From positions 1 to 30,403 of IMG/VR virus record IMGVR_UViG_3300017782_000120: a stretch of 30,403 bases of DNA. The stretch is one strand, 5' to 3'. Both the position numbers and the translations under genes were made by a program. The notes beneath the pieces were generated by a model. It saw nothing but the letters and a program-made list of their open reading frames with translations. It did not search any database and was not told the DNA's origin. Numbering within the stretch: the stretch's first letter is position 1; each line of letters opens with the position of its first letter. This document shows, piece after piece, positions 1-30,403 of the stretch. The stretch comes from a virus.

Positions 1-123
1 AAACAACAAGTTAAGTTATACAAAATAAAGGGAAATCCTAACAACCCAAGAATTATAAAAAATGATAAGTTTAAGAAGTTAGTTAAGTCTATTAAAGAGT
101 TCCCAGAAATGTTAGAAAAAAGA
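1..123. repeat. Terminal direct repeat, left copy
   Basis: These 123 bases are identical to 30281-30403. The repeat falls inside the open frame of the ParB-like gene and restores its missing start, so the simplest reading is a circular map of 30,280 bp whose ends overlap by an assembly k-mer. A true short terminal redundancy cannot be excluded from sequence alone. Confidence 0.97.
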
Positions 124-591
124 CCTATTATAGTAGATGAAGAAATGATGGTTTTAGGTGGTAATATGAGATTAAAAGCAAGTAAAGATGCTGGTCTTAA
201 TGAAGTGTGGATAGATATAGCTAAAGGATGGACAAAAGAACAGAAAGATGAATTTGTTGTAAAAGACAATGTTAACTTTGGAGAATGGGAATGGGATATG
301 TTGGCAAACGAATGGGATAGCGTAGAGCTTGCAGATTGGGGATTAGATGTTTGGCAAAACGAGAATGATATTGAAACGAGTGATGAATTTAGTTTACCTG
401 ATGGAGACAAAAACAACATAGAACAAATAACTTACACTTTAAGTAGTGAACAATGTAATATAATAAAAGAAGCAATACAGGATATAAAAAAAACTGAAGA
501 ATATAAGTACGTAGAAACTTATGGAAATGAAAACAGCAATGGAAATGCTTTATATTTATTAATAAGTGAATGGAAAAAAACAAACAATTAA
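1..591 (+). CDS. ParB/Spo0J-like N-terminal domain protein (5' end across the join)
   Basis: Base 1 is codon 2 of this gene; the ATG is at 30278 on the other side of the circular join, giving 197 aa. The first 110 residues look like a ParB-type nuclease/CTPase fold: an N-terminal NPNNPRIIKNDKF segment, then PIIVDEEMMVLGGNMRLKA, which corresponds to the GxxR region of ParB box II with the usual H/ER replaced by NMR. It is followed by the FGEWEWDMLANEWD and WGLDVW segments common in phage ParB-like proteins that sit beside DNA methylases. The C-terminal 70 residues are acidic and unassigned. It overlaps the next gene by 22 bp and heads the putative DNA-modification module. A role in site recognition or nicking is inference; no partner ParA is present, so plasmid-type partitioning is unlikely. 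Confidence 0.8.
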   Translation, partial: KQQVKLYKIKGNPNNPRIIKNDKFKKLVKSIKEFPEMLEKRPIIVDEEMMVLGGNMRLKASKDAGLNEVWIDIAKGWTKEQKDEFVVKDNVNFGEWEWDMLANEWDSVELADWGLDVWQNENDIETSDEFSLPDGDKNNIEQITYTLSSEQCNIIKEAIQDIKKTEEYKYVETYGNENSNGNALYLLISEWKKTNN

Positions 592-1268
592 AAGAAATAA
601 AAGTAAAGATTATAGACAGTAAAACTGCAAAAAGATATACTGTAGAAAATCATTATATGAAAACTTTTCCAATAGCTAAAGTCTGTTTTGGAGTTTTTTA
701 TAATAAGCTATTAAGAGGGGTTGTTACATTTGGTCTTAGTCCAAGTACAGAACAAAAAGTAAAAAAAATAGTTCCTAAAATAAATGATAATGAATTTATA
801 GAAATGCAAAGAATGAACTTGTCTGATGTTTTAGGACATAATGCAGAAAGTTATGTGCTGGGAAAAATATATAAATTATTTAAAGACAATACTAAAGTTA
901 AAATTCTTTTGACACACGCAGGAGGATGCAAAAATGATTGTGGTATTGTTTATCAGGCTAGTAGTTGGCTGTATTTTGGTAAAGAAGTTTGCAATGACTT
1001 TTACCATACTGTAAATGGGGAATATAAAAACATAATATCACCGATGCGTTTTGGTAGAGTGCCAAGAGAAATAGTAAAACAAGGAAGTCAAAAAGTTGGA
1101 GAATATTTATTTGGTGAGGGTAAAATAATAAATTCATTTAGATATTTGTATATTTATCCACTTAACAAAGGAATTAGAAGTTATTTAGAAAAAAAATGCA
1201 AAGATTATCCTAAAGATAGTCAGGTTTTTAGAAAAAATCAAGAATGGATAACAGGGGGTGACCAATAG
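570..1268 (+). CDS. Mom-like DNA-modification protein 1 (GNAT-type fold)
   Basis: This 232-aa protein resembles the phage Mu Mom family, GNAT-fold enzymes that modify adenine N6 in phage DNA against restriction. Landmarks: ENHYMK (residues 26-31), FGVF (40-43), GVVTFG (50-55), EMQRM (78-82), NAES (91-94), and a core with THAGGCKNDCGIVYQAS at 115-131, then WLYFGK. The pattern HY, FG, RM, ES and G-Y-Q/R-AS is shared with the second Mom-like gene at 1310. The last 80 residues are basic and aromatic, possibly DNA-binding. The ATG overlaps the ParB-like gene by 22 bp, so the two are probably co-translated. The 3' end (GGG GGT GAC CAA TAG) supplies the 5' acceptor strand of the tRNA-like element at 1254-1301. 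Family assignment is from recall of sequence patterns; the donor and product are unknown. Confidence 0.75.
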   Translation: MEKNKQLKEIKVKIIDSKTAKRYTVENHYMKTFPIAKVCFGVFYNKLLRGVVTFGLSPSTEQKVKKIVPKINDNEFIEMQRMNLSDVLGHNAESYVLGKIYKLFKDNTKVKILLTHAGGCKNDCGIVYQASSWLYFGKEVCNDFYHTVNGEYKNIISPMRFGRVPREIVKQGSQKVGEYLFGEGKIINSFRYLYIYPLNKGIRSYLEKKCKDYPKDSQVFRKNQEWITGGDQ

Positions 1269-1301
1269 GGGTTTTATGCAGTTCGAACCTGCACACCTCC
1301 A
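1254..1301 (+). ncRNA. tRNA-like minihelix, alanine-type acceptor, no anticodon arm
   Basis: A 48-nt element folds as acceptor stem GGGGGTG (1254-1260) with CACCTCC (1294-1300), 7 bp with G3:U70; a small D-like arm ACC (1261-1263) with GGT (1270-1272) around loop AATAGG; and a perfect T arm TGCAG (1277-1281), loop TTCGAAC, CTGCA (1289-1293). Base 73 is A and the next bases are CTA, so CCA would have to be added. There is no anticodon arm, as in the tRNA-like domain of tmRNA, whose acceptor stem is very similar. G3:U70 with A73 is the established identity set for alanyl-tRNA synthetase, which charges minihelices without an anticodon. It overlaps the end of the Mom-like gene 1 and lies 8 nt before the ATG of Mom-like gene 2. 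An attP-type remnant of tRNA-Ala is the main alternative, but it would not explain the matching 5' acceptor strand. Confidence 0.7.
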
Positions 1302-1309
1302 CTATAAAA

Positions 1310-2011
1310 ATGGGTAGAGCAAAAGAAATATTAGTTAAGGTTATAAAAAGCAAGGTAGCTAATGCCTTTATAAAGAAACAACACTATTCAGGCAAAGTTG
1401 TTCCTAACAGCACGTTACATTTTGGTTGCTTTTTAGATAATCGTTTACACGGGGTAATGAGTTACGGCAGTCCGTTTGTAAAAAAAAATGTAATTAATTT
1501 AGTTGAAGGAACAGGATGGAATGAGATGATAGAATTAAATAGAATGGCTTTTGATGAGTTTTTGCCTAAGTATAGTGAAAGTAGGTGTATCGCTATAAGC
1601 ATAAGATTAATAAAAAAAAATGCCCCACAAATCAAATGGATATTAAGTTTTAGTGATGGCTGTAGCTGTGGAGATGGAACAATATACAGGGCTAGTGGGT
1701 TTAAATTAATAGGAATAAAAGATAATAATGGTTTGTTCAATTATAATGGTGAAAATATACACGGAAAAGTCTTATGGGATAGAGGTATAAGCAAAAGTTG
1801 GTGTATTCAGGACAAAGAACTCGCAGAAATTAATTCTAGAAAAAATACATCAATAAAAAGAATAAAAGGTAAACAATTAAAGTATTTATATTTAATTGAT
1901 AAAAGTTGTAAAATAACTGTTCCAATATTGCCTTTTAGTGAAATAGATAAACAAGGGGCAGGAATGTATAAAGGTGAAAAGATAACATTAAAAGAAAGAC
2001 AAAATGCGTGA
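1310..2011 (+). CDS. Mom-like DNA-modification protein 2 (GNAT-type fold)
   Basis: This 233-aa paralogue of the gene at 570 has diverged strongly but keeps the same landmarks in order: KQHY (23-26), HFGCF (37-41), HGVMSYG (47-53), ELNRM (75-79), SES (89-91), and SFSDGCSCGDGTIYRAS (113-129). The ISKSW segment near 165 and the basic C-terminal third have no obvious counterpart of equal length in paralogue 1. The start ATG follows the minihelix element by 8 nt. Its final codon GCG and stop TGA (2006-2011) are the first bases of the tRNA-Gly-like element, repeating the gene-then-RNA arrangement of paralogue 1. Likely role: adenine modification of phage DNA, with a different donor or target from paralogue 1 (inference). 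Confidence 0.72.
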   Translation: MGRAKEILVKVIKSKVANAFIKKQHYSGKVVPNSTLHFGCFLDNRLHGVMSYGSPFVKKNVINLVEGTGWNEMIELNRMAFDEFLPKYSESRCIAISIRLIKKNAPQIKWILSFSDGCSCGDGTIYRASGFKLIGIKDNNGLFNYNGENIHGKVLWDRGISKSWCIQDKELAEINSRKNTSIKRIKGKQLKYLYLIDKSCKITVPILPFSEIDKQGAGMYKGEKITLKERQNA

Positions 2012-2077
2012 TTAGCATATACAGTAATGCGTTGGCTATTCCAAGTCAAAAAAGGGGTGCAATTCCACCATCACGCT
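2006..2077 (+). tRNA. tRNA-Gly(UCC)-like RNA with aberrant T and D loops
   Basis: Acceptor GCGTGAT (2006-2012) pairs perfectly with ATCACGC (2070-2076); base 73 is T; CCA is not encoded (CTA follows). D arm: GCAT/ATGC (2015-2018, 2027-2030) around ATACAGTA, with no GG pair. Anticodon stem TTGGC (2032-2036) with GTCAA (2045-2049) encloses the 8-nt loop TATTCCAA, giving U33, anticodon UCC and A37. The T region AGGGG-TGCAATT-CCACC carries G-U-G-C-A where T-psi-C is normal, and its stem has two mismatches; a 4-bp GGTG/CACC stem is an alternative. G1-C72, C2-G71, G3-C70, U73, C35 and C36 are the known bacterial glycine identity bases. Loss of D-loop GG and T-psi-C recalls the staphylococcal cell-wall glycyl-tRNAs, which avoid translation. 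It overlaps the end of Mom-like gene 2 by 6 bases. Confidence 0.72.
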
Positions 2078-2095
2078 CTAATACAACATAGTAAA

Positions 2096-2452
2096 ATGGA
2101 ACAAAATAGAACAAAAATAGCAAAGGAACAAATGTTAAAAGCACTAGAAGGAAGTCTAGGGATAGTTACAACAGCTTTAAAGTCTTGCAATCTATCAAGA
2201 ACTAATTTTTATAAATGGTTAAAAGAAGATGAAGAATTTGCTAAAAAAGTTAAAGATGTAGAATTAATAGCAAAAGATTTTGTAATGTCTAAATTTTATG
2301 AATGTATAAAAGACAAAGTACCTTCTGTTGTAATACACGGAACAAAGAATATTTGTGGTATGAACGAAACTAATAAAATAGATGTAACTTCAGGCAATGA
2401 ACCAATACATACACCACTTATAACATTTTATAAAACTGAGACTGAATCATAA
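2096..2452 (+). CDS. terS: Terminase small subunit
   Basis: This protein (118 aa) binds phage DNA and hands it to the large subunit for packaging. An N-terminal helix-turn-helix is visible in the first 60 residues (ALEGSLGIVTTALKSC, then LSRTNFYKWLKEDEEFA), the pattern of homeodomain-like small terminases, followed by a helical middle and a short tail. I start at the ATG at 2096 rather than at the in-frame ATG at 2027, because the latter would translate through the tRNA-like element ending at 2077, and the 2096 start has an A-rich leader. The large subunit follows directly and overlaps the end of this gene in another frame. Confidence 0.8.
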   Translation: MEQNRTKIAKEQMLKALEGSLGIVTTALKSCNLSRTNFYKWLKEDEEFAKKVKDVELIAKDFVMSKFYECIKDKVPSVVIHGTKNICGMNETNKIDVTSGNEPIHTPLITFYKTETES

Positions 2453-3641
2453 ATACAATCCATTATTTGAATCTGACTGTCGTTATTTTATTATAACAGG
2501 TGGTCGTGGTTCTGGTAAGTCTTTTGCTGTTACTGTATTTTTAACATTGCTTACTATGGTACAAGGTATAAGAGTATTGTTTACAAGATTTACAATGGTA
2601 TCAGCACACTTATCTATAATACCTGAATTTTTACAGAAGATAGGATTACTTGGATATAAAGATGATGTATTTTATGTAAATAAAGCGGAGGTTATAAATA
2701 CTAAAAGCAAAAGTGATATTTTATTTAGAGGGATTAAGACTTCAGCAGGAAATCAAACAGCCAGTCTAAAATCATTACAAGGTATTAGTTGCTGGGTATT
2801 AGATGAAGCAGAAGAGCTTATAGATGAAAATACTTTTGACACAATAGACCTTAGTATTAGAGAGAAAGATATTCAAAACAGAGTTATATTAATACTCAAC
2901 CCCGTAACTAAAGAACATTGGATATATAATAGGTTTTTTGAAAGCAAAGGTGTAGAAGGCGGTTTTAATGGTGTTAAGGACAATGTATGCTATATTCATA
3001 GTACATACTTAGATAATGTAGAAAACCTCTCAGAGAGCTTCCTAGAGCGTATTAAGAGCATAAAACATACTAACTTTAAAAAGTACACTCATAAAATACT
3101 TGGGGGTTGGCTAGACAAAGCTGAAGGTGTAGTATTTGAAAACTGGACTTTTGGTGAGTTTAATCCTGATAACTTACAAACTTCTTGTGGTATGGACTTT
3201 GGATTTTCTGTTGATCCTGATTCACTTACAGAAGTAGCTATTGATAAGAAGCATAAAAAGATCTATGTAAAAGAGCATATATACAGGAATGGATTAAAGA
3301 GTCAAGAACTAGCAAAGATTATATTAGACAAAGTAGATGACAAATTAATCATAGCAGACTCAGCAGAACCAAGATTGATTGCCGATCTTAGACATTTAGG
3401 TGTAAATATTAAACCAGTAAAAAAAGGAACTATTGAAAGTGGCATTACTAGAATGCAAGACTATCAATTAATTGTAAGTCCTGAATCAACTAATATAGCT
3501 AAAGAGCTAAATAATTATGTTTATGCTGATAAAGGATCTAAATTATATGTAGATAACTATAATCACGCAATAGATGGAATACGTTACAATATTATATATC
3601 ATTTAGACAATCCAAATGCAGGAAAATATTATGTGCAATAA
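2430..3641 (+). CDS. terL: Terminase large subunit (start uncertain)
   Basis: This is the ATPase and nuclease motor that packages DNA. Walker A GGRGSGKS lies at 2499-2522, Walker B is CWVLDEAEEL, the coupling region is ILNPV, and the C-terminal RNase-H-like nuclease has CGMDFGFSVDPDS, IADSAEPR and HAIDGIRYN. Length is about 400 aa, normal for the family. The frame is open from 2424, but there is no ATG or GTG before Walker A. The first TTG (2547) lies after Walker A, so it cannot be the true start. An ATA at 2430 (IKLRLNHKYNPLFESD) gives the expected N-terminus; CTG at 2436 or 2442, or a +1 shift from the overlapping small-subunit gene, are other options. Identity as terL is firm; only the start is open. 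Confidence 0.9.
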   Translation: MKLRLNHKYNPLFESDCRYFIITGGRGSGKSFAVTVFLTLLTMVQGIRVLFTRFTMVSAHLSIIPEFLQKIGLLGYKDDVFYVNKAEVINTKSKSDILFRGIKTSAGNQTASLKSLQGISCWVLDEAEELIDENTFDTIDLSIREKDIQNRVILILNPVTKEHWIYNRFFESKGVEGGFNGVKDNVCYIHSTYLDNVENLSESFLERIKSIKHTNFKKYTHKILGGWLDKAEGVVFENWTFGEFNPDNLQTSCGMDFGFSVDPDSLTEVAIDKKHKKIYVKEHIYRNGLKSQELAKIILDKVDDKLIIADSAEPRLIADLRHLGVNIKPVKKGTIESGITRMQDYQLIVSPESTNIAKELNNYVYADKGSKLYVDNYNHAIDGIRYNIIYHLDNPNAGKYYVQ

Positions 3642-3645
3642 AAAA

Positions 3646-3667
3646 GGGGCTGCCTGGCGACAACCCC
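3646..3667 (+). terminator. GC-rich hairpin after the terminase gene
   Basis: Five bases after the terminase stop, GGGGCTG pairs with CAACCCC (GGGG/CCCC, one C-A mismatch, then TG/CA) around a short loop. It is strikingly GC-rich in an AT-rich genome and lies at the boundary between packaging and tail genes. There is no T tract, so a rho-independent terminator is only one option; a packaging-site or RNA-processing element is possible. Confidence 0.4.
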
Positions 3668-3729
3668 AATCCAACATAATGAAAGAAAGAAAAGTAAGCA
3701 AATATACAAACTTTAAACTAAATATTAAC

Positions 3730-3746
3730 TTTTTCTATTATATTAT
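3730..3746 (+). promoter_or_regulatory. TCTATTA-type upstream motif, tail cluster
   Basis: TTTTTCTATTATATTAT directly precedes the ATG at 3747. The first 14 bases, TTTTTCTATTATAT, recur exactly at 16470-16483, and related copies precede the ATGs at 13335, 28200 and 30278. TCTATTA ends 6 nt before the start. It does not match the host TANNTTTG box, so a phage-specific promoter (near-leaderless transcript) or an operator is the likely role. Confidence 0.45.
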
Positions 3747-4388
3747 ATGAAGGTCAAGATTAAGAAGGATGACAAGATTAAAAATTTTAAGCTAATAAGT
3801 AAATGGTCAGATGTCACGTTAGAAAAGTGGCTAAAACTTGTAGGGCTTGAAAAAGGAAGTAAGACAAAAGAAGCAGAAGAAACAATAGCAGCTCTTTCAA
3901 ATATACCTAAGAAATTAATAAATGAGCTTAGTATAAAAGATGTAGGTGTTATAATGAGTAAAATGGCAGAGCTACAAAAGTTACAAGATAGTTCTTTAAA
4001 AAAGGTAATTAAAATTAATGATGTTGAATATGGTTTCCACCCGAACTTAGATGATATTACACTTGGAGAGTATGCAGATATTGAAACTTATATAAAAGAT
4101 GGAGTTGAAAAGAAACTACCAGAAATGATGGCAATTCTTTACAGACCGATAATTGAAAAGAAGAACGATTTATACACTATTGAAGCCTATGACGGCAATA
4201 TAAGAATGAGAGCAGAAGAAATGAAGAGTATGTCAGCAGAACAAGTGCAAAGTGCGCTGGTTTTTTTTTGGAGTTTCGCAGCAGTATTATTAGAGATTTT
4301 GCCATCATATTTGACTCAGACGCTGAAGGAAACGAAAGTGCAATCGCAACAGAATCCTTCGCAGACAGATGGGGATGGTTTGGGATAA
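3747..4388 (+). CDS. Tail assembly chaperone (gpG-like)
   Basis: This 213-aa protein probably escorts the tape measure during tail assembly, like lambda gpG. It has a helical N-terminal part (LKLVGLEKG, TIAALSNIPKKLINEL), a central FHPNLDDITLGEYADIE segment frequent in Bacteroidota phage tail chaperones, and a hydrophobic helix FFWSFAAVLLEILPSYL. It lies upstream of the tail genes and overlaps a second frame (4268-4534) in the -1 register after a run of nine T, as in gpG/gpGT pairs. The stop TAA shares a base with an ATG at 4388. A TCTATTA-type motif abuts its start. Confidence 0.62.
   Translation: MKVKIKKDDKIKNFKLISKWSDVTLEKWLKLVGLEKGSKTKEAEETIAALSNIPKKLINELSIKDVGVIMSKMAELQKLQDSSLKKVIKINDVEYGFHPNLDDITLGEYADIETYIKDGVEKKLPEMMAILYRPIIEKKNDLYTIEAYDGNIRMRAEEMKSMSAEQVQSALVFFWSFAAVLLEILPSYLTQTLKETKVQSQQNPSQTDGDGLG
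4260..4270 (+). promoter_or_regulatory. Probable -1 ribosomal frameshift site (T9 run)
   Basis: Codons GTT TTT TTT TGG in the gpG-like frame contain nine consecutive T (4261-4269). Slipping back one base gives TTT TTT TTG and enters the open frame that encodes the conserved-looking ADRWGWFGIMYRL extension. Location between overlapping tail-chaperone frames is the classic setting. A sequencing error in the homopolymer is the main competing explanation. Confidence 0.5.
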
Positions 4389-4534
4389 TGTATAGATTAA
4401 CAAATGGGGAAATAATAAATTTAGAAAGAATAACGAATCTTAGCCTGTTAGAATGTTTAACTTGGCTATGTTACGAAACAGACTTAAACTCACAAAATAA
4501 ATTACAAAATGGCAGTCAGGAACAAAACATATAA
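4268..4534 (+). CDS. Tail chaperone C-terminal extension (gpT-like, -1 frame)
   Basis: Read as the frame-shifted tail of the 3747 gene, this adds about 88 residues ending in ADRWGWFGIMYRLTNGEI, then LSLLECLTWLCYETD. The W-W-F/Y and ECLTWL pattern resembles the T part of gpGT proteins of other Bacteroidota phages. Within the first 35 residues the alternative frame also looks protein-like, so the exact shift point is not settled. Independent initiation at the ATG at 4388, which overlaps the stop of the upstream gene, would give only a 48-aa protein and would lose the WGWF segment. Confidence 0.55.
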   Translation: MEFRSSIIRDFAIIFDSDAEGNESAIATESFADRWGWFGIMYRLTNGEIINLERITNLSLLECLTWLCYETDLNSQNKLQNGSQEQNI

Positions 4535-5060
4535 TAATGTAGTAAATTTTCTTTTAAGACTTGGAGAGTATCACGATCAGATAAGCACAACTTCTGTAGG
4601 TGATATTTGGGAGATTAATCTAGAAAAGATGCAAAAGATGCCTTTGCTACACATTAATCCAACTTCAGTAGTAACAGGAGACAGTCAATTAACATATAAC
4701 TTTCAAATATTTATAGCCGACTTAGTATCTGAAAAAGAAAACTGGACTATGAATAATGCAGACGCTAATTTTACAAAGTTAATTAAGACTTTAAATAATG
4801 AGCAAGATGTATTTAATCAAACACTACAGATAGCAACAGATTTTATTGGAATGTTAAGGCACTCAGAAAGACAATCACTAGCAGGCATTAACGATATAAA
4901 CGAAGCTATTTATTTTACAGAAGACCAGTTTACTTTAGAGCCTTTTCAAGAAAGGTTTGACAATCTACTTTGTGGCTATGTTTTTCAAATCGGGGTGTTA
5001 GTACAAAATGACTTCCAGACTTGCAACATACCAGTAACACAAGCAGGAGCAGGATATTAA
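4509..5060 (+). CDS. Putative tail completion/terminator protein
   Basis: This 183-aa protein begins inside the previous frame (26-bp overlap). It has an N-terminal helix (NVVNFLLRLGEYHDQI), a beta-rich middle (LTYNFQIFIADLV) and the ending LLCGYVFQIGVLVQNDFQTCNIP. Alternating beta strands and the mention of a dimer-like hydrophobic core fit head-tail or tail-terminator proteins. Its place between the chaperone and connector genes supports this, but no named family is certain. Confidence 0.45.
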   Translation: MAVRNKTYNNVVNFLLRLGEYHDQISTTSVGDIWEINLEKMQKMPLLHINPTSVVTGDSQLTYNFQIFIADLVSEKENWTMNNADANFTKLIKTLNNEQDVFNQTLQIATDFIGMLRHSERQSLAGINDINEAIYFTEDQFTLEPFQERFDNLLCGYVFQIGVLVQNDFQTCNIPVTQAGAGY

Positions 5061-5076
5061 TGTTTAAATTTAGAAT

Positions 5077-5475
5077 ATGGAAAATAGAAATACAGATTAT
5101 ACCACCGAAAATAACAATAAACTTATGAAGTATGATGAAATATTAGAAAAACTAGAAGAGATAAGTATCAAACTAGAAACGTATAATGACTATCCTAAGT
5201 CAGCTACTAATAATGCTAAGAAAGCTATTAAGTGGAAAAAAGAAAATGGAAGTGATTGTGGTACTAAAGTAGGCTGGACAAGGGCAAATCAATTAGCTAA
5301 TAGAAAGAATATAAGTAGAGACACAATAGCAAGAATGGCTTCATTTAAAAGACATCAACAGCATAAAGACGTACCGTATTCAGAAGGTTGTGGCGGAATT
5401 ATGTATGATGCGTGGGGTGGAACATCAGGTATAGAATGGGCAATTAATAAATTAAAACAAATAGACAAAAAATAA
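5077..5475 (+). CDS. Structural-region protein with YPKSATNNAKKAI domain
   Basis: 132 aa. A short coiled-coil N-terminus (LMKYDEILEKLEEISIKLE) is followed by a conserved-looking cysteine-containing domain: YPKSATNNAKKAIKWKKENG, CGTKVGWTRANQLAN, and DAWGGTSGIEWAINKLKQID. I recall this C-terminal domain as a recurring module in structural regions of Bacteroidota phages, often attached to protease or portal proteins; its function is not known to me. It stands here alone between two tail/connector genes. Confidence 0.5.
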   Translation: MENRNTDYTTENNNKLMKYDEILEKLEEISIKLETYNDYPKSATNNAKKAIKWKKENGSDCGTKVGWTRANQLANRKNISRDTIARMASFKRHQQHKDVPYSEGCGGIMYDAWGGTSGIEWAINKLKQIDKK

Positions 5476-5479
5476 AATT

Positions 5480-5929
5480 ATGGCAGACTTAACAACAACG
5501 ATTACAGAAAATGTAGTTCTTAACGGAAGTATAAGAGGTTCTAGTAATACAATAACAACAACAGGTATAGTAGATGTATTTGAAAGAATACTAACTTGCT
5601 CACATTCTAATGTTACAACAGTAGCAGTATTTGGTTCAACACCACATAGTGCAGATGGTGCTTTAGATGTAGAAAACTGTAAATATTTAAGAGTGACTAA
5701 TTTAAGCACAGACCAAGACTTAAAATTAGCATTAGTTACTGCGGCTACAAATTATCAAGTAACTGTTAGAGCTGGTGGTTCTCATATCTTATTTCAAGCA
5801 GAAGAGGTGCTAATTGGTGAAGAGGATGCAAGTCCAGCTTTTCCTACATTAGAAGATTTAGTTACTGTGGAAGTAAAACCTTCAGCTTCAACTGATGTTC
5901 AAGTAGAAGTATTCGCAGCCCTTGTATAA
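5480..5929 (+). CDS. Beta-rich structural protein
   Basis: 149 aa, rich in Thr, Val and Ala with alternating strands (ITTTGIVDVFERILTC, YLRVTNLSTDQDLKL, YQVTVRAGGSHILF), and no charged core. This is the composition of small virion proteins such as head-fibre, decoration or tail proteins. The stop overlaps the next ATG (TAATG), so the two are translationally coupled. No family recognised. Confidence 0.5.
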   Translation: MADLTTTITENVVLNGSIRGSSNTITTTGIVDVFERILTCSHSNVTTVAVFGSTPHSADGALDVENCKYLRVTNLSTDQDLKLALVTAATNYQVTVRAGGSHILFQAEEVLIGEEDASPAFPTLEDLVTVEVKPSASTDVQVEVFAALV

Positions 5930-6483
5930 TGGATAATGTAAAAAGATATTTAGACCAATTTGCAAAAGAAGTTGTAAGAGACGCTAAGAAAGAATTAAGA
6001 AACTCTAAAGACTCAATGGGTAAGAGCAGAGGTGACACAGCTTTAGGTAATTCTATAAGATCTGAAGTTGTACGCACATCTACTGGCTTTGATACTAAGT
6101 TTTATATGCAAGATTATGGAACATATTTAGATCAAGGGGTTTCTGGTAATAAAAATCAAGTATCTTATACAGACTATAAAGGTAAAAAAAGAATTAGTGA
6201 TTTTAAATACACCACTAAAGGACCGCCTATTGACATACTATCTAAGTGGATAAAAAAGAAGGGCATTAAACCTAAAGGGCTAGGACGTGGAAGGTCTAAA
6301 ACTACAGGGCAATATATTTCTGGCTTTGCATATTTAATAAGTAGAAAGATAAAAAGAGATGGAATACGTAGTATTGGTTTCTTTCAACAACCTTTAGGTG
6401 TAGGACTTAAAAAACTTAATAAGGATTTATTAAAAGAACTTGCTTTAGATATTAAAACATATTTAACAACATATACAAAATAA
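5929..6483 (+). CDS. HK97 gp10-like head-tail connector protein
   Basis: 184 aa. An N-terminal basic amphipathic helix (YLDQFAKEVVRDAKKEL) is followed by strands SIRSEVVRTSTGFDTKFYM and the YGTYLDQGVSG motif typical of gp10-like/minor tail proteins. A basic loop (GKKRISDFKY), then PPIDILSKWIKKKGIKP and IGFFQQPLGVGLK complete the fold. This family seals or extends the connector so that the tail can join. It overlaps its upstream neighbour by one base. Confidence 0.65.
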   Translation: MDNVKRYLDQFAKEVVRDAKKELRNSKDSMGKSRGDTALGNSIRSEVVRTSTGFDTKFYMQDYGTYLDQGVSGNKNQVSYTDYKGKKRISDFKYTTKGPPIDILSKWIKKKGIKPKGLGRGRSKTTGQYISGFAYLISRKIKRDGIRSIGFFQQPLGVGLKKLNKDLLKELALDIKTYLTTYTK

Positions 6484-6486
6484 GAT

Positions 6487-7899
6487 ATGGCGACAACAAT
6501 CACACAAAAACCCTTATACACTACACTTCCTGTAGGTCAAGATGTAATATTTACACTTACTAATACAGCTACTGTTAATACTTATTTTAATGTTAAGTTT
6601 ATTGCTGAAGTTTATATAAATTTATTTTCACCCTCAACAGCAACAGCAGACCTAGTAGGTACATTTAAAACAACCCCCAATGCAGCTGGAGTTGGAATGT
6701 TTGATTTTTCAGCAGTAGTTGAAACTAAAGTTAAGGCAGATAATTTAGCAACTAGATTTTTTAGTCAATATAAAACTATTCCTGTTACTGTAACAGGTGA
6801 CAGGGTGCCACCAATACACTTAGTAGATAAATTTGCTTTAAATTTAAATTCTATGAAATATCTAGTAATTAAATTTAGTATGGAAGGCTCATTAACAGCA
6901 ACAGGAATACCAGCTTTTATTACAGGCTCAGATATAAATTCTATACCATATAAGATATTTAATGGCTATTTAAATGAAAACAATAAACTAGAAATAGGAA
7001 TATTACCGACAGCACCTAATGATTTTGGATTAAATATAGGTGCAGGTTCTGATACTAATATACAATTAACAGATAGTAATTCTAGTTTTCTAACTAACGC
7101 ACCTACTACTCAATATGCAAATATTGATGACTATGGTACTGTTGGTATTTTATCGCCTGTAAGAGTTGATGATTTTGATAGGATTAGATTTACTTATTAT
7201 GATAGTACAGGAGCTATTTTAGGCGCTGAAAATTTATTTACATCTTTAACCCCTACTTCAGACTTGCGATTTCATTTACTTTATCTTGGTTGTTTTCCAG
7301 CTAATCTTAGAAATTACTCAACTATTTTTCAAGGCTTAGTATCATTAGGAACAATACAGGGTGGCTATTACACAATACAAGCTAAAGACACAGTAAGTAG
7401 TATAGCACAAAAATATACTATTTATGTTAATTGTCCAAATCTTAAAAATTATGTACCAATAAGACTTTGTTGGCTAAATCAATGGGGTGCTTGGGATTAC
7501 TACACTTTTACACTAAAATCAACCAGAACAATATCAACTAAAGGGAGTACATTTAATCAACTAAAAGGAACTTGGAATGAATCAGCTTTTAGATTAGACA
7601 GCTACAAAGGTGGTAAAAAATCTTTTAGAGTTAATGCTACAGAAAAGATTAGTATGAATACTGATTATGTAAATGAGGAAGAATCAGAGTGGTTTGAAGA
7701 GTTAATAAATAGTCCAGAAGTTTATATGCTAGAGGGCTTTCAACAAACTGAAAGTGCTAATGCTATGCTTAACACTTATGTAACACCTGTAAGATTAACT
7801 ACTTCAAGCTACACAAGAAAGACAATAGCAAATGATAAATTAATGCAGTACACTTTTGAAGTAGAAAAGAGTAAAACATTTAGAACACAAGCCGTATAA
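6487..7899 (+). CDS. Tail protein (distal tail/fibre-base type)
   Basis: 470 aa, beta-rich throughout. An N-terminal Ig-like stretch (TTLPVGQDVIFTLTNTA, FNVKFIAEVYIN, FDFSAVVETKVKADNLA) is followed by a domain with CWLNQWGAWDYYTFTLKS and a C-terminal strand region (ISMNTDYVNEEESEWFEEL). The QWGAWDYYTF segment is one I associate with tail proteins of Bacteroidota siphophages. Position before the 904-aa baseplate protein, with a one-base overlap, suggests a baseplate or tail-tip partner. Confidence 0.55.
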   Translation: MATTITQKPLYTTLPVGQDVIFTLTNTATVNTYFNVKFIAEVYINLFSPSTATADLVGTFKTTPNAAGVGMFDFSAVVETKVKADNLATRFFSQYKTIPVTVTGDRVPPIHLVDKFALNLNSMKYLVIKFSMEGSLTATGIPAFITGSDINSIPYKIFNGYLNENNKLEIGILPTAPNDFGLNIGAGSDTNIQLTDSNSSFLTNAPTTQYANIDDYGTVGILSPVRVDDFDRIRFTYYDSTGAILGAENLFTSLTPTSDLRFHLLYLGCFPANLRNYSTIFQGLVSLGTIQGGYYTIQAKDTVSSIAQKYTIYVNCPNLKNYVPIRLCWLNQWGAWDYYTFTLKSTRTISTKGSTFNQLKGTWNESAFRLDSYKGGKKSFRVNATEKISMNTDYVNEEESEWFEELINSPEVYMLEGFQQTESANAMLNTYVTPVRLTTSSYTRKTIANDKLMQYTFEVEKSKTFRTQAV

Positions 7900-10613
7900 T
7901 GTCAGTACAACTAATATTATATCCCCAAAGGCAGCAAAACACTAATGAATACATAGTAAATGGAATAAGTTTTATTAATTTAAACTTGACCACTATATAT
8001 AATACAACAGCAGCTTTGCCTGACCAAGATGCTATTAATAACAGCCCACCTACAATAGTTAACACTTGGTTTAGATATAGAACATCAGGTAGTCCTTGGG
8101 CAGTAATTGCAAACCCAGCAGAAGGCGCACCGCCTGTTGGAGCGTTAGGTGAAGTAGTATTATTTAAATCACCATCTATATCACCAACAGGAAGGTCGGG
8201 AATATATCAAAAACTTGACTCTTTAGTAGTTGGTCAATCTTATAATGTTAGTATTAATATAGCATCAACAATAATAGGTGGTACATTAAGAATTAAAACA
8301 TATACAGGAAGCATCTTACAAAGCACTTATTCTACTACAGCTTTAACAGGTGAAATCACTACAACATTTATAGCTAATTCAACTCAAGATACTTTCTTAA
8401 TAGAATATGAAGGAATTGTAAGTGATTTGAAAATTGATGATATATCAGTAGAAGGGGCAACTCTTTTGGCTAGAGAAACTTATGAAGGTCAAGTAATATG
8501 TGACTTATATGAAGATGAAGATATACCACTTAGTCTTAGTGTAGATAACTTTAAAAATGTAGCTGAAAAAGTACAATCATATTCTAAAGGGTTTAAACTA
8601 CCAGCAACAAAAAGAAACAATCAAATATTCACAAATCTTTTTGAGGTTACAATGGTACAAGATGTTTTTAGCTTTAATCCCTACATTAAGACACCTTGTG
8701 TATTAAAACAAAATGGATTTATAATATTTGATGGATATTTAAGACTTATAGACATACAAGACAAAGAAGCTGAAATAAGTTATAATGTAAATCTCTATTC
8801 TGAGGTCATAGCTTTAGCAGATGTGTTACAAAATAGAACTTTTCAAGACATAGATTTTAGCGAATTAAACCATACATATAATAAAATAAGTATTAGAAAT
8901 AGTTGGGATGATGGGATAGGTTTACCTTTAATAAATACTTTGCCAGCTTCTAGTTTTGCTTATGATGATACAATAGGTTTTAACAATACTAATGTTTTAA
9001 AATATCCTTTTGTAGACTGGGCACACGATATGTTAGTAGGTAACGGGGCAACAGGTAATTTATCTAATTATGGTTTTCCAGAGTTAACTACTTTAGAACA
9101 AGCCTTCAGACCTTTTATACAGCTAAAATATTTAATAAATAGAATCTTTGCAAATACTGAATTTACTTGGACATCTACATTTTTTGATAGTGCAGACTTT
9201 GAGAAATTGTTTATGGACTTTAATTGGGGTGGAGATGGTTTACCAACTCCTGAAAACACTTTTAGGGCTAGATGGGGTGTAGTAGGCTCTATAAGTCCGA
9301 ATACTGGTACAGGCTCTTACAAGGCTCTAGCATTATTACCAACATCTACAGAACCATTATTAACAAATTCAACATTACCACCAAATTTTAATACAACTAC
9401 TTATGTTCTTACAGCCATAACAGATAATGAAATATATTTTATAAATTATAATTTTAGACTTACAAGAAGCACAGGCTCATCTACAGTTAATTGTAGATGG
9501 ATAAAAAATAAAGGAGTAGCAGGAGAACAAGTAATTAATGAAATAACAGGTATTGATTTTAGCTCTATTACTAACACGTCTTTTTATAGTGGAGCAATAC
9601 ACGTAGAACTAAACACTGGAGATACTTTAAGTGCTGAATTTAATGGCAGCACAGATATAAATCAAGCAGCAAGTATTGTAATTTTTAATCAATCAAGCAC
9701 TTCAGTTTTACCAGCTTCTTTACTAGCCTTGAGAGGTGAATTAAGTCAATGGGACTTTTTAAAGGGAATATTAACTATGTTTAACTTAGTTAGTATGCCT
9801 GACAAAGACAATCCAAATAATATTAATTTTGAAACTTATAATGATGTCTTTATTACAGACCCAAATATTGTAACACACGACTGGACAAGTAAAGTAGATA
9901 TTTCAGAAATGAAGCTAACACCTTTAACAGAGTTAAACAGAAAGACTATTTTTAAATTTGTAGAGGAAGATGATGATTATGTTTTTAATGTATATAAAGA
10001 GTCTGTAGGTGGTCACTTGTATGGAAGCAAAGTATTTGATGCTTCTGGATTGAACCTATTAACTGGCATAAATGAAATTATTGCAGAACCTTTTGCTACA
10101 ACTATCTCAAAACCTTTAATGCCCCAGTTTCCACAATTTATTGTACCAACTCTTTATTCTATGAATGATGACGGTAGTACAGAAGGCTTTGACAATGCAC
10201 CTAGAATACTTTATAATAACGGAAAAAAAGATACAGGTATTGAATATTATATACCTAGTCAAAATGGAGAAGATAGTGAAAACCAACCTGAATTTTTACA
10301 GTTTAGTCATTTGTCTACAATACCAACAGACGTAGGTACTTTAGATTTTAACTTTGGAGAATGTCAATTAATAGCCCCTATTGGAGAAGCTGTGCCTGAC
10401 AATTTATTTAATCTTTATTGGTTACCATACTATAATGAGTTATACAATTCTAACACAAGGACTATGAGTCTTAAAGTAAATTTAGATGCTTCAGATGTTA
10501 CGGTGTTTAAGTTTAATGACAAAGTATTTATAAAAAACAGAACATTTAGAGTAAACAATATACAGTACAAACCAAACGATTTAGCAACAGTAGAATTTAT
10601 ATTAATACCATAA
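7899..10613 (+). CDS. Large baseplate/tail-tip protein
   Basis: 904 aa, the largest protein here. The N-terminal 190 residues form a beta-sandwich of the carbohydrate-binding type (SGIYQKLDSLVVGQSYNVSI, TLRIKTYTG, FLIEYEGIVSDLKIDDISVE). Residues 200-310 (DLYEDEDIPLSLSVDNF, KGFKLPATKRNNQIFTNLF) resemble the hub domain of tail-associated proteins. The C-terminus (VFIKNRTFRVNNIQYKP) is also beta-rich. Likely role: tail tip assembly and first contact with surface glycans. Overlaps both neighbours by one base (TAATG), indicating a coupled operon. Confidence 0.55.
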   Translation: MSVQLILYPQRQQNTNEYIVNGISFINLNLTTIYNTTAALPDQDAINNSPPTIVNTWFRYRTSGSPWAVIANPAEGAPPVGALGEVVLFKSPSISPTGRSGIYQKLDSLVVGQSYNVSINIASTIIGGTLRIKTYTGSILQSTYSTTALTGEITTTFIANSTQDTFLIEYEGIVSDLKIDDISVEGATLLARETYEGQVICDLYEDEDIPLSLSVDNFKNVAEKVQSYSKGFKLPATKRNNQIFTNLFEVTMVQDVFSFNPYIKTPCVLKQNGFIIFDGYLRLIDIQDKEAEISYNVNLYSEVIALADVLQNRTFQDIDFSELNHTYNKISIRNSWDDGIGLPLINTLPASSFAYDDTIGFNNTNVLKYPFVDWAHDMLVGNGATGNLSNYGFPELTTLEQAFRPFIQLKYLINRIFANTEFTWTSTFFDSADFEKLFMDFNWGGDGLPTPENTFRARWGVVGSISPNTGTGSYKALALLPTSTEPLLTNSTLPPNFNTTTYVLTAITDNEIYFINYNFRLTRSTGSSTVNCRWIKNKGVAGEQVINEITGIDFSSITNTSFYSGAIHVELNTGDTLSAEFNGSTDINQAASIVIFNQSSTSVLPASLLALRGELSQWDFLKGILTMFNLVSMPDKDNPNNINFETYNDVFITDPNIVTHDWTSKVDISEMKLTPLTELNRKTIFKFVEEDDDYVFNVYKESVGGHLYGSKVFDASGLNLLTGINEIIAEPFATTISKPLMPQFPQFIVPTLYSMNDDGSTEGFDNAPRILYNNGKKDTGIEYYIPSQNGEDSENQPEFLQFSHLSTIPTDVGTLDFNFGECQLIAPIGEAVPDNLFNLYWLPYYNELYNSNTRTMSLKVNLDASDVTVFKFNDKVFIKNRTFRVNNIQYKPNDLATVEFILIP

Positions 10614-11449
10614 TGGCAACAATACCTTTTTTAACAGGCTTTAACGTCAAGCCAAAAACAATATTACAAACAGGAACTGTTATCTTTACTGATGGAACTA
10701 ATGATGTGACACCGAATCAATTACAATGTGAAGCGTATGGTTATACTTATAATGAAACGCTAGGAACTTGCACTACTTATGTGTTTAACACCAATATAAT
10801 TGAAAACATAAGCAACACAGATAATACTATAAAGGGTGCACAGAATACAGCTGAAGTGGGTACAACTAATAACTTGATTTTAGGTGAAAGCAACACAATA
10901 AAAAGTCAAGCATTAAATAATCTAGTAGTCGGTGACAACAACGAAGTTTTTAGCACAGTTAATAATGCAACTGTATTGGGTAATTATGGAATAGCACAAA
11001 GACAGGGTGAAGTCGTTATTGGTGGTGGTTCTTTTAATGGCTTAGGCAAAGGGTTTGGACAAAGCAGCACAATGACTTTGTCAGGAACTACAACAGATGC
11101 AACAGTAACTAATTTAAAAATAAATAGTAGTAGTAGTGATACTATTATATTTAGACAATCTGGTGTTCTTTCTTTTCAAGGATTTGAAGCAAATGTAATA
11201 GGTGTAAGGACAGGAGGTACAGCAGCAGGGAATCTATATGATAGGATATTTTTAAGGTCAACTGGCTTAGTATTTTTAAAGAATGCAAGTCAAACCGTAG
11301 CAACTTTAGGAAGTTTTGGAACTGTAGCAGGGTGGACATCAGCAATAGACTCAAGTGGTACAAATGATTTACACTTTACAGTCACAGGAGCGGCGAATGT
11401 TAATATTAGTTGGAGTGTTACACTTCATCTTTACGAAATGATAGTATAA
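10613..11449 (+). CDS. Putative tail spike/adhesin with beta-roll repeats
   Basis: 278 aa. Residues about 65-135 carry degenerate 12-16-residue repeats of the NxIxGxxN type (NTIKGAQNTAEVG, NNLILGESNTIKS, NNLVVGDNNEVFS, NNATVLGNYG), like the YadA-head left-handed beta-roll seen in trimeric adhesins and phage spikes. The C-terminal half is a Ser/Thr/Gly-rich beta domain. It is probably a receptor-binding protein. The start overlaps the baseplate gene stop by one base. Confidence 0.55.
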   Translation: MATIPFLTGFNVKPKTILQTGTVIFTDGTNDVTPNQLQCEAYGYTYNETLGTCTTYVFNTNIIENISNTDNTIKGAQNTAEVGTTNNLILGESNTIKSQALNNLVVGDNNEVFSTVNNATVLGNYGIAQRQGEVVIGGGSFNGLGKGFGQSSTMTLSGTTTDATVTNLKINSSSSDTIIFRQSGVLSFQGFEANVIGVRTGGTAAGNLYDRIFLRSTGLVFLKNASQTVATLGSFGTVAGWTSAIDSSGTNDLHFTVTGAANVNISWSVTLHLYEMIV

Positions 11450-11461
11450 AAAAAATAAGAT

Positions 11462-13297
11462 ATGGCAGAAGAATTAGTATTTAATGTAAAAAGTAATATC
11501 AAAAGTGTTACTCAAGATCTAGATGTTTTAAATAACACTTTAGACGAACAAAAGAGATTTTTAATAGAGCTTCAGAAAGAAGAATTAAAACTACAGAGAG
11601 AAAGAGACAATCAATCAGCTTATGAACAAGGTTTATCTGGAATAAATGATAAAATTAAGAGGATTAACAACTCTATAAAAGACCAAAAACTTGATTTAAA
11701 AGGATTAACACAAGAGCAGAAAGAAGCTAATGCAAAACTAAGAGAATATAACAAGGCTCAGAAAGAACAAGAAAAAGCAATAAAAGGTTCTATTGGTAAC
11801 TTCCAAGTTATGGGGGTTTCTTTAAATGGTATTAAAAAGTCTGTATCTGGTATTATACCATTAATCAAAATGATGTTTAAATCTATTACAGCTGGTTTAC
11901 TATCTACTGGGCTAGGTGCATTTGTAATTGCTTTTGGTTCTTTAGTTACTTATGTAACTTCTACTAAAGAAGGTATGGACAAGTTGGCTGTTACTATGGC
12001 TAAAATAGGCGCAGGCTTTAATGTAGTAAAAGACAGAATATCTGGTTTTGGTAAAATAGTTAAAAATATATTTAATAAAAAATTATCAGAAACTATTAGT
12101 GATGTAAAAGACAACTTTGCTGGTATGGGCGAAGAAATAAAAGAAGAAACAAAAGCTGCTGGTGAACTAGAAAAAGCAACACAAAAACTTAGAGATACTG
12201 AAAACAAGTTTATAGTAACACAAGCTAAAAAGAACAAACAAATTGCAGAAGCTAGATTATTAAGTGAAGATGAAACTGTAGCAGCCGAAAAAAGACTACA
12301 AGCTCTAAAGAATGCACAAAAATTGGAAAAAGAATTGGTTTCTAATGAAGTGGCTAATCAAAAGGAACGAGTTAGAATATTAGAAGAAAAAACAAATATG
12401 TCTAACAGTACAGCTAAAGATGAGAAAGCCTTAGCTGATGCAAGAGTTGTGTTAATTAATGTAGAGACTAAGTCTTTAAAACAACAAAAGAAACTAGCTA
12501 GAGAGATGAACTCTTTAGAGAGAGAGATTGCAGCAGAAGAGCAAAAAAGAATAGATGATGCTCAGGCTATTAAAGATAAAAAAGCTGAAGATGATGCAAA
12601 ATTAGCTCAAAAAAGAAAAGATGAAGCTGCTTCATTATTAGAAATACAGCAACAAAATACTTTAGATCTTATTGATGATTTAACAAAAAGAGCTTTTGAA
12701 GAACTTAAAATACAAGAGAAAAAAGAATTGGCATCTGTAGCTTCTATGGATAATGCTGAAGAAATGAAACTAGCTATCCAAAAGAAATTTGACATTAAAA
12801 GAGGAAAACTAGAAGATGCTGTAAAAGATAAGGGTGAAAAAGATGATAAGGCTATAAAAGATATGAAAGTAAAATTTGCCACAGATACTTTGGGGGCAAT
12901 ATCTAAAATAGCAGGAGAGGAAACAAAAATAGGGAAAGCAGCTGCTATTGCACAAGCCACAGTGTCAGGTGGTCAATCAGTAATTAATGCTTTTAAAACA
13001 GCTTCAGATTCACCTTTAAATACTCTTATCCCTGGTTACAATTTTATACAGGCTGGAATAGCAGCAGGTTTTGCTGCAAAAACAATTAAAGATATTGCAT
13101 CAAGTAAACCACCTAGCGCAGGTGGAGGAGGTGGGGGGTCAGCAGCACCATCAACCCCAGCCCCACAAATGATGTCAGGAGCTTTTGAACTTGGCGGGGG
13201 TGTTGCTCCTGAGCCTGTAAAAGCGTTTGTAGTTACCGATGAGATGACCTCGTCACAGAACCAATTAGCAAACATTAGAAGAACAGCTACAATATAA
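11462..13297 (+). CDS. Tape measure protein
   Basis: 611 aa. It sets tail length and is ejected at infection. Features in order: N-terminal coiled coil (about 15-105), hydrophobic membrane-active stretch (about 130-170, SITAGLLSTGLGAFVIAFGS), long charged coiled coil (230-470), a hydrophobic Ala-rich segment (490-545), a glycine linker (about 555-563), and a conserved-looking C-terminus VKAFVVTDEMTSSQNQLANI shared by Bacteroidota phage tape measures. At 611 aa it predicts a tail of roughly 90 nm at 1.5 A per residue. It lies 3' of the tail-tip genes rather than between chaperone and tail tip, an unusual order. Confidence 0.75.
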   Translation: MAEELVFNVKSNIKSVTQDLDVLNNTLDEQKRFLIELQKEELKLQRERDNQSAYEQGLSGINDKIKRINNSIKDQKLDLKGLTQEQKEANAKLREYNKAQKEQEKAIKGSIGNFQVMGVSLNGIKKSVSGIIPLIKMMFKSITAGLLSTGLGAFVIAFGSLVTYVTSTKEGMDKLAVTMAKIGAGFNVVKDRISGFGKIVKNIFNKKLSETISDVKDNFAGMGEEIKEETKAAGELEKATQKLRDTENKFIVTQAKKNKQIAEARLLSEDETVAAEKRLQALKNAQKLEKELVSNEVANQKERVRILEEKTNMSNSTAKDEKALADARVVLINVETKSLKQQKKLAREMNSLEREIAAEEQKRIDDAQAIKDKKAEDDAKLAQKRKDEAASLLEIQQQNTLDLIDDLTKRAFEELKIQEKKELASVASMDNAEEMKLAIQKKFDIKRGKLEDAVKDKGEKDDKAIKDMKVKFATDTLGAISKIAGEETKIGKAAAIAQATVSGGQSVINAFKTASDSPLNTLIPGYNFIQAGIAAGFAAKTIKDIASSKPPSAGGGGGGSAAPSTPAPQMMSGAFELGGGVAPEPVKAFVVTDEMTSSQNQLANIRRTATI

Positions 13298-13321
13298 CAA
13301 ATCAAATAAATACTAACTTAA

Positions 13322-13334
13322 TCTATTTAATAAT
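13322..13334 (+). promoter_or_regulatory. TCTATTA-type upstream motif, head cluster
   Basis: TCTATTTAATAAT ends directly at the ATG at 13335, with TCTATTT 6 nt before the start, the same spacing as at 3747 and 30278. It follows the 38-bp gap after the tape measure gene and heads the protease-scaffold-capsid cluster. One base of the core (T for A) differs from the other copies. Confidence 0.35.
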
Positions 13335-14045
13335 ATGCCTTGCCAAGAATGCGAAAACGGAAAAGTAAAATGGGGAAAGACTGGAGAATGCCAGTATGAC
13401 TCAATAGCTGAATGTGAAGCAGCTAATAAAGACTATTACGAAAAAACTACATCTATAGTAGAACTGGTTATTGATGATGACTCACAAGAACTTGCTATTG
13501 ATGCAATTAGCCTTGTGTCAGCACCAGCTATAGAACAAGATTTTGTTTACTTTGGAAAAGAAAAAAATAACTTGACTTTTGCTAAAGTAGATGAAGAAAA
13601 AAGAATGTTGGTTAGCCCAGCACTTATACCAAACAAACAGATATTTAGATACGACCCAAATACTGATAGTGAATACTACGTTTACTTTAGCCCAGAAACT
13701 GTACGTAAGGCTTCTGAATTGTATTTAAAACACAACAATCATCACAAAGCTACATACGAGCATCAAGACAGAGTTTCTGGAGTTCTGACTGTTGAGTCTT
13801 GGATAAAAGAAGGTGATATGGACAAATCTAAACTTTACGGATTTGATTTACCAAATGGGACTTGGTTTGTAAAAATGAAAATACAAAATGAAGATTTATG
13901 GAATAAAATTAAAAGTGGCGAATTGAAAGGATTATCTATCGAGGGTTACTTCACTGATAAGATGGAAAAGATGTCAGAAAGACAACCTACAGATGAAGAG
14001 ATTTTAAAAGCTCTTAATGAAATAATTAACAAATCAAATGGATAA
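13335..14045 (+). CDS. Prohead protease (XkdF-like serine protease)
   Basis: 236 aa. The N-terminus has a CxxC-containing cap (PCQECENGKVKWGKTGECQY) that may bind zinc. The protease-like core runs from about 35 with LAIDAISLVSAPAIEQDFV, MLVSPALIPNKQIFRYD, HNNHHKATYEHQDRVSGV (candidate His) and GELKGLSIEGYF (candidate Ser), the pattern of XkdF-type phage prohead proteases. It cleaves scaffold and capsid protein during maturation. The scaffold and major capsid genes follow directly, which supports the assignment. Confidence 0.72.
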   Translation: MPCQECENGKVKWGKTGECQYDSIAECEAANKDYYEKTTSIVELVIDDDSQELAIDAISLVSAPAIEQDFVYFGKEKNNLTFAKVDEEKRMLVSPALIPNKQIFRYDPNTDSEYYVYFSPETVRKASELYLKHNNHHKATYEHQDRVSGVLTVESWIKEGDMDKSKLYGFDLPNGTWFVKMKIQNEDLWNKIKSGELKGLSIEGYFTDKMEKMSERQPTDEEILKALNEIINKSNG

Positions 14046-14061
14046 GAGTTTATTCTCTTAT
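14042..14061 (+). terminator. Inverted repeat at the end of the protease gene
   Basis: ATAAGAG (14042-14048) and CTCTTAT (14055-14061) are perfect inverted repeats around TTTATT and overlap the stop codon. The stem is AT-rich, so termination would be weak. The right arm runs into TATTATAAACC, which resembles the A/T part of the TCTATTA-type motif, so a processing or regulatory site ahead of the scaffold gene is equally possible. Confidence 0.35.
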
Positions 14062-14090
14062 ATTATAAACCTATTAAACAAAAAATTACT

Positions 14091-14807
14091 ATGGACATTA
14101 AAGAACAAATTTTAGTAGCACTTGGCTTGAATAAAGCTGAAGATGAAGTTAAATTGGCTTGGCAGTCTAAAAGCGAAGATGGTACAATCTTTGTATCTAC
14201 AGCAGAAGAGCTTGAAGCTGGTGTAGACATATCAGTTTTGACAGAAGATGGAACGACTATACTTTTGCCACCAGGAACGTATAAAACCGATACAGGTGTA
14301 TCTTTTAGAGTAGAAACCGAAGGTGTAGTTTCTTCTGTTTTAGAGTCAGAGTCTGAAGAAGATGACACAGCTAAAGAAGAAGAAATGACTGAAGAGTCTG
14401 TAGAATTAGCTCCAGAAGATAAAGAAGAAGATGATTATGAAGAAGAAGCTGACGTTGCCGATTGGAAAGGAATGGAGAAGCGTATCAAAAACTTAGAAGA
14501 TGCGGTATCTGACCTTAAAAGAGAGATTGGAGAAAAAGGTGATGTTGAGGAAATGACAGAAGAAACTGTTGAGCCTTCTACAAATCCAAAGACTATAAAA
14601 ACAACTGAAGTTAAAGAATTTTCTGCAGAAGAGGAATTAGAAAATTTAAAAGCTGAAAACGAAAAACTAAAAACGGAACTAGCAGAATCACCTGCAGATG
14701 CTCCGATAAATACAAATAAATTTAGCTCTGAAAGAGTGGTTTTGTCTAAAAGAGATTACAGCAAACTATCTAAAAGAGAAAGATTCATTTACAACTTAAA
14801 TAAATAA
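14091..14807 (+). CDS. Capsid scaffolding protein
   Basis: 238 aa, strongly acidic in the middle (ESESEEDDTAKEEEMTEESV and the region to residue 125), followed by two coiled coils (GMEKRIKNLEDAVSDLKREI; ELENLKAENEKLKTEL) and a basic C-terminus (SKLSKRERFIYNL). The N-terminal 80 residues look beta-rich. Acidic helical protein between protease and major capsid gene is the standard scaffold position; the basic end would bind the capsid protein. Confidence 0.65.
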   Translation: MDIKEQILVALGLNKAEDEVKLAWQSKSEDGTIFVSTAEELEAGVDISVLTEDGTTILLPPGTYKTDTGVSFRVETEGVVSSVLESESEEDDTAKEEEMTEESVELAPEDKEEDDYEEEADVADWKGMEKRIKNLEDAVSDLKREIGEKGDVEEMTEETVEPSTNPKTIKTTEVKEFSAEEELENLKAENEKLKTELAESPADAPINTNKFSSERVVLSKRDYSKLSKRERFIYNLNK

Positions 14808-14828
14808 ATAACTTAAAAAAACAAAAAA

Positions 14829-15743
14829 ATGGCGTTTACTACAACATCGAATTTTTCTGGAAAAGCAGCTGGATTCTACATCTCAGCAGCACTGAAGGAA
14901 GCAACATCATTAGACTACTTAACTATGATAGAAAATATCAAATTCAAGTCTAATATACAAAGAATGGCAGGATCAGGAGTAGTTGCTGATGCTACTTGTG
15001 ATTTTACAGATGCAGGTACTTTAGCACTTACAGAAAAGGTTTTAGAGCCTAAAAACTTACAAATCAATTTAGATCTTTGCAAGTCTACATTACTAGACTC
15101 TTGGGAAGCATTACAAATGAGAGCAGGAGCAGGTGCTCCACCTCCAGCTTCTTTTGATGACTATGTTATCTCTTATATGGGTGAGATCATAGCACAAGCA
15201 ACAGAAGAAAGTATCTGGGAAGGAACTGCAGTAGCAGGGAAATTTAACGGATTCTTAGGAGCGGTAACTGGTTACTTATTAAATGGAGTTGATGGAACAG
15301 TTGTTCAATCTTCAGCTTCAGCTGCTTATACTGCGGCTAATATTATAGCAAACTTACAGACTTTAACTACTGATATGGCAGCGAACATATCTCCAGTATT
15401 AAGAAAAGAGGATCTTCATATTTATATGAATCCAAAAACTTATGCTATGTATGTATCAGCAATATCTACTTTAGGATATGTTAATGCTTATAATATGAAC
15501 GGAGACTATGAGCCTGTATTCGAAGGATACAAAATTGCGGTTTGCCCAGGTATGGCAGACAATCAGCTAGTAGCTGCAGAAAAGTCAAATATGTTCTTTG
15601 GGACTGACTTACTTTCAGATGCAACTAGAATTACTTTAATGGATATGGCTAATTTGGACGGGTCAGACAATATGCGTTTAGTAGCAAGATACTCTGCAGG
15701 TGTTCAAACAGGAGTTGGAGCTGACATAGTAAGACAATCATAA
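14829..15743 (+). CDS. Major capsid protein (HK97 fold)
   Basis: 304 aa. It lacks an N-terminal delta domain, consistent with a separate scaffold. Typical features: helical N-arm, a long stretch with YVISYMGEIIAQATEESIWEG (spine-helix-like), the A-domain-like segment LRKEDLHIYMNPKTYAMYVS, and a C-terminal loop with EGYKIAVCPGMADNQLVAAE. It is followed by a strong hairpin terminator. Codon use is a little richer in GC, as expected for the most expressed virion gene. Confidence 0.8.
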   Translation: MAFTTTSNFSGKAAGFYISAALKEATSLDYLTMIENIKFKSNIQRMAGSGVVADATCDFTDAGTLALTEKVLEPKNLQINLDLCKSTLLDSWEALQMRAGAGAPPPASFDDYVISYMGEIIAQATEESIWEGTAVAGKFNGFLGAVTGYLLNGVDGTVVQSSASAAYTAANIIANLQTLTTDMAANISPVLRKEDLHIYMNPKTYAMYVSAISTLGYVNAYNMNGDYEPVFEGYKIAVCPGMADNQLVAAEKSNMFFGTDLLSDATRITLMDMANLDGSDNMRLVARYSAGVQTGVGADIVRQS

Positions 15744-15749
15744 TAATAT

Positions 15750-15780
15750 AAAGAAGGGGGTGTAAAAGCCCCCAACTTTT
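15750..15780 (+). terminator. Hairpin terminator after the major capsid gene
   Basis: GGGGG (15756-15760) pairs with CCCCC (15769-15773) around TGTAAAAG; AAAG upstream pairs with CTTT downstream across an internal AA/AA mismatch. Short T run follows. It lies 7 bp after the capsid stop, where it could cap the abundant capsid mRNA or protect its 3' end. Confidence 0.65.
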
Positions 15781-15801
15781 AACCCTTAAAAATAAAAAAA
15801 A

Positions 15802-16389
15802 ATGGCGTGTACAGCATTAACAAAAGGTAGAGGATTAGATTGCAATAGAATTTCAGGAGGTGTAAAATTCATCTACTTCTCAGTTTATGACGATTTTGCT
15901 AGAGCAGATTGGGCATATTCATCAGGCACAGAAGGGGAAATCGATACAATCAACTTTCAGACTTCAACAATATATAGATATACAGTACCAAGAGGATCTA
16001 CAACAGCAAATGAGACGCTGACGGGATCAACTGAAAACGGGACTCTTTTCTATACACCTACAGTAAATATGGTTATTAATCGCTTAACAAAAGAGGATCA
16101 AAACCAAATAAAATTATTAGGACAAACACAAGTAAGAATTTTTGCACAATTAAACGCAACACATTCGGCAACAGGAAATGATGTGATTATATGTTTAGGA
16201 ATGCACAATGGTATGTCAATGAACGCTGGTACTGCTGATAGTGGAGCAGCATTCGGAGATCGTAATGGATACACTCTGACATTCGATGGTTTAGAAGCAC
16301 AGCCTTTCGCTATGTTAGAAGATGTAGCAGCAGGAGGTGCTCCTTTCTCAAATTCAGGTATTTCAGGATTAAGTATAGTAACTTCATAA
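15802..16389 (+). CDS. Putative major tail tube protein
   Basis: 195 aa, beta-rich, with VKFIYFSVYDDFARADWAYS, TSTIYRYTVPRGSTTANETL and VIICLGMHNGMSMNAGTADS. A hydrophobic barrel followed by the pattern GYTLTFDGLEAQPFAML fits tail-tube-type proteins and the gene is flanked on both sides by strong hairpins, as expected of a highly expressed structural gene. A head decoration role is possible because the gene follows the capsid gene. Confidence 0.5.
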   Translation: MACTALTKGRGLDCNRISGGVKFIYFSVYDDFARADWAYSSGTEGEIDTINFQTSTIYRYTVPRGSTTANETLTGSTENGTLFYTPTVNMVINRLTKEDQNQIKLLGQTQVRIFAQLNATHSATGNDVIICLGMHNGMSMNAGTADSGAAFGDRNGYTLTFDGLEAQPFAMLEDVAAGGAPFSNSGISGLSIVTS

Positions 16390-16422
16390 TCTAATTTGTA
16401 GTTTTCATATATTACTTTGATT

Positions 16423-16448
16423 AGAGGGCTTTTGCCCTCTTTTCTTTT
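16423..16448 (+). terminator. Rho-independent terminator
   Basis: AGAGGGC (16423-16429), loop TTTT, GCCCTCT (16434-16440), then TTTCTTTT. A perfect 7-bp GC-rich stem with a T tract: the best terminator in the window. It ends the capsid/tail-tube transcript 34 bp after the stop. Confidence 0.88.
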
Positions 16449-16469
16449 ACAAGCCAAATAAAAAAGCTC

Positions 16470-16489
16470 TTTTTCTATTATATAATAGG
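16470..16489 (+). promoter_or_regulatory. TCTATTA-type upstream motif after a terminator
   Basis: TTTTTCTATTATATAATAGG ends at the ATG at 16490; its first 14 bases equal those at 3730. It comes 21 bp after the strong terminator at 16423, so transcription must restart here. That placement is the best argument that the motif is a promoter rather than a translation signal. Confidence 0.55.
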
Positions 16490-16969
16490 ATGATACAAGC
16501 AACTACCTTAACTAACTTAACTACTTACCTTCAGACAGAAGATAATCGTATTGATACTTCTGTAGGGTCTGATAAGATAAGACACTTAGTCAAGTTTATT
16601 AATGATATGGATAAATCAATACAATACGCTTATTCTACTGTTCATTTAATATATGACAGATACACTAAGTTTGTGTTTGATTATGACGCTACGCCAGATG
16701 TTTATACTGGAAAAGTAAATTTTTTACCAGCTGGATATTGGAAATATGAAGTTTATGAAGTTAGCTGGACAGGAGCTGTAGCGATAAGTTCTGGTAACGC
16801 ACCAGTGACTGAGACTGATGTTTTGCCAGTGGGACCCACACACGGAGTAGTACAAGGAATAGTTACAAAAGGTAAAATGAATGTTACTGAAAAAGATGGA
16901 ACTCAACAAGTGCAATATACACAAAGGCAAGAACCATCAGGAACAAATTACATATATTACGGAGAATAA
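16490..16969 (+). CDS. Virion-associated structural protein
   Basis: 159 aa. The N-terminus is helical (LTTYLQTEDNRIDTS, HLVKFINDMDKSIQYAYS), then beta strands (YDRYTKFVFDYDATPD, YWKYEVYEVSWTGAVAI). The ending GTNYIYYGE is compatible with a head-completion or fibre-attachment protein. I recognise no family. First gene of the cluster that contains the LamG paralogues and portal. Confidence 0.45.
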   Translation: MIQATTLTNLTTYLQTEDNRIDTSVGSDKIRHLVKFINDMDKSIQYAYSTVHLIYDRYTKFVFDYDATPDVYTGKVNFLPAGYWKYEVYEVSWTGAVAISSGNAPVTETDVLPVGPTHGVVQGIVTKGKMNVTEKDGTQQVQYTQRQEPSGTNYIYYGE

Positions 16970-16985
16970 AATTAAATAAAATAAA

Positions 16986-17261
16986 ATGGCAATAGAAAAC
17001 GTACAACAGCTCTTAACAGAGCAACTAGGTAAAAATGGAAGCACAGAAATATTCACTACAGCAGCACAAACTAGCAAAGACTTTTATTGTGTTTACTTTC
17101 CTGTTGAAAGTGTAGTAGCTTCAATAACAGTTGCTGATGCAACAGGTGAAGCAGCTTTGCAAACGACTTTAGCAGCAGGGACGACATTATTTATGAACGT
17201 GACTGCGATAACACTGACAAGTGGAATTGGAATAGGTTATCACGAGGGACCAACTACATAA
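16986..17261 (+). CDS. Small structural protein
   Basis: 91 aa, mostly beta (KDFYCVYFPVESVVASITVA, AAGTTLFMNVTAITLTSGIG), rich in Thr, Ala and Gly. It resembles small decoration or head-fibre proteins in composition. A 3-bp gap leads into the first LamG gene. Confidence 0.45.
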   Translation: MAIENVQQLLTEQLGKNGSTEIFTTAAQTSKDFYCVYFPVESVVASITVADATGEAALQTTLAAGTTLFMNVTAITLTSGIGIGYHEGPTT

Positions 17262-17264
17262 TAG

Positions 17265-18062
17265 ATGACTCAAAAACTTGGATTATCATTGAGCCTTCCT
17301 TCTATTAAAACAGGTGGTGCTAGTGCCTTTAAAAATTTATATTCTTTAAATTTTGATGGGGTTGATGATTATGTAGATTTTGGAGATGAAGATATATTCA
17401 CACCAAATTATTCGGGTGCTAACAGAGGAATGTCTTGGAGTTTTTGGCTTAAAGCGGCTGATATTACGCAGCAAAGATTACTAAATAAAAGTGGTCTCTT
17501 TTATAGTGGTAGCAGTAAATATGAATATTTGATAACAACTAATTTTGCTAATAAAGTAAAAATTAATATTTATGGTGGTGGTTCTGTTAGTATTGATATG
17601 AGGTTAATACTAAACACTATTTTAACTGATGATACTTGGTTTCATATAGCTTTTACTTGGAATTTAGGCTCTACTAATGCAGATTTAATAGGATATATAA
17701 ATGGAGTAAAACATAGTGTAGCAGATGGGAATGCAAGTTGGTCATTAGCTGGTACTTGGTCGCCTGTTCAAAATACACTTAATCCTTTGTATATGGGAAG
17801 AGATATAAGCAATTACGGAGAAGCTATTTTAGATGAAGTTGCTATATTTGATGATAATTTATCTACTGCTAAAGTACAATCTATTTACAATAGTGGTACA
17901 CCAACTGACTTATCTGGCGAACAATATTTGATAGGCTATTGGAGAAATGGAGATACAGCAGGAACATCTGTATTCCCTACTATTCAAGACTACTCATCAC
18001 AAAGTAACGATGGAACTATGACCAATATGACATCAGGAGATATAATAACAAATACACCATAA
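17265..18062 (+). CDS. LamG/concanavalin-like lectin domain protein A
   Basis: 265 aa. After a 30-residue N-terminus (KLGLSLSLPSIKTGG) comes one LamG-type jelly roll: LNFDGVDDYVDFG, SWSFWLKAA, WFHIAFTWN, IGYINGVKH, LDEVAIFDDNL, then YNSGTPTDLSGEQYLIGYW and GTMTNMTSGDI. Such domains bind glycans; on a virion they act in adsorption, for example as capsid or tail decoration. A close paralogue lies at 18290. No signal peptide. Confidence 0.72.
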   Translation: MTQKLGLSLSLPSIKTGGASAFKNLYSLNFDGVDDYVDFGDEDIFTPNYSGANRGMSWSFWLKAADITQQRLLNKSGLFYSGSSKYEYLITTNFANKVKINIYGGGSVSIDMRLILNTILTDDTWFHIAFTWNLGSTNADLIGYINGVKHSVADGNASWSLAGTWSPVQNTLNPLYMGRDISNYGEAILDEVAIFDDNLSTAKVQSIYNSGTPTDLSGEQYLIGYWRNGDTAGTSVFPTIQDYSSQSNDGTMTNMTSGDIITNTP

Positions 18063-18064
18063 TT

Positions 18065-18286
18065 ATGATTTATGTAATATATAATGTAGCAGATGTTTCA
18101 AGTATAGATTTTTCTTTAGTAGAAGAAACAAGTCAAGATACTTTAAGGCTTTCTATTGATGAAACTAAAACAGTATTAAAATTTAAAGGTAAAACACCTA
18201 GTTTTTTAGTAGGTTTACAACAATATAATCATTCAGAGATTTTAGCAATAATGCACACTTCTGAGTGGACTAAAAATATTAATTAG
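18065..18286 (+). CDS. Small protein between the LamG paralogues
   Basis: 73 aa. Beta-alpha composition: MIYVIYNVADVSSIDFSLV, RLSIDETKTVLKFKGKTP, FLVGLQQYNHSEILAIMHTS. No family recognised. The 2-bp and 3-bp gaps to both LamG genes place it in the same transcript. It resembles small Bacteroidota phage proteins that pair with tail or capsid-decoration genes. Confidence 0.5.
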   Translation: MIYVIYNVADVSSIDFSLVEETSQDTLRLSIDETKTVLKFKGKTPSFLVGLQQYNHSEILAIMHTSEWTKNIN

Positions 18287-18289
18287 AAT

Positions 18290-19084
18290 ATGGCACAAAA
18301 ATTAGGATTAGCATTAAGTTTACCAACTATCAAAACAGCAGCAGGTTCAGCTTTTGAGAATCTATATTCTTTAGACTTTGATGGGGTGGATGACTATGTA
18401 GACTTTGGTAGTAGTGCTTCTTTTACACCAAATAGCTCAGGTGCAAATCGTGGTTTTTCTATCTCTTTATGGGTAAAAACTACTGCAAGTGGACCAACAA
18501 TTTGCAGTAAACTAAATATTGGTAATTTAGAATACTCTGTAAAAATTGGGGCTGGTGGAAATATTGATGTTATATTTTATGGCAATAACAGTGGTGTAAT
18601 ATTTCAAAGATTAATCTGCGACACAAGCTATGGCGGTTTTATTGCTATTAATGATGGTAATTGGCATCATCTTGCAGTTACCTTTAATTTAGGAAGCACT
18701 GCAAGTTCAATTATAATTTACATAGATGGTGTGGAGTTTTCAGATAGTAATGGTGGTGCTAATTATGCTAGTACAGGAACGTGGTCGCCTGTTATAAATA
18801 CATCTGCTTATTTTGCACTTAACACTCCTAGTAGAGGTTTTAGTGGAAATATAGATGAATTGTCTATTTGGGATGGTTCTCTTAACCAAAGCGGAATTAA
18901 TGAAATATACAATAGTGGAACACCTACTGATTTGTCAGGAGGACAGTATTTAATAGGCTGGTGGAGAAACGGAGACCCAACAGGAACAGGTGCATTTCCA
19001 ACAATAGTAAATCAAGAAGGGGCGGTTTTAGATGGAACAATGACTAATATGACTTCTGGCGATATAGTAACAGACGTACCTTAA
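18290..19084 (+). CDS. LamG/concanavalin-like lectin domain protein B
   Basis: 264 aa, paralogue of the protein at 17265. Both ends match closely (KLGLALSLPTIKT; LDFDGVDDYVDFG; NSGTPTDLSGGQYLIGWW; GTMTNMTSGDI), while the middle, which would form the jelly-roll loops and sugar site (about residues 65-170), is divergent. That is the pattern of a duplicated receptor-binding domain under diversifying selection. It lies 10 bp before the portal gene. Confidence 0.72.
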   Translation: MAQKLGLALSLPTIKTAAGSAFENLYSLDFDGVDDYVDFGSSASFTPNSSGANRGFSISLWVKTTASGPTICSKLNIGNLEYSVKIGAGGNIDVIFYGNNSGVIFQRLICDTSYGGFIAINDGNWHHLAVTFNLGSTASSIIIYIDGVEFSDSNGGANYASTGTWSPVINTSAYFALNTPSRGFSGNIDELSIWDGSLNQSGINEIYNSGTPTDLSGGQYLIGWWRNGDPTGTGAFPTIVNQEGAVLDGTMTNMTSGDIVTDVP

Positions 19085-19094
19085 AAAATAAAAT

Positions 19095-21158
19095 ATGAAA
19101 GACAATATTATTAATATCAATTTAGAAACAAGTACAGCTCCTTTAATTACAGAAGTACGTGGAAAAGATTATATTGAATACGGGGATGCTAATGGTGAGT
19201 GGCGCAACTTATATCCACAGTTTTTAATAGATCTATATTATTCAAGTAGTATATCAGCTGCCATTATAAACTCAACTTCTGAGATGATTGCTGGTGAAGC
19301 TCTTATCATAGAGGATGAAGATGACAGAGATTTAGACTCAAGAATTAAGCTACAGAACTTTATGAATAGGGCTAATGGAAACGAAAGCCTACACGAGGTT
19401 ATAAAGAAACTAGCTTTTGATTTTAAATTACAGGGTGCTTTTGCTCTTAACATCGTTTGGAGTAAAGACCGCACACAAATTGCTGAAATTTATCATATTG
19501 ATGTTTCTAAGCTAAGATGTGCTAGACCCGATGAATTTGGAAAAACAAGAGGTTACTACATAAGTGCAGACTGGAGTAACACTAGACAGAATAAACCTTA
19601 TTACGTACCAGCTTTTAATGCTAATGACAGAACTTCAGCGAATCAGATTATGTACTCAGGTCTTTATAGTCCAAATATGAACTCGTATTTTACTCCTGAT
19701 TACGTGAGTTGTAATAACTGGGCACTTATTGACTCTAGAGTATCTGAGTTCCACCTCAACAATATCTCCAATGGATTCGCAGGATCCTTTATGATTAGCT
19801 TTGCTAATGGGGTGCCTACTGCTGAAGAACGTAGACAAATAGAACAAAGTCTTACTGATAAATTCTGCTCAGAATCTAATTCAGGTAAATTTGTACTTAC
19901 ATTTAGTGACGACAAAACAAGAACACCTGAGATAACACCTATTAGTTCAAGTGACCTTGATAAACAGTATTTAGCTTTACAGGAGCTACTTACTAGCAAC
20001 ATTCTTTCTGGGCATAGAGTAACTTCAAAAACTCTTATGGGAATAGATACAGCTAATGGATTTTCAAGTAATACAGATGAGATTATAAATGCAGCAAATT
20101 TCTACTTAAATACAGTTATCAAGCCTTTTCAAGACCAATTAGTAAAACAGCTCAGAAAGATATTTCAAATTAATAATATGGATATGCCTGTAAACTTTGT
20201 ACAGCTTAAACCTATTACAGTACAATTTGATTCTAAGACTATCAGGGAAGTTATGACAACTGATGAAATAAGAGATGAGCTTGGACTTGAACCTTTAGGT
20301 GAAGATGACACAGTAGAACAAGATGTAAAACTTAGTAAAGTTGGTATGATTGATGGAGAACCTGTTTTTAGCACAATAGAAGAGGCTCAGGCTCACGCAA
20401 AGACAATAGGGTGTGAAGGGTACCACGAGCACGAATACGAAGGCAAAACCGTTTATATGGCTTGTAAAGATCATTCTGAAGCTACTGATCTAAAAAAGTG
20501 TGAATGTAGTAAATCAGAAACTGAATTAACTGAGCTTACAAAGTTTATAGAGCAATTCGGTGAAGATGAAGCAGATGAATGGGAGCTAATTGAAGAAGAA
20601 ATGGTAGATGGAGAGCACAATGACTTTGATTTTGAAGCTGAATTAAACAAACAAGTGGAGGGTAAAACAGAACTTGCTAAGGCAATTACTTCAAGACCAA
20701 ACGCTAGAAGTACGCAAGACGGAGTAAATAAATCTTATAACGATTATTACAAAGTAAGATATGTTTATGCTACAGATAATTTTTTAACTAATAAATCAGG
20801 AACAAGCAGAAGTTTCTGTAGAGATATGGTGGCTGCTAATAAAGTATACAGAAAAGAAGACATAGTAAACGCTAATAGTGTGGAATTGAATCCAGGATTT
20901 GGGCACCCTGAATATGCTTATATGGATGATGAACTAGGAACGTATAATTTGTTTTTATACAAAGGGGGACCACAATGTAGGCATTTTTGGTTGCGTAGAA
21001 TTTACAAGAGTTCTTTAAGAAATGCAAAAAAACCAATAAAAGACGCTGAAGTTATTGGTTATACAAAGGCTGTTAGCGAAGGCTTTACAGCTGAAAGAAA
21101 TGATAAGCTGGTAGCAATACCACCACAAAGAATGAAAAATAACGGATATTACAACTAA
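19095..21158 (+). CDS. Portal protein with C-terminal extension
   Basis: 687 aa. The first 430 residues look like a phage portal: YLDLYYSSSISAAIINSTS-type clip region, LKLQGAFALNIVWSKDRTQI, NGFSSNTDEIINAANFYLNT and FQDQLVKQLRKIF near the end. After an acidic, cysteine-containing linker (HEHEYEGKTVYMACKDH, CECSK) comes a 150-residue extra domain: YYKVRYVYATDNFLTNKSGT, SFCRDMVAANKVYRKEDI, GTYNLFLYKGGPQCRHFWLR. I recall that last segment as a module in head genes of Bacteroidota phages; its function is unknown. The portal lies downstream of the capsid gene, contrary to the usual order. Confidence 0.75.
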   Translation: MKDNIININLETSTAPLITEVRGKDYIEYGDANGEWRNLYPQFLIDLYYSSSISAAIINSTSEMIAGEALIIEDEDDRDLDSRIKLQNFMNRANGNESLHEVIKKLAFDFKLQGAFALNIVWSKDRTQIAEIYHIDVSKLRCARPDEFGKTRGYYISADWSNTRQNKPYYVPAFNANDRTSANQIMYSGLYSPNMNSYFTPDYVSCNNWALIDSRVSEFHLNNISNGFAGSFMISFANGVPTAEERRQIEQSLTDKFCSESNSGKFVLTFSDDKTRTPEITPISSSDLDKQYLALQELLTSNILSGHRVTSKTLMGIDTANGFSSNTDEIINAANFYLNTVIKPFQDQLVKQLRKIFQINNMDMPVNFVQLKPITVQFDSKTIREVMTTDEIRDELGLEPLGEDDTVEQDVKLSKVGMIDGEPVFSTIEEAQAHAKTIGCEGYHEHEYEGKTVYMACKDHSEATDLKKCECSKSETELTELTKFIEQFGEDEADEWELIEEEMVDGEHNDFDFEAELNKQVEGKTELAKAITSRPNARSTQDGVNKSYNDYYKVRYVYATDNFLTNKSGTSRSFCRDMVAANKVYRKEDIVNANSVELNPGFGHPEYAYMDDELGTYNLFLYKGGPQCRHFWLRRIYKSSLRNAKKPIKDAEVIGYTKAVSEGFTAERNDKLVAIPPQRMKNNGYYN

Positions 21159-21160
21159 TT

Positions 21161-21718
21161 ATGGCATACGTACTCTTTATATCAGAAACAAAACTTAAGG
21201 AATCCACAGCGGTAAACCTTAATGTAAGTGTTGACATCTTACTCCCATTTGTGCGTGAAGCACAGAAACTTTATGTTGAAACAGCACTTGGAACTGACCT
21301 TACACAACATTTAAAAAATCATATTATAGCAGGAACTTTAACAGGGGCTGACAAGACTCTAGTAGATGATTACATCGGTGATATGTTACCAGGCTATTCA
21401 TTATACCACGCCTTGCCATATCTTAGGTTTAAAGTAGAAAACGGGAATGTTTATTCTAAAACGTCAGAAACTGGAACAGCATTATCAACTGAAGAAGCAC
21501 AACATTTACGTGAAGAAATCTTAAATACAGCAAGTTATTATCGTGAAAGAATGATTGACTATATTAGAAATAATACAGCTAGTTTTCCATCTTACAGTAC
21601 GAATAGTGGGGCGGATGTAAACCCTTCTATTGATAACTATTACGCTGGAATGAATTTAGAAAAACCAAGACAAGGCACTGAGTTAACTCTTAGAAACTTT
21701 TTAAATGCTGGAGATTAA
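21161..21718 (+). CDS. DUF6712-like head-tail connector protein
   Basis: 185 aa, helical, with ETKLKESTAVNLNVSVDILL, IREAQKLYVETALGTDL-like segment, PGYSLYHALPYLRFKV and a long helix (EEAQHLREEILNTASYYRER). The pattern resembles DUF6712 proteins of Bacteroidota phages, which occupy the head-tail adaptor position. It starts 2 bp after the portal gene. Its stop overlaps the ATG of a tiny downstream ORF. Confidence 0.6.
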   Translation: MAYVLFISETKLKESTAVNLNVSVDILLPFVREAQKLYVETALGTDLTQHLKNHIIAGTLTGADKTLVDDYIGDMLPGYSLYHALPYLRFKVENGNVYSKTSETGTALSTEEAQHLREEILNTASYYRERMIDYIRNNTASFPSYSTNSGADVNPSIDNYYAGMNLEKPRQGTELTLRNFLNAGD

Positions 21719-21834
21719 TGAAGAAATATTATAAAACAAAACCGCAGAACATAACAAAGCTAAAGTCCTATTTGGATAAAAAAACTATTAAAAATGACAG
21801 ATCTAAAAGACACAATACAAGTAGGACTCGCTAA
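21718..21834 (+). CDS. Small basic protein
   Basis: 38 aa, strongly basic (KKYYKTKPQNITKLKSYLDK at the start, RHNTSRTR at the end). Its ATG shares a base with the stop of the connector gene (TAATG), and it overlaps the holin-like ORF in another frame. Small enough that it may serve mainly to couple translation to the next gene. No family recognised. Confidence 0.35.
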   Translation: MKKYYKTKPQNITKLKSYLDKKTIKNDRSKRHNTSRTR

Positions 21835-21955
21835 TGGTTCTGCTATCGGTTTTAGTATAACTGATTGTAATGAAATACTAACTTTGGTTTCCTTAGTTTT
21901 AGCAATAGGATTTACCATTTATAAATTTATAAAATATGAAAAAAATAATTTGTAA
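21794..21955 (+). CDS. Small membrane protein, holin-like
   Basis: 53 aa: a polar N-terminus (about 26 residues), one transmembrane helix (EILTLVSLVLAIGFTIYKFI) and a short basic tail (KYEKNN). This is a single-span holin or phage membrane protein layout. It lies at the start of the lysis-like region, before the DUF5675 gene. The next ORF begins inside its end. Confidence 0.55.
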   Translation: MTDLKDTIQVGLANGSAIGFSITDCNEILTLVSLVLAIGFTIYKFIKYEKNNL

Positions 21956-22034
21956 CATATTATTCTACATAACAGGAAAAGAAATTTGTTTAAATTGGTG
22001 TGACAAAAACTGCAAATTTGATAAGACTATATAA
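21936..22034 (+). CDS. Tiny cysteine-rich protein
   Basis: 32 aa with four Cys (ICNILF, EICLNWCDKNCKF). The first part is hydrophobic, the second has closely spaced Cys that could bind a metal. It overlaps the holin-like ORF by 20 bp and abuts the next ATG. A spanin-like role cannot be shown. No family recognised. Confidence 0.35.
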   Translation: MKKIICNILFYITGKEICLNWCDKNCKFDKTI

Positions 22035-22166
22035 ATGCCTAAGAAAAGAAAGCTCAACTCAACTAATCCTAAATACTTAAAAACAGATGAAAAAGCTCCT
22101 GAAGTTCGTAGAGAATTTGTTAAAGAAGTTAAAGGTGTTAAAGTGTACAAAGTCTATTACATTTGA
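22035..22166 (+). CDS. Small basic protein
   Basis: 43 aa, MPKKRKLNSTNPKYLKTDEK then REFVKEVKGVKVYKVYYI. The ATG immediately follows the preceding stop (TAAATG). It overlaps the DUF5675 ORF from 22087 in another frame. The nuclear-localisation-like KKRK start is just a basic patch here. Function unknown. Confidence 0.4.
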   Translation: MPKKRKLNSTNPKYLKTDEKAPEVRREFVKEVKGVKVYKVYYI

Positions 22167-22581
22167 TTTGGAAAGCAAAATTAATCTTTTACTCATAAGA
22201 GATACATTTACAGAAAATTCAACTATAGGTGAACTATTTTTAAATGGTGAAAGAATGTGTGATACTTTAGAGAATCCTTATATAAATAATGAAAGAAATA
22301 TATCTTGTATCCCTGAAGGTCAATACAAGGTAAGATTAAGAACAGCAAGAGAATCAGCTACTAGAGATTACTTGCACCTTTTAGTACAAGATGTTCCAAA
22401 CAGAGATTATATATTGTTTCATAGAGGTAATACAGCTAAAGATACAAGCGGCTGCATCCTAGTGGGGCTAGGAAGTCAACAGGACTTTGTGCAGAACTCT
22501 ACATTGGCTATGGATTTACTTATGAAAGAAATTATAAATTTGGAAGAAACAAAAATTAATTTAATAATCAAAAACCCATAA
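22087..22581 (+). CDS. DUF5675 family protein, possible lysis enzyme
   Basis: Up to 164 aa. The core has IGELFLNGERMCDTLENPY, CIPEGQYKVRLRTA, VPNRDYILFHRGNTAKDTSG and CILVG, which match the DUF5675 pattern. DUF5675 has an L,D-transpeptidase/peptidase-like layout with a conserved His (HRGN) and Cys (SGCILVG) and often sits in phage lysis regions; catalysis is inferred. The ATG at 22087 gives an amphipathic N-terminus that overlaps the preceding ORF by 80 bp. An alternative TTG near 22168, just after that ORF, would remove it. Neighbours are small membrane proteins. Confidence 0.6.
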   Translation: MKKLLKFVENLLKKLKVLKCTKSITFDLESKINLLLIRDTFTENSTIGELFLNGERMCDTLENPYINNERNISCIPEGQYKVRLRTARESATRDYLHLLVQDVPNRDYILFHRGNTAKDTSGCILVGLGSQQDFVQNSTLAMDLLMKEIINLEETKINLIIKNP

Positions 22582-22583
22582 AA

Positions 22584-22772
22584 ATGAAAAATTACATAAT
22601 TACTCAATTACTTACTTCTAAAAAAGTATGGTTAGGAATATCATCTATTGTCATTCCTTTAATTGCAACTACTTTAGGCGTAGATGAATCATCAGTGTCA
22701 GATATATGGTGGTCACTTATCGCTATGCTCGGTGGACAATCTTTAGCTGATTTTGGAAAGTCCAACAAATAG
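22584..22772 (+). CDS. Small membrane protein, holin-like
   Basis: 62 aa. A hydrophobic helix (VWLGISSIVIPLIATTLGV), then DESSVSDIWWSLIAMLGGQSL, which may form a second short span, and a polar tail. Two-span layout of small holins. It follows the DUF5675 gene by 2 bp, so holin plus lysin is a plausible pairing. The next gene begins inside its end. Confidence 0.5.
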   Translation: MKNYIITQLLTSKKVWLGISSIVIPLIATTLGVDESSVSDIWWSLIAMLGGQSLADFGKSNK

Positions 22773-23484
22773 ATTTAGATTGAAGCCACACGAAATTGTG
22801 GCACTCAAAAAAATGCGGGAATCCGAGGCTAGAAATGTTCTAGTCATCGGTGACCTGCACGAACCATTCTGCTTGGATGGTTACCTTGATTTTTGCCTAG
22901 AGCAATACGAATATTACAACTGCACACAAACTATCTTCATCGGGGACATAATTGACAATCATTATTCTAGTTACCACGAAACTTCAGCAGATGGTATGGG
23001 GGGGGCTGATGAGTTAGATCTAGCCACAAAGAAAATATCTAAATGGTATAAAGCCTTTTCTAAAAAGGGCACGAAAGTAATAATCGGAAATCACGATCGT
23101 ATTATAATGCGTAAGGCACAGACTTCAGCTATTCCCTCTAAATGGATTAAATCATATAAAGAAGTTTTAGGAACACCAAATTGGGATTTTGTAGAAAGAT
23201 ACGAGCAAGATGGTGTACAGTATATACACGGCGAAGGCGGAACAGCTAGAACCAAATGTCGTGCTGATATGATGAATAGCGTACAAGGTCATCTACATAC
23301 GCAATGCTATACAGAACATTATGTCGGAAAAAACTTTCGTGTCTTTGGAACTCAGGTCGGCTGCGGAATTAATCACAAATCTTATGCTATGGCATACGCT
23401 AAGTATGGCAAACGACCTGCAGTTGGTTGTGCTGTAGTACTAAACAATGGAGAAACACCTCTTAATCTTTTAATGCCTTTATAA
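22753..23484 (+). CDS. Calcineurin-like metallophosphoesterase
   Basis: Up to 243 aa. It carries the full set of two-metal phosphoesterase motifs: GDLHEP (33-38), GDIIDNH (64-70), GNHDR (112-116), HGEGG (about 155) and GHLHT (about 183). Substrate unknown: phosphodiester, phosphoprotein or nucleotide. The TTG at 22753 overlaps the previous gene by 20 bp; a TTG at 22780 just after that stop, or an ATG further in, are alternatives. GC content and codon use are higher than in the neighbours (for example a run of 8 G at 22998-23005), suggesting recent acquisition. The neighbouring 25-aa ORF overlaps its stop. Confidence 0.82.
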   Translation: MESPTNRFRLKPHEIVALKKMRESEARNVLVIGDLHEPFCLDGYLDFCLEQYEYYNCTQTIFIGDIIDNHYSSYHETSADGMGGADELDLATKKISKWYKAFSKKGTKVIIGNHDRIIMRKAQTSAIPSKWIKSYKEVLGTPNWDFVERYEQDGVQYIHGEGGTARTKCRADMMNSVQGHLHTQCYTEHYVGKNFRVFGTQVGCGINHKSYAMAYAKYGKRPAVGCAVVLNNGETPLNLLMPL

Positions 23485-23561
23485 TGAAGCTAAAAGATTC
23501 TACAAAACTTTTTTTATTTTATTTTTTTATTATAACAATAGTTTTACTCTTAGCTATTTAA
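23484..23561 (+). CDS. Very small transmembrane peptide
   Basis: 25 aa: MKLKDSTK then an unbroken hydrophobic helix (LFLFYFFIITIVLLLAI). The ATG shares a base with the previous stop (TAATG). The T-rich DNA could make such an ORF by chance, but the coupling and the positive-then-hydrophobic order argue for a real small membrane peptide. Confidence 0.35.
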   Translation: MKLKDSTKLFLFYFFIITIVLLLAI

Positions 23562-23747
23562 ACACCTCTTTTAAGCCTTTTAAGGCACTTTCATATCTTT
23601 TTAATAGTTATATATTACACAGTACACAAAGTTGCTGTATCTAGCAATTTATATTATTTGTTAATTAATATGTTTAAAGTTTGGTTTATAACTTTATTTT
23701 TTATATCTTTGTTGTGTTAATATAATTAATAACTAAAAACAAACAAA
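23562..23747. promoter_or_regulatory. Main intergenic control region
   Basis: This is the largest gene-free stretch. It divides late (upstream) from early (downstream) genes. It contains GCCTTTTAAGGC (23575-23586; GCCTT/AAGGC inverted repeat), CTTTTAAG repeated in tandem just before it, the inverted repeat TTGCT/AGCAA (23632-23636, 23643-23647), and the host-type promoter at 23680-23711. The inverted repeats are candidate operators, or a weak terminator (the first is followed by T-rich sequence). No tRNA or origin repeats (iterons) are evident. Confidence 0.5.
23680..23711 (+). promoter_or_regulatory. Host-type early promoter
   Basis: TTTG (23680-23683), 20-bp spacer, TATCTTTG (23704-23711). 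This is an exact match to the Bacteroidota primary sigma consensus TTTG-N19-21-TANNTTTG. The start point would be about 23718, leaving a 30-nt leader to the ATG at 23748. It should drive the early gene cluster. Confidence 0.85.
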
Positions 23748-24002
23748 ATGAAAACTAACTACACAATGAAAGAAGCTACAAACAAAGAAGAAGCTATTAT
23801 ATCTATATTAGATGTAATAAAAGAAAACCCTTTATGGATAAACAAAATAACAGACTCACTGTTTATTTTAGTAAAAACCATAGAAGATGAACACAAAAGA
23901 TTCCTTTTAGAAAAATCAGTAGATGAACAAGTAATTGACTTATTTGTAAAGTTAAAAACTGAATATTATAACTTTAAAGACAATACACAATGGAATTACT
24001 AG
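23748..24002 (+). CDS. Early protein of unknown function
   Basis: 84 aa, acidic and helical (EATNKEEAIISILDVIKENP, IEDEHKRFLLEKSVDEQVID). First gene after the early promoter, with an A-rich leader (ACAAACAAAATG) and no Shine-Dalgarno sequence. First-transcribed phage genes are often host-takeover or anti-defence factors, but nothing in this sequence proves that. It overlaps the next ORF by 13 bp. Confidence 0.55.
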   Translation: MKTNYTMKEATNKEEAIISILDVIKENPLWINKITDSLFILVKTIEDEHKRFLLEKSVDEQVIDLFVKLKTEYYNFKDNTQWNY

Positions 24003-24325
24003 CACAAGATTTTTACTTTGACCCAAACGGAAGATACACAACAGTATCAAAATGGAAAAGTCAACACCTGTCTTTTGATCACGACCTAAAAGAAATACCT
24101 TCAGCTATTAGAATCTTTGGAACTAAGATAGAAATTGACAGGGCATTAGATGAGTATATTAATAAAACAGAATTAACTTTAGATGAATGCTATACTTATA
24201 AAGTAGAAAAAAAAGGGTCATTTTTTTACAATGAAGAACAAAATAAAATTATTGCCAAAAAGCTCCAGCAATATAAAAAGATGTATAAGGATAAGAAAGG
24301 AGCTTTAATTTTAAACATAAACTAA
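23990..24325 (+). CDS. Early protein of unknown function
   Basis: 111 aa, mixed alpha/beta: LLAQDFYFDPNGRYTTVSKW, RIFGTKIEIDRALDEYINKT, then a basic helix (AKKLQQYKKMYKDKKGALIL). No family recognised. The stop shares a base with the next ATG (TAATG), so translation is coupled. Confidence 0.55.
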   Translation: MELLAQDFYFDPNGRYTTVSKWKSQHLSFDHDLKEIPSAIRIFGTKIEIDRALDEYINKTELTLDECYTYKVEKKGSFFYNEEQNKIIAKKLQQYKKMYKDKKGALILNIN

Positions 24326-24528
24326 TGGAACAAGAATTAATACACAAAGCAATGAACAACATAAACACCTTTCAATGTTGTGAGGGAGAATTATATTTAA
24401 GAGGTGAAGATGAATATGGTAAAGACTTTCAAGTCTGCTTTGACGCTTATGACTTTTTAAAATGGATAGATGCAGAACAGGTAGAATATATAAAAGAACA
24501 ATTAATTAAACACATACAAACAAAATGA
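24325..24528 (+). CDS. Small acidic early protein
   Basis: 67 aa, acidic: EGELYLRGEDEYGKDFQVCF, then AYDFLKWIDAEQVEYIKEQL. A strand-rich first half and a helical second half. Overlaps both neighbours by 1-4 bases. Function unknown. Confidence 0.55.
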   Translation: MEQELIHKAMNNINTFQCCEGELYLRGEDEYGKDFQVCFDAYDFLKWIDAEQVEYIKEQLIKHIQTK

Positions 24529-24827
24529 AAACAACAGTAGATAAATTTGAATTTGCAAGTTGGTTTGCAGAACATAGACCGAACAACTTTAGCCCGATAG
24601 GTAGGTTGGAATTATTTGATATGCTAGAATCTTATGAACAAGATACAGGAGAAGAAATAGAGTTTGACCCTATTGGTTTATGCTGTGAATATAGAGAATA
24701 TGAAGATATGGAAGAGTTTTGGCAAGATTATGACAAAGCAGATTACCCTGATGAAGAGTCAATTATGGATGCTACATTTTATTGGGCTTTTGAAAACGGA
24801 GATTCTTTTATAATACAACAATTTTAA
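24525..24827 (+). CDS. Strongly acidic early protein
   Basis: 100 aa with long acidic stretches: LESYEQDTGEEIEFDPIGLC, EYREYEDMEEFWQDYDKADY. The FDPIGLCCEYREY pattern occurs in small proteins of many phages. Acidity and early position would suit a DNA-mimic or anti-restriction protein, but no ArdA-type signature is clear. Overlaps its upstream neighbour by 4 bp and is followed by a 47-bp A/T-rich gap. Confidence 0.5.
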   Translation: MKTTVDKFEFASWFAEHRPNNFSPIGRLELFDMLESYEQDTGEEIEFDPIGLCCEYREYEDMEEFWQDYDKADYPDEESIMDATFYWAFENGDSFIIQQF

Positions 24828-24874
24828 AATAATTTTTGTATTTTTAACCAAATTATTAACATAAATAAATAGAT

Positions 24875-25291
24875 ATGAAAACAGAAAAGATTAAAGAAAA
24901 GTACAATCATTATGGATTAACACCCGAAGATGTTTTTAAACATCAGCACTACATCATTATCACAAGAAGTGGTATTGATAAAATACAAGCAATAGAAAAA
25001 ATAGAAATTGACTATGAAGTCATTAAATGCGAGAAAGACTTTTGTGTTGTCAAAGCTCACGCAAAGAAAGACAAATCAGATACATCAAATTATAAAATGG
25101 AAGTATCAATTCAAACATTTGGTTCAGCTTTAAAAGGTGGATTCAAAGATGGTAATTGTAATACTTGGTATGTTATGGAAATGGCAGAAAAAAGAGCAAT
25201 GTCTAGGGCAGTTTTAAAACTAACAGGCTTTTATGAGTTAGGTGTATTCGGTGAAGATGAAGCAGAAGATTTTAAAAAAAGTAATAACTAA
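24875..25291 (+). CDS. Possible single-strand annealing/recombination protein
   Basis: 138 aa. The N-terminus is beta-rich (YIIITRSGIDKIQAIEKIEI, VIKCEKDFCVVKAHAKKD); the second half has SIQTFGSALKGG, then MEMAEKRAMSRAVLKLTGFY, an amphipathic helix resembling the EKRAxxRAxLKL helix of Rad52-like annealing proteins. The SSB-like gene is 0.2 kb downstream. I infer a recombination mediator; an ERF or Sak assignment needs structure search. Confidence 0.45.
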   Translation: MKTEKIKEKYNHYGLTPEDVFKHQHYIIITRSGIDKIQAIEKIEIDYEVIKCEKDFCVVKAHAKKDKSDTSNYKMEVSIQTFGSALKGGFKDGNCNTWYVMEMAEKRAMSRAVLKLTGFYELGVFGEDEAEDFKKSNN

Positions 25292-25304
25292 TAAATAAAT
25301 AAAG

Positions 25305-25481
25305 ATGAAAAGTTATATTCCTAAAAATAGTATTAATACACCTTTGAAAAAAAACAAAAAGATAGAAAGGTTAAAAAATGAAAATGAAAGAGTTAGACAA
25401 AATAATTTACTTTTAAAATTACAAATTATAGAAGCTAAACAAAAAATAAAACAAATTAAAGAATTAATCAATAAAAAATAA
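25305..25481 (+). CDS. Small basic coiled-coil protein
   Basis: 58 aa: MKSYIPKNSINTPLKKNKK, then a leucine/isoleucine-spaced helix (IERLKNENERVRQNNLLLKL, IIEAKQKIKQIKEL). A parallel coiled-coil dimer with a basic N-terminus is likely, so it may bind DNA or act as an oligomerisation adaptor. It lies between the annealing-like and SSB-like genes with short A-rich spacers. Confidence 0.5.
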   Translation: MKSYIPKNSINTPLKKNKKIERLKNENERVRQNNLLLKLQIIEAKQKIKQIKELINKK

Positions 25482-25485
25482 AAAA

Positions 25486-25800
25486 ATGAATGTAATCGGA
25501 AAACTAACAAAAAAATTAGAATTAGAATCAGGAATAAGTAAAGCAGGAAAAGAATGGAAAAAGCAGTCTATTATTATAGAACAAACAGGAAATGACTATA
25601 ATAAAGCAGTCGTAATAAGTTTCTTTGGTGATAAGATTAAAAGTCTTAGAGATATACACGAAGGGTCAGATGTTAATGTATCTGTTTATTTATCTTCAAG
25701 AGAATTTAAAGGCAAATACTATCATAATATTGACGGATGGTTTATATCTAAGTTAGGTGAAGAAACAGTTTCACCAAATAATGATGATATGCCTTTCTAA
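25486..25800 (+). CDS. Single-stranded DNA-binding protein (DUF3127-like)
   Basis: 104 aa. An OB-fold-like series of strands: VIGKLTKKLELESGISKAGK, WKKQSIIIEQTGNDYNKAVV, ISFFGDKI, VNVSVYLSSREFKGKYYHNI, DGWFI. The C-terminus NNDDMPF is the acidic-aromatic tip by which SSB proteins recruit partners. The pattern fits DUF3127, a Bacteroidota-type SSB family. It should coat ssDNA during phage replication. The stop shares bases with the next ATG (CTAATG). Confidence 0.75.
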   Translation: MNVIGKLTKKLELESGISKAGKEWKKQSIIIEQTGNDYNKAVVISFFGDKIKSLRDIHEGSDVNVSVYLSSREFKGKYYHNIDGWFISKLGEETVSPNNDDMPF

Positions 25801-26309
25801 TGATTGAAAAAGAAAACTTTACAAATTTATGCAACCTTACTACGATAGTTTTAGGGTTGCCAAAAGATTCACTTGCTTTAAAAAGTAGAAAACAGAATCT
25901 AATGATAGGAAGATCTATTGCTAGTGTAATAAGTAGAATGGAGCGTTGTACTAAGCACGAGATAATAGCCGAAGTATTAAACAGGGATAGGACTTTAATA
26001 TATCATTATGAGAAAAAACACAAGCACAATTACGCTACTTGGTTACAATATAGAAAAGCATTTAATAAAGTCTATATTGCATATAAAAACTTTGAAAGCT
26101 CTAAAAAAGTATTTATAGATGATGATTTTTTAAAGGCTCATTTATTAAAAAATGGAGTTAAAGAAAGCCCAAAAAGTCAAGTTTTTCTTGAAGTAAAAAG
26201 TGGAACAGCAATGTGTGTTTTACAAACTTCTTATTTTGATTTTTCAAATCAATTAGAAAATGTTAAATTAGCCCTCCAAGATTATCACTATGACCTTAAA
26301 ATTATATGA
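25800..26309 (+). CDS. DnaA domain IV-like DNA-binding protein
   Basis: 169 aa. Residues 15-75 (VLGLPKDSLALKSRKQNLMI, GRSIASVISRMERCTKHEII, AEVLNRDRTLIYHYEKKH) follow the pattern of the DnaA C-terminal domain: R/K-rich helix, then a helix-turn-helix ending in a NRDRT/HxxxxH-type signature (NRDHTTVIH in DnaA). There is no AAA+ ATPase domain. The rest is unassigned. It could bind an origin, recruit or block host DnaA sites, or act as a replication regulator. It is coupled to the SSB gene and the following initiator gene. Confidence 0.6.
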   Translation: MIEKENFTNLCNLTTIVLGLPKDSLALKSRKQNLMIGRSIASVISRMERCTKHEIIAEVLNRDRTLIYHYEKKHKHNYATWLQYRKAFNKVYIAYKNFESSKKVFIDDDFLKAHLLKNGVKESPKSQVFLEVKSGTAMCVLQTSYFDFSNQLENVKLALQDYHYDLKII

Positions 26310-26932
26310 AACATTTACTAAGTAGTACAGCATTTATAGTATTAAACAAAGAATTAGCAAGGCAAGTAGGATTAAAAGCAGCGGTCTTACTTGCCGACCT
26401 AATTTCTAAAGAGGAATATTTTATTGCAAATGGTATGACAGATGGCTGGTTTTTTAACACTGAAGCGAATATACAAGATGACACAACACTTAACCCATAC
26501 CATCAAAGAAAGTGTCTTAAAACACTTAAAGACAAAGGATTAGTTGAAGTTAAGCGTAAAGGAATACCCGCTAAACAATATTTTAAAATAAATGAGGAAC
26601 AAGTCCTTCAAATTTTAAACAACTTGTCAGCTAAAAATTTAACAACTATTAATAAGAATAAAGAAATAAAAATAACTAATAAATATTTTAAAAAGCCCCA
26701 CGTTTTTGATATTAAAAATTATTGTTTAGAAAGAAATAATAATGTAGATTGTGAAGCCTTTTATGATTTTTATGAAAGTAAAGATTGGTTTGTAGGTAAG
26801 TCAAAAATGAAGGATTGGAAAGCTGCTATCAGAAATTGGGAGAGAGGTGATAAAAAGAAACCTGACAAGAAAACAATGAGTAAATTAGATTCACAATTAA
26901 GTCAATATGAACAAGCTAAAAAATTATTATGA
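26306..26932 (+). CDS. Replication initiation protein
   Basis: 208 aa. The N-terminal half (LKAAVLLADLISKEEYFIAN, GWFFNTEANIQDDTTL, HQRKCLKTLKDKGLVEVKRK) is a winged helix of the phage O/DnaD type. A linker leads to a C-terminal helical region (FYDFYESKDWFVGKSKMKDW, then KAAIRNWERGDKK) like the C-end of replisome organisers. It would bind the origin and load helicase. No helicase gene is recognisable, so host DnaB is probably used. Overlaps both neighbours by 4 bp. Confidence 0.7.
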   Translation: MKHLLSSTAFIVLNKELARQVGLKAAVLLADLISKEEYFIANGMTDGWFFNTEANIQDDTTLNPYHQRKCLKTLKDKGLVEVKRKGIPAKQYFKINEEQVLQILNNLSAKNLTTINKNKEIKITNKYFKKPHVFDIKNYCLERNNNVDCEAFYDFYESKDWFVGKSKMKDWKAAIRNWERGDKKKPDKKTMSKLDSQLSQYEQAKKLL

Positions 26933-27291
26933 AGCCACTAAAAAAAGAAACACTAGAAGATCTAACAAAAAAAGTTTTAGACTTAGTAGCCTTAACATCT
27001 GTAGAAATAGGTCACAGAACTGATGCCAAGACATTAGCTAGTTTAAGTAAAATATTTGCAACAGACTTAATACAAGAAAGAAGGTTTGGAAATATGACTT
27101 TTAATCAAATACAAGATGCGTTTAGGCTAGGAGTAAGATTTGGAAAAGATGAGCCTTTTTTAAATATTAGAACATTTTACAAATGGACATACGCACATAA
27201 AAAAGTTTTAGATGAAGCTACTTATAAAACAGAAACTTTAAAACAAAAGAATGTGCCTTATTATCAACTCCCTATAAAATTATTAAAATGA
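26929..27291 (+). CDS. Replication-associated protein of unknown function
   Basis: 120 aa, helical: KKVLDLVALTSVEIGHRTDA, MTFNQIQDAFRLGVRFGKDE, TFYKWTYAHKKVLDEATYKT. The IQDAFRLGVRFGKDE motif recurs in the replication cassettes of Bacteroidota phages; function not known to me. A helicase-loader role is a guess from position after the initiator. Confidence 0.5.
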   Translation: MKPLKKETLEDLTKKVLDLVALTSVEIGHRTDAKTLASLSKIFATDLIQERRFGNMTFNQIQDAFRLGVRFGKDEPFLNIRTFYKWTYAHKKVLDEATYKTETLKQKNVPYYQLPIKLLK

Positions 27292-27380
27292 AGATACTAA
27301 CAATGATTTGGTTATTAATTATTACAGCTTGTATATTAGAAGCATATTTTTGCACTAAGTTTGAGGATGAAGAAAACTGA
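27288..27380 (+). CDS. Tiny membrane protein
   Basis: 30 aa: a single transmembrane helix (ILTMIWLLIITACILEAYF) and an acidic end (KFEDEEN). It overlaps the previous stop (AAATGA) and the next ORF. Short and near-lipoprotein in look, but the Cys is inside the helix. Confidence is limited by length. Confidence 0.35.
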   Translation: MKILTMIWLLIITACILEAYFCTKFEDEEN

Positions 27381-27510
27381 ATTATACGACCCAGACAAGT
27401 GTAGTTTTTTTAAAATGCAATTTGGATTTGATGCACCACTAAATTATATACCAAATAACAGAAAAGAAATAAGAAATGAAAACAAAAGAAAAAGTAAAAT
27501 TTTGGCTTAA
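27367..27510 (+). CDS. Small basic protein
   Basis: 47 aa. It begins within the end of the membrane ORF and overlaps the next gene by 35 bp. KTELYDPDKCSFFKMQFGFD then a basic tail (NRKEIRNENKRKSKILA). The acid-to-basic contrast and the long overlap suggest it may be real but small; function unknown. Confidence 0.35.
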   Translation: MKKTELYDPDKCSFFKMQFGFDAPLNYIPNNRKEIRNENKRKSKILA

Positions 27511-27790
27511 ATTAGATCCTAGTTTAAAGGATTGTGATAATAGACTTTGTGCAAATATTTGGGCTAAAGAAATAACAAAAGAAAAAGGACTAGATTTGTT
27601 TAATGTAAATTCAGTAGAATTTTTAAGAATGTATGCAAAAAATGAGCTTACCTCAGCACCTAGTATAAAAAGAGCAAGAGCAAAGTTACAAGAAGAACAA
27701 CCAGAGTTTAGAGGCAAAAAATACTATTTAAGAAAAGGTAAATATCAAGATAAGTGGCGCAAAGACTTAGGCTATGAAGTCAATAAGTAA
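27476..27790 (+). CDS. Hypothetical protein of phage replication cassettes
   Basis: 104 aa: KVKFWLKLDPSLKDCDNRLC, ANIWAKEI, FLRMYAKNELTSAPSIKRAR, KLQEEQPEFRGKKYYLRKG. The RARxKLQEExPxxRG segment is a common conserved pattern of small phage replication-region proteins; function unknown. It overlaps the NinG-like gene by 17 bp. Confidence 0.55.
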   Translation: MKTKEKVKFWLKLDPSLKDCDNRLCANIWAKEITKEKGLDLFNVNSVEFLRMYAKNELTSAPSIKRARAKLQEEQPEFRGKKYYLRKGKYQDKWRKDLGYEVNK

Positions 27791-28175
27791 ACTAAAAAAA
27801 GAACTTGATAAATGGTTTAGCCTTTACATAAGGCTAAGAGATTCTCATAATGGTCTAGTACAATGTTTTACTTGCGGTTGTGTCAAACATTATAAAAAAG
27901 GAATGCAAAATGGACACTTCCAATCTAGAAGTTTTCTAGCTACTAGATTTAATGAAGAGAATTGTCAACCTCAGTGCGTGGGATGTAATATGTTTAAGCA
28001 AGGTGAACAATATAAATTTGCTTTAAATTTAGACGCTAAGTATGGAGATGGAAAAGCTGAAGAGTTACAAATTTTAGCTAAAAAAATAGTTAAGTTTACT
28101 AGAGTAGATTATGAAGAAAAAATCAGTTATTACAAAGACCTTGTTGAAAAGTTAAAAAAAGAAAAATTAATTTAG
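27774..28175 (+). CDS. ninG: NinG/Rap-like recombination nuclease
   Basis: 133 aa. Zinc-finger/HNH-like layout: CFTCGCVKHYKKGMQNGHFQ (Cys-x2-Cys and His), SRSFLATRFNEENCQPQCVG, CNMFKQGEQYKFALNL, YGDGKAEEL. These match lambda NinG, a recombination factor that helps exchange between phage and host DNA. The CxxC ... CxxC pair should bind zinc. Confidence 0.75.
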   Translation: MKSISKLKKELDKWFSLYIRLRDSHNGLVQCFTCGCVKHYKKGMQNGHFQSRSFLATRFNEENCQPQCVGCNMFKQGEQYKFALNLDAKYGDGKAEELQILAKKIVKFTRVDYEEKISYYKDLVEKLKKEKLI

Positions 28176-28183
28176 CAACCTTT

Positions 28184-28199
28184 TCTATTAGATTTGCGT
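28184..28199 (+). promoter_or_regulatory. TCTATTA-type upstream motif with TANNTTTG overlap
   Basis: TCTATTAGATTTGCGT precedes the ATG at 28200, with TCTATTA ending 9 nt before it. TAGATTTG (28189-28196) is also a perfect host -7 box, but no clear TTTG lies at the matching -33 position. It is therefore either a host promoter without -33 or a copy of the phage motif. Confidence 0.4.
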
Positions 28200-28556
28200 A
28201 TGCGCAAAACAATTTATGCAAATCAAAAACACCAACAAGCAATTGAAAATTATTTATTAATGTGTGAGGAGTTTGTAAAAGAAACCAGCACAAAAATAAG
28301 ACACAAAAATTATATTGAAGTTATTAATACAATAAAAGATTATCATAATAATTACGGTTCTGGAGCTAAAGAAAATAATTTTTGGGACTGGCTTATGATA
28401 ATACCGATTAATGTCTCTGTTGCTACTAATGGTTATTTTGCAGCTTTAGAAACTAAAGGAAACAGAGCAATAATTAGAGCATACAAGGTGGTGTTAGATG
28501 AATTATTACAAGAGACAGTAGATAAAATTGATTCAATAAAACCTGATAATGACTGA
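28200..28556 (+). CDS. Helical protein of unknown function
   Basis: 118 aa from the ATG at 28200 (a TTG at 28194 is the alternative). Helical throughout: ANQKHQQAIENYLLMCEEFV, NYIEVINTIKDYHNNYGSGA, NRAIIRAYKVVLDELLQETV. No family recognised. It ends 8 bp inside the sigma-like gene, so the two are coupled. Confidence 0.5.
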   Translation: MRKTIYANQKHQQAIENYLLMCEEFVKETSTKIRHKNYIEVINTIKDYHNNYGSGAKENNFWDWLMIIPINVSVATNGYFAALETKGNRAIIRAYKVVLDELLQETVDKIDSIKPDND

Positions 28557-29127
28557 TATATATGCACAAATAGCAAAATTGTCTGATAAGTTTAGAAAGA
28601 TGGCTTATGGACTTACAACAGATAAAAACAAAATAGATAATGCTGTACAGGAATTAATGCTTTATTTTTTACAGATGAATCAAGAAACACTTCTTTCTAT
28701 TTACGAAAAAGATGGAATACAAGGCATAACAAAATATGGGGCAGTAGCTCTCAGGAGATCTTTAACAAGTCCGAGATCAAATTTTTATTATAAATATGAA
28801 AAGTATTATACACATATTGACAGCTTTATTTATAATTGTACTAAAACTCGTAGTAATATTGATTATGTACCTAATGATTCTAATAGCAAGAATTTATATA
28901 ATCTTCCGAATGAAAAGGTAGATGATTACCAATTAAGAAAGCTACAAAAAATTGATATTGCTTTACAGGACTTAAATTGGTATGATAAAAAAGTTTTTGA
29001 GCTTTATTATTATGAAGGTAACACGCTAGATTCTTTAGCTAAAAAAACAAGTATAAGCCGTAACAGTCTTTTCACTACAATAGACAAAGTAAGAAATATA
29101 CTTAAAAAAGAATTTGCAGATGAATAG
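28549..29127 (+). CDS. Sigma-factor-like protein
   Basis: 192 aa. The N-terminal region (QIAKLSDKFRKMAYGLTTDK, IDNAVQELMLYFLQMNQETL) resembles sigma region 2. The C-terminal part (LRKLQKIDIALQDLNWYDKK, VFELYYYEGNTLDSLAKKTS, ISRNSLFTTIDKVRNILKKE) is a region 4 helix-turn-helix with the usual D/E-L-x-x-x-Y-G-T-L-xx-A-K order. A phage sigma factor could direct host RNA polymerase to the TCTATTA-type promoters of late clusters. Coupled to both neighbours by overlap. Confidence 0.68.
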   Translation: MTDIYAQIAKLSDKFRKMAYGLTTDKNKIDNAVQELMLYFLQMNQETLLSIYEKDGIQGITKYGAVALRRSLTSPRSNFYYKYEKYYTHIDSFIYNCTKTRSNIDYVPNDSNSKNLYNLPNEKVDDYQLRKLQKIDIALQDLNWYDKKVFELYYYEGNTLDSLAKKTSISRNSLFTTIDKVRNILKKEFADE

Positions 29128-29521
29128 ATTTTTCGTTCCTGACAATGTATATAAAGACAGAATAACTATTTGTAAAAGTTGTGTGTATTATTTTAAACCT
29201 ACAGGAACTTGCAAGGATTGTGGCTGTTTTATGAAAATCAAGGCACGACTTGCACCTATGGAATGCGGACAAAAGAAATGGCAAAAAACAACTGAAATAG
29301 AAACACCTGATGACTTACCAAAAGAAATAATAGATGAAATATTAGATATGTGGAAAGACTTAAAAACAGGAAGAGCAAAAGATGTAGCAGCGAAAGCAAG
29401 GATGATTGAAACTTATAACACAATTTTTGACACTAAATACAATACACGCACTAATTGCGGTTCTTGTATATCAGCTTGTTTTGATGGTATTAAAAGATTG
29501 TATAAAAAATATAGCGAATAA
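29120..29521 (+). CDS. Zinc-ribbon protein
   Basis: About 133 aa from the ATG at 29120 (one at 29114 is also in frame). The N-terminal half binds zinc: ITICKSCVYYFKPTGTCKDC, GCFMKIKARLAPMECGQKKW. The C-terminal helices (DLPKEIIDEILDMWKDLKTG) end in a second CxxC-like pattern (NCGSCISACFDG). Similar zinc-ribbon proteins sit in the early regions of other Bacteroidota phages; function unknown. Confidence 0.6.
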   Translation: MNRFFVPDNVYKDRITICKSCVYYFKPTGTCKDCGCFMKIKARLAPMECGQKKWQKTTEIETPDDLPKEIIDEILDMWKDLKTGRAKDVAAKARMIETYNTIFDTKYNTRTNCGSCISACFDGIKRLYKKYSE

Positions 29522-29535
29522 AAAAATATTAAAAA

Positions 29536-29787
29536 ATGACAAAGAAAAAAGAAATACCTTTTTATTATATAGGAAAAAAATATAAGATAGAAGCCAGAAA
29601 AGTTGTAGAGGATTTTCAAGGTGATAACTATAATTTAGGGGTGGCGCTTAGTTACTTAATGAGAGCAGGAAAAAAAGATGGCAACCCTATTGAACAAGAC
29701 ATAAGAAAAGCAATAGATCACTTGCACTTTGAACTTGATAGATTGTACAAAGAAAGTAATATTAAAACAGGAGCACTAGCACAATGA
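29536..29787 (+). CDS. DUF3310 family protein
   Basis: 83 aa: YIGKKYKIEARKVVEDFQGD, NYNLGVALSYLMRAGKKDGN, PIEQDIRKAIDHLHFELDRL. The YLxRAGKK and DxxKAxxHLHxxL pattern is DUF3310 (SaV-like), common in phage early regions and sometimes called a nucleotide kinase by homology, without proof. It overlaps the next gene by 4 bp. Confidence 0.75.
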   Translation: MTKKKEIPFYYIGKKYKIEARKVVEDFQGDNYNLGVALSYLMRAGKKDGNPIEQDIRKAIDHLHFELDRLYKESNIKTGALAQ

Positions 29788-30038
29788 CTTTATACACTTG
29801 TGAATGCTGTAAAGAGTCTAAAGAAATAAGCAAAGCCACAATAATTTACAATGATGGTAAGTGGGTTTGTAAACAAGCTCAATGTAGTTGTGGTAAATAT
29901 ATGACCAGTAAACCTAAAGAAGGTATGCCTAGTTTAAAAAGGACAGAACCCACACTAAGTAAGAAAGGTGATAAGCTATGGGATTCAGCAAAAGAAAAAC
30001 TTTGTGGTGAAAGAGGTGTAAACGAACCATTTAAATAA
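29784..30038 (+). CDS. Small zinc-finger protein
   Basis: 84 aa. Two closely spaced cysteine pairs (CECC, CKQAQCSCGK) suggest a small zinc finger. The remainder is basic (KPKEGMPSLKRTEPTLSKK). Adjacent to the DUF3310 gene. Function unknown. Confidence 0.55.
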   Translation: MTLYTCECCKESKEISKATIIYNDGKWVCKQAQCSCGKYMTSKPKEGMPSLKRTEPTLSKKGDKLWDSAKEKLCGERGVNEPFK

Positions 30039-30245
30039 ATGAATACAAAATTAAGAATACCAGAAGACCCTGAATTAATTGCTAAGCAAGTTGTAGAGTA
30101 TTACTTTACCTACACAGAAGCAAACAGTCTAAAAGAGATAGAAGAAATATTTAATGTTTCACCTCGAAGGATTAGGAAAATAATTAGCAATGAATTAAAG
30201 TCAAGGTTAGACAATAGTTTACTAAGAAGGTGTGCAAGACATTAA
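30039..30245 (+). CDS. Small helix-turn-helix protein
   Basis: 68 aa. Residues about 28-55 (EANSLKEIEEIFNVSPRRIR, KIISNELKSRL) form a plausible HTH with a recognition helix after NVSPRR. It directly precedes the modification module (32 bp before the ParB-like ATG), so it may regulate that module (inference from position). Confidence 0.6.
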   Translation: MNTKLRIPEDPELIAKQVVEYYFTYTEANSLKEIEEIFNVSPRRIRKIISNELKSRLDNSLLRRCARH

Positions 30246-30263
30246 TAAATAAATAACAAAAAA

Positions 30264-30277
30264 ATCTATTATATATT
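30264..30277 (+). promoter_or_regulatory. TCTATTA-type upstream motif, modification module
   Basis: ATCTATTATATATT ends at the ATG at 30278, with TCTATTA 6 nt before the start as at 3747. It would drive the ParB-like gene, both Mom-like genes, their tRNA-like elements and possibly the terminase genes as one transcript. Confidence 0.45.
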
Positions 30278-30403
30278 ATGAAACAACAAGTTAAGTTATA
30301 CAAAATAAAGGGAAATCCTAACAACCCAAGAATTATAAAAAATGATAAGTTTAAGAAGTTAGTTAAGTCTATTAAAGAGTTCCCAGAAATGTTAGAAAAA
30401 AGA
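30278..30403 (+). CDS. ParB-like protein, 5' part of the split gene
   Basis: The ATG at 30278 starts the ParB-like gene; the first 42 codons are here and the frame continues without a break at base 1 (bases 30281-30403 repeat 1-123). Together they give the 197-aa protein. Confidence 0.9.
   Translation, partial: MKQQVKLYKIKGNPNNPRIIKNDKFKKLVKSIKEFPEMLEKR
30281..30403. repeat. Terminal direct repeat, right copy
   Basis: Identical to bases 1-123. See the left copy. Removing one copy gives the 30,280-bp circle. Confidence 0.97.

Follow-up and report, generated by a model that had tools for sequence, protein, structure and literature searches.

Tandem Mom-family genes of a tailed phage and their tRNA-like RNAs suggest aminoacyl-RNA-dependent DNA modification

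Our analysis revealed two tandem Mom-family genes, each overlapping a tRNA-like RNA at its 3′ end, in a tailed phage whose genome is represented here by a 30.4-kb IMG/VR virus record (the window). Tandem Mom1 and Mom2 lie near its left end, and terminase and portal genes are among its genes. Mom-adjacent tRNA-like RNAs are common to this phage and hundreds of its relatives, and the association of Mom with such RNAs is confirmed to be far beyond chance. We propose that the window encodes two aminoacyl-tRNA-dependent DNA modification pairs, in which the Mom enzymes would take glycyl and alanyl groups from host-charged RNAs and place them on adenine in phage DNA, and we give this reading a probability of roughly three in four. 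The coupling of genes and RNAs and the chargeability of the RNAs are well supported, with charging itself inferred, and transfer to DNA is likewise an inference.

The left end of the window holds, all on the plus strand, a ParB-like gene (ParB_N / nuclease-type; 1 to 591, its 5′ end truncated by the window start), directly downstream of it mom1 (570 to 1268), then mom2 (1310 to 2011) and the gene of the terminase small subunit (2096 to 2452; phrog_4044, E=2.7e-5), for which the ATG at 2096 is the likely start and not the mechanical one at 2027. The ParB-like gene matched phrog_940 (E=5e-24) and, under the Pfam cut-off, PF02195 (E=5.8e-4); the gene order with it is also found in Psychrobacter phage Y8A. 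A first-pass annotation of the window had described two divergent Mom-like genes in tandem, and this was borne out. Both encode putative GNAT-fold enzymes with matches to PF25680 far above its curated cut-off of 27.1 (Mom1 135.5 bits, E=2.4e-39; Mom2 161.2 bits, E=3.2e-47), PHROG 1384 was likewise matched, and in a Mom tree they belong to two separate clades, each with 100/99 support. Mu Mom falls on the side of Mom2, immediately outside the clade that carries the elements (97/82). The bootstrap of this tree was unsettled and its fine branching is therefore rough.

For Mom2, the only one of the two that was modelled, an AlphaFold2 model (pLDDT 90) had Mu Mom as its best PDB match in Foldseek (8BV8, entry 8bv8_A; E=1.3e-16, probability 1.0), and Mu Mom was the sole match in a PDB sequence search with Mom. 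The Foldseek neighbours below Mu Mom are mostly CoA-dependent GNAT acetyltransferases. No Fem entry is among the 50 Foldseek matches listed for the model, and neither these matches nor the PDB sequence search gave a close fold or sequence match to FemX/FemABX. The inactive Mu Mom of structure 8BV8 has an S-to-A change at the serine that comes second in the motif NSESR, and this serine (column S91) is invariant in 30 Mom1 and Mom2 sequences from both clades. This residue would be the catalytic serine, the same one that was inactivated in Mu Mom. According to an alignment read by eye, the serine opens the helix at which the CoA loop of GNATs is normally located. The CoA-binding loop of GNATs usually reads R/Q-x-x-G-x-G/A, and this motif is absent from all aligned Mom proteins, also as read by eye, which fits a donor other than CoA without proving one.

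The RNA that follows mom1 (element 1; 1254 to 1301, plus strand) is a tRNA-Ala-like minihelix of about 48 nt, in which acceptor stem and T-arm form a coaxial helix. The acceptor stem (1254-1260/1294-1300, GGGGGUG/CACCUCC) contains G3:U70, and the final codons and stop of mom1 overlap with its 5′ strand. A 16-nt linker, ACCAATAGGGGTTTTA (1261-1276), replaces the D- and anticodon arms; it is followed by a perfect T-stem of 5 bp (1277-1281/1289-1293, UGCAG/CUGCA) with the T-loop UUCGAAC (1282-1288), and the discriminator A73 is at 1301. With G3:U70, A73 and the linker, the earlier description of an RNA with alanine identity bases and no anticodon arm holds, and nearly all relatives lack this arm as well (the one at locus L197 may have it). 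Covariation was evaluated on 20 variants, of which only acceptor stem and T-arm were used, joined by hand and gap-free. All 240 of 240 cells are paired, with 67 double changes compared to 18.8±4.2 in shuffles. Both sides vary in pairs 5-7 and in four of the five pairs of the T-stem, and G1-C72, G2-C71 and G3:U70 are unchanging. AlaRS needs little beyond an acceptor stem with G3:U70. A wobble pair that is kept in 20 of 20 variants amid free covariation is as expected under selection by this enzyme. The bacterial alanine identity set consists of A73, G2-C71, G3·U70 and G4-C69 (PMC9976931); A73, like G3:U70, is present in every variant, and only pair 4-69 departs from an otherwise invariant set, being G-C in 18 and G-U in two.

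Element 2 (2006 to 2077, plus strand) is a tRNA-Gly(UCC)-like RNA by its fold and by R1, a covariance model of the glycine type trained on 26 sequences. Its acceptor stem (2006-2012/2070-2076, GCGUGAU/AUCACGC) includes the mom2 stop codon in the 5′ strand. A D-arm of 4 bp is present at 2015-2030, the anticodon arm (2032-2049) carries UCC at 2040-2042 in a loop of abnormal size (not 7 nt), the T-stem (2054-2057/2065-2069) pairs only if A 2067 is bulged, and the discriminator U73 is at 2077. The first-pass annotation had each Mom gene followed by a small RNA with a tRNA acceptor stem, which is the case for both elements. It had further given the second RNA glycine identity bases and broken D and T loops; here the glycine identity and the T defect stood, the D defect did not, and the anticodon loop has to be added to the irregular parts. 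The bacterial glycine identity set comprises U73, G1-C72, C2-G71, G3-C70, C35 and C36 (PMC9976931), and element 2 carries U73, G1-C72, C2-G71 and C35C36. Across 151 distinct glycine elements G1-C72 is found in all, C2-G71 in 150, G3-C70 in 142 and U73 in 149, and the other pairs of the stem covary. The anticodon-loop CC is present in at least 135 of the 151; most of the remainder are hairpin mis-assignments by our script, with L246 and L263 as apparently genuine exceptions.

Judged from the window alone, the signal for these structures is modest. ARAGORN at default thresholds called no tRNA or tmRNA in it, and at low thresholds it produced many chance calls across the window, 2006-2078 among them; Rfam at the gathering threshold gave no match in the window, and folding z values of about -2 for the elements are weak to modest. 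Element 2 scores 72.3 bits with R1 (E=2.3e-15), and the window is among the training sequences. The comparative evidence is decisive. In 26 diverse elements of the glycine type 87.7% of the cells are paired (99.5% in the acceptor stem), with 130 double-change cells against 39.3±5.5 in shuffled alignments, and a set of 96 elements, taken from prophages and from phages less closely related, gave 524 double changes against 149±12, in an alignment that was fitted to the model and is thus biased towards it. Substitutions in the acceptor stems, which would have counted against the original proposal had they been random, are compensatory. From these alignments we regard it as certain that both elements are real tRNA-like structures.

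One of the suggested checks was to search genomes for tRNA-like folds that follow Mom genes; these are present almost everywhere in both clades, and their identity bases are conserved. R1 matches occur at every locus (80/80) with a close viral relative of Mom2, at 74/80 more distant loci found with the Psychrobacter Mom, at 32/34 further loci (the two without are contig fragments) and at 55/67 prophage loci that were located by scanning GTDB genomes; the loci L001, L012 and L014 also have the glycine element. The prophage loci, partly from MAGs, are labelled as Bacteroidota, Bacillota, Pseudomonadota, Actinomycetota, Acidobacteriota, Chloroflexota, Verrucomicrobiota, Thermodesulfobacteriota and others. 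Because loci from the same contig overlap, the counts are only partly independent, and the 151 distinct elements are those left after de-duplication. The Mom flanks contain few other R1 matches; these score low (at most 27.5 bits) and are ordinary tRNAs. The alanine-type element was detected at 27 of 30 distinct Mom1-clade genes, compared to 0.06 expected. In a reverse test the DNA pattern of the element 1 core retrieved 19 contigs from all of IMG/VR, each of them (19/19) with an adjacent Mom1; this test is free of circularity. The type of RNA follows the clade, alanine-type with Mom1 and glycine-type with Mom2. Mom relatives without the RNAs had been named as a possible refutation, and here the outcome is divided, since most relatives do have elements, while 12 of the 67 prophage loci lack an R1 element and no such RNA was found in the whole phage genomes of Mu and other distant Mom phages. 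Loci without an element include L131, L135, L147, L157 and L163 and indicate that a host tRNA may sometimes suffice. The RNA is therefore not universal, and in Mu and its like a host tRNA or another donor would be needed.

Many phages carry tRNAs, some of which serve to evade tRNA-cutting defences (for example PMC10264068, PMC11555353), and ARAGORN calls some glycine elements tRNA-Gly. The elements could hence be ordinary phage tRNAs, or decoys replacing host tRNA-Gly or tRNA-Ala cut by anticodon nucleases, with the link to Mom reflecting no more than a shared anti-defence neighbourhood. We consider this very unlikely, because Mom2 is accompanied only by glycine-type and Mom1 only by alanine-type RNAs, because the ParB-like gene, as the only further neighbour tested, was present within 1.8 kb upstream for no more than 84 of 197 Mom2-clade genes, and because of the structure of the RNAs. 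Element 1 has no anticodon arm, the D-arm is lost in many glycine elements (66-69 nt), and nearly all of the 151 have a defective T-stem: a canonical 5-bp T-stem exists in only three, and a model with a bulge is fully paired in 139, the bulged base being A in 136. Codon supply was also considered as a role of the elements and set aside.

In whole genomes, where its matches reach 55 bits, R1 does not suffice to tell the elements and host tRNA-Gly apart, and the T-stem was for this reason used as the criterion. As a control we examined 40 R1 matches not adjacent to Mom from 30 host genomes, nearly all of them tRNA-Gly. The T-stem is canonical in 36 of the 40, and the bulged A occurs in none away from Mom; a single match labelled as bulged shows C at this place, as do most others, which is an artefact of G/C runs. 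A strict bulge descriptor missed many true elements, and its background estimate was inflated by neighbouring Mom genes. The T-stem defect of the glycine elements is thus shown to be absent from host tRNA-Gly. Among the T-stem pairs recognised by EF-Tu are 49-65 and 51-63. In the cell-wall tRNA-Gly of S. aureus, alterations of these two pairs lead to EF-Tu avoidance (PMC4052509). The bulged A of the glycine elements is likewise in the T-stem, where EF-Tu binds. That the elements avoid EF-Tu remains an inference from this comparison, with no binding data.

The position of the elements argues against two further explanations. For most of them there is an overlap with the 3′ end of mom, 104 of 151 glycine elements beginning at or before its stop, so that excision would cut the mom mRNA; they might accordingly be cis signals in this mRNA such as processing sites, terminators or a sensor controlling mom. 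However, 34 of the 151 are on the strand opposite to Mom, at L008/L053 element 1 has moved from its place between the genes to a position after Mom2, in inverted orientation, at L016 a small gene intervenes between Mom2 and its element, and the conservation is located in synthetase identity bases, all of which renders a cis signal highly improbable. Element 1 is also inverted in some phages, and at L223 the order is Mom2, Mom1 and then both RNAs together. From these rearrangements we conclude that the RNA acts in trans and does not have to be carried on the mom mRNA. The elements adjoin the gene of the terminase small subunit, and tRNA genes are frequent targets of integrases; both would be in line with the elements being tRNA-derived attachment or packaging sites. 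We give this almost no credence, because such sites should not be under selection for identity bases or a T-stem bulge, because the elements covary in a compensatory manner and vary in orientation, because there are two different RNAs for two different Mom clades, and because the elements lie within the phage gene order and not at an end.

In the mechanism that we propose, the element RNA would be transcribed and excised by tRNA-processing enzymes, with the CCA either encoded (TCCA is present in 59 of 160 matches) or added. Element 2 would then be charged with glycine by host GlyRS and element 1 with alanine by host AlaRS; both expression and charging are inferred. The altered T-stem and arms would bar EF-Tu and the ribosome and so create a private donor pool, from which Mom2 would transfer glycyl and Mom1 alanyl groups to adenine N6 of phage DNA before packaging, and the modified DNA would be protected against restriction. 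The use of Ala- and Gly-charged RNAs by the Mom enzymes, put forward in the first-pass annotation, is supported by the gene-RNA coupling, the identity bases and the pairing of RNA types with clades; charging, transfer and the DNA product are unproven. The glycyl pair is predicted to add +57.02 Da, equal to the known Mu product, and the alanine pair +71.04. Direct glycyl transfer gives N6-C(O)-CH2-NH2, and a Smiles-type rearrangement would give the observed isomer. The direct product differs from the reported N6-CH2-C(O)NH2, and therefore a five-membered N-to-N rearrangement of this type has to be assumed to arrive at the known glycinamide; the structure of the product is in this sense inferred. 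The Mu Mom product is described as an adenine glycinamide (Swinton 1983, as cited in PMC3874153). Its donor is not settled in the literature that we found, and earlier authors favour an acyl-CoA, glycyl-CoA or the like (PMC7824862). This published opinion, the CoA-dependent Foldseek neighbours, the absence of an RNA from Mu and from 12 of 67 prophage loci, the isomer mismatch and the lack of any biochemistry count against an RNA donor. With these reservations we still judge it likely that phages encode a widespread class of tRNA-dependent DNA modification, in which Mom enzymes put glycine, in one clade, or alanine, in the other, from dedicated, ribosome-incompetent tRNA-like RNAs on DNA adenine. 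If so, aminoacyl-tRNA would also be identified as the donor of the Mom family in general, including Mu with a host tRNA-Gly.

The charged RNAs might also be used for an acceptor other than DNA, with the enzymes aminoacylating proteins, cell-wall precursors or the RNA, in which case the name Mom would be misleading. Enzymes of the GNAT fold with an aminoacyl-tRNA donor are known. Such uses of tRNA serve peptidoglycan and proteins (PMC4052509), and no DNA product has been measured for the phages studied here. We regard a different acceptor as unlikely in view of the strong membership in the Mom family, Mu Mom as the closest solved structure, the invariance of the serine inactivated in Mu Mom, the glycine derivative of adenine that is the Mu product, and the location of the genes next to the terminase, where modification prior to packaging is expected. 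DNA as the acceptor is nevertheless an inference.

Mom enzymes, cell-wall tRNA-Gly and alanine minihelices are each known singly, and what appears to be new is their combination and the proposed use of RNA-borne amino acids for DNA modification. Mu Mom (PDB 8BV8, PF25680) shares family, fold and the putative catalytic serine and adds a glycine-derived group of +57 Da on adenine N6, but the Mu genome has no tRNA-like element. Fem enzymes have the GNAT fold. The FemX/A/B enzymes of S. aureus are fed by a dedicated non-proteinogenic tRNA-Gly with T-stem changes weakening EF-Tu binding (PMC4052509, PMC9976931), and in this respect resemble the proposed pairs; that system is chromosomal, with full-length tRNAs and lipid II as acceptor, whereas the RNAs described here are phage-encoded, located beside their enzyme and partly reduced to a minihelix, with DNA as the proposed acceptor. 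The tRNA-like domain of tmRNA is an alanine-accepting acceptor/T-arm with G3:U70 and no D-stem. Element 1 has a similar acceptor/T-arm, and the acceptor of L196 (GGGGCUG/CGGCUCC) resembles that of tmRNA; element 1 differs in having no tag reading frame and about 48 nt compared to more than 300, and neither ARAGORN nor Rfam called a tmRNA in the window. Thymidine hypermodification in phages also places amino-acid-derived groups on DNA bases against restriction, but there free amino acids are added to kinase-activated hydroxymethyluracil, without tRNA or Mom. To our knowledge no system is known in which tRNA-like RNAs serve DNA modification. A search of open-access full texts found no tRNA-dependent DNA modification; subscription and bioRxiv-only papers were mostly outside this search and may report part of it.

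If true, the proposal would link the chemistry of translation to that of DNA, offer an answer to the question of the Mu Mom donor, whose product has been known since 1983, predict a novel, alanine-derived base (+71.04), and imply that a natural aminoacyl-RNA donor can shrink to about 48 nt. In Psychrobacter phage vB_PmaS_Y8A two tandem glycine elements without D-arm and with encoded CCA are located between the Mom and terminase genes. The authors of its description state that 'No tRNA genes were identified' (PMC10434257), and the two RNAs were thus missed. Y8A is a published phage with a Mom gene followed by two such RNAs and would be a directly testable case.

Many phages have a ParB-like gene, as at window 1-591, upstream of their Mom2-type genes: this holds for 84 of the 197 such genes with sufficient upstream sequence. 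The ParB-like gene may take part in the guidance or regulation of modification.

The glycine element, the tRNA-Gly-like RNA paired with Mom2, is present as two tandem copies in Psychrobacter phage Y8A (L096:2662-2800, corresponding to OQ059336 7786-7924), both of which are without a D-arm and have an encoded CCA, and pairs of glycine elements were also identified at loci L149 and L190. Those at L246:2771-2843 and L263:2775-2845 no longer carry the CC of the anticodon loop and have retained acceptor identity. Mom2-type genes themselves occur as tandem duos in clostridial prophages and some viral contigs (L140-L151, L259, L270); where an element was found at such loci (several of L140-L151), it lies 3′ of the second copy.

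Alanine elements, the tRNA-Ala-like minihelices paired with Mom1, occur in intermediate form at L196:820-880, with a tmRNA-like acceptor (GGGGCUG/CGGCUCC-ACCA), and at L197:3670-3750, where a D-arm and an anticodon-like arm appear to be retained. Both forms are possibly stages on a path by which a complete tRNA-Ala or tmRNA was reduced. At another locus the Mom1/Mom2 pair is preceded, at a distance of about 2.4 kb, by a third, divergent Mom-like gene (L108:7005-7481; 29% to Mom1).

Another type of mini-tRNA follows the Mom2 relative of L130 (record labelled Tenericutes) at 3734-3795. This RNA has both a D-arm and a T-arm, lacks a clear anticodon arm and carries A73 with an encoded CCA (TAGTCACACCA). 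It matches neither the glycine nor the alanine identity set, and it perhaps serves a third amino acid.

What the first reader, a model, noticed from the sequence alone, without database searches (positions are those of the whole stretch)
1254..1301. Anticodon-less tRNA-like minihelix with the alanine G3:U70 signature
A 7-bp acceptor (GGGGGTG/CACCTCC) with G3:U70 and A73, a perfect 5-bp T arm with loop TTCGAAC, and only 16 nt between them, including a GG-containing mini D arm. The acceptor stem is nearly that of tmRNA, yet there is no mRNA-like part. G3:U70 is the one element sufficient for charging minihelices by alanyl-tRNA synthetase, so a 48-nt phage RNA could carry alanine without entering translation.
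Basis: partly seen in the sequence, partly recalled or inferred. Interest (0 to 1): 0.88.

Follow-up and report, generated by a model that had tools for sequence, protein, structure and literature searches.

The report
Anticodon-less alanine tRNA beside Mom genes
Phages whose Mom genes chemically disguise their DNA often carry a small, non-decoding tRNA-like RNA beside each Mom gene, one of alanine type without an anticodon and one of glycine type, which suggests that charged tRNA is the donor for this DNA modification.

Summary
The element at 1254-1301 is real and as described: 7-bp acceptor with G3:U70, A73, small D-like arm, perfect T arm, no anticodon. Ala elements accompany 12 of 12 complete Mom1-type IMG/VR loci; Gly elements accompany 80 of 80 Mom2 loci, the best of 246, and 54 of 67 prokaryote-genome loci. 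Element-first, 29 of 29 folding Ala matches adjoin Mom and 0 of 30 non-folding ones do; 49 of 50 Gly cloverleaves do. Helices covary. Alanine and glycine identity is kept, decoding features are lost. Mu Mom makes a purinyl glycinamide (title). Best explanation: Mom is an aminoacyl-tRNA-dependent DNA modifier and these RNAs are its dedicated donors. Charging and transfer are untested; Mu and ten other named-phage Mom loci show no element. No such link appeared in my literature searches, in a library lacking most subscription papers.

The parts
1254..1301 (+). T1: anticodon-less tRNA-like RNA with alanine identity (acceptor 1254-1260/1294-1300, D-like arm 1261-1272, T arm 1277-1293, A73 at 1301)
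   Evidence: sequence, fold, covariation, model hit 73.7 bits (window is in the model)
570..1268 (+). Mom1 gene, PF25680; its stop codon lies inside T1
   Evidence: 135.5 bits, E 2.4e-39; own clade
1310..2011 (+). Mom2 gene, PF25680; its stop codon lies inside T2
   Evidence: 161.2 bits, E 3.2e-47; own clade
2006..2077 (+). T2: tRNA-Gly-like cloverleaf (acceptor 2006-2012/2070-2076, TCC at 2040-2042 in an 8-nt loop, bulged A at 2067 in the T stem, U73 at 2077)
   Evidence: RF00005 34.8 bits, fold, model hit 80.7 bits (window is in the model), covariation
1..591 (+). ParB-like gene upstream of Mom1 (5' end outside the window)
   Evidence: ParB_N E 5.8e-4, below the family cut-off

Best explanation
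T1 and T2 are dedicated, non-decoding tRNAs, charged by the host's alanyl- and glycyl-tRNA synthetases, that the neighbouring Mom enzymes use as amino-acid donors to modify adenines of phage DNA: Mom2 takes glycine from T2-like RNAs and Mom1 takes alanine from T1-like RNAs. Shown here: the RNAs, their folds, their identity nucleotides and their close coupling to two distinct Mom clades. Inferred: charging, recognition by Mom, transfer to adenine N6, and an intramolecular N-to-N (Smiles-type) rearrangement of the N6-glycyl adduct that would give the known Mu product, a purin-6-yl glycinamide. For Mom1 this predicts the alaninamide homologue, 14 Da heavier. Loss of the anticodon arm (T1), or a bulged T stem and abnormal anticodon loops (T2), would keep the charged RNAs away from EF-Tu and the ribosome.
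For: Mom-first: 12 of 12 IMG/VR loci with a complete Mom1-type gene carry the Ala element (15 found; L012, L014, L016 are cut); 80 of 80 Mom2 loci, the best of 246, carry the Gly element, the only extra hit being a tRNA-Trp; 54 of 67 prokaryote-genome loci carry a Gly-like element (40 by model R2, 12 by acceptor scan, 2 read by eye with 6 of 7 acceptor pairs), 51 within 250 nt of the Mom match end. Element-first: of 59 matches to the Ala core, 29 fold and all adjoin Mom, 30 do not fold and none has Mom in its locus; of 55 matches to one Gly subtype, 50 are GCG..CGCU cloverleaves and 49 adjoin Mom. Types pair up: among the 80 Mom2 loci the Ala element is in 7 of 7 that also hold Mom1 and 0 of 73 others; among the 56 genome loci searched with R1 the three hits are the three loci with a Mom1-type gene. 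Identity nucleotides as listed in PMC9976931 (passages) are kept: G3:U70 17/17, A73 17/17; G1-C72 and C2-G71 36/36; NCCA at the anticodon 50/50, U73 49/49 complete. Decoding features are not: U33 in 31 of 50, 8-nt loop in 28 of 50; 51-63 pairs in 0 of 36, whereas a bulged T stem pairs 100%. CCA is encoded after at least 34 of 54 genome elements. Mu's product is a glycinamide (Swinton 1983, reference title in PMC3874153). H48, Y49, R101, E113, S114 and Y149 of Mu Mom are invariant in Mom1 and Mom2 rows; S114 is probably the residue of the inactive mutant S124A of 8bv8 (offset inferred).
Against: No transcript, charging or binding data. Mu and ten other Mom loci from named phages (L157-L167) show no adjoining element, so not every Mom needs one; but ARAGORN, Rfam and R2 also missed the two elements of L156, and the scan that found them requires an encoded CCA, so these negatives are weak. 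13 of 67 genome loci show no Gly element (L226 and L230 are cut or partial; L169 has another kind). One Gly element, L273, has no Mom. L093 has two Mom2-like genes and one Gly element. The fold matches listed for Mom are CoA-type GNATs, with no aminoacyl-tRNA transferase among the shown rows. The Mu product is an isomer of the simple acyl-transfer product, so an unproven rearrangement is needed. A review passage names acyl-CoA, for example glycyl-CoA, as donor (PMC7824862). The loci are related, some nearly identical, and counts are not independent.
Confidence: 0.74

Rival explanations
1. Cis-acting RNA: the elements are structured 3' ends of mom transcripts that mimic tRNA to recruit RNase P or tRNase, or a regulator, and so set message stability or translation. 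They need not be charged.
For: In the window both elements contain the mom stop codon; mom of Mu is under translational control by the RNA-binding protein Com (abstract and passages of PMC6483171).
Against: In many loci the element lies on the opposite strand to Mom, so it is not in the mom message; amino-acid-specific identity nucleotides that processing enzymes would not need are kept; CCA is encoded in many.
Confidence: 0.1
2. Ordinary phage tRNAs, relics of tRNA genes or attachment sites that drifted beside Mom; the Ala element is a deletion derivative on its way to loss.
For: Phage tRNAs are common; some T2-like elements are called tRNA-Gly by ARAGORN; L086 holds a complete tRNA-Ala near Mom2.
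Against: 100% and 99.7% of cells paired with many compensatory changes shows selection, not decay; amino-acid type goes with the Mom clade; abnormal loops and a conserved T-stem bulge are not those of translating tRNAs.
Confidence: 0.05
3. Mom-like GNAT proteins act on the aminoacyl-tRNA itself (as acetylating GNAT toxins do on charged tRNA), and the phage RNAs are decoys or antidotes, not donors.
For: A GNAT toxin acetylates glycyl-tRNA (TacT, abstract start of PMC9241777 in a listing); fold matches of Mom are acetyl-CoA enzymes.
Against: These proteins are members of the Mom family with Mu residues conserved, and the Mu product contains glycine, which a tRNA-acetylating role would not explain.
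Confidence: 0.05
4. Competition or decoy: the Ala minihelix ties up host AlaRS, EF-Tu or the SmpB/tmRNA rescue system, and the Gly element does the like for glycine, favouring the phage independently of Mom's chemistry.
For: T1 resembles the tRNA-like part of tmRNA.
Against: Does not explain why presence and type follow Mom1 and Mom2 genes; the T-stem bulge of T2 should weaken EF-Tu binding (recalled knowledge).
Confidence: 0.04

Closest known systems
Mom of phage Mu (Pfam PF25680; PDB 8bv8)
   Same: Same protein family and fold, shared invariant residues; its product is a glycinamide on the purine (reference title).
   Different: No adjoining tRNA-like element found for Mu. A review passage gives an acyl-CoA such as glycyl-CoA as donor (PMC7824862). 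I met no account of a Mom with an alanine-type RNA.
Bacterial tRNA-Gly, and the staphylococcal non-proteogenic tRNA-Gly used by Fem transferases (the latter recalled)
   Same: Cloverleaf and glycine identity set; in the Fem case use outside translation by a GNAT-fold transferase (recalled).
   Different: Bulged T stem in 36 of 36, U33 not kept, 8-nt anticodon loops, linkage to Mom; the acceptor would be DNA, not peptidoglycan.
tRNA-like domain of tmRNA (RF00023)
   Same: GGGG acceptor start, A73, D-like and T arms; tmRNA is charged with alanine (recalled).
   Different: No mRNA-like part; below the gathering score; 48 nt long; goes with Mom1.
Glycine ligation to 5-carboxymethylcytosine by phage CmoY (PMC12783734, passages)
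   Same: Glycine is joined to phage DNA as a hypermodification.
   Different: An ATP-dependent ligase that uses free glycine on a cytosine handle; no charged tRNA in the passages seen.

Membership tests
Mom protein family PF25680 (Mom1 and Mom2) | Match to the curated profile above its cut-off | tested here: met
   135.5 and 161.2 bits against a cut-off of 27.1
Mom protein family PF25680 (Mom1 and Mom2) | Fold of Mu Mom | tested here: met
   Foldseek E 1.5e-11 (Mom1, mean pLDDT 78.9) and 3.0e-15 (Mom2, 85.2) to 8bv8; VIA-align Z 20.9, rmsd 4.0, 196 aligned for Mom2
Mom protein family PF25680 (Mom1 and Mom2) | Adenine modification of DNA | not testable with these tools
   needs mass spectrometry of phage DNA
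tRNA (RF00005), for T1 | Anticodon arm | tested here: not met
   16 nt between acceptor and T arm: T1 is tRNA-like, not a tRNA
tRNA (RF00005), for T2 | Cloverleaf and profile score | tested here: met
   34.8 bits against 29 in a focused search; not reported by the fast whole-window search
tRNA (RF00005), for T2 | Continuous 5-bp T stem | tested here: not met
   position 51-63 pairs in 0 of 36, bulged form pairs 100%
tRNA (RF00005), for T2 | 7-nt anticodon loop with U33 | tested here: not met
   8-nt loop in the window; across 50 distinct elements 8 nt in 28, U33 in 31
Bacterial alanine identity (set of PMC9976931) | A73, G2-C71, G3:U70, G4-C69 in the T1 family | tested here: met
   A73 17/17; G2-C71 and G3:U70 17/17, G4-C69 16/17 and one G:U; set seen in passages; its G20 was not assessed
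Bacterial glycine identity (set of PMC9976931) | U73, G1-C72, C2-G71, G3-C70, C35, C36 in the T2 family | tested here: met
   G1-C72 and C2-G71 36/36, G3-C70 34/36 and two G:U; C35-C36 50/50, U73 49/49 complete. The first collection required positions 1, 2 and 71-73, so only the anticodon and 3-70 are free of selection
tmRNA (RF00023) | mRNA-like domain with tag frame | tested here: not met
   middle of the model absent, score below gathering
Aminoacyl-tRNA-dependent transferases (works-like claim) | Transfer of an amino acid from a charged RNA | not testable with these tools
   needs biochemistry
Aminoacyl-tRNA-dependent transferases (works-like claim) | Fold of Fem or Leu/Phe transferases | tested here: inconclusive
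   GNAT fold, but no such enzyme among the rows shown, which does not exclude it

The most novel reading that the evidence does not exclude
A class of DNA modification that runs on charged tRNA: Mom enzymes, Mu's included, take their amino acid from aminoacyl-tRNA, and many Mom phages and prophages carry private tRNAs for it, the most extreme being a 48-nt tRNA reduced to acceptor and elbow that serves only to put alanine on DNA. It would also explain how an acyltransferase fold makes a glycinamide: acylation of N6, then rearrangement.
Probability: 0.65. Interest if true: 0.97.

Novelty: categorically new. Interest (0 to 1): 0.93.

Why it matters
The passages I could read leave Mom's donor unproven (an acyl-CoA is named); this makes a charged-tRNA donor directly testable. 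If true it adds DNA to the targets of aminoacyl-tRNA chemistry, predicts a new DNA base (an alaninamide adenine), shows how small a tRNA can become when it need not decode, and gives a sequence handle for predicting DNA modifications from phage genomes. Standard annotation misses such RNAs: the paper on Psychrobacter phage Y8A reports no tRNA genes (passages), although two CCA-ending elements follow a Mom gene there.

Tried and rejected
Single-sequence folding gave weak support (z -1.99 for 1254-1301, -0.60 with flanks), so I relied on covariation. A plain T stem for the Gly elements was tried and rejected: 60% of T-stem cells paired against 100% for the bulged form. The bulged base is A in all 36 rows of A3 and all 19 of A8, but appears to be U in several Clostridia elements such as L179, L180 and L184 (read by eye). 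Model R2 misses the short CCA-bearing elements of L156 and of 14 genome loci; 12 of these 14 came from an acceptor scan, and L203 and L222 were read by eye, each with 6 of 7 acceptor pairs. The coordinates used for L203 and L222 are a few bases off, so the CCA count there is a minimum. The D arm of the short form was not modelled. The R1 search of genome loci covered 56 of 67. L207 and L222 score 25 and 24.1 bits, E 0.0063 and 0.01, weak by themselves. Fold searches did not list Fem-type or Leu/Phe-type transferases; this excludes nothing. Integration at tRNA genes was not tested beyond reading neighbours.

Literature: ten full-text searches ran. No listed title or abstract start, and no passage that I opened, links Mom to tRNA. 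No paper was read whole. The library lacks most subscription papers and bioRxiv's own preprints, and two ids sought for Mom and related modification enzymes were not held, so the novelty claim is limited to that library.

Recalled, from no call: EF-Tu recognition of the T stem, the role of U33, RNase P processing, staphylococcal non-proteogenic tRNA-Gly, Fem and Leu/Phe transferases as GNAT folds, alanine on tmRNA, the Smiles rearrangement.

Full report
What is there. The window is a 30.4-kb IMG/VR virus record. At 1254-1301 lies a 48-nt element with a 7-bp acceptor stem, G3:U70, A73, a D-like arm (ACC, loop AATAGG, GGT) and a 5-bp T arm with loop TTCGAAC. It is the only site in the window with this anatomy; 300 simulated strands gave a mean of 0.02 without, and 0 with, the G3:U70 and A73 requirement. 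It overlaps the 3' end of a gene of the Mom family (570-1268). The order is ParB-like gene, Mom1, T1, Mom2, T2, then the terminase region.

Survey starting from the proteins. Mom1 gave 15 IMG/VR loci. Three are cut before the end of the gene (L012, L014, L016); the other 12 all carry the Ala-type element, nine at the end of Mom1 and three (L009-L011) on the opposite strand beyond Mom2. Mom2 gave 246 relatives, of which the best 80 were kept. A covariance model (R2) built from 36 distinct Gly-type elements finds one beside or overlapping the Mom 3' end in 80 of 80 loci, on either strand (L094 is cut by the contig end), plus one weak hit at a tRNA-Trp of L077. The model was built from elements found near Mom, so its scores for those members are not independent; the search ran over whole loci.

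Survey starting from the RNAs. The core pattern of the Ala element has 59 matches in IMG/VR. In 29 the acceptor (7/7) and T stem (5/5) form; all 29 have a Mom gene beside them and keep G3:U70 and A73. In 30 they do not form, and none of these loci holds a Mom gene. A pattern for one Gly subtype has 55 matches: 50 are GCG..CGCU cloverleaves, of which 49 lie within 500 nt of Mom. The exception, L273, shows by eye a ParB-like frame and a terminase but no Mom. The other five matches, two of which (L240, L272) look by eye like other tRNAs, have no Mom.

Beyond these phages. The one scan of prokaryote genomes gave 67 loci with titles from Bacteroidota, Bacillota, Pseudomonadota, Acidobacteria, Chloroflexi and other groups, many of them metagenome bins. 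A Gly-like element is present in 54 of 67: 40 by R2, 12 by an acceptor scan and 2 read by eye. In 51 it starts within 250 nt of the end of the Mom match, and at least 34 of the 54 are followed by an encoded CCA. The 13 without one are L169 (another kind of element), L170, L171, L174, L186, L193-L196, L202, L204, L226 (cut) and L230 (partial); L193 has a separate tRNA-Gly about 1.2 kb upstream. The short CCA-bearing form (A8, 19 rows, 18 distinct, with two tandem copies of Psychrobacter phage Y8A; 17 of 19 end in CCA) has its own covariation: 91.4% of cells paired, 13 of 18 pairs changed on both sides, score 0.550 against at most 0.153 with slid partners. The Ala model R1, run on 56 of the 67 loci, gives three hits: L187 (72 bits), L207 (25) and L222 (24.1). 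Of the 19 loci with more than one Mom reading frame, these three are the ones whose upstream frame scores as Mom1 (428 against 83, 288 against 43, 301 against 70). L207 and L222 have other D-like arms but keep G3:U70 and A73; L222 has one acceptor mispair and an encoded CCA (by eye).

Two Mom clades, two RNAs. In a tree of 117 distinct Mom proteins, Mom1 (21 rows) and Mom2 (84 rows, with a Mom of Psychrobacter phage Y8A) each have support 100/99, with warnings about long branches. Among the 80 Mom2 loci, 7 also hold Mom1 and all 7 have the Ala element; the other 73 have neither, though several are cut short upstream; L093 has two Mom2-like genes and one Gly element.

What the conserved letters say. 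The identity sets for bacteria in PMC9976931 (passages) are A73, G2-C71, G3:U70, G4-C69 (and G20) for alanine and U73, G1-C72, C2-G71, G3-C70, C35, C36 for glycine. The Ala elements keep A73 and G3:U70 in 17 of 17 and G4-C69 in 16 of 17 (one G:U), while pairs 5-7 of the acceptor and four of five T-stem pairs change freely. The Gly elements have 99.7% of cells paired, 15 of 21 pairs changed on both sides, score 0.785 against at most 0.190. They keep G1-C72 and C2-G71 in 36 of 36 and G3-C70 in 34 of 36 (two G:U), an NCCA block at the anticodon in 50 of 50 distinct sequences (U, A or C at 34) and U73 in 49 of 49 complete ones. The first collection required positions 1, 2 and 71-73, so those are partly selected; the anticodon was not. 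What translation needs is not kept: T1 has no anticodon; T2-type RNAs have U33 in 31 of 50 and 8-nt loops in 28 of 50, and a bulged base in the T stem, where 51-63 pairs in 0 of 36. By recalled knowledge the T stem is where EF-Tu binds.

How it most likely works. Mom of Mu specifies alpha-N-(deoxyribofuranosylpurin-6-yl)glycinamide (Swinton 1983, seen only as a reference title in PMC3874153). A review passage gives an acyl-CoA such as glycyl-CoA as donor (PMC7824862). A glycine unit is what a Gly-tRNA carries. I propose that Mom, a GNAT-fold protein with residues of Mu Mom conserved in both clades, takes glycine from T2 and alanine from T1 and passes it to adenine N6. The N6-glycyl adduct and the known glycinamide are isomers; a five-membered Smiles-type migration would turn one into the other, the former N6 ending as the amide nitrogen. 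This step is inference. Because the acceptor 5' strands contain the mom stop codons in the window, 5' processing would make one transcript yield message or donor RNA but not both; this too is inference.

Limits. Nothing here shows transcription, charging or transfer. Mu and ten other Mom loci from named phages (L157-L167) show no adjoining element; the only tRNA there is a tRNA-Trp about 1 kb from the Mom of L166. These negatives are weak for loci whose tRNAs do not encode CCA. If tRNA is the donor in them, host tRNA-Gly must serve. The loci are related and counts are not independent. Novelty rests on the ten searches named under Tried and rejected.

Noticed in passing
L169 4732-4796: After a Mom2-type gene in a MAG titled Tenericutes lies what looks like an anticodon-less tRNA-like RNA ending in CCA, with a D-like arm and a T arm but neither alanine nor glycine identity in the acceptor; a third amino acid is possible. 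Its fold is no better than shuffles (z 0.04).
   Followed up: partly
L004 553-1500 (same contig as L095 2-760 and L098 6978-7925): A third, distant Mom-like gene in a phage that also has Mom1 and Mom2, with no element found beside it.
   Followed up: partly
L086 1937-2011; L087 911-983: A complete tRNA-Ala (TGC, by ARAGORN in L086) about 1 kb upstream of Mom2 in loci where no Mom1 was found; perhaps the sort of gene from which the reduced Ala element arose.
   Followed up: no
L156 2662-2729 and 2734-2802; L188 4810-4879 and 4911-4979: Two tandem Gly-type elements after Mom; L188 also has two Mom2-like frames.
   Followed up: partly
L273 about 8674-8748: A Gly-type element between a ParB-like frame and a terminase (both by eye) with no Mom gene, as if Mom had been lost.
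   Followed up: partly
window 1254-1268 and 2006-2012: Both RNA elements begin inside the mom coding sequence and contain its stop codon, so RNA processing and mom translation may compete for one transcript.
   Followed up: no
window 17265-18062 and 18290-19084: Two nearby genes both match Laminin_G_3, perhaps a duplication.
   Followed up: no
L165 1214-1300, minus strand: Sub-threshold match to the NiCo riboswitch (29.3 bits, cut-off 37) upstream of, and on the opposite strand to, the Mom gene of Pseudomonas phage PAN70; may be chance.
   Followed up: no

Follow-up and report, generated by a model that had tools for sequence, protein, structure and literature searches.

Dedicated non-translational tRNAs are a known kind of RNA, and the staphylococcal tRNA-Gly among them carries GUGC in its T loop. 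Some viruses have tRNA-like structures that can be aminoacylated, the tymovirus element (RF00233) being one example. Alanine minihelices are reportedly substrates of AlaRS, a result attributed to Francklyn and Schimmel. The Mom protein of phage Mu makes N6-carbamoylmethyl-adenine, that is, it places a glycinamide on adenine. Acetyl-CoA is said to have been put forward as its donor in earlier work; to our knowledge, the donor of this glycinamide-like modification is unsettled. We are aware of no case in which an aminoacyl-tRNA serves as the donor for a DNA base, nor of a natural alanine RNA without an anticodon arm. Our literature search covered titles and the starts of abstracts, with preprints and most subscription journals outside its scope; among the matches listed, none linked Mom to tRNA (a published link may exist), and none described such a donor or such an alanine RNA. 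Methylcarbamoyl transfer is counted among GNAT reactions in a section of a 2021 paper (PMC8072286). Parts of two further papers describe a non-proteinogenic tRNA-Gly of Staphylococcus aureus with an altered D-loop GG and altered T-stem pairs 49-65 and 51-63, read there as escape from EF-Tu (PMC4052509, PMC9976931). The relevant part of the second gives the bacterial GlyRS identity set as U73, G1-C72, C2-G71, G3-C70, C35 and C36, and the AlaRS set as A73, G2-C71, G3.U70, G4-C69 and G20 (PMC9976931).

Here, we describe two tRNA-like RNAs that adjoin Mom-family genes in a virus record of 30,403 bases, which as a whole is the window of our analysis. The features at its left end are as follows (R1 and R2 are covariance models of the Gly-type and the Ala-type RNA).

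1..591, plus strand: gene for a ParB-like protein that heads the cassette, its 5' end cut by the window edge
570..1268, plus strand: mom1, a Mom-family DNA modification gene (PF25680, E 2.4e-39; phrog_1384, E 5.4e-36)
1254..1302, plus strand: Ala-type RNA of 49 nt without an anticodon arm (R2, 77.3 bits)
1310..2011, plus strand: mom2, a Mom-family DNA modification gene with a GNAT fold (PF25680, E 3.2e-47)
2006..2077, plus strand: Gly-type tRNA-like RNA (RF00005, 34.8 bits; R1, 79.2 bits; covariation)
2067..2067, plus strand: A bulging from the 3' strand of the T stem, at about position 63, a family signature that is invariant in alignment A4
2096..2452, plus strand: small terminase, next in order downstream of the Gly-type element (PHROGs terminase small subunit, E 2.7e-5)

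The gene order is thus ParB-like gene, mom1 (570-1268), mom2 (1310-2011), small terminase (terS) and large terminase. The Ala-type RNA overlaps the final codons of mom1, and the Gly-type RNA starts inside the mom2 stop codon and lies between mom2 and terS. The ParB-like gene has a weak Pfam ParB_N match below the cut-off and matches to PHROGs nuclease and ParB-like families (best E values 4.8e-24 and 1.1e-19). ParB-like genes also lie upstream of mom in Psychrobacter phage Y8A and Microbacterium phage Appa. Elsewhere in the window, 17265-18062 and 18290-19084 encode near-equal proteins (265 and 264 aa) with one small ORF between them, duplicates as judged by eye.

Both Mom proteins resemble phage Mu Mom in family, fold and an aligned serine. 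They score 135.5 bits (mom1) and 161.2 bits (mom2) against a PF25680 cut-off of 27.1. The AlphaFold model of Mom2 (mean pLDDT 90) has a GNAT fold, and its best PDB match is 8bv8, phage Mu Mom (Z 21.7). Mom2 S91 aligns with Mu S124, and Mom1 also has a serine in the aligned column; Ser124 is the serine changed in the inactive mutant 8bv8, and it is kept in both proteins of the window. Among the structural matches listed for Mom2, the neighbours below Mu Mom were N-acyl- and N-acetyltransferases and none was an aminoacyl-tRNA transferase, a result that excludes nothing. Residues ~140-185 of Mom2 are hypervariable in sequence and length among close relatives, with the remainder well conserved; this stretch is perhaps the DNA-target region. 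Unlike Mu, where R1, R2 and R3 (a covariance model of D-armless Gly-type copies) found no tRNA-like RNA adjoining mom, the mom genes of the window have such RNAs beside them.

A preliminary description, made from the window alone, had read 2006-2077 as a tRNA-Gly(UCC) variant that is probably excluded from translation. The cloverleaf is real: it scores 34.8 bits with Rfam RF00005 against a gathering threshold of 29 (E 2.8e-5, 1.2 kb searched), and it is absent from the ARAGORN output and from a whole-window Rfam gathering scan with fast filters. It folds at -21 kcal/mol, compared with a shuffle mean of -13.6 (z -2.6; 5 of 200 shuffles equally good). R1, built from 27 sequences including the window's own, scores 79.2 bits here, and no other place in the window exceeds 14 bits. 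The acceptor stem is formed by 2006-2012 and 2070-2076 with U73 at 2077, the D stem by 2015-2018 and 2027-2030, and the anticodon stem by 2032-2036 and 2045-2049; the anticodon UCC is at 2040-2042, and the T stem pairs 2054-2057 with 2065-2066 and 2068-2069. The complete glycine identity set is present (G1-C72, C2-G71, G3-C70, U73, C35 at 2041 and C36 at 2042). As first described, GG is missing from the D loop AUACAGUA; the T loop reads UGCAAUU. The anticodon loop is 8 nt as originally read, and 6 nt if one extra pair forms. The T stem is indeed altered, but not by mismatches as had been proposed: in relatives, covariation on both sides supports a stem of 4 bp from which a single A (2067) bulges. 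Note that the window sequence folded by itself could alternatively pair GGUG with CACC in the T stem. The tymovirus model RF00233 overlaps weakly at 13.6 bits, far under its threshold of 40. Like the tymovirus element, the RNA mimics a tRNA; unlike it, the RNA is an internal element of a DNA phage and does not form the 3' genome end of a plant RNA virus.

A translational tRNA-Gly is expected to have a canonical T stem, a TTC T loop, a D-loop GG and a 7-nt anticodon loop, and 2006-2077 has none of these. The parallel with staphylococcal glycyl-tRNAs, drawn in the preliminary description, is sound for the D-loop GG and the T-stem pairs, as far as the relevant parts of the sources go (PMC9976931, PMC4052509). 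As in the S. aureus tRNA-Gly that serves FemX/A/B cell-wall bridges, the D-loop GG and the T stem are altered. Unlike that tRNA, the RNA here is phage-borne, adjoins mom, has a bulged T stem and sometimes lacks the D arm. The presumed acceptor also differs, being DNA, as does the presumed enzyme, a Mom-family GNAT.

Selection on the Gly-type RNA is evident across its relatives. In the R1 alignment, 99.4% of 538 cells are paired, compared with 35-56% for slid helices, and both partners vary in 14 of the 20 pairs. The only invariant pairs are the three acceptor identity pairs and one T-stem pair; the bulged A is invariant in alignment A4 (27 sequences). We then tallied 99 unique viral copies, excluding two truncated copies (L078, L281) and stray matches that are ordinary tRNAs or unassigned (L061:4152, L116:1206, L317:1334, L312:498, L177:3599 and L106:3991). 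U73 and C35C36 are each present in 99/99, and the three acceptor pairs are complete in 95, the other four bearing G3:U70. The T stem is bulged in 97/99; by inspection, the two copies with a plain T stem are those of Appa and of Arthrobacter phage Zartrosa. U33 is kept in just 60/99 and the anticodon loop is 8 nt in 59/99 (loop positions were set by an automatic best hairpin, which was mis-chosen in a few genome copies). A D-loop GG occurs in 58/98 and a TTC T loop in 65/99. A further class, of 66 nt, has no D arm at all; 97.2% of its 212 cells are paired, and all 12 D-armless copies encode a CCA end. Across relatives, then, the identity bases stay fixed, and change or loss affects U33, N34, the T loop, the D-loop GG and even the entire D arm.

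One pattern scanner missed the Gly-type RNA of the window, a second recovered few true elements because its anticodon pattern was too narrow, and a third, with fixed ends, matched in 65 of 93 loci, with a few wrong-strand or spurious matches and other elements missed by its pattern; covariance models superseded all three. An Rfam scan by E value called no tRNA at ten loci, those with the minis of the Psychrobacter phage among them.

Could the RNA be an ordinary, somewhat degenerate phage tRNA-Gly that serves translation? It does exceed the RF00005 gathering threshold, the Appa copy is annotated as tRNA-Gly(ccc), and a copy from Larkinella (L104) is detected by both ARAGORN and Rfam. The comparison with host genes makes this very unlikely. 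We picked 14 host genes among R1 matches that ARAGORN types as tRNA-Gly, and all 14 have U33, the GG and a 7-nt loop; 13 have a canonical T stem, and the remaining one (L338) was mis-cut by our script. The patchy U33, GG and 7-nt loop of the viral copies, their T-stem bulge and an entire class without a D arm are unlike this host set. Homologues with a TTC T loop or a D-loop GG, which would speak against a non-translational role, do exist in part, but even so the T-stem bulge is kept in 97 of the 99 copies, as is the association with Mom. The bulge sits where EF-Tu binds, and host tRNA-Gly has none; from this altered T-stem determinant, we infer that the Gly-type RNA would bind EF-Tu weakly. 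The earlier proposal of a non-translational glycine donor therefore gains strong support from the comparison, because the identity bases are frozen, the rest varies and the RNA is linked to Mom.

R1 matches at the mom 3' end in 80/80 close relatives of Mom2 (L001-L080), 26 of which supplied training rows; the element lies a median of 9 nt from the end of the Mom match (maximum 187), and the two strands are represented 40/40. In a second viral set without training rows, R1 matches in 57/57 loci, with strands at 28/29 and a median distance of 7 nt; this set comprises 57 of 80 listed loci after contigs already used were dropped, and at least one locus (L137) repeats the contig of another (L002). 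The RNA overlaps the end of the mom ORF in 53/80 and 49/57 loci. Among 39 Mom loci on bacterial genome contigs from several phyla, tallied by hand and with some loci sharing one genome, an element recognized by R1 or R3 lies within ~350 nt in 27 and at 0.8-1.3 kb in two more, and 10 have none. One of these ten (L116) has merely an ordinary tRNA-Gly ~1.2 kb upstream. R3 was trained on 13 rows taken from these loci and from Y8A, and the R3 search omitted one locus (L100) whose Mom and flanks are apparently the same as those of L099. A different mini element, with a T arm and a CACACCA end, follows mom at ~3220-3290 of a Tenericutes genome locus (L098).

We hand-picked 24 phage regions from 173, 253 and 172 records with a match, and an adjacent RNA was present in three: Y8A, with two elements in tandem, Zartrosa, and Appa, whose record already annotates the tRNA-Gly(ccc). 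The other 21, including Mu, Pseudomonas JD024, Listeria LP-124 and ICP1, have no adjacent RNA. Part of the Y8A paper reports zero tRNA genes, with tRNAscan-SE used (PMC10434257).

The neighbouring terminase served as a control. Among 80 large-terminase relatives (86-94% identity), R1 matches in 3 only; two of these have Mom alongside, and the contig of the third (L281) begins inside the element. Of the 77 terminase relatives without Mom in view, 76 lack the element, L281 being the exception, and 70 have sequence for 600 nt or more ahead of the terminase match, where the element would lie; it occurs in 0/70 of these. This also argues against a translational tRNA. At one locus of the terminase set (L296), a divergent Mom is matched but R1 finds nothing. 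For the converse test, an R3 search of 149 genomes yielded three places, every one adjoining Mom. Two are R3's own Bradyrhizobium training loci (L127, L129), and one is new (G076); there, the RNA begins on the final base of a divergent Mom gene, whose product shares 33% identity with the L127 protein over 111 residues. The 149 genomes hold four Mom genes, the fourth without an R3 match.

Position and orientation bear on two further explanations. tRNA 3' ends are common at phage attachment sites, and the RNA could be a tRNA fragment left by integration at a host tRNA gene. We give this next to no credence, as the structure is full length, covarying, distinct from host tRNA-Gly and placed between mom and terS, and no PF00589 integrase was found in this record, which is possibly a fragment. 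The RNA could also be a structured mRNA element that regulates mom and is merely tRNA-like, comparable to the Com-binding RNA of Mu mom. Its abutment on mom, and the frequent overlap with the mom ORF end, would suit such a role. It is nevertheless very improbable, since half of the copies are antisense to mom, and since regulation leaves the frozen synthetase identity bases, the NCC anticodon and the encoded CCA unexplained. At one locus (L038), a Gly-type and an Ala-type RNA are both antisense to mom, in tandem, and followed by a terminator-like hairpin; a sigma-70-like promoter was sought for this pair, and none matched.

The Ala-type RNA at 1254-1302 is a second, smaller element; neither it nor the overlap of the Gly-type RNA with a mom stop codon had been noted in the preliminary description. 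Its acceptor stem pairs 1254-1260 with 1294-1300, including G3:U70 (1256:1298), and A73 is at 1301. The T stem (1277-1281/1289-1293) closes the loop UUCGAAC, and a D-like hairpin is formed by 1261-1263/1270-1272. The RNA folds with z -2.0 relative to shuffles. It has no anticodon arm and hence no full cloverleaf; with G3:U70 and A73 both present, it may act as a tRNA-Ala acceptor without being classed as a tRNA-Ala. Like the AlaRS minihelix, it joins an acceptor stem bearing G3:U70 and A73 to a T arm. Unlike that laboratory construct, it is natural, conserved and equipped with a small extra hairpin.

Conservation of this RNA is also strong. G3:U70 is present in 19/19 distinct copies, A73 is invariant in alignment A10, and substitutions at the remaining acceptor and T-stem pairs are compensated, so that 99.6% of 226 cells are paired over the 19 copies. 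A small hairpin at the D-arm site appears in folds of the window and of four other copies (L038, L094, L125 and L130); the L112 copy folds otherwise on its own. Every match found with R2, whose 8 training rows include the window, sits in a locus with a mom1 gene. By our own count, R2 matches 26 of 27 distinct contigs that carry mom1 (at least 50% identity) and its 3' flank; eight of these matches are training rows and one is weak (L125, E 0.68), and the L130 copy was spotted by eye. In three loci (L038, L039, L090), the Ala-type RNA lies after mom2, by the Gly-type RNA, and not at mom1. Because the pair at L038 is antisense and in tandem with a terminator-like hairpin, the conservation of the RNA does not come from mom1 coding. 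R2 found only the known L112 place in the 14 genomes behind our loci, and it gave 0 matches in 295 genomes of the class of Larkinella, a set without a positive control and thus uninformative.

Phage tRNAs are established decoys against host defences. A charged RNA might thus serve another end, as a decoy against tRNA-cleaving defences or as a drain on synthetases, and lie near Mom as part of counter-defence; degenerate elbows would suit a decoy. We consider this unlikely, given that the link is to Mom itself, in several phyla and in both orientations, that the G3:U70 RNA is found only where mom1 is present, and that the Gly-type RNA is found next to Mom2 and, in a few cases (L294, Appa, Zartrosa), next to a more distant Mom.

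We propose instead that each Mom enzyme is paired with its own amino-acid-carrier RNA, so that dedicated, non-translational Gly- and Ala-RNAs feed Mom, and we put the probability of this reading at roughly 0.7. What we observe is that the RNAs exist and covary, that their identity bases are frozen, that they are linked to Mom, and that the Mom fold and serine are conserved. Transcription, charging by the host, EF-Tu escape, transfer to DNA and its chemistry are inferred. Host glycyl-tRNA synthetase would recognize the Gly-type RNA by its acceptor end, by U73 and by C35C36, and would charge it. The T-stem bulge, together with the loss of the elbow contacts and of U33, would hold the RNA off EF-Tu and the ribosome. 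Mom2 would then transfer the glycyl group onto adenines of phage DNA, and rearrangement onto the base would yield carbamoylmethyl-adenine, as for Mu. The glycinamide in the Mu product fits glycine as the transferred amino acid, and with Mom as the partner, the likely acceptor is DNA, not the cell wall. The Ala-type RNA appears to retain only the marks of alanyl-tRNA synthetase (G3:U70, A73 and the small D-like hairpin), and Mom1 might likewise add alanine from it, as suggested solely by the identity of the RNA. The pattern of trimming would fit the synthetases, with the Ala RNA dropping its anticodon arm and the Gly RNAs able to drop the D arm while keeping the anticodon.

The linkage and covariation data would also fit if the RNA were a guide or structural cofactor of Mom and not an amino-acid donor. 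This is quite unlikely, however, because selection has acted on the positions that synthetases read and, among the D-armless copies, on the CCA end, none of which a guide needs. Several points count against the carrier reading: G3:U70 in 4/99 Gly-type copies, the ordinary T stems of Appa and Zartrosa, the missing adjoining RNA at 21/24 phage regions and at 10/39 genome Mom loci, the absence of a promoter match for the antisense pair at L038, the deviating fold of the L112 copy, the Ala-type RNA placed behind mom2 in three contigs, and the proposal of acetyl-CoA as the donor for Mu Mom. Mom genes without an adjacent RNA would need to use a host tRNA or another donor. We lean, with somewhat less assurance, towards a broader proposal: that the Mom group uses an aminoacyl-tRNA donor, that lineages add different amino acids, and that they do so from private donor RNAs, some of them minimal (49-nt alanyl, 66-nt glycyl). 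If true, amino acids would be placed on DNA by a system that has non-translational tRNAs of its own, and aminoacyl-tRNA would gain a new kind of acceptor, DNA bases. Its RNAs would be natural minimal tRNAs that uncouple charging from translation, and a simple sequence rule would follow, in which the identity RNA beside mom predicts the amino acid placed on phage DNA.

Several further arrangements were observed among the loci. At L294, positions 3844-4494 encode a third, divergent Mom type (~26% identical to mom1) in the same slot before terS. The Gly-type RNA is present there too, with compensatory changes in its acceptor stem, which looks like a replacement of the enzyme that left the RNA in place. 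Tandem pairs of Gly-type mini RNAs lie behind a single mom gene at L132:1499-1642 and L215:3162-3302. In Methylophilales phage Melnitz, a tRNA-like match of 25 bits (L312:498-566), with TTCC in the anticodon region, lies ~0.9 kb upstream of Mom.
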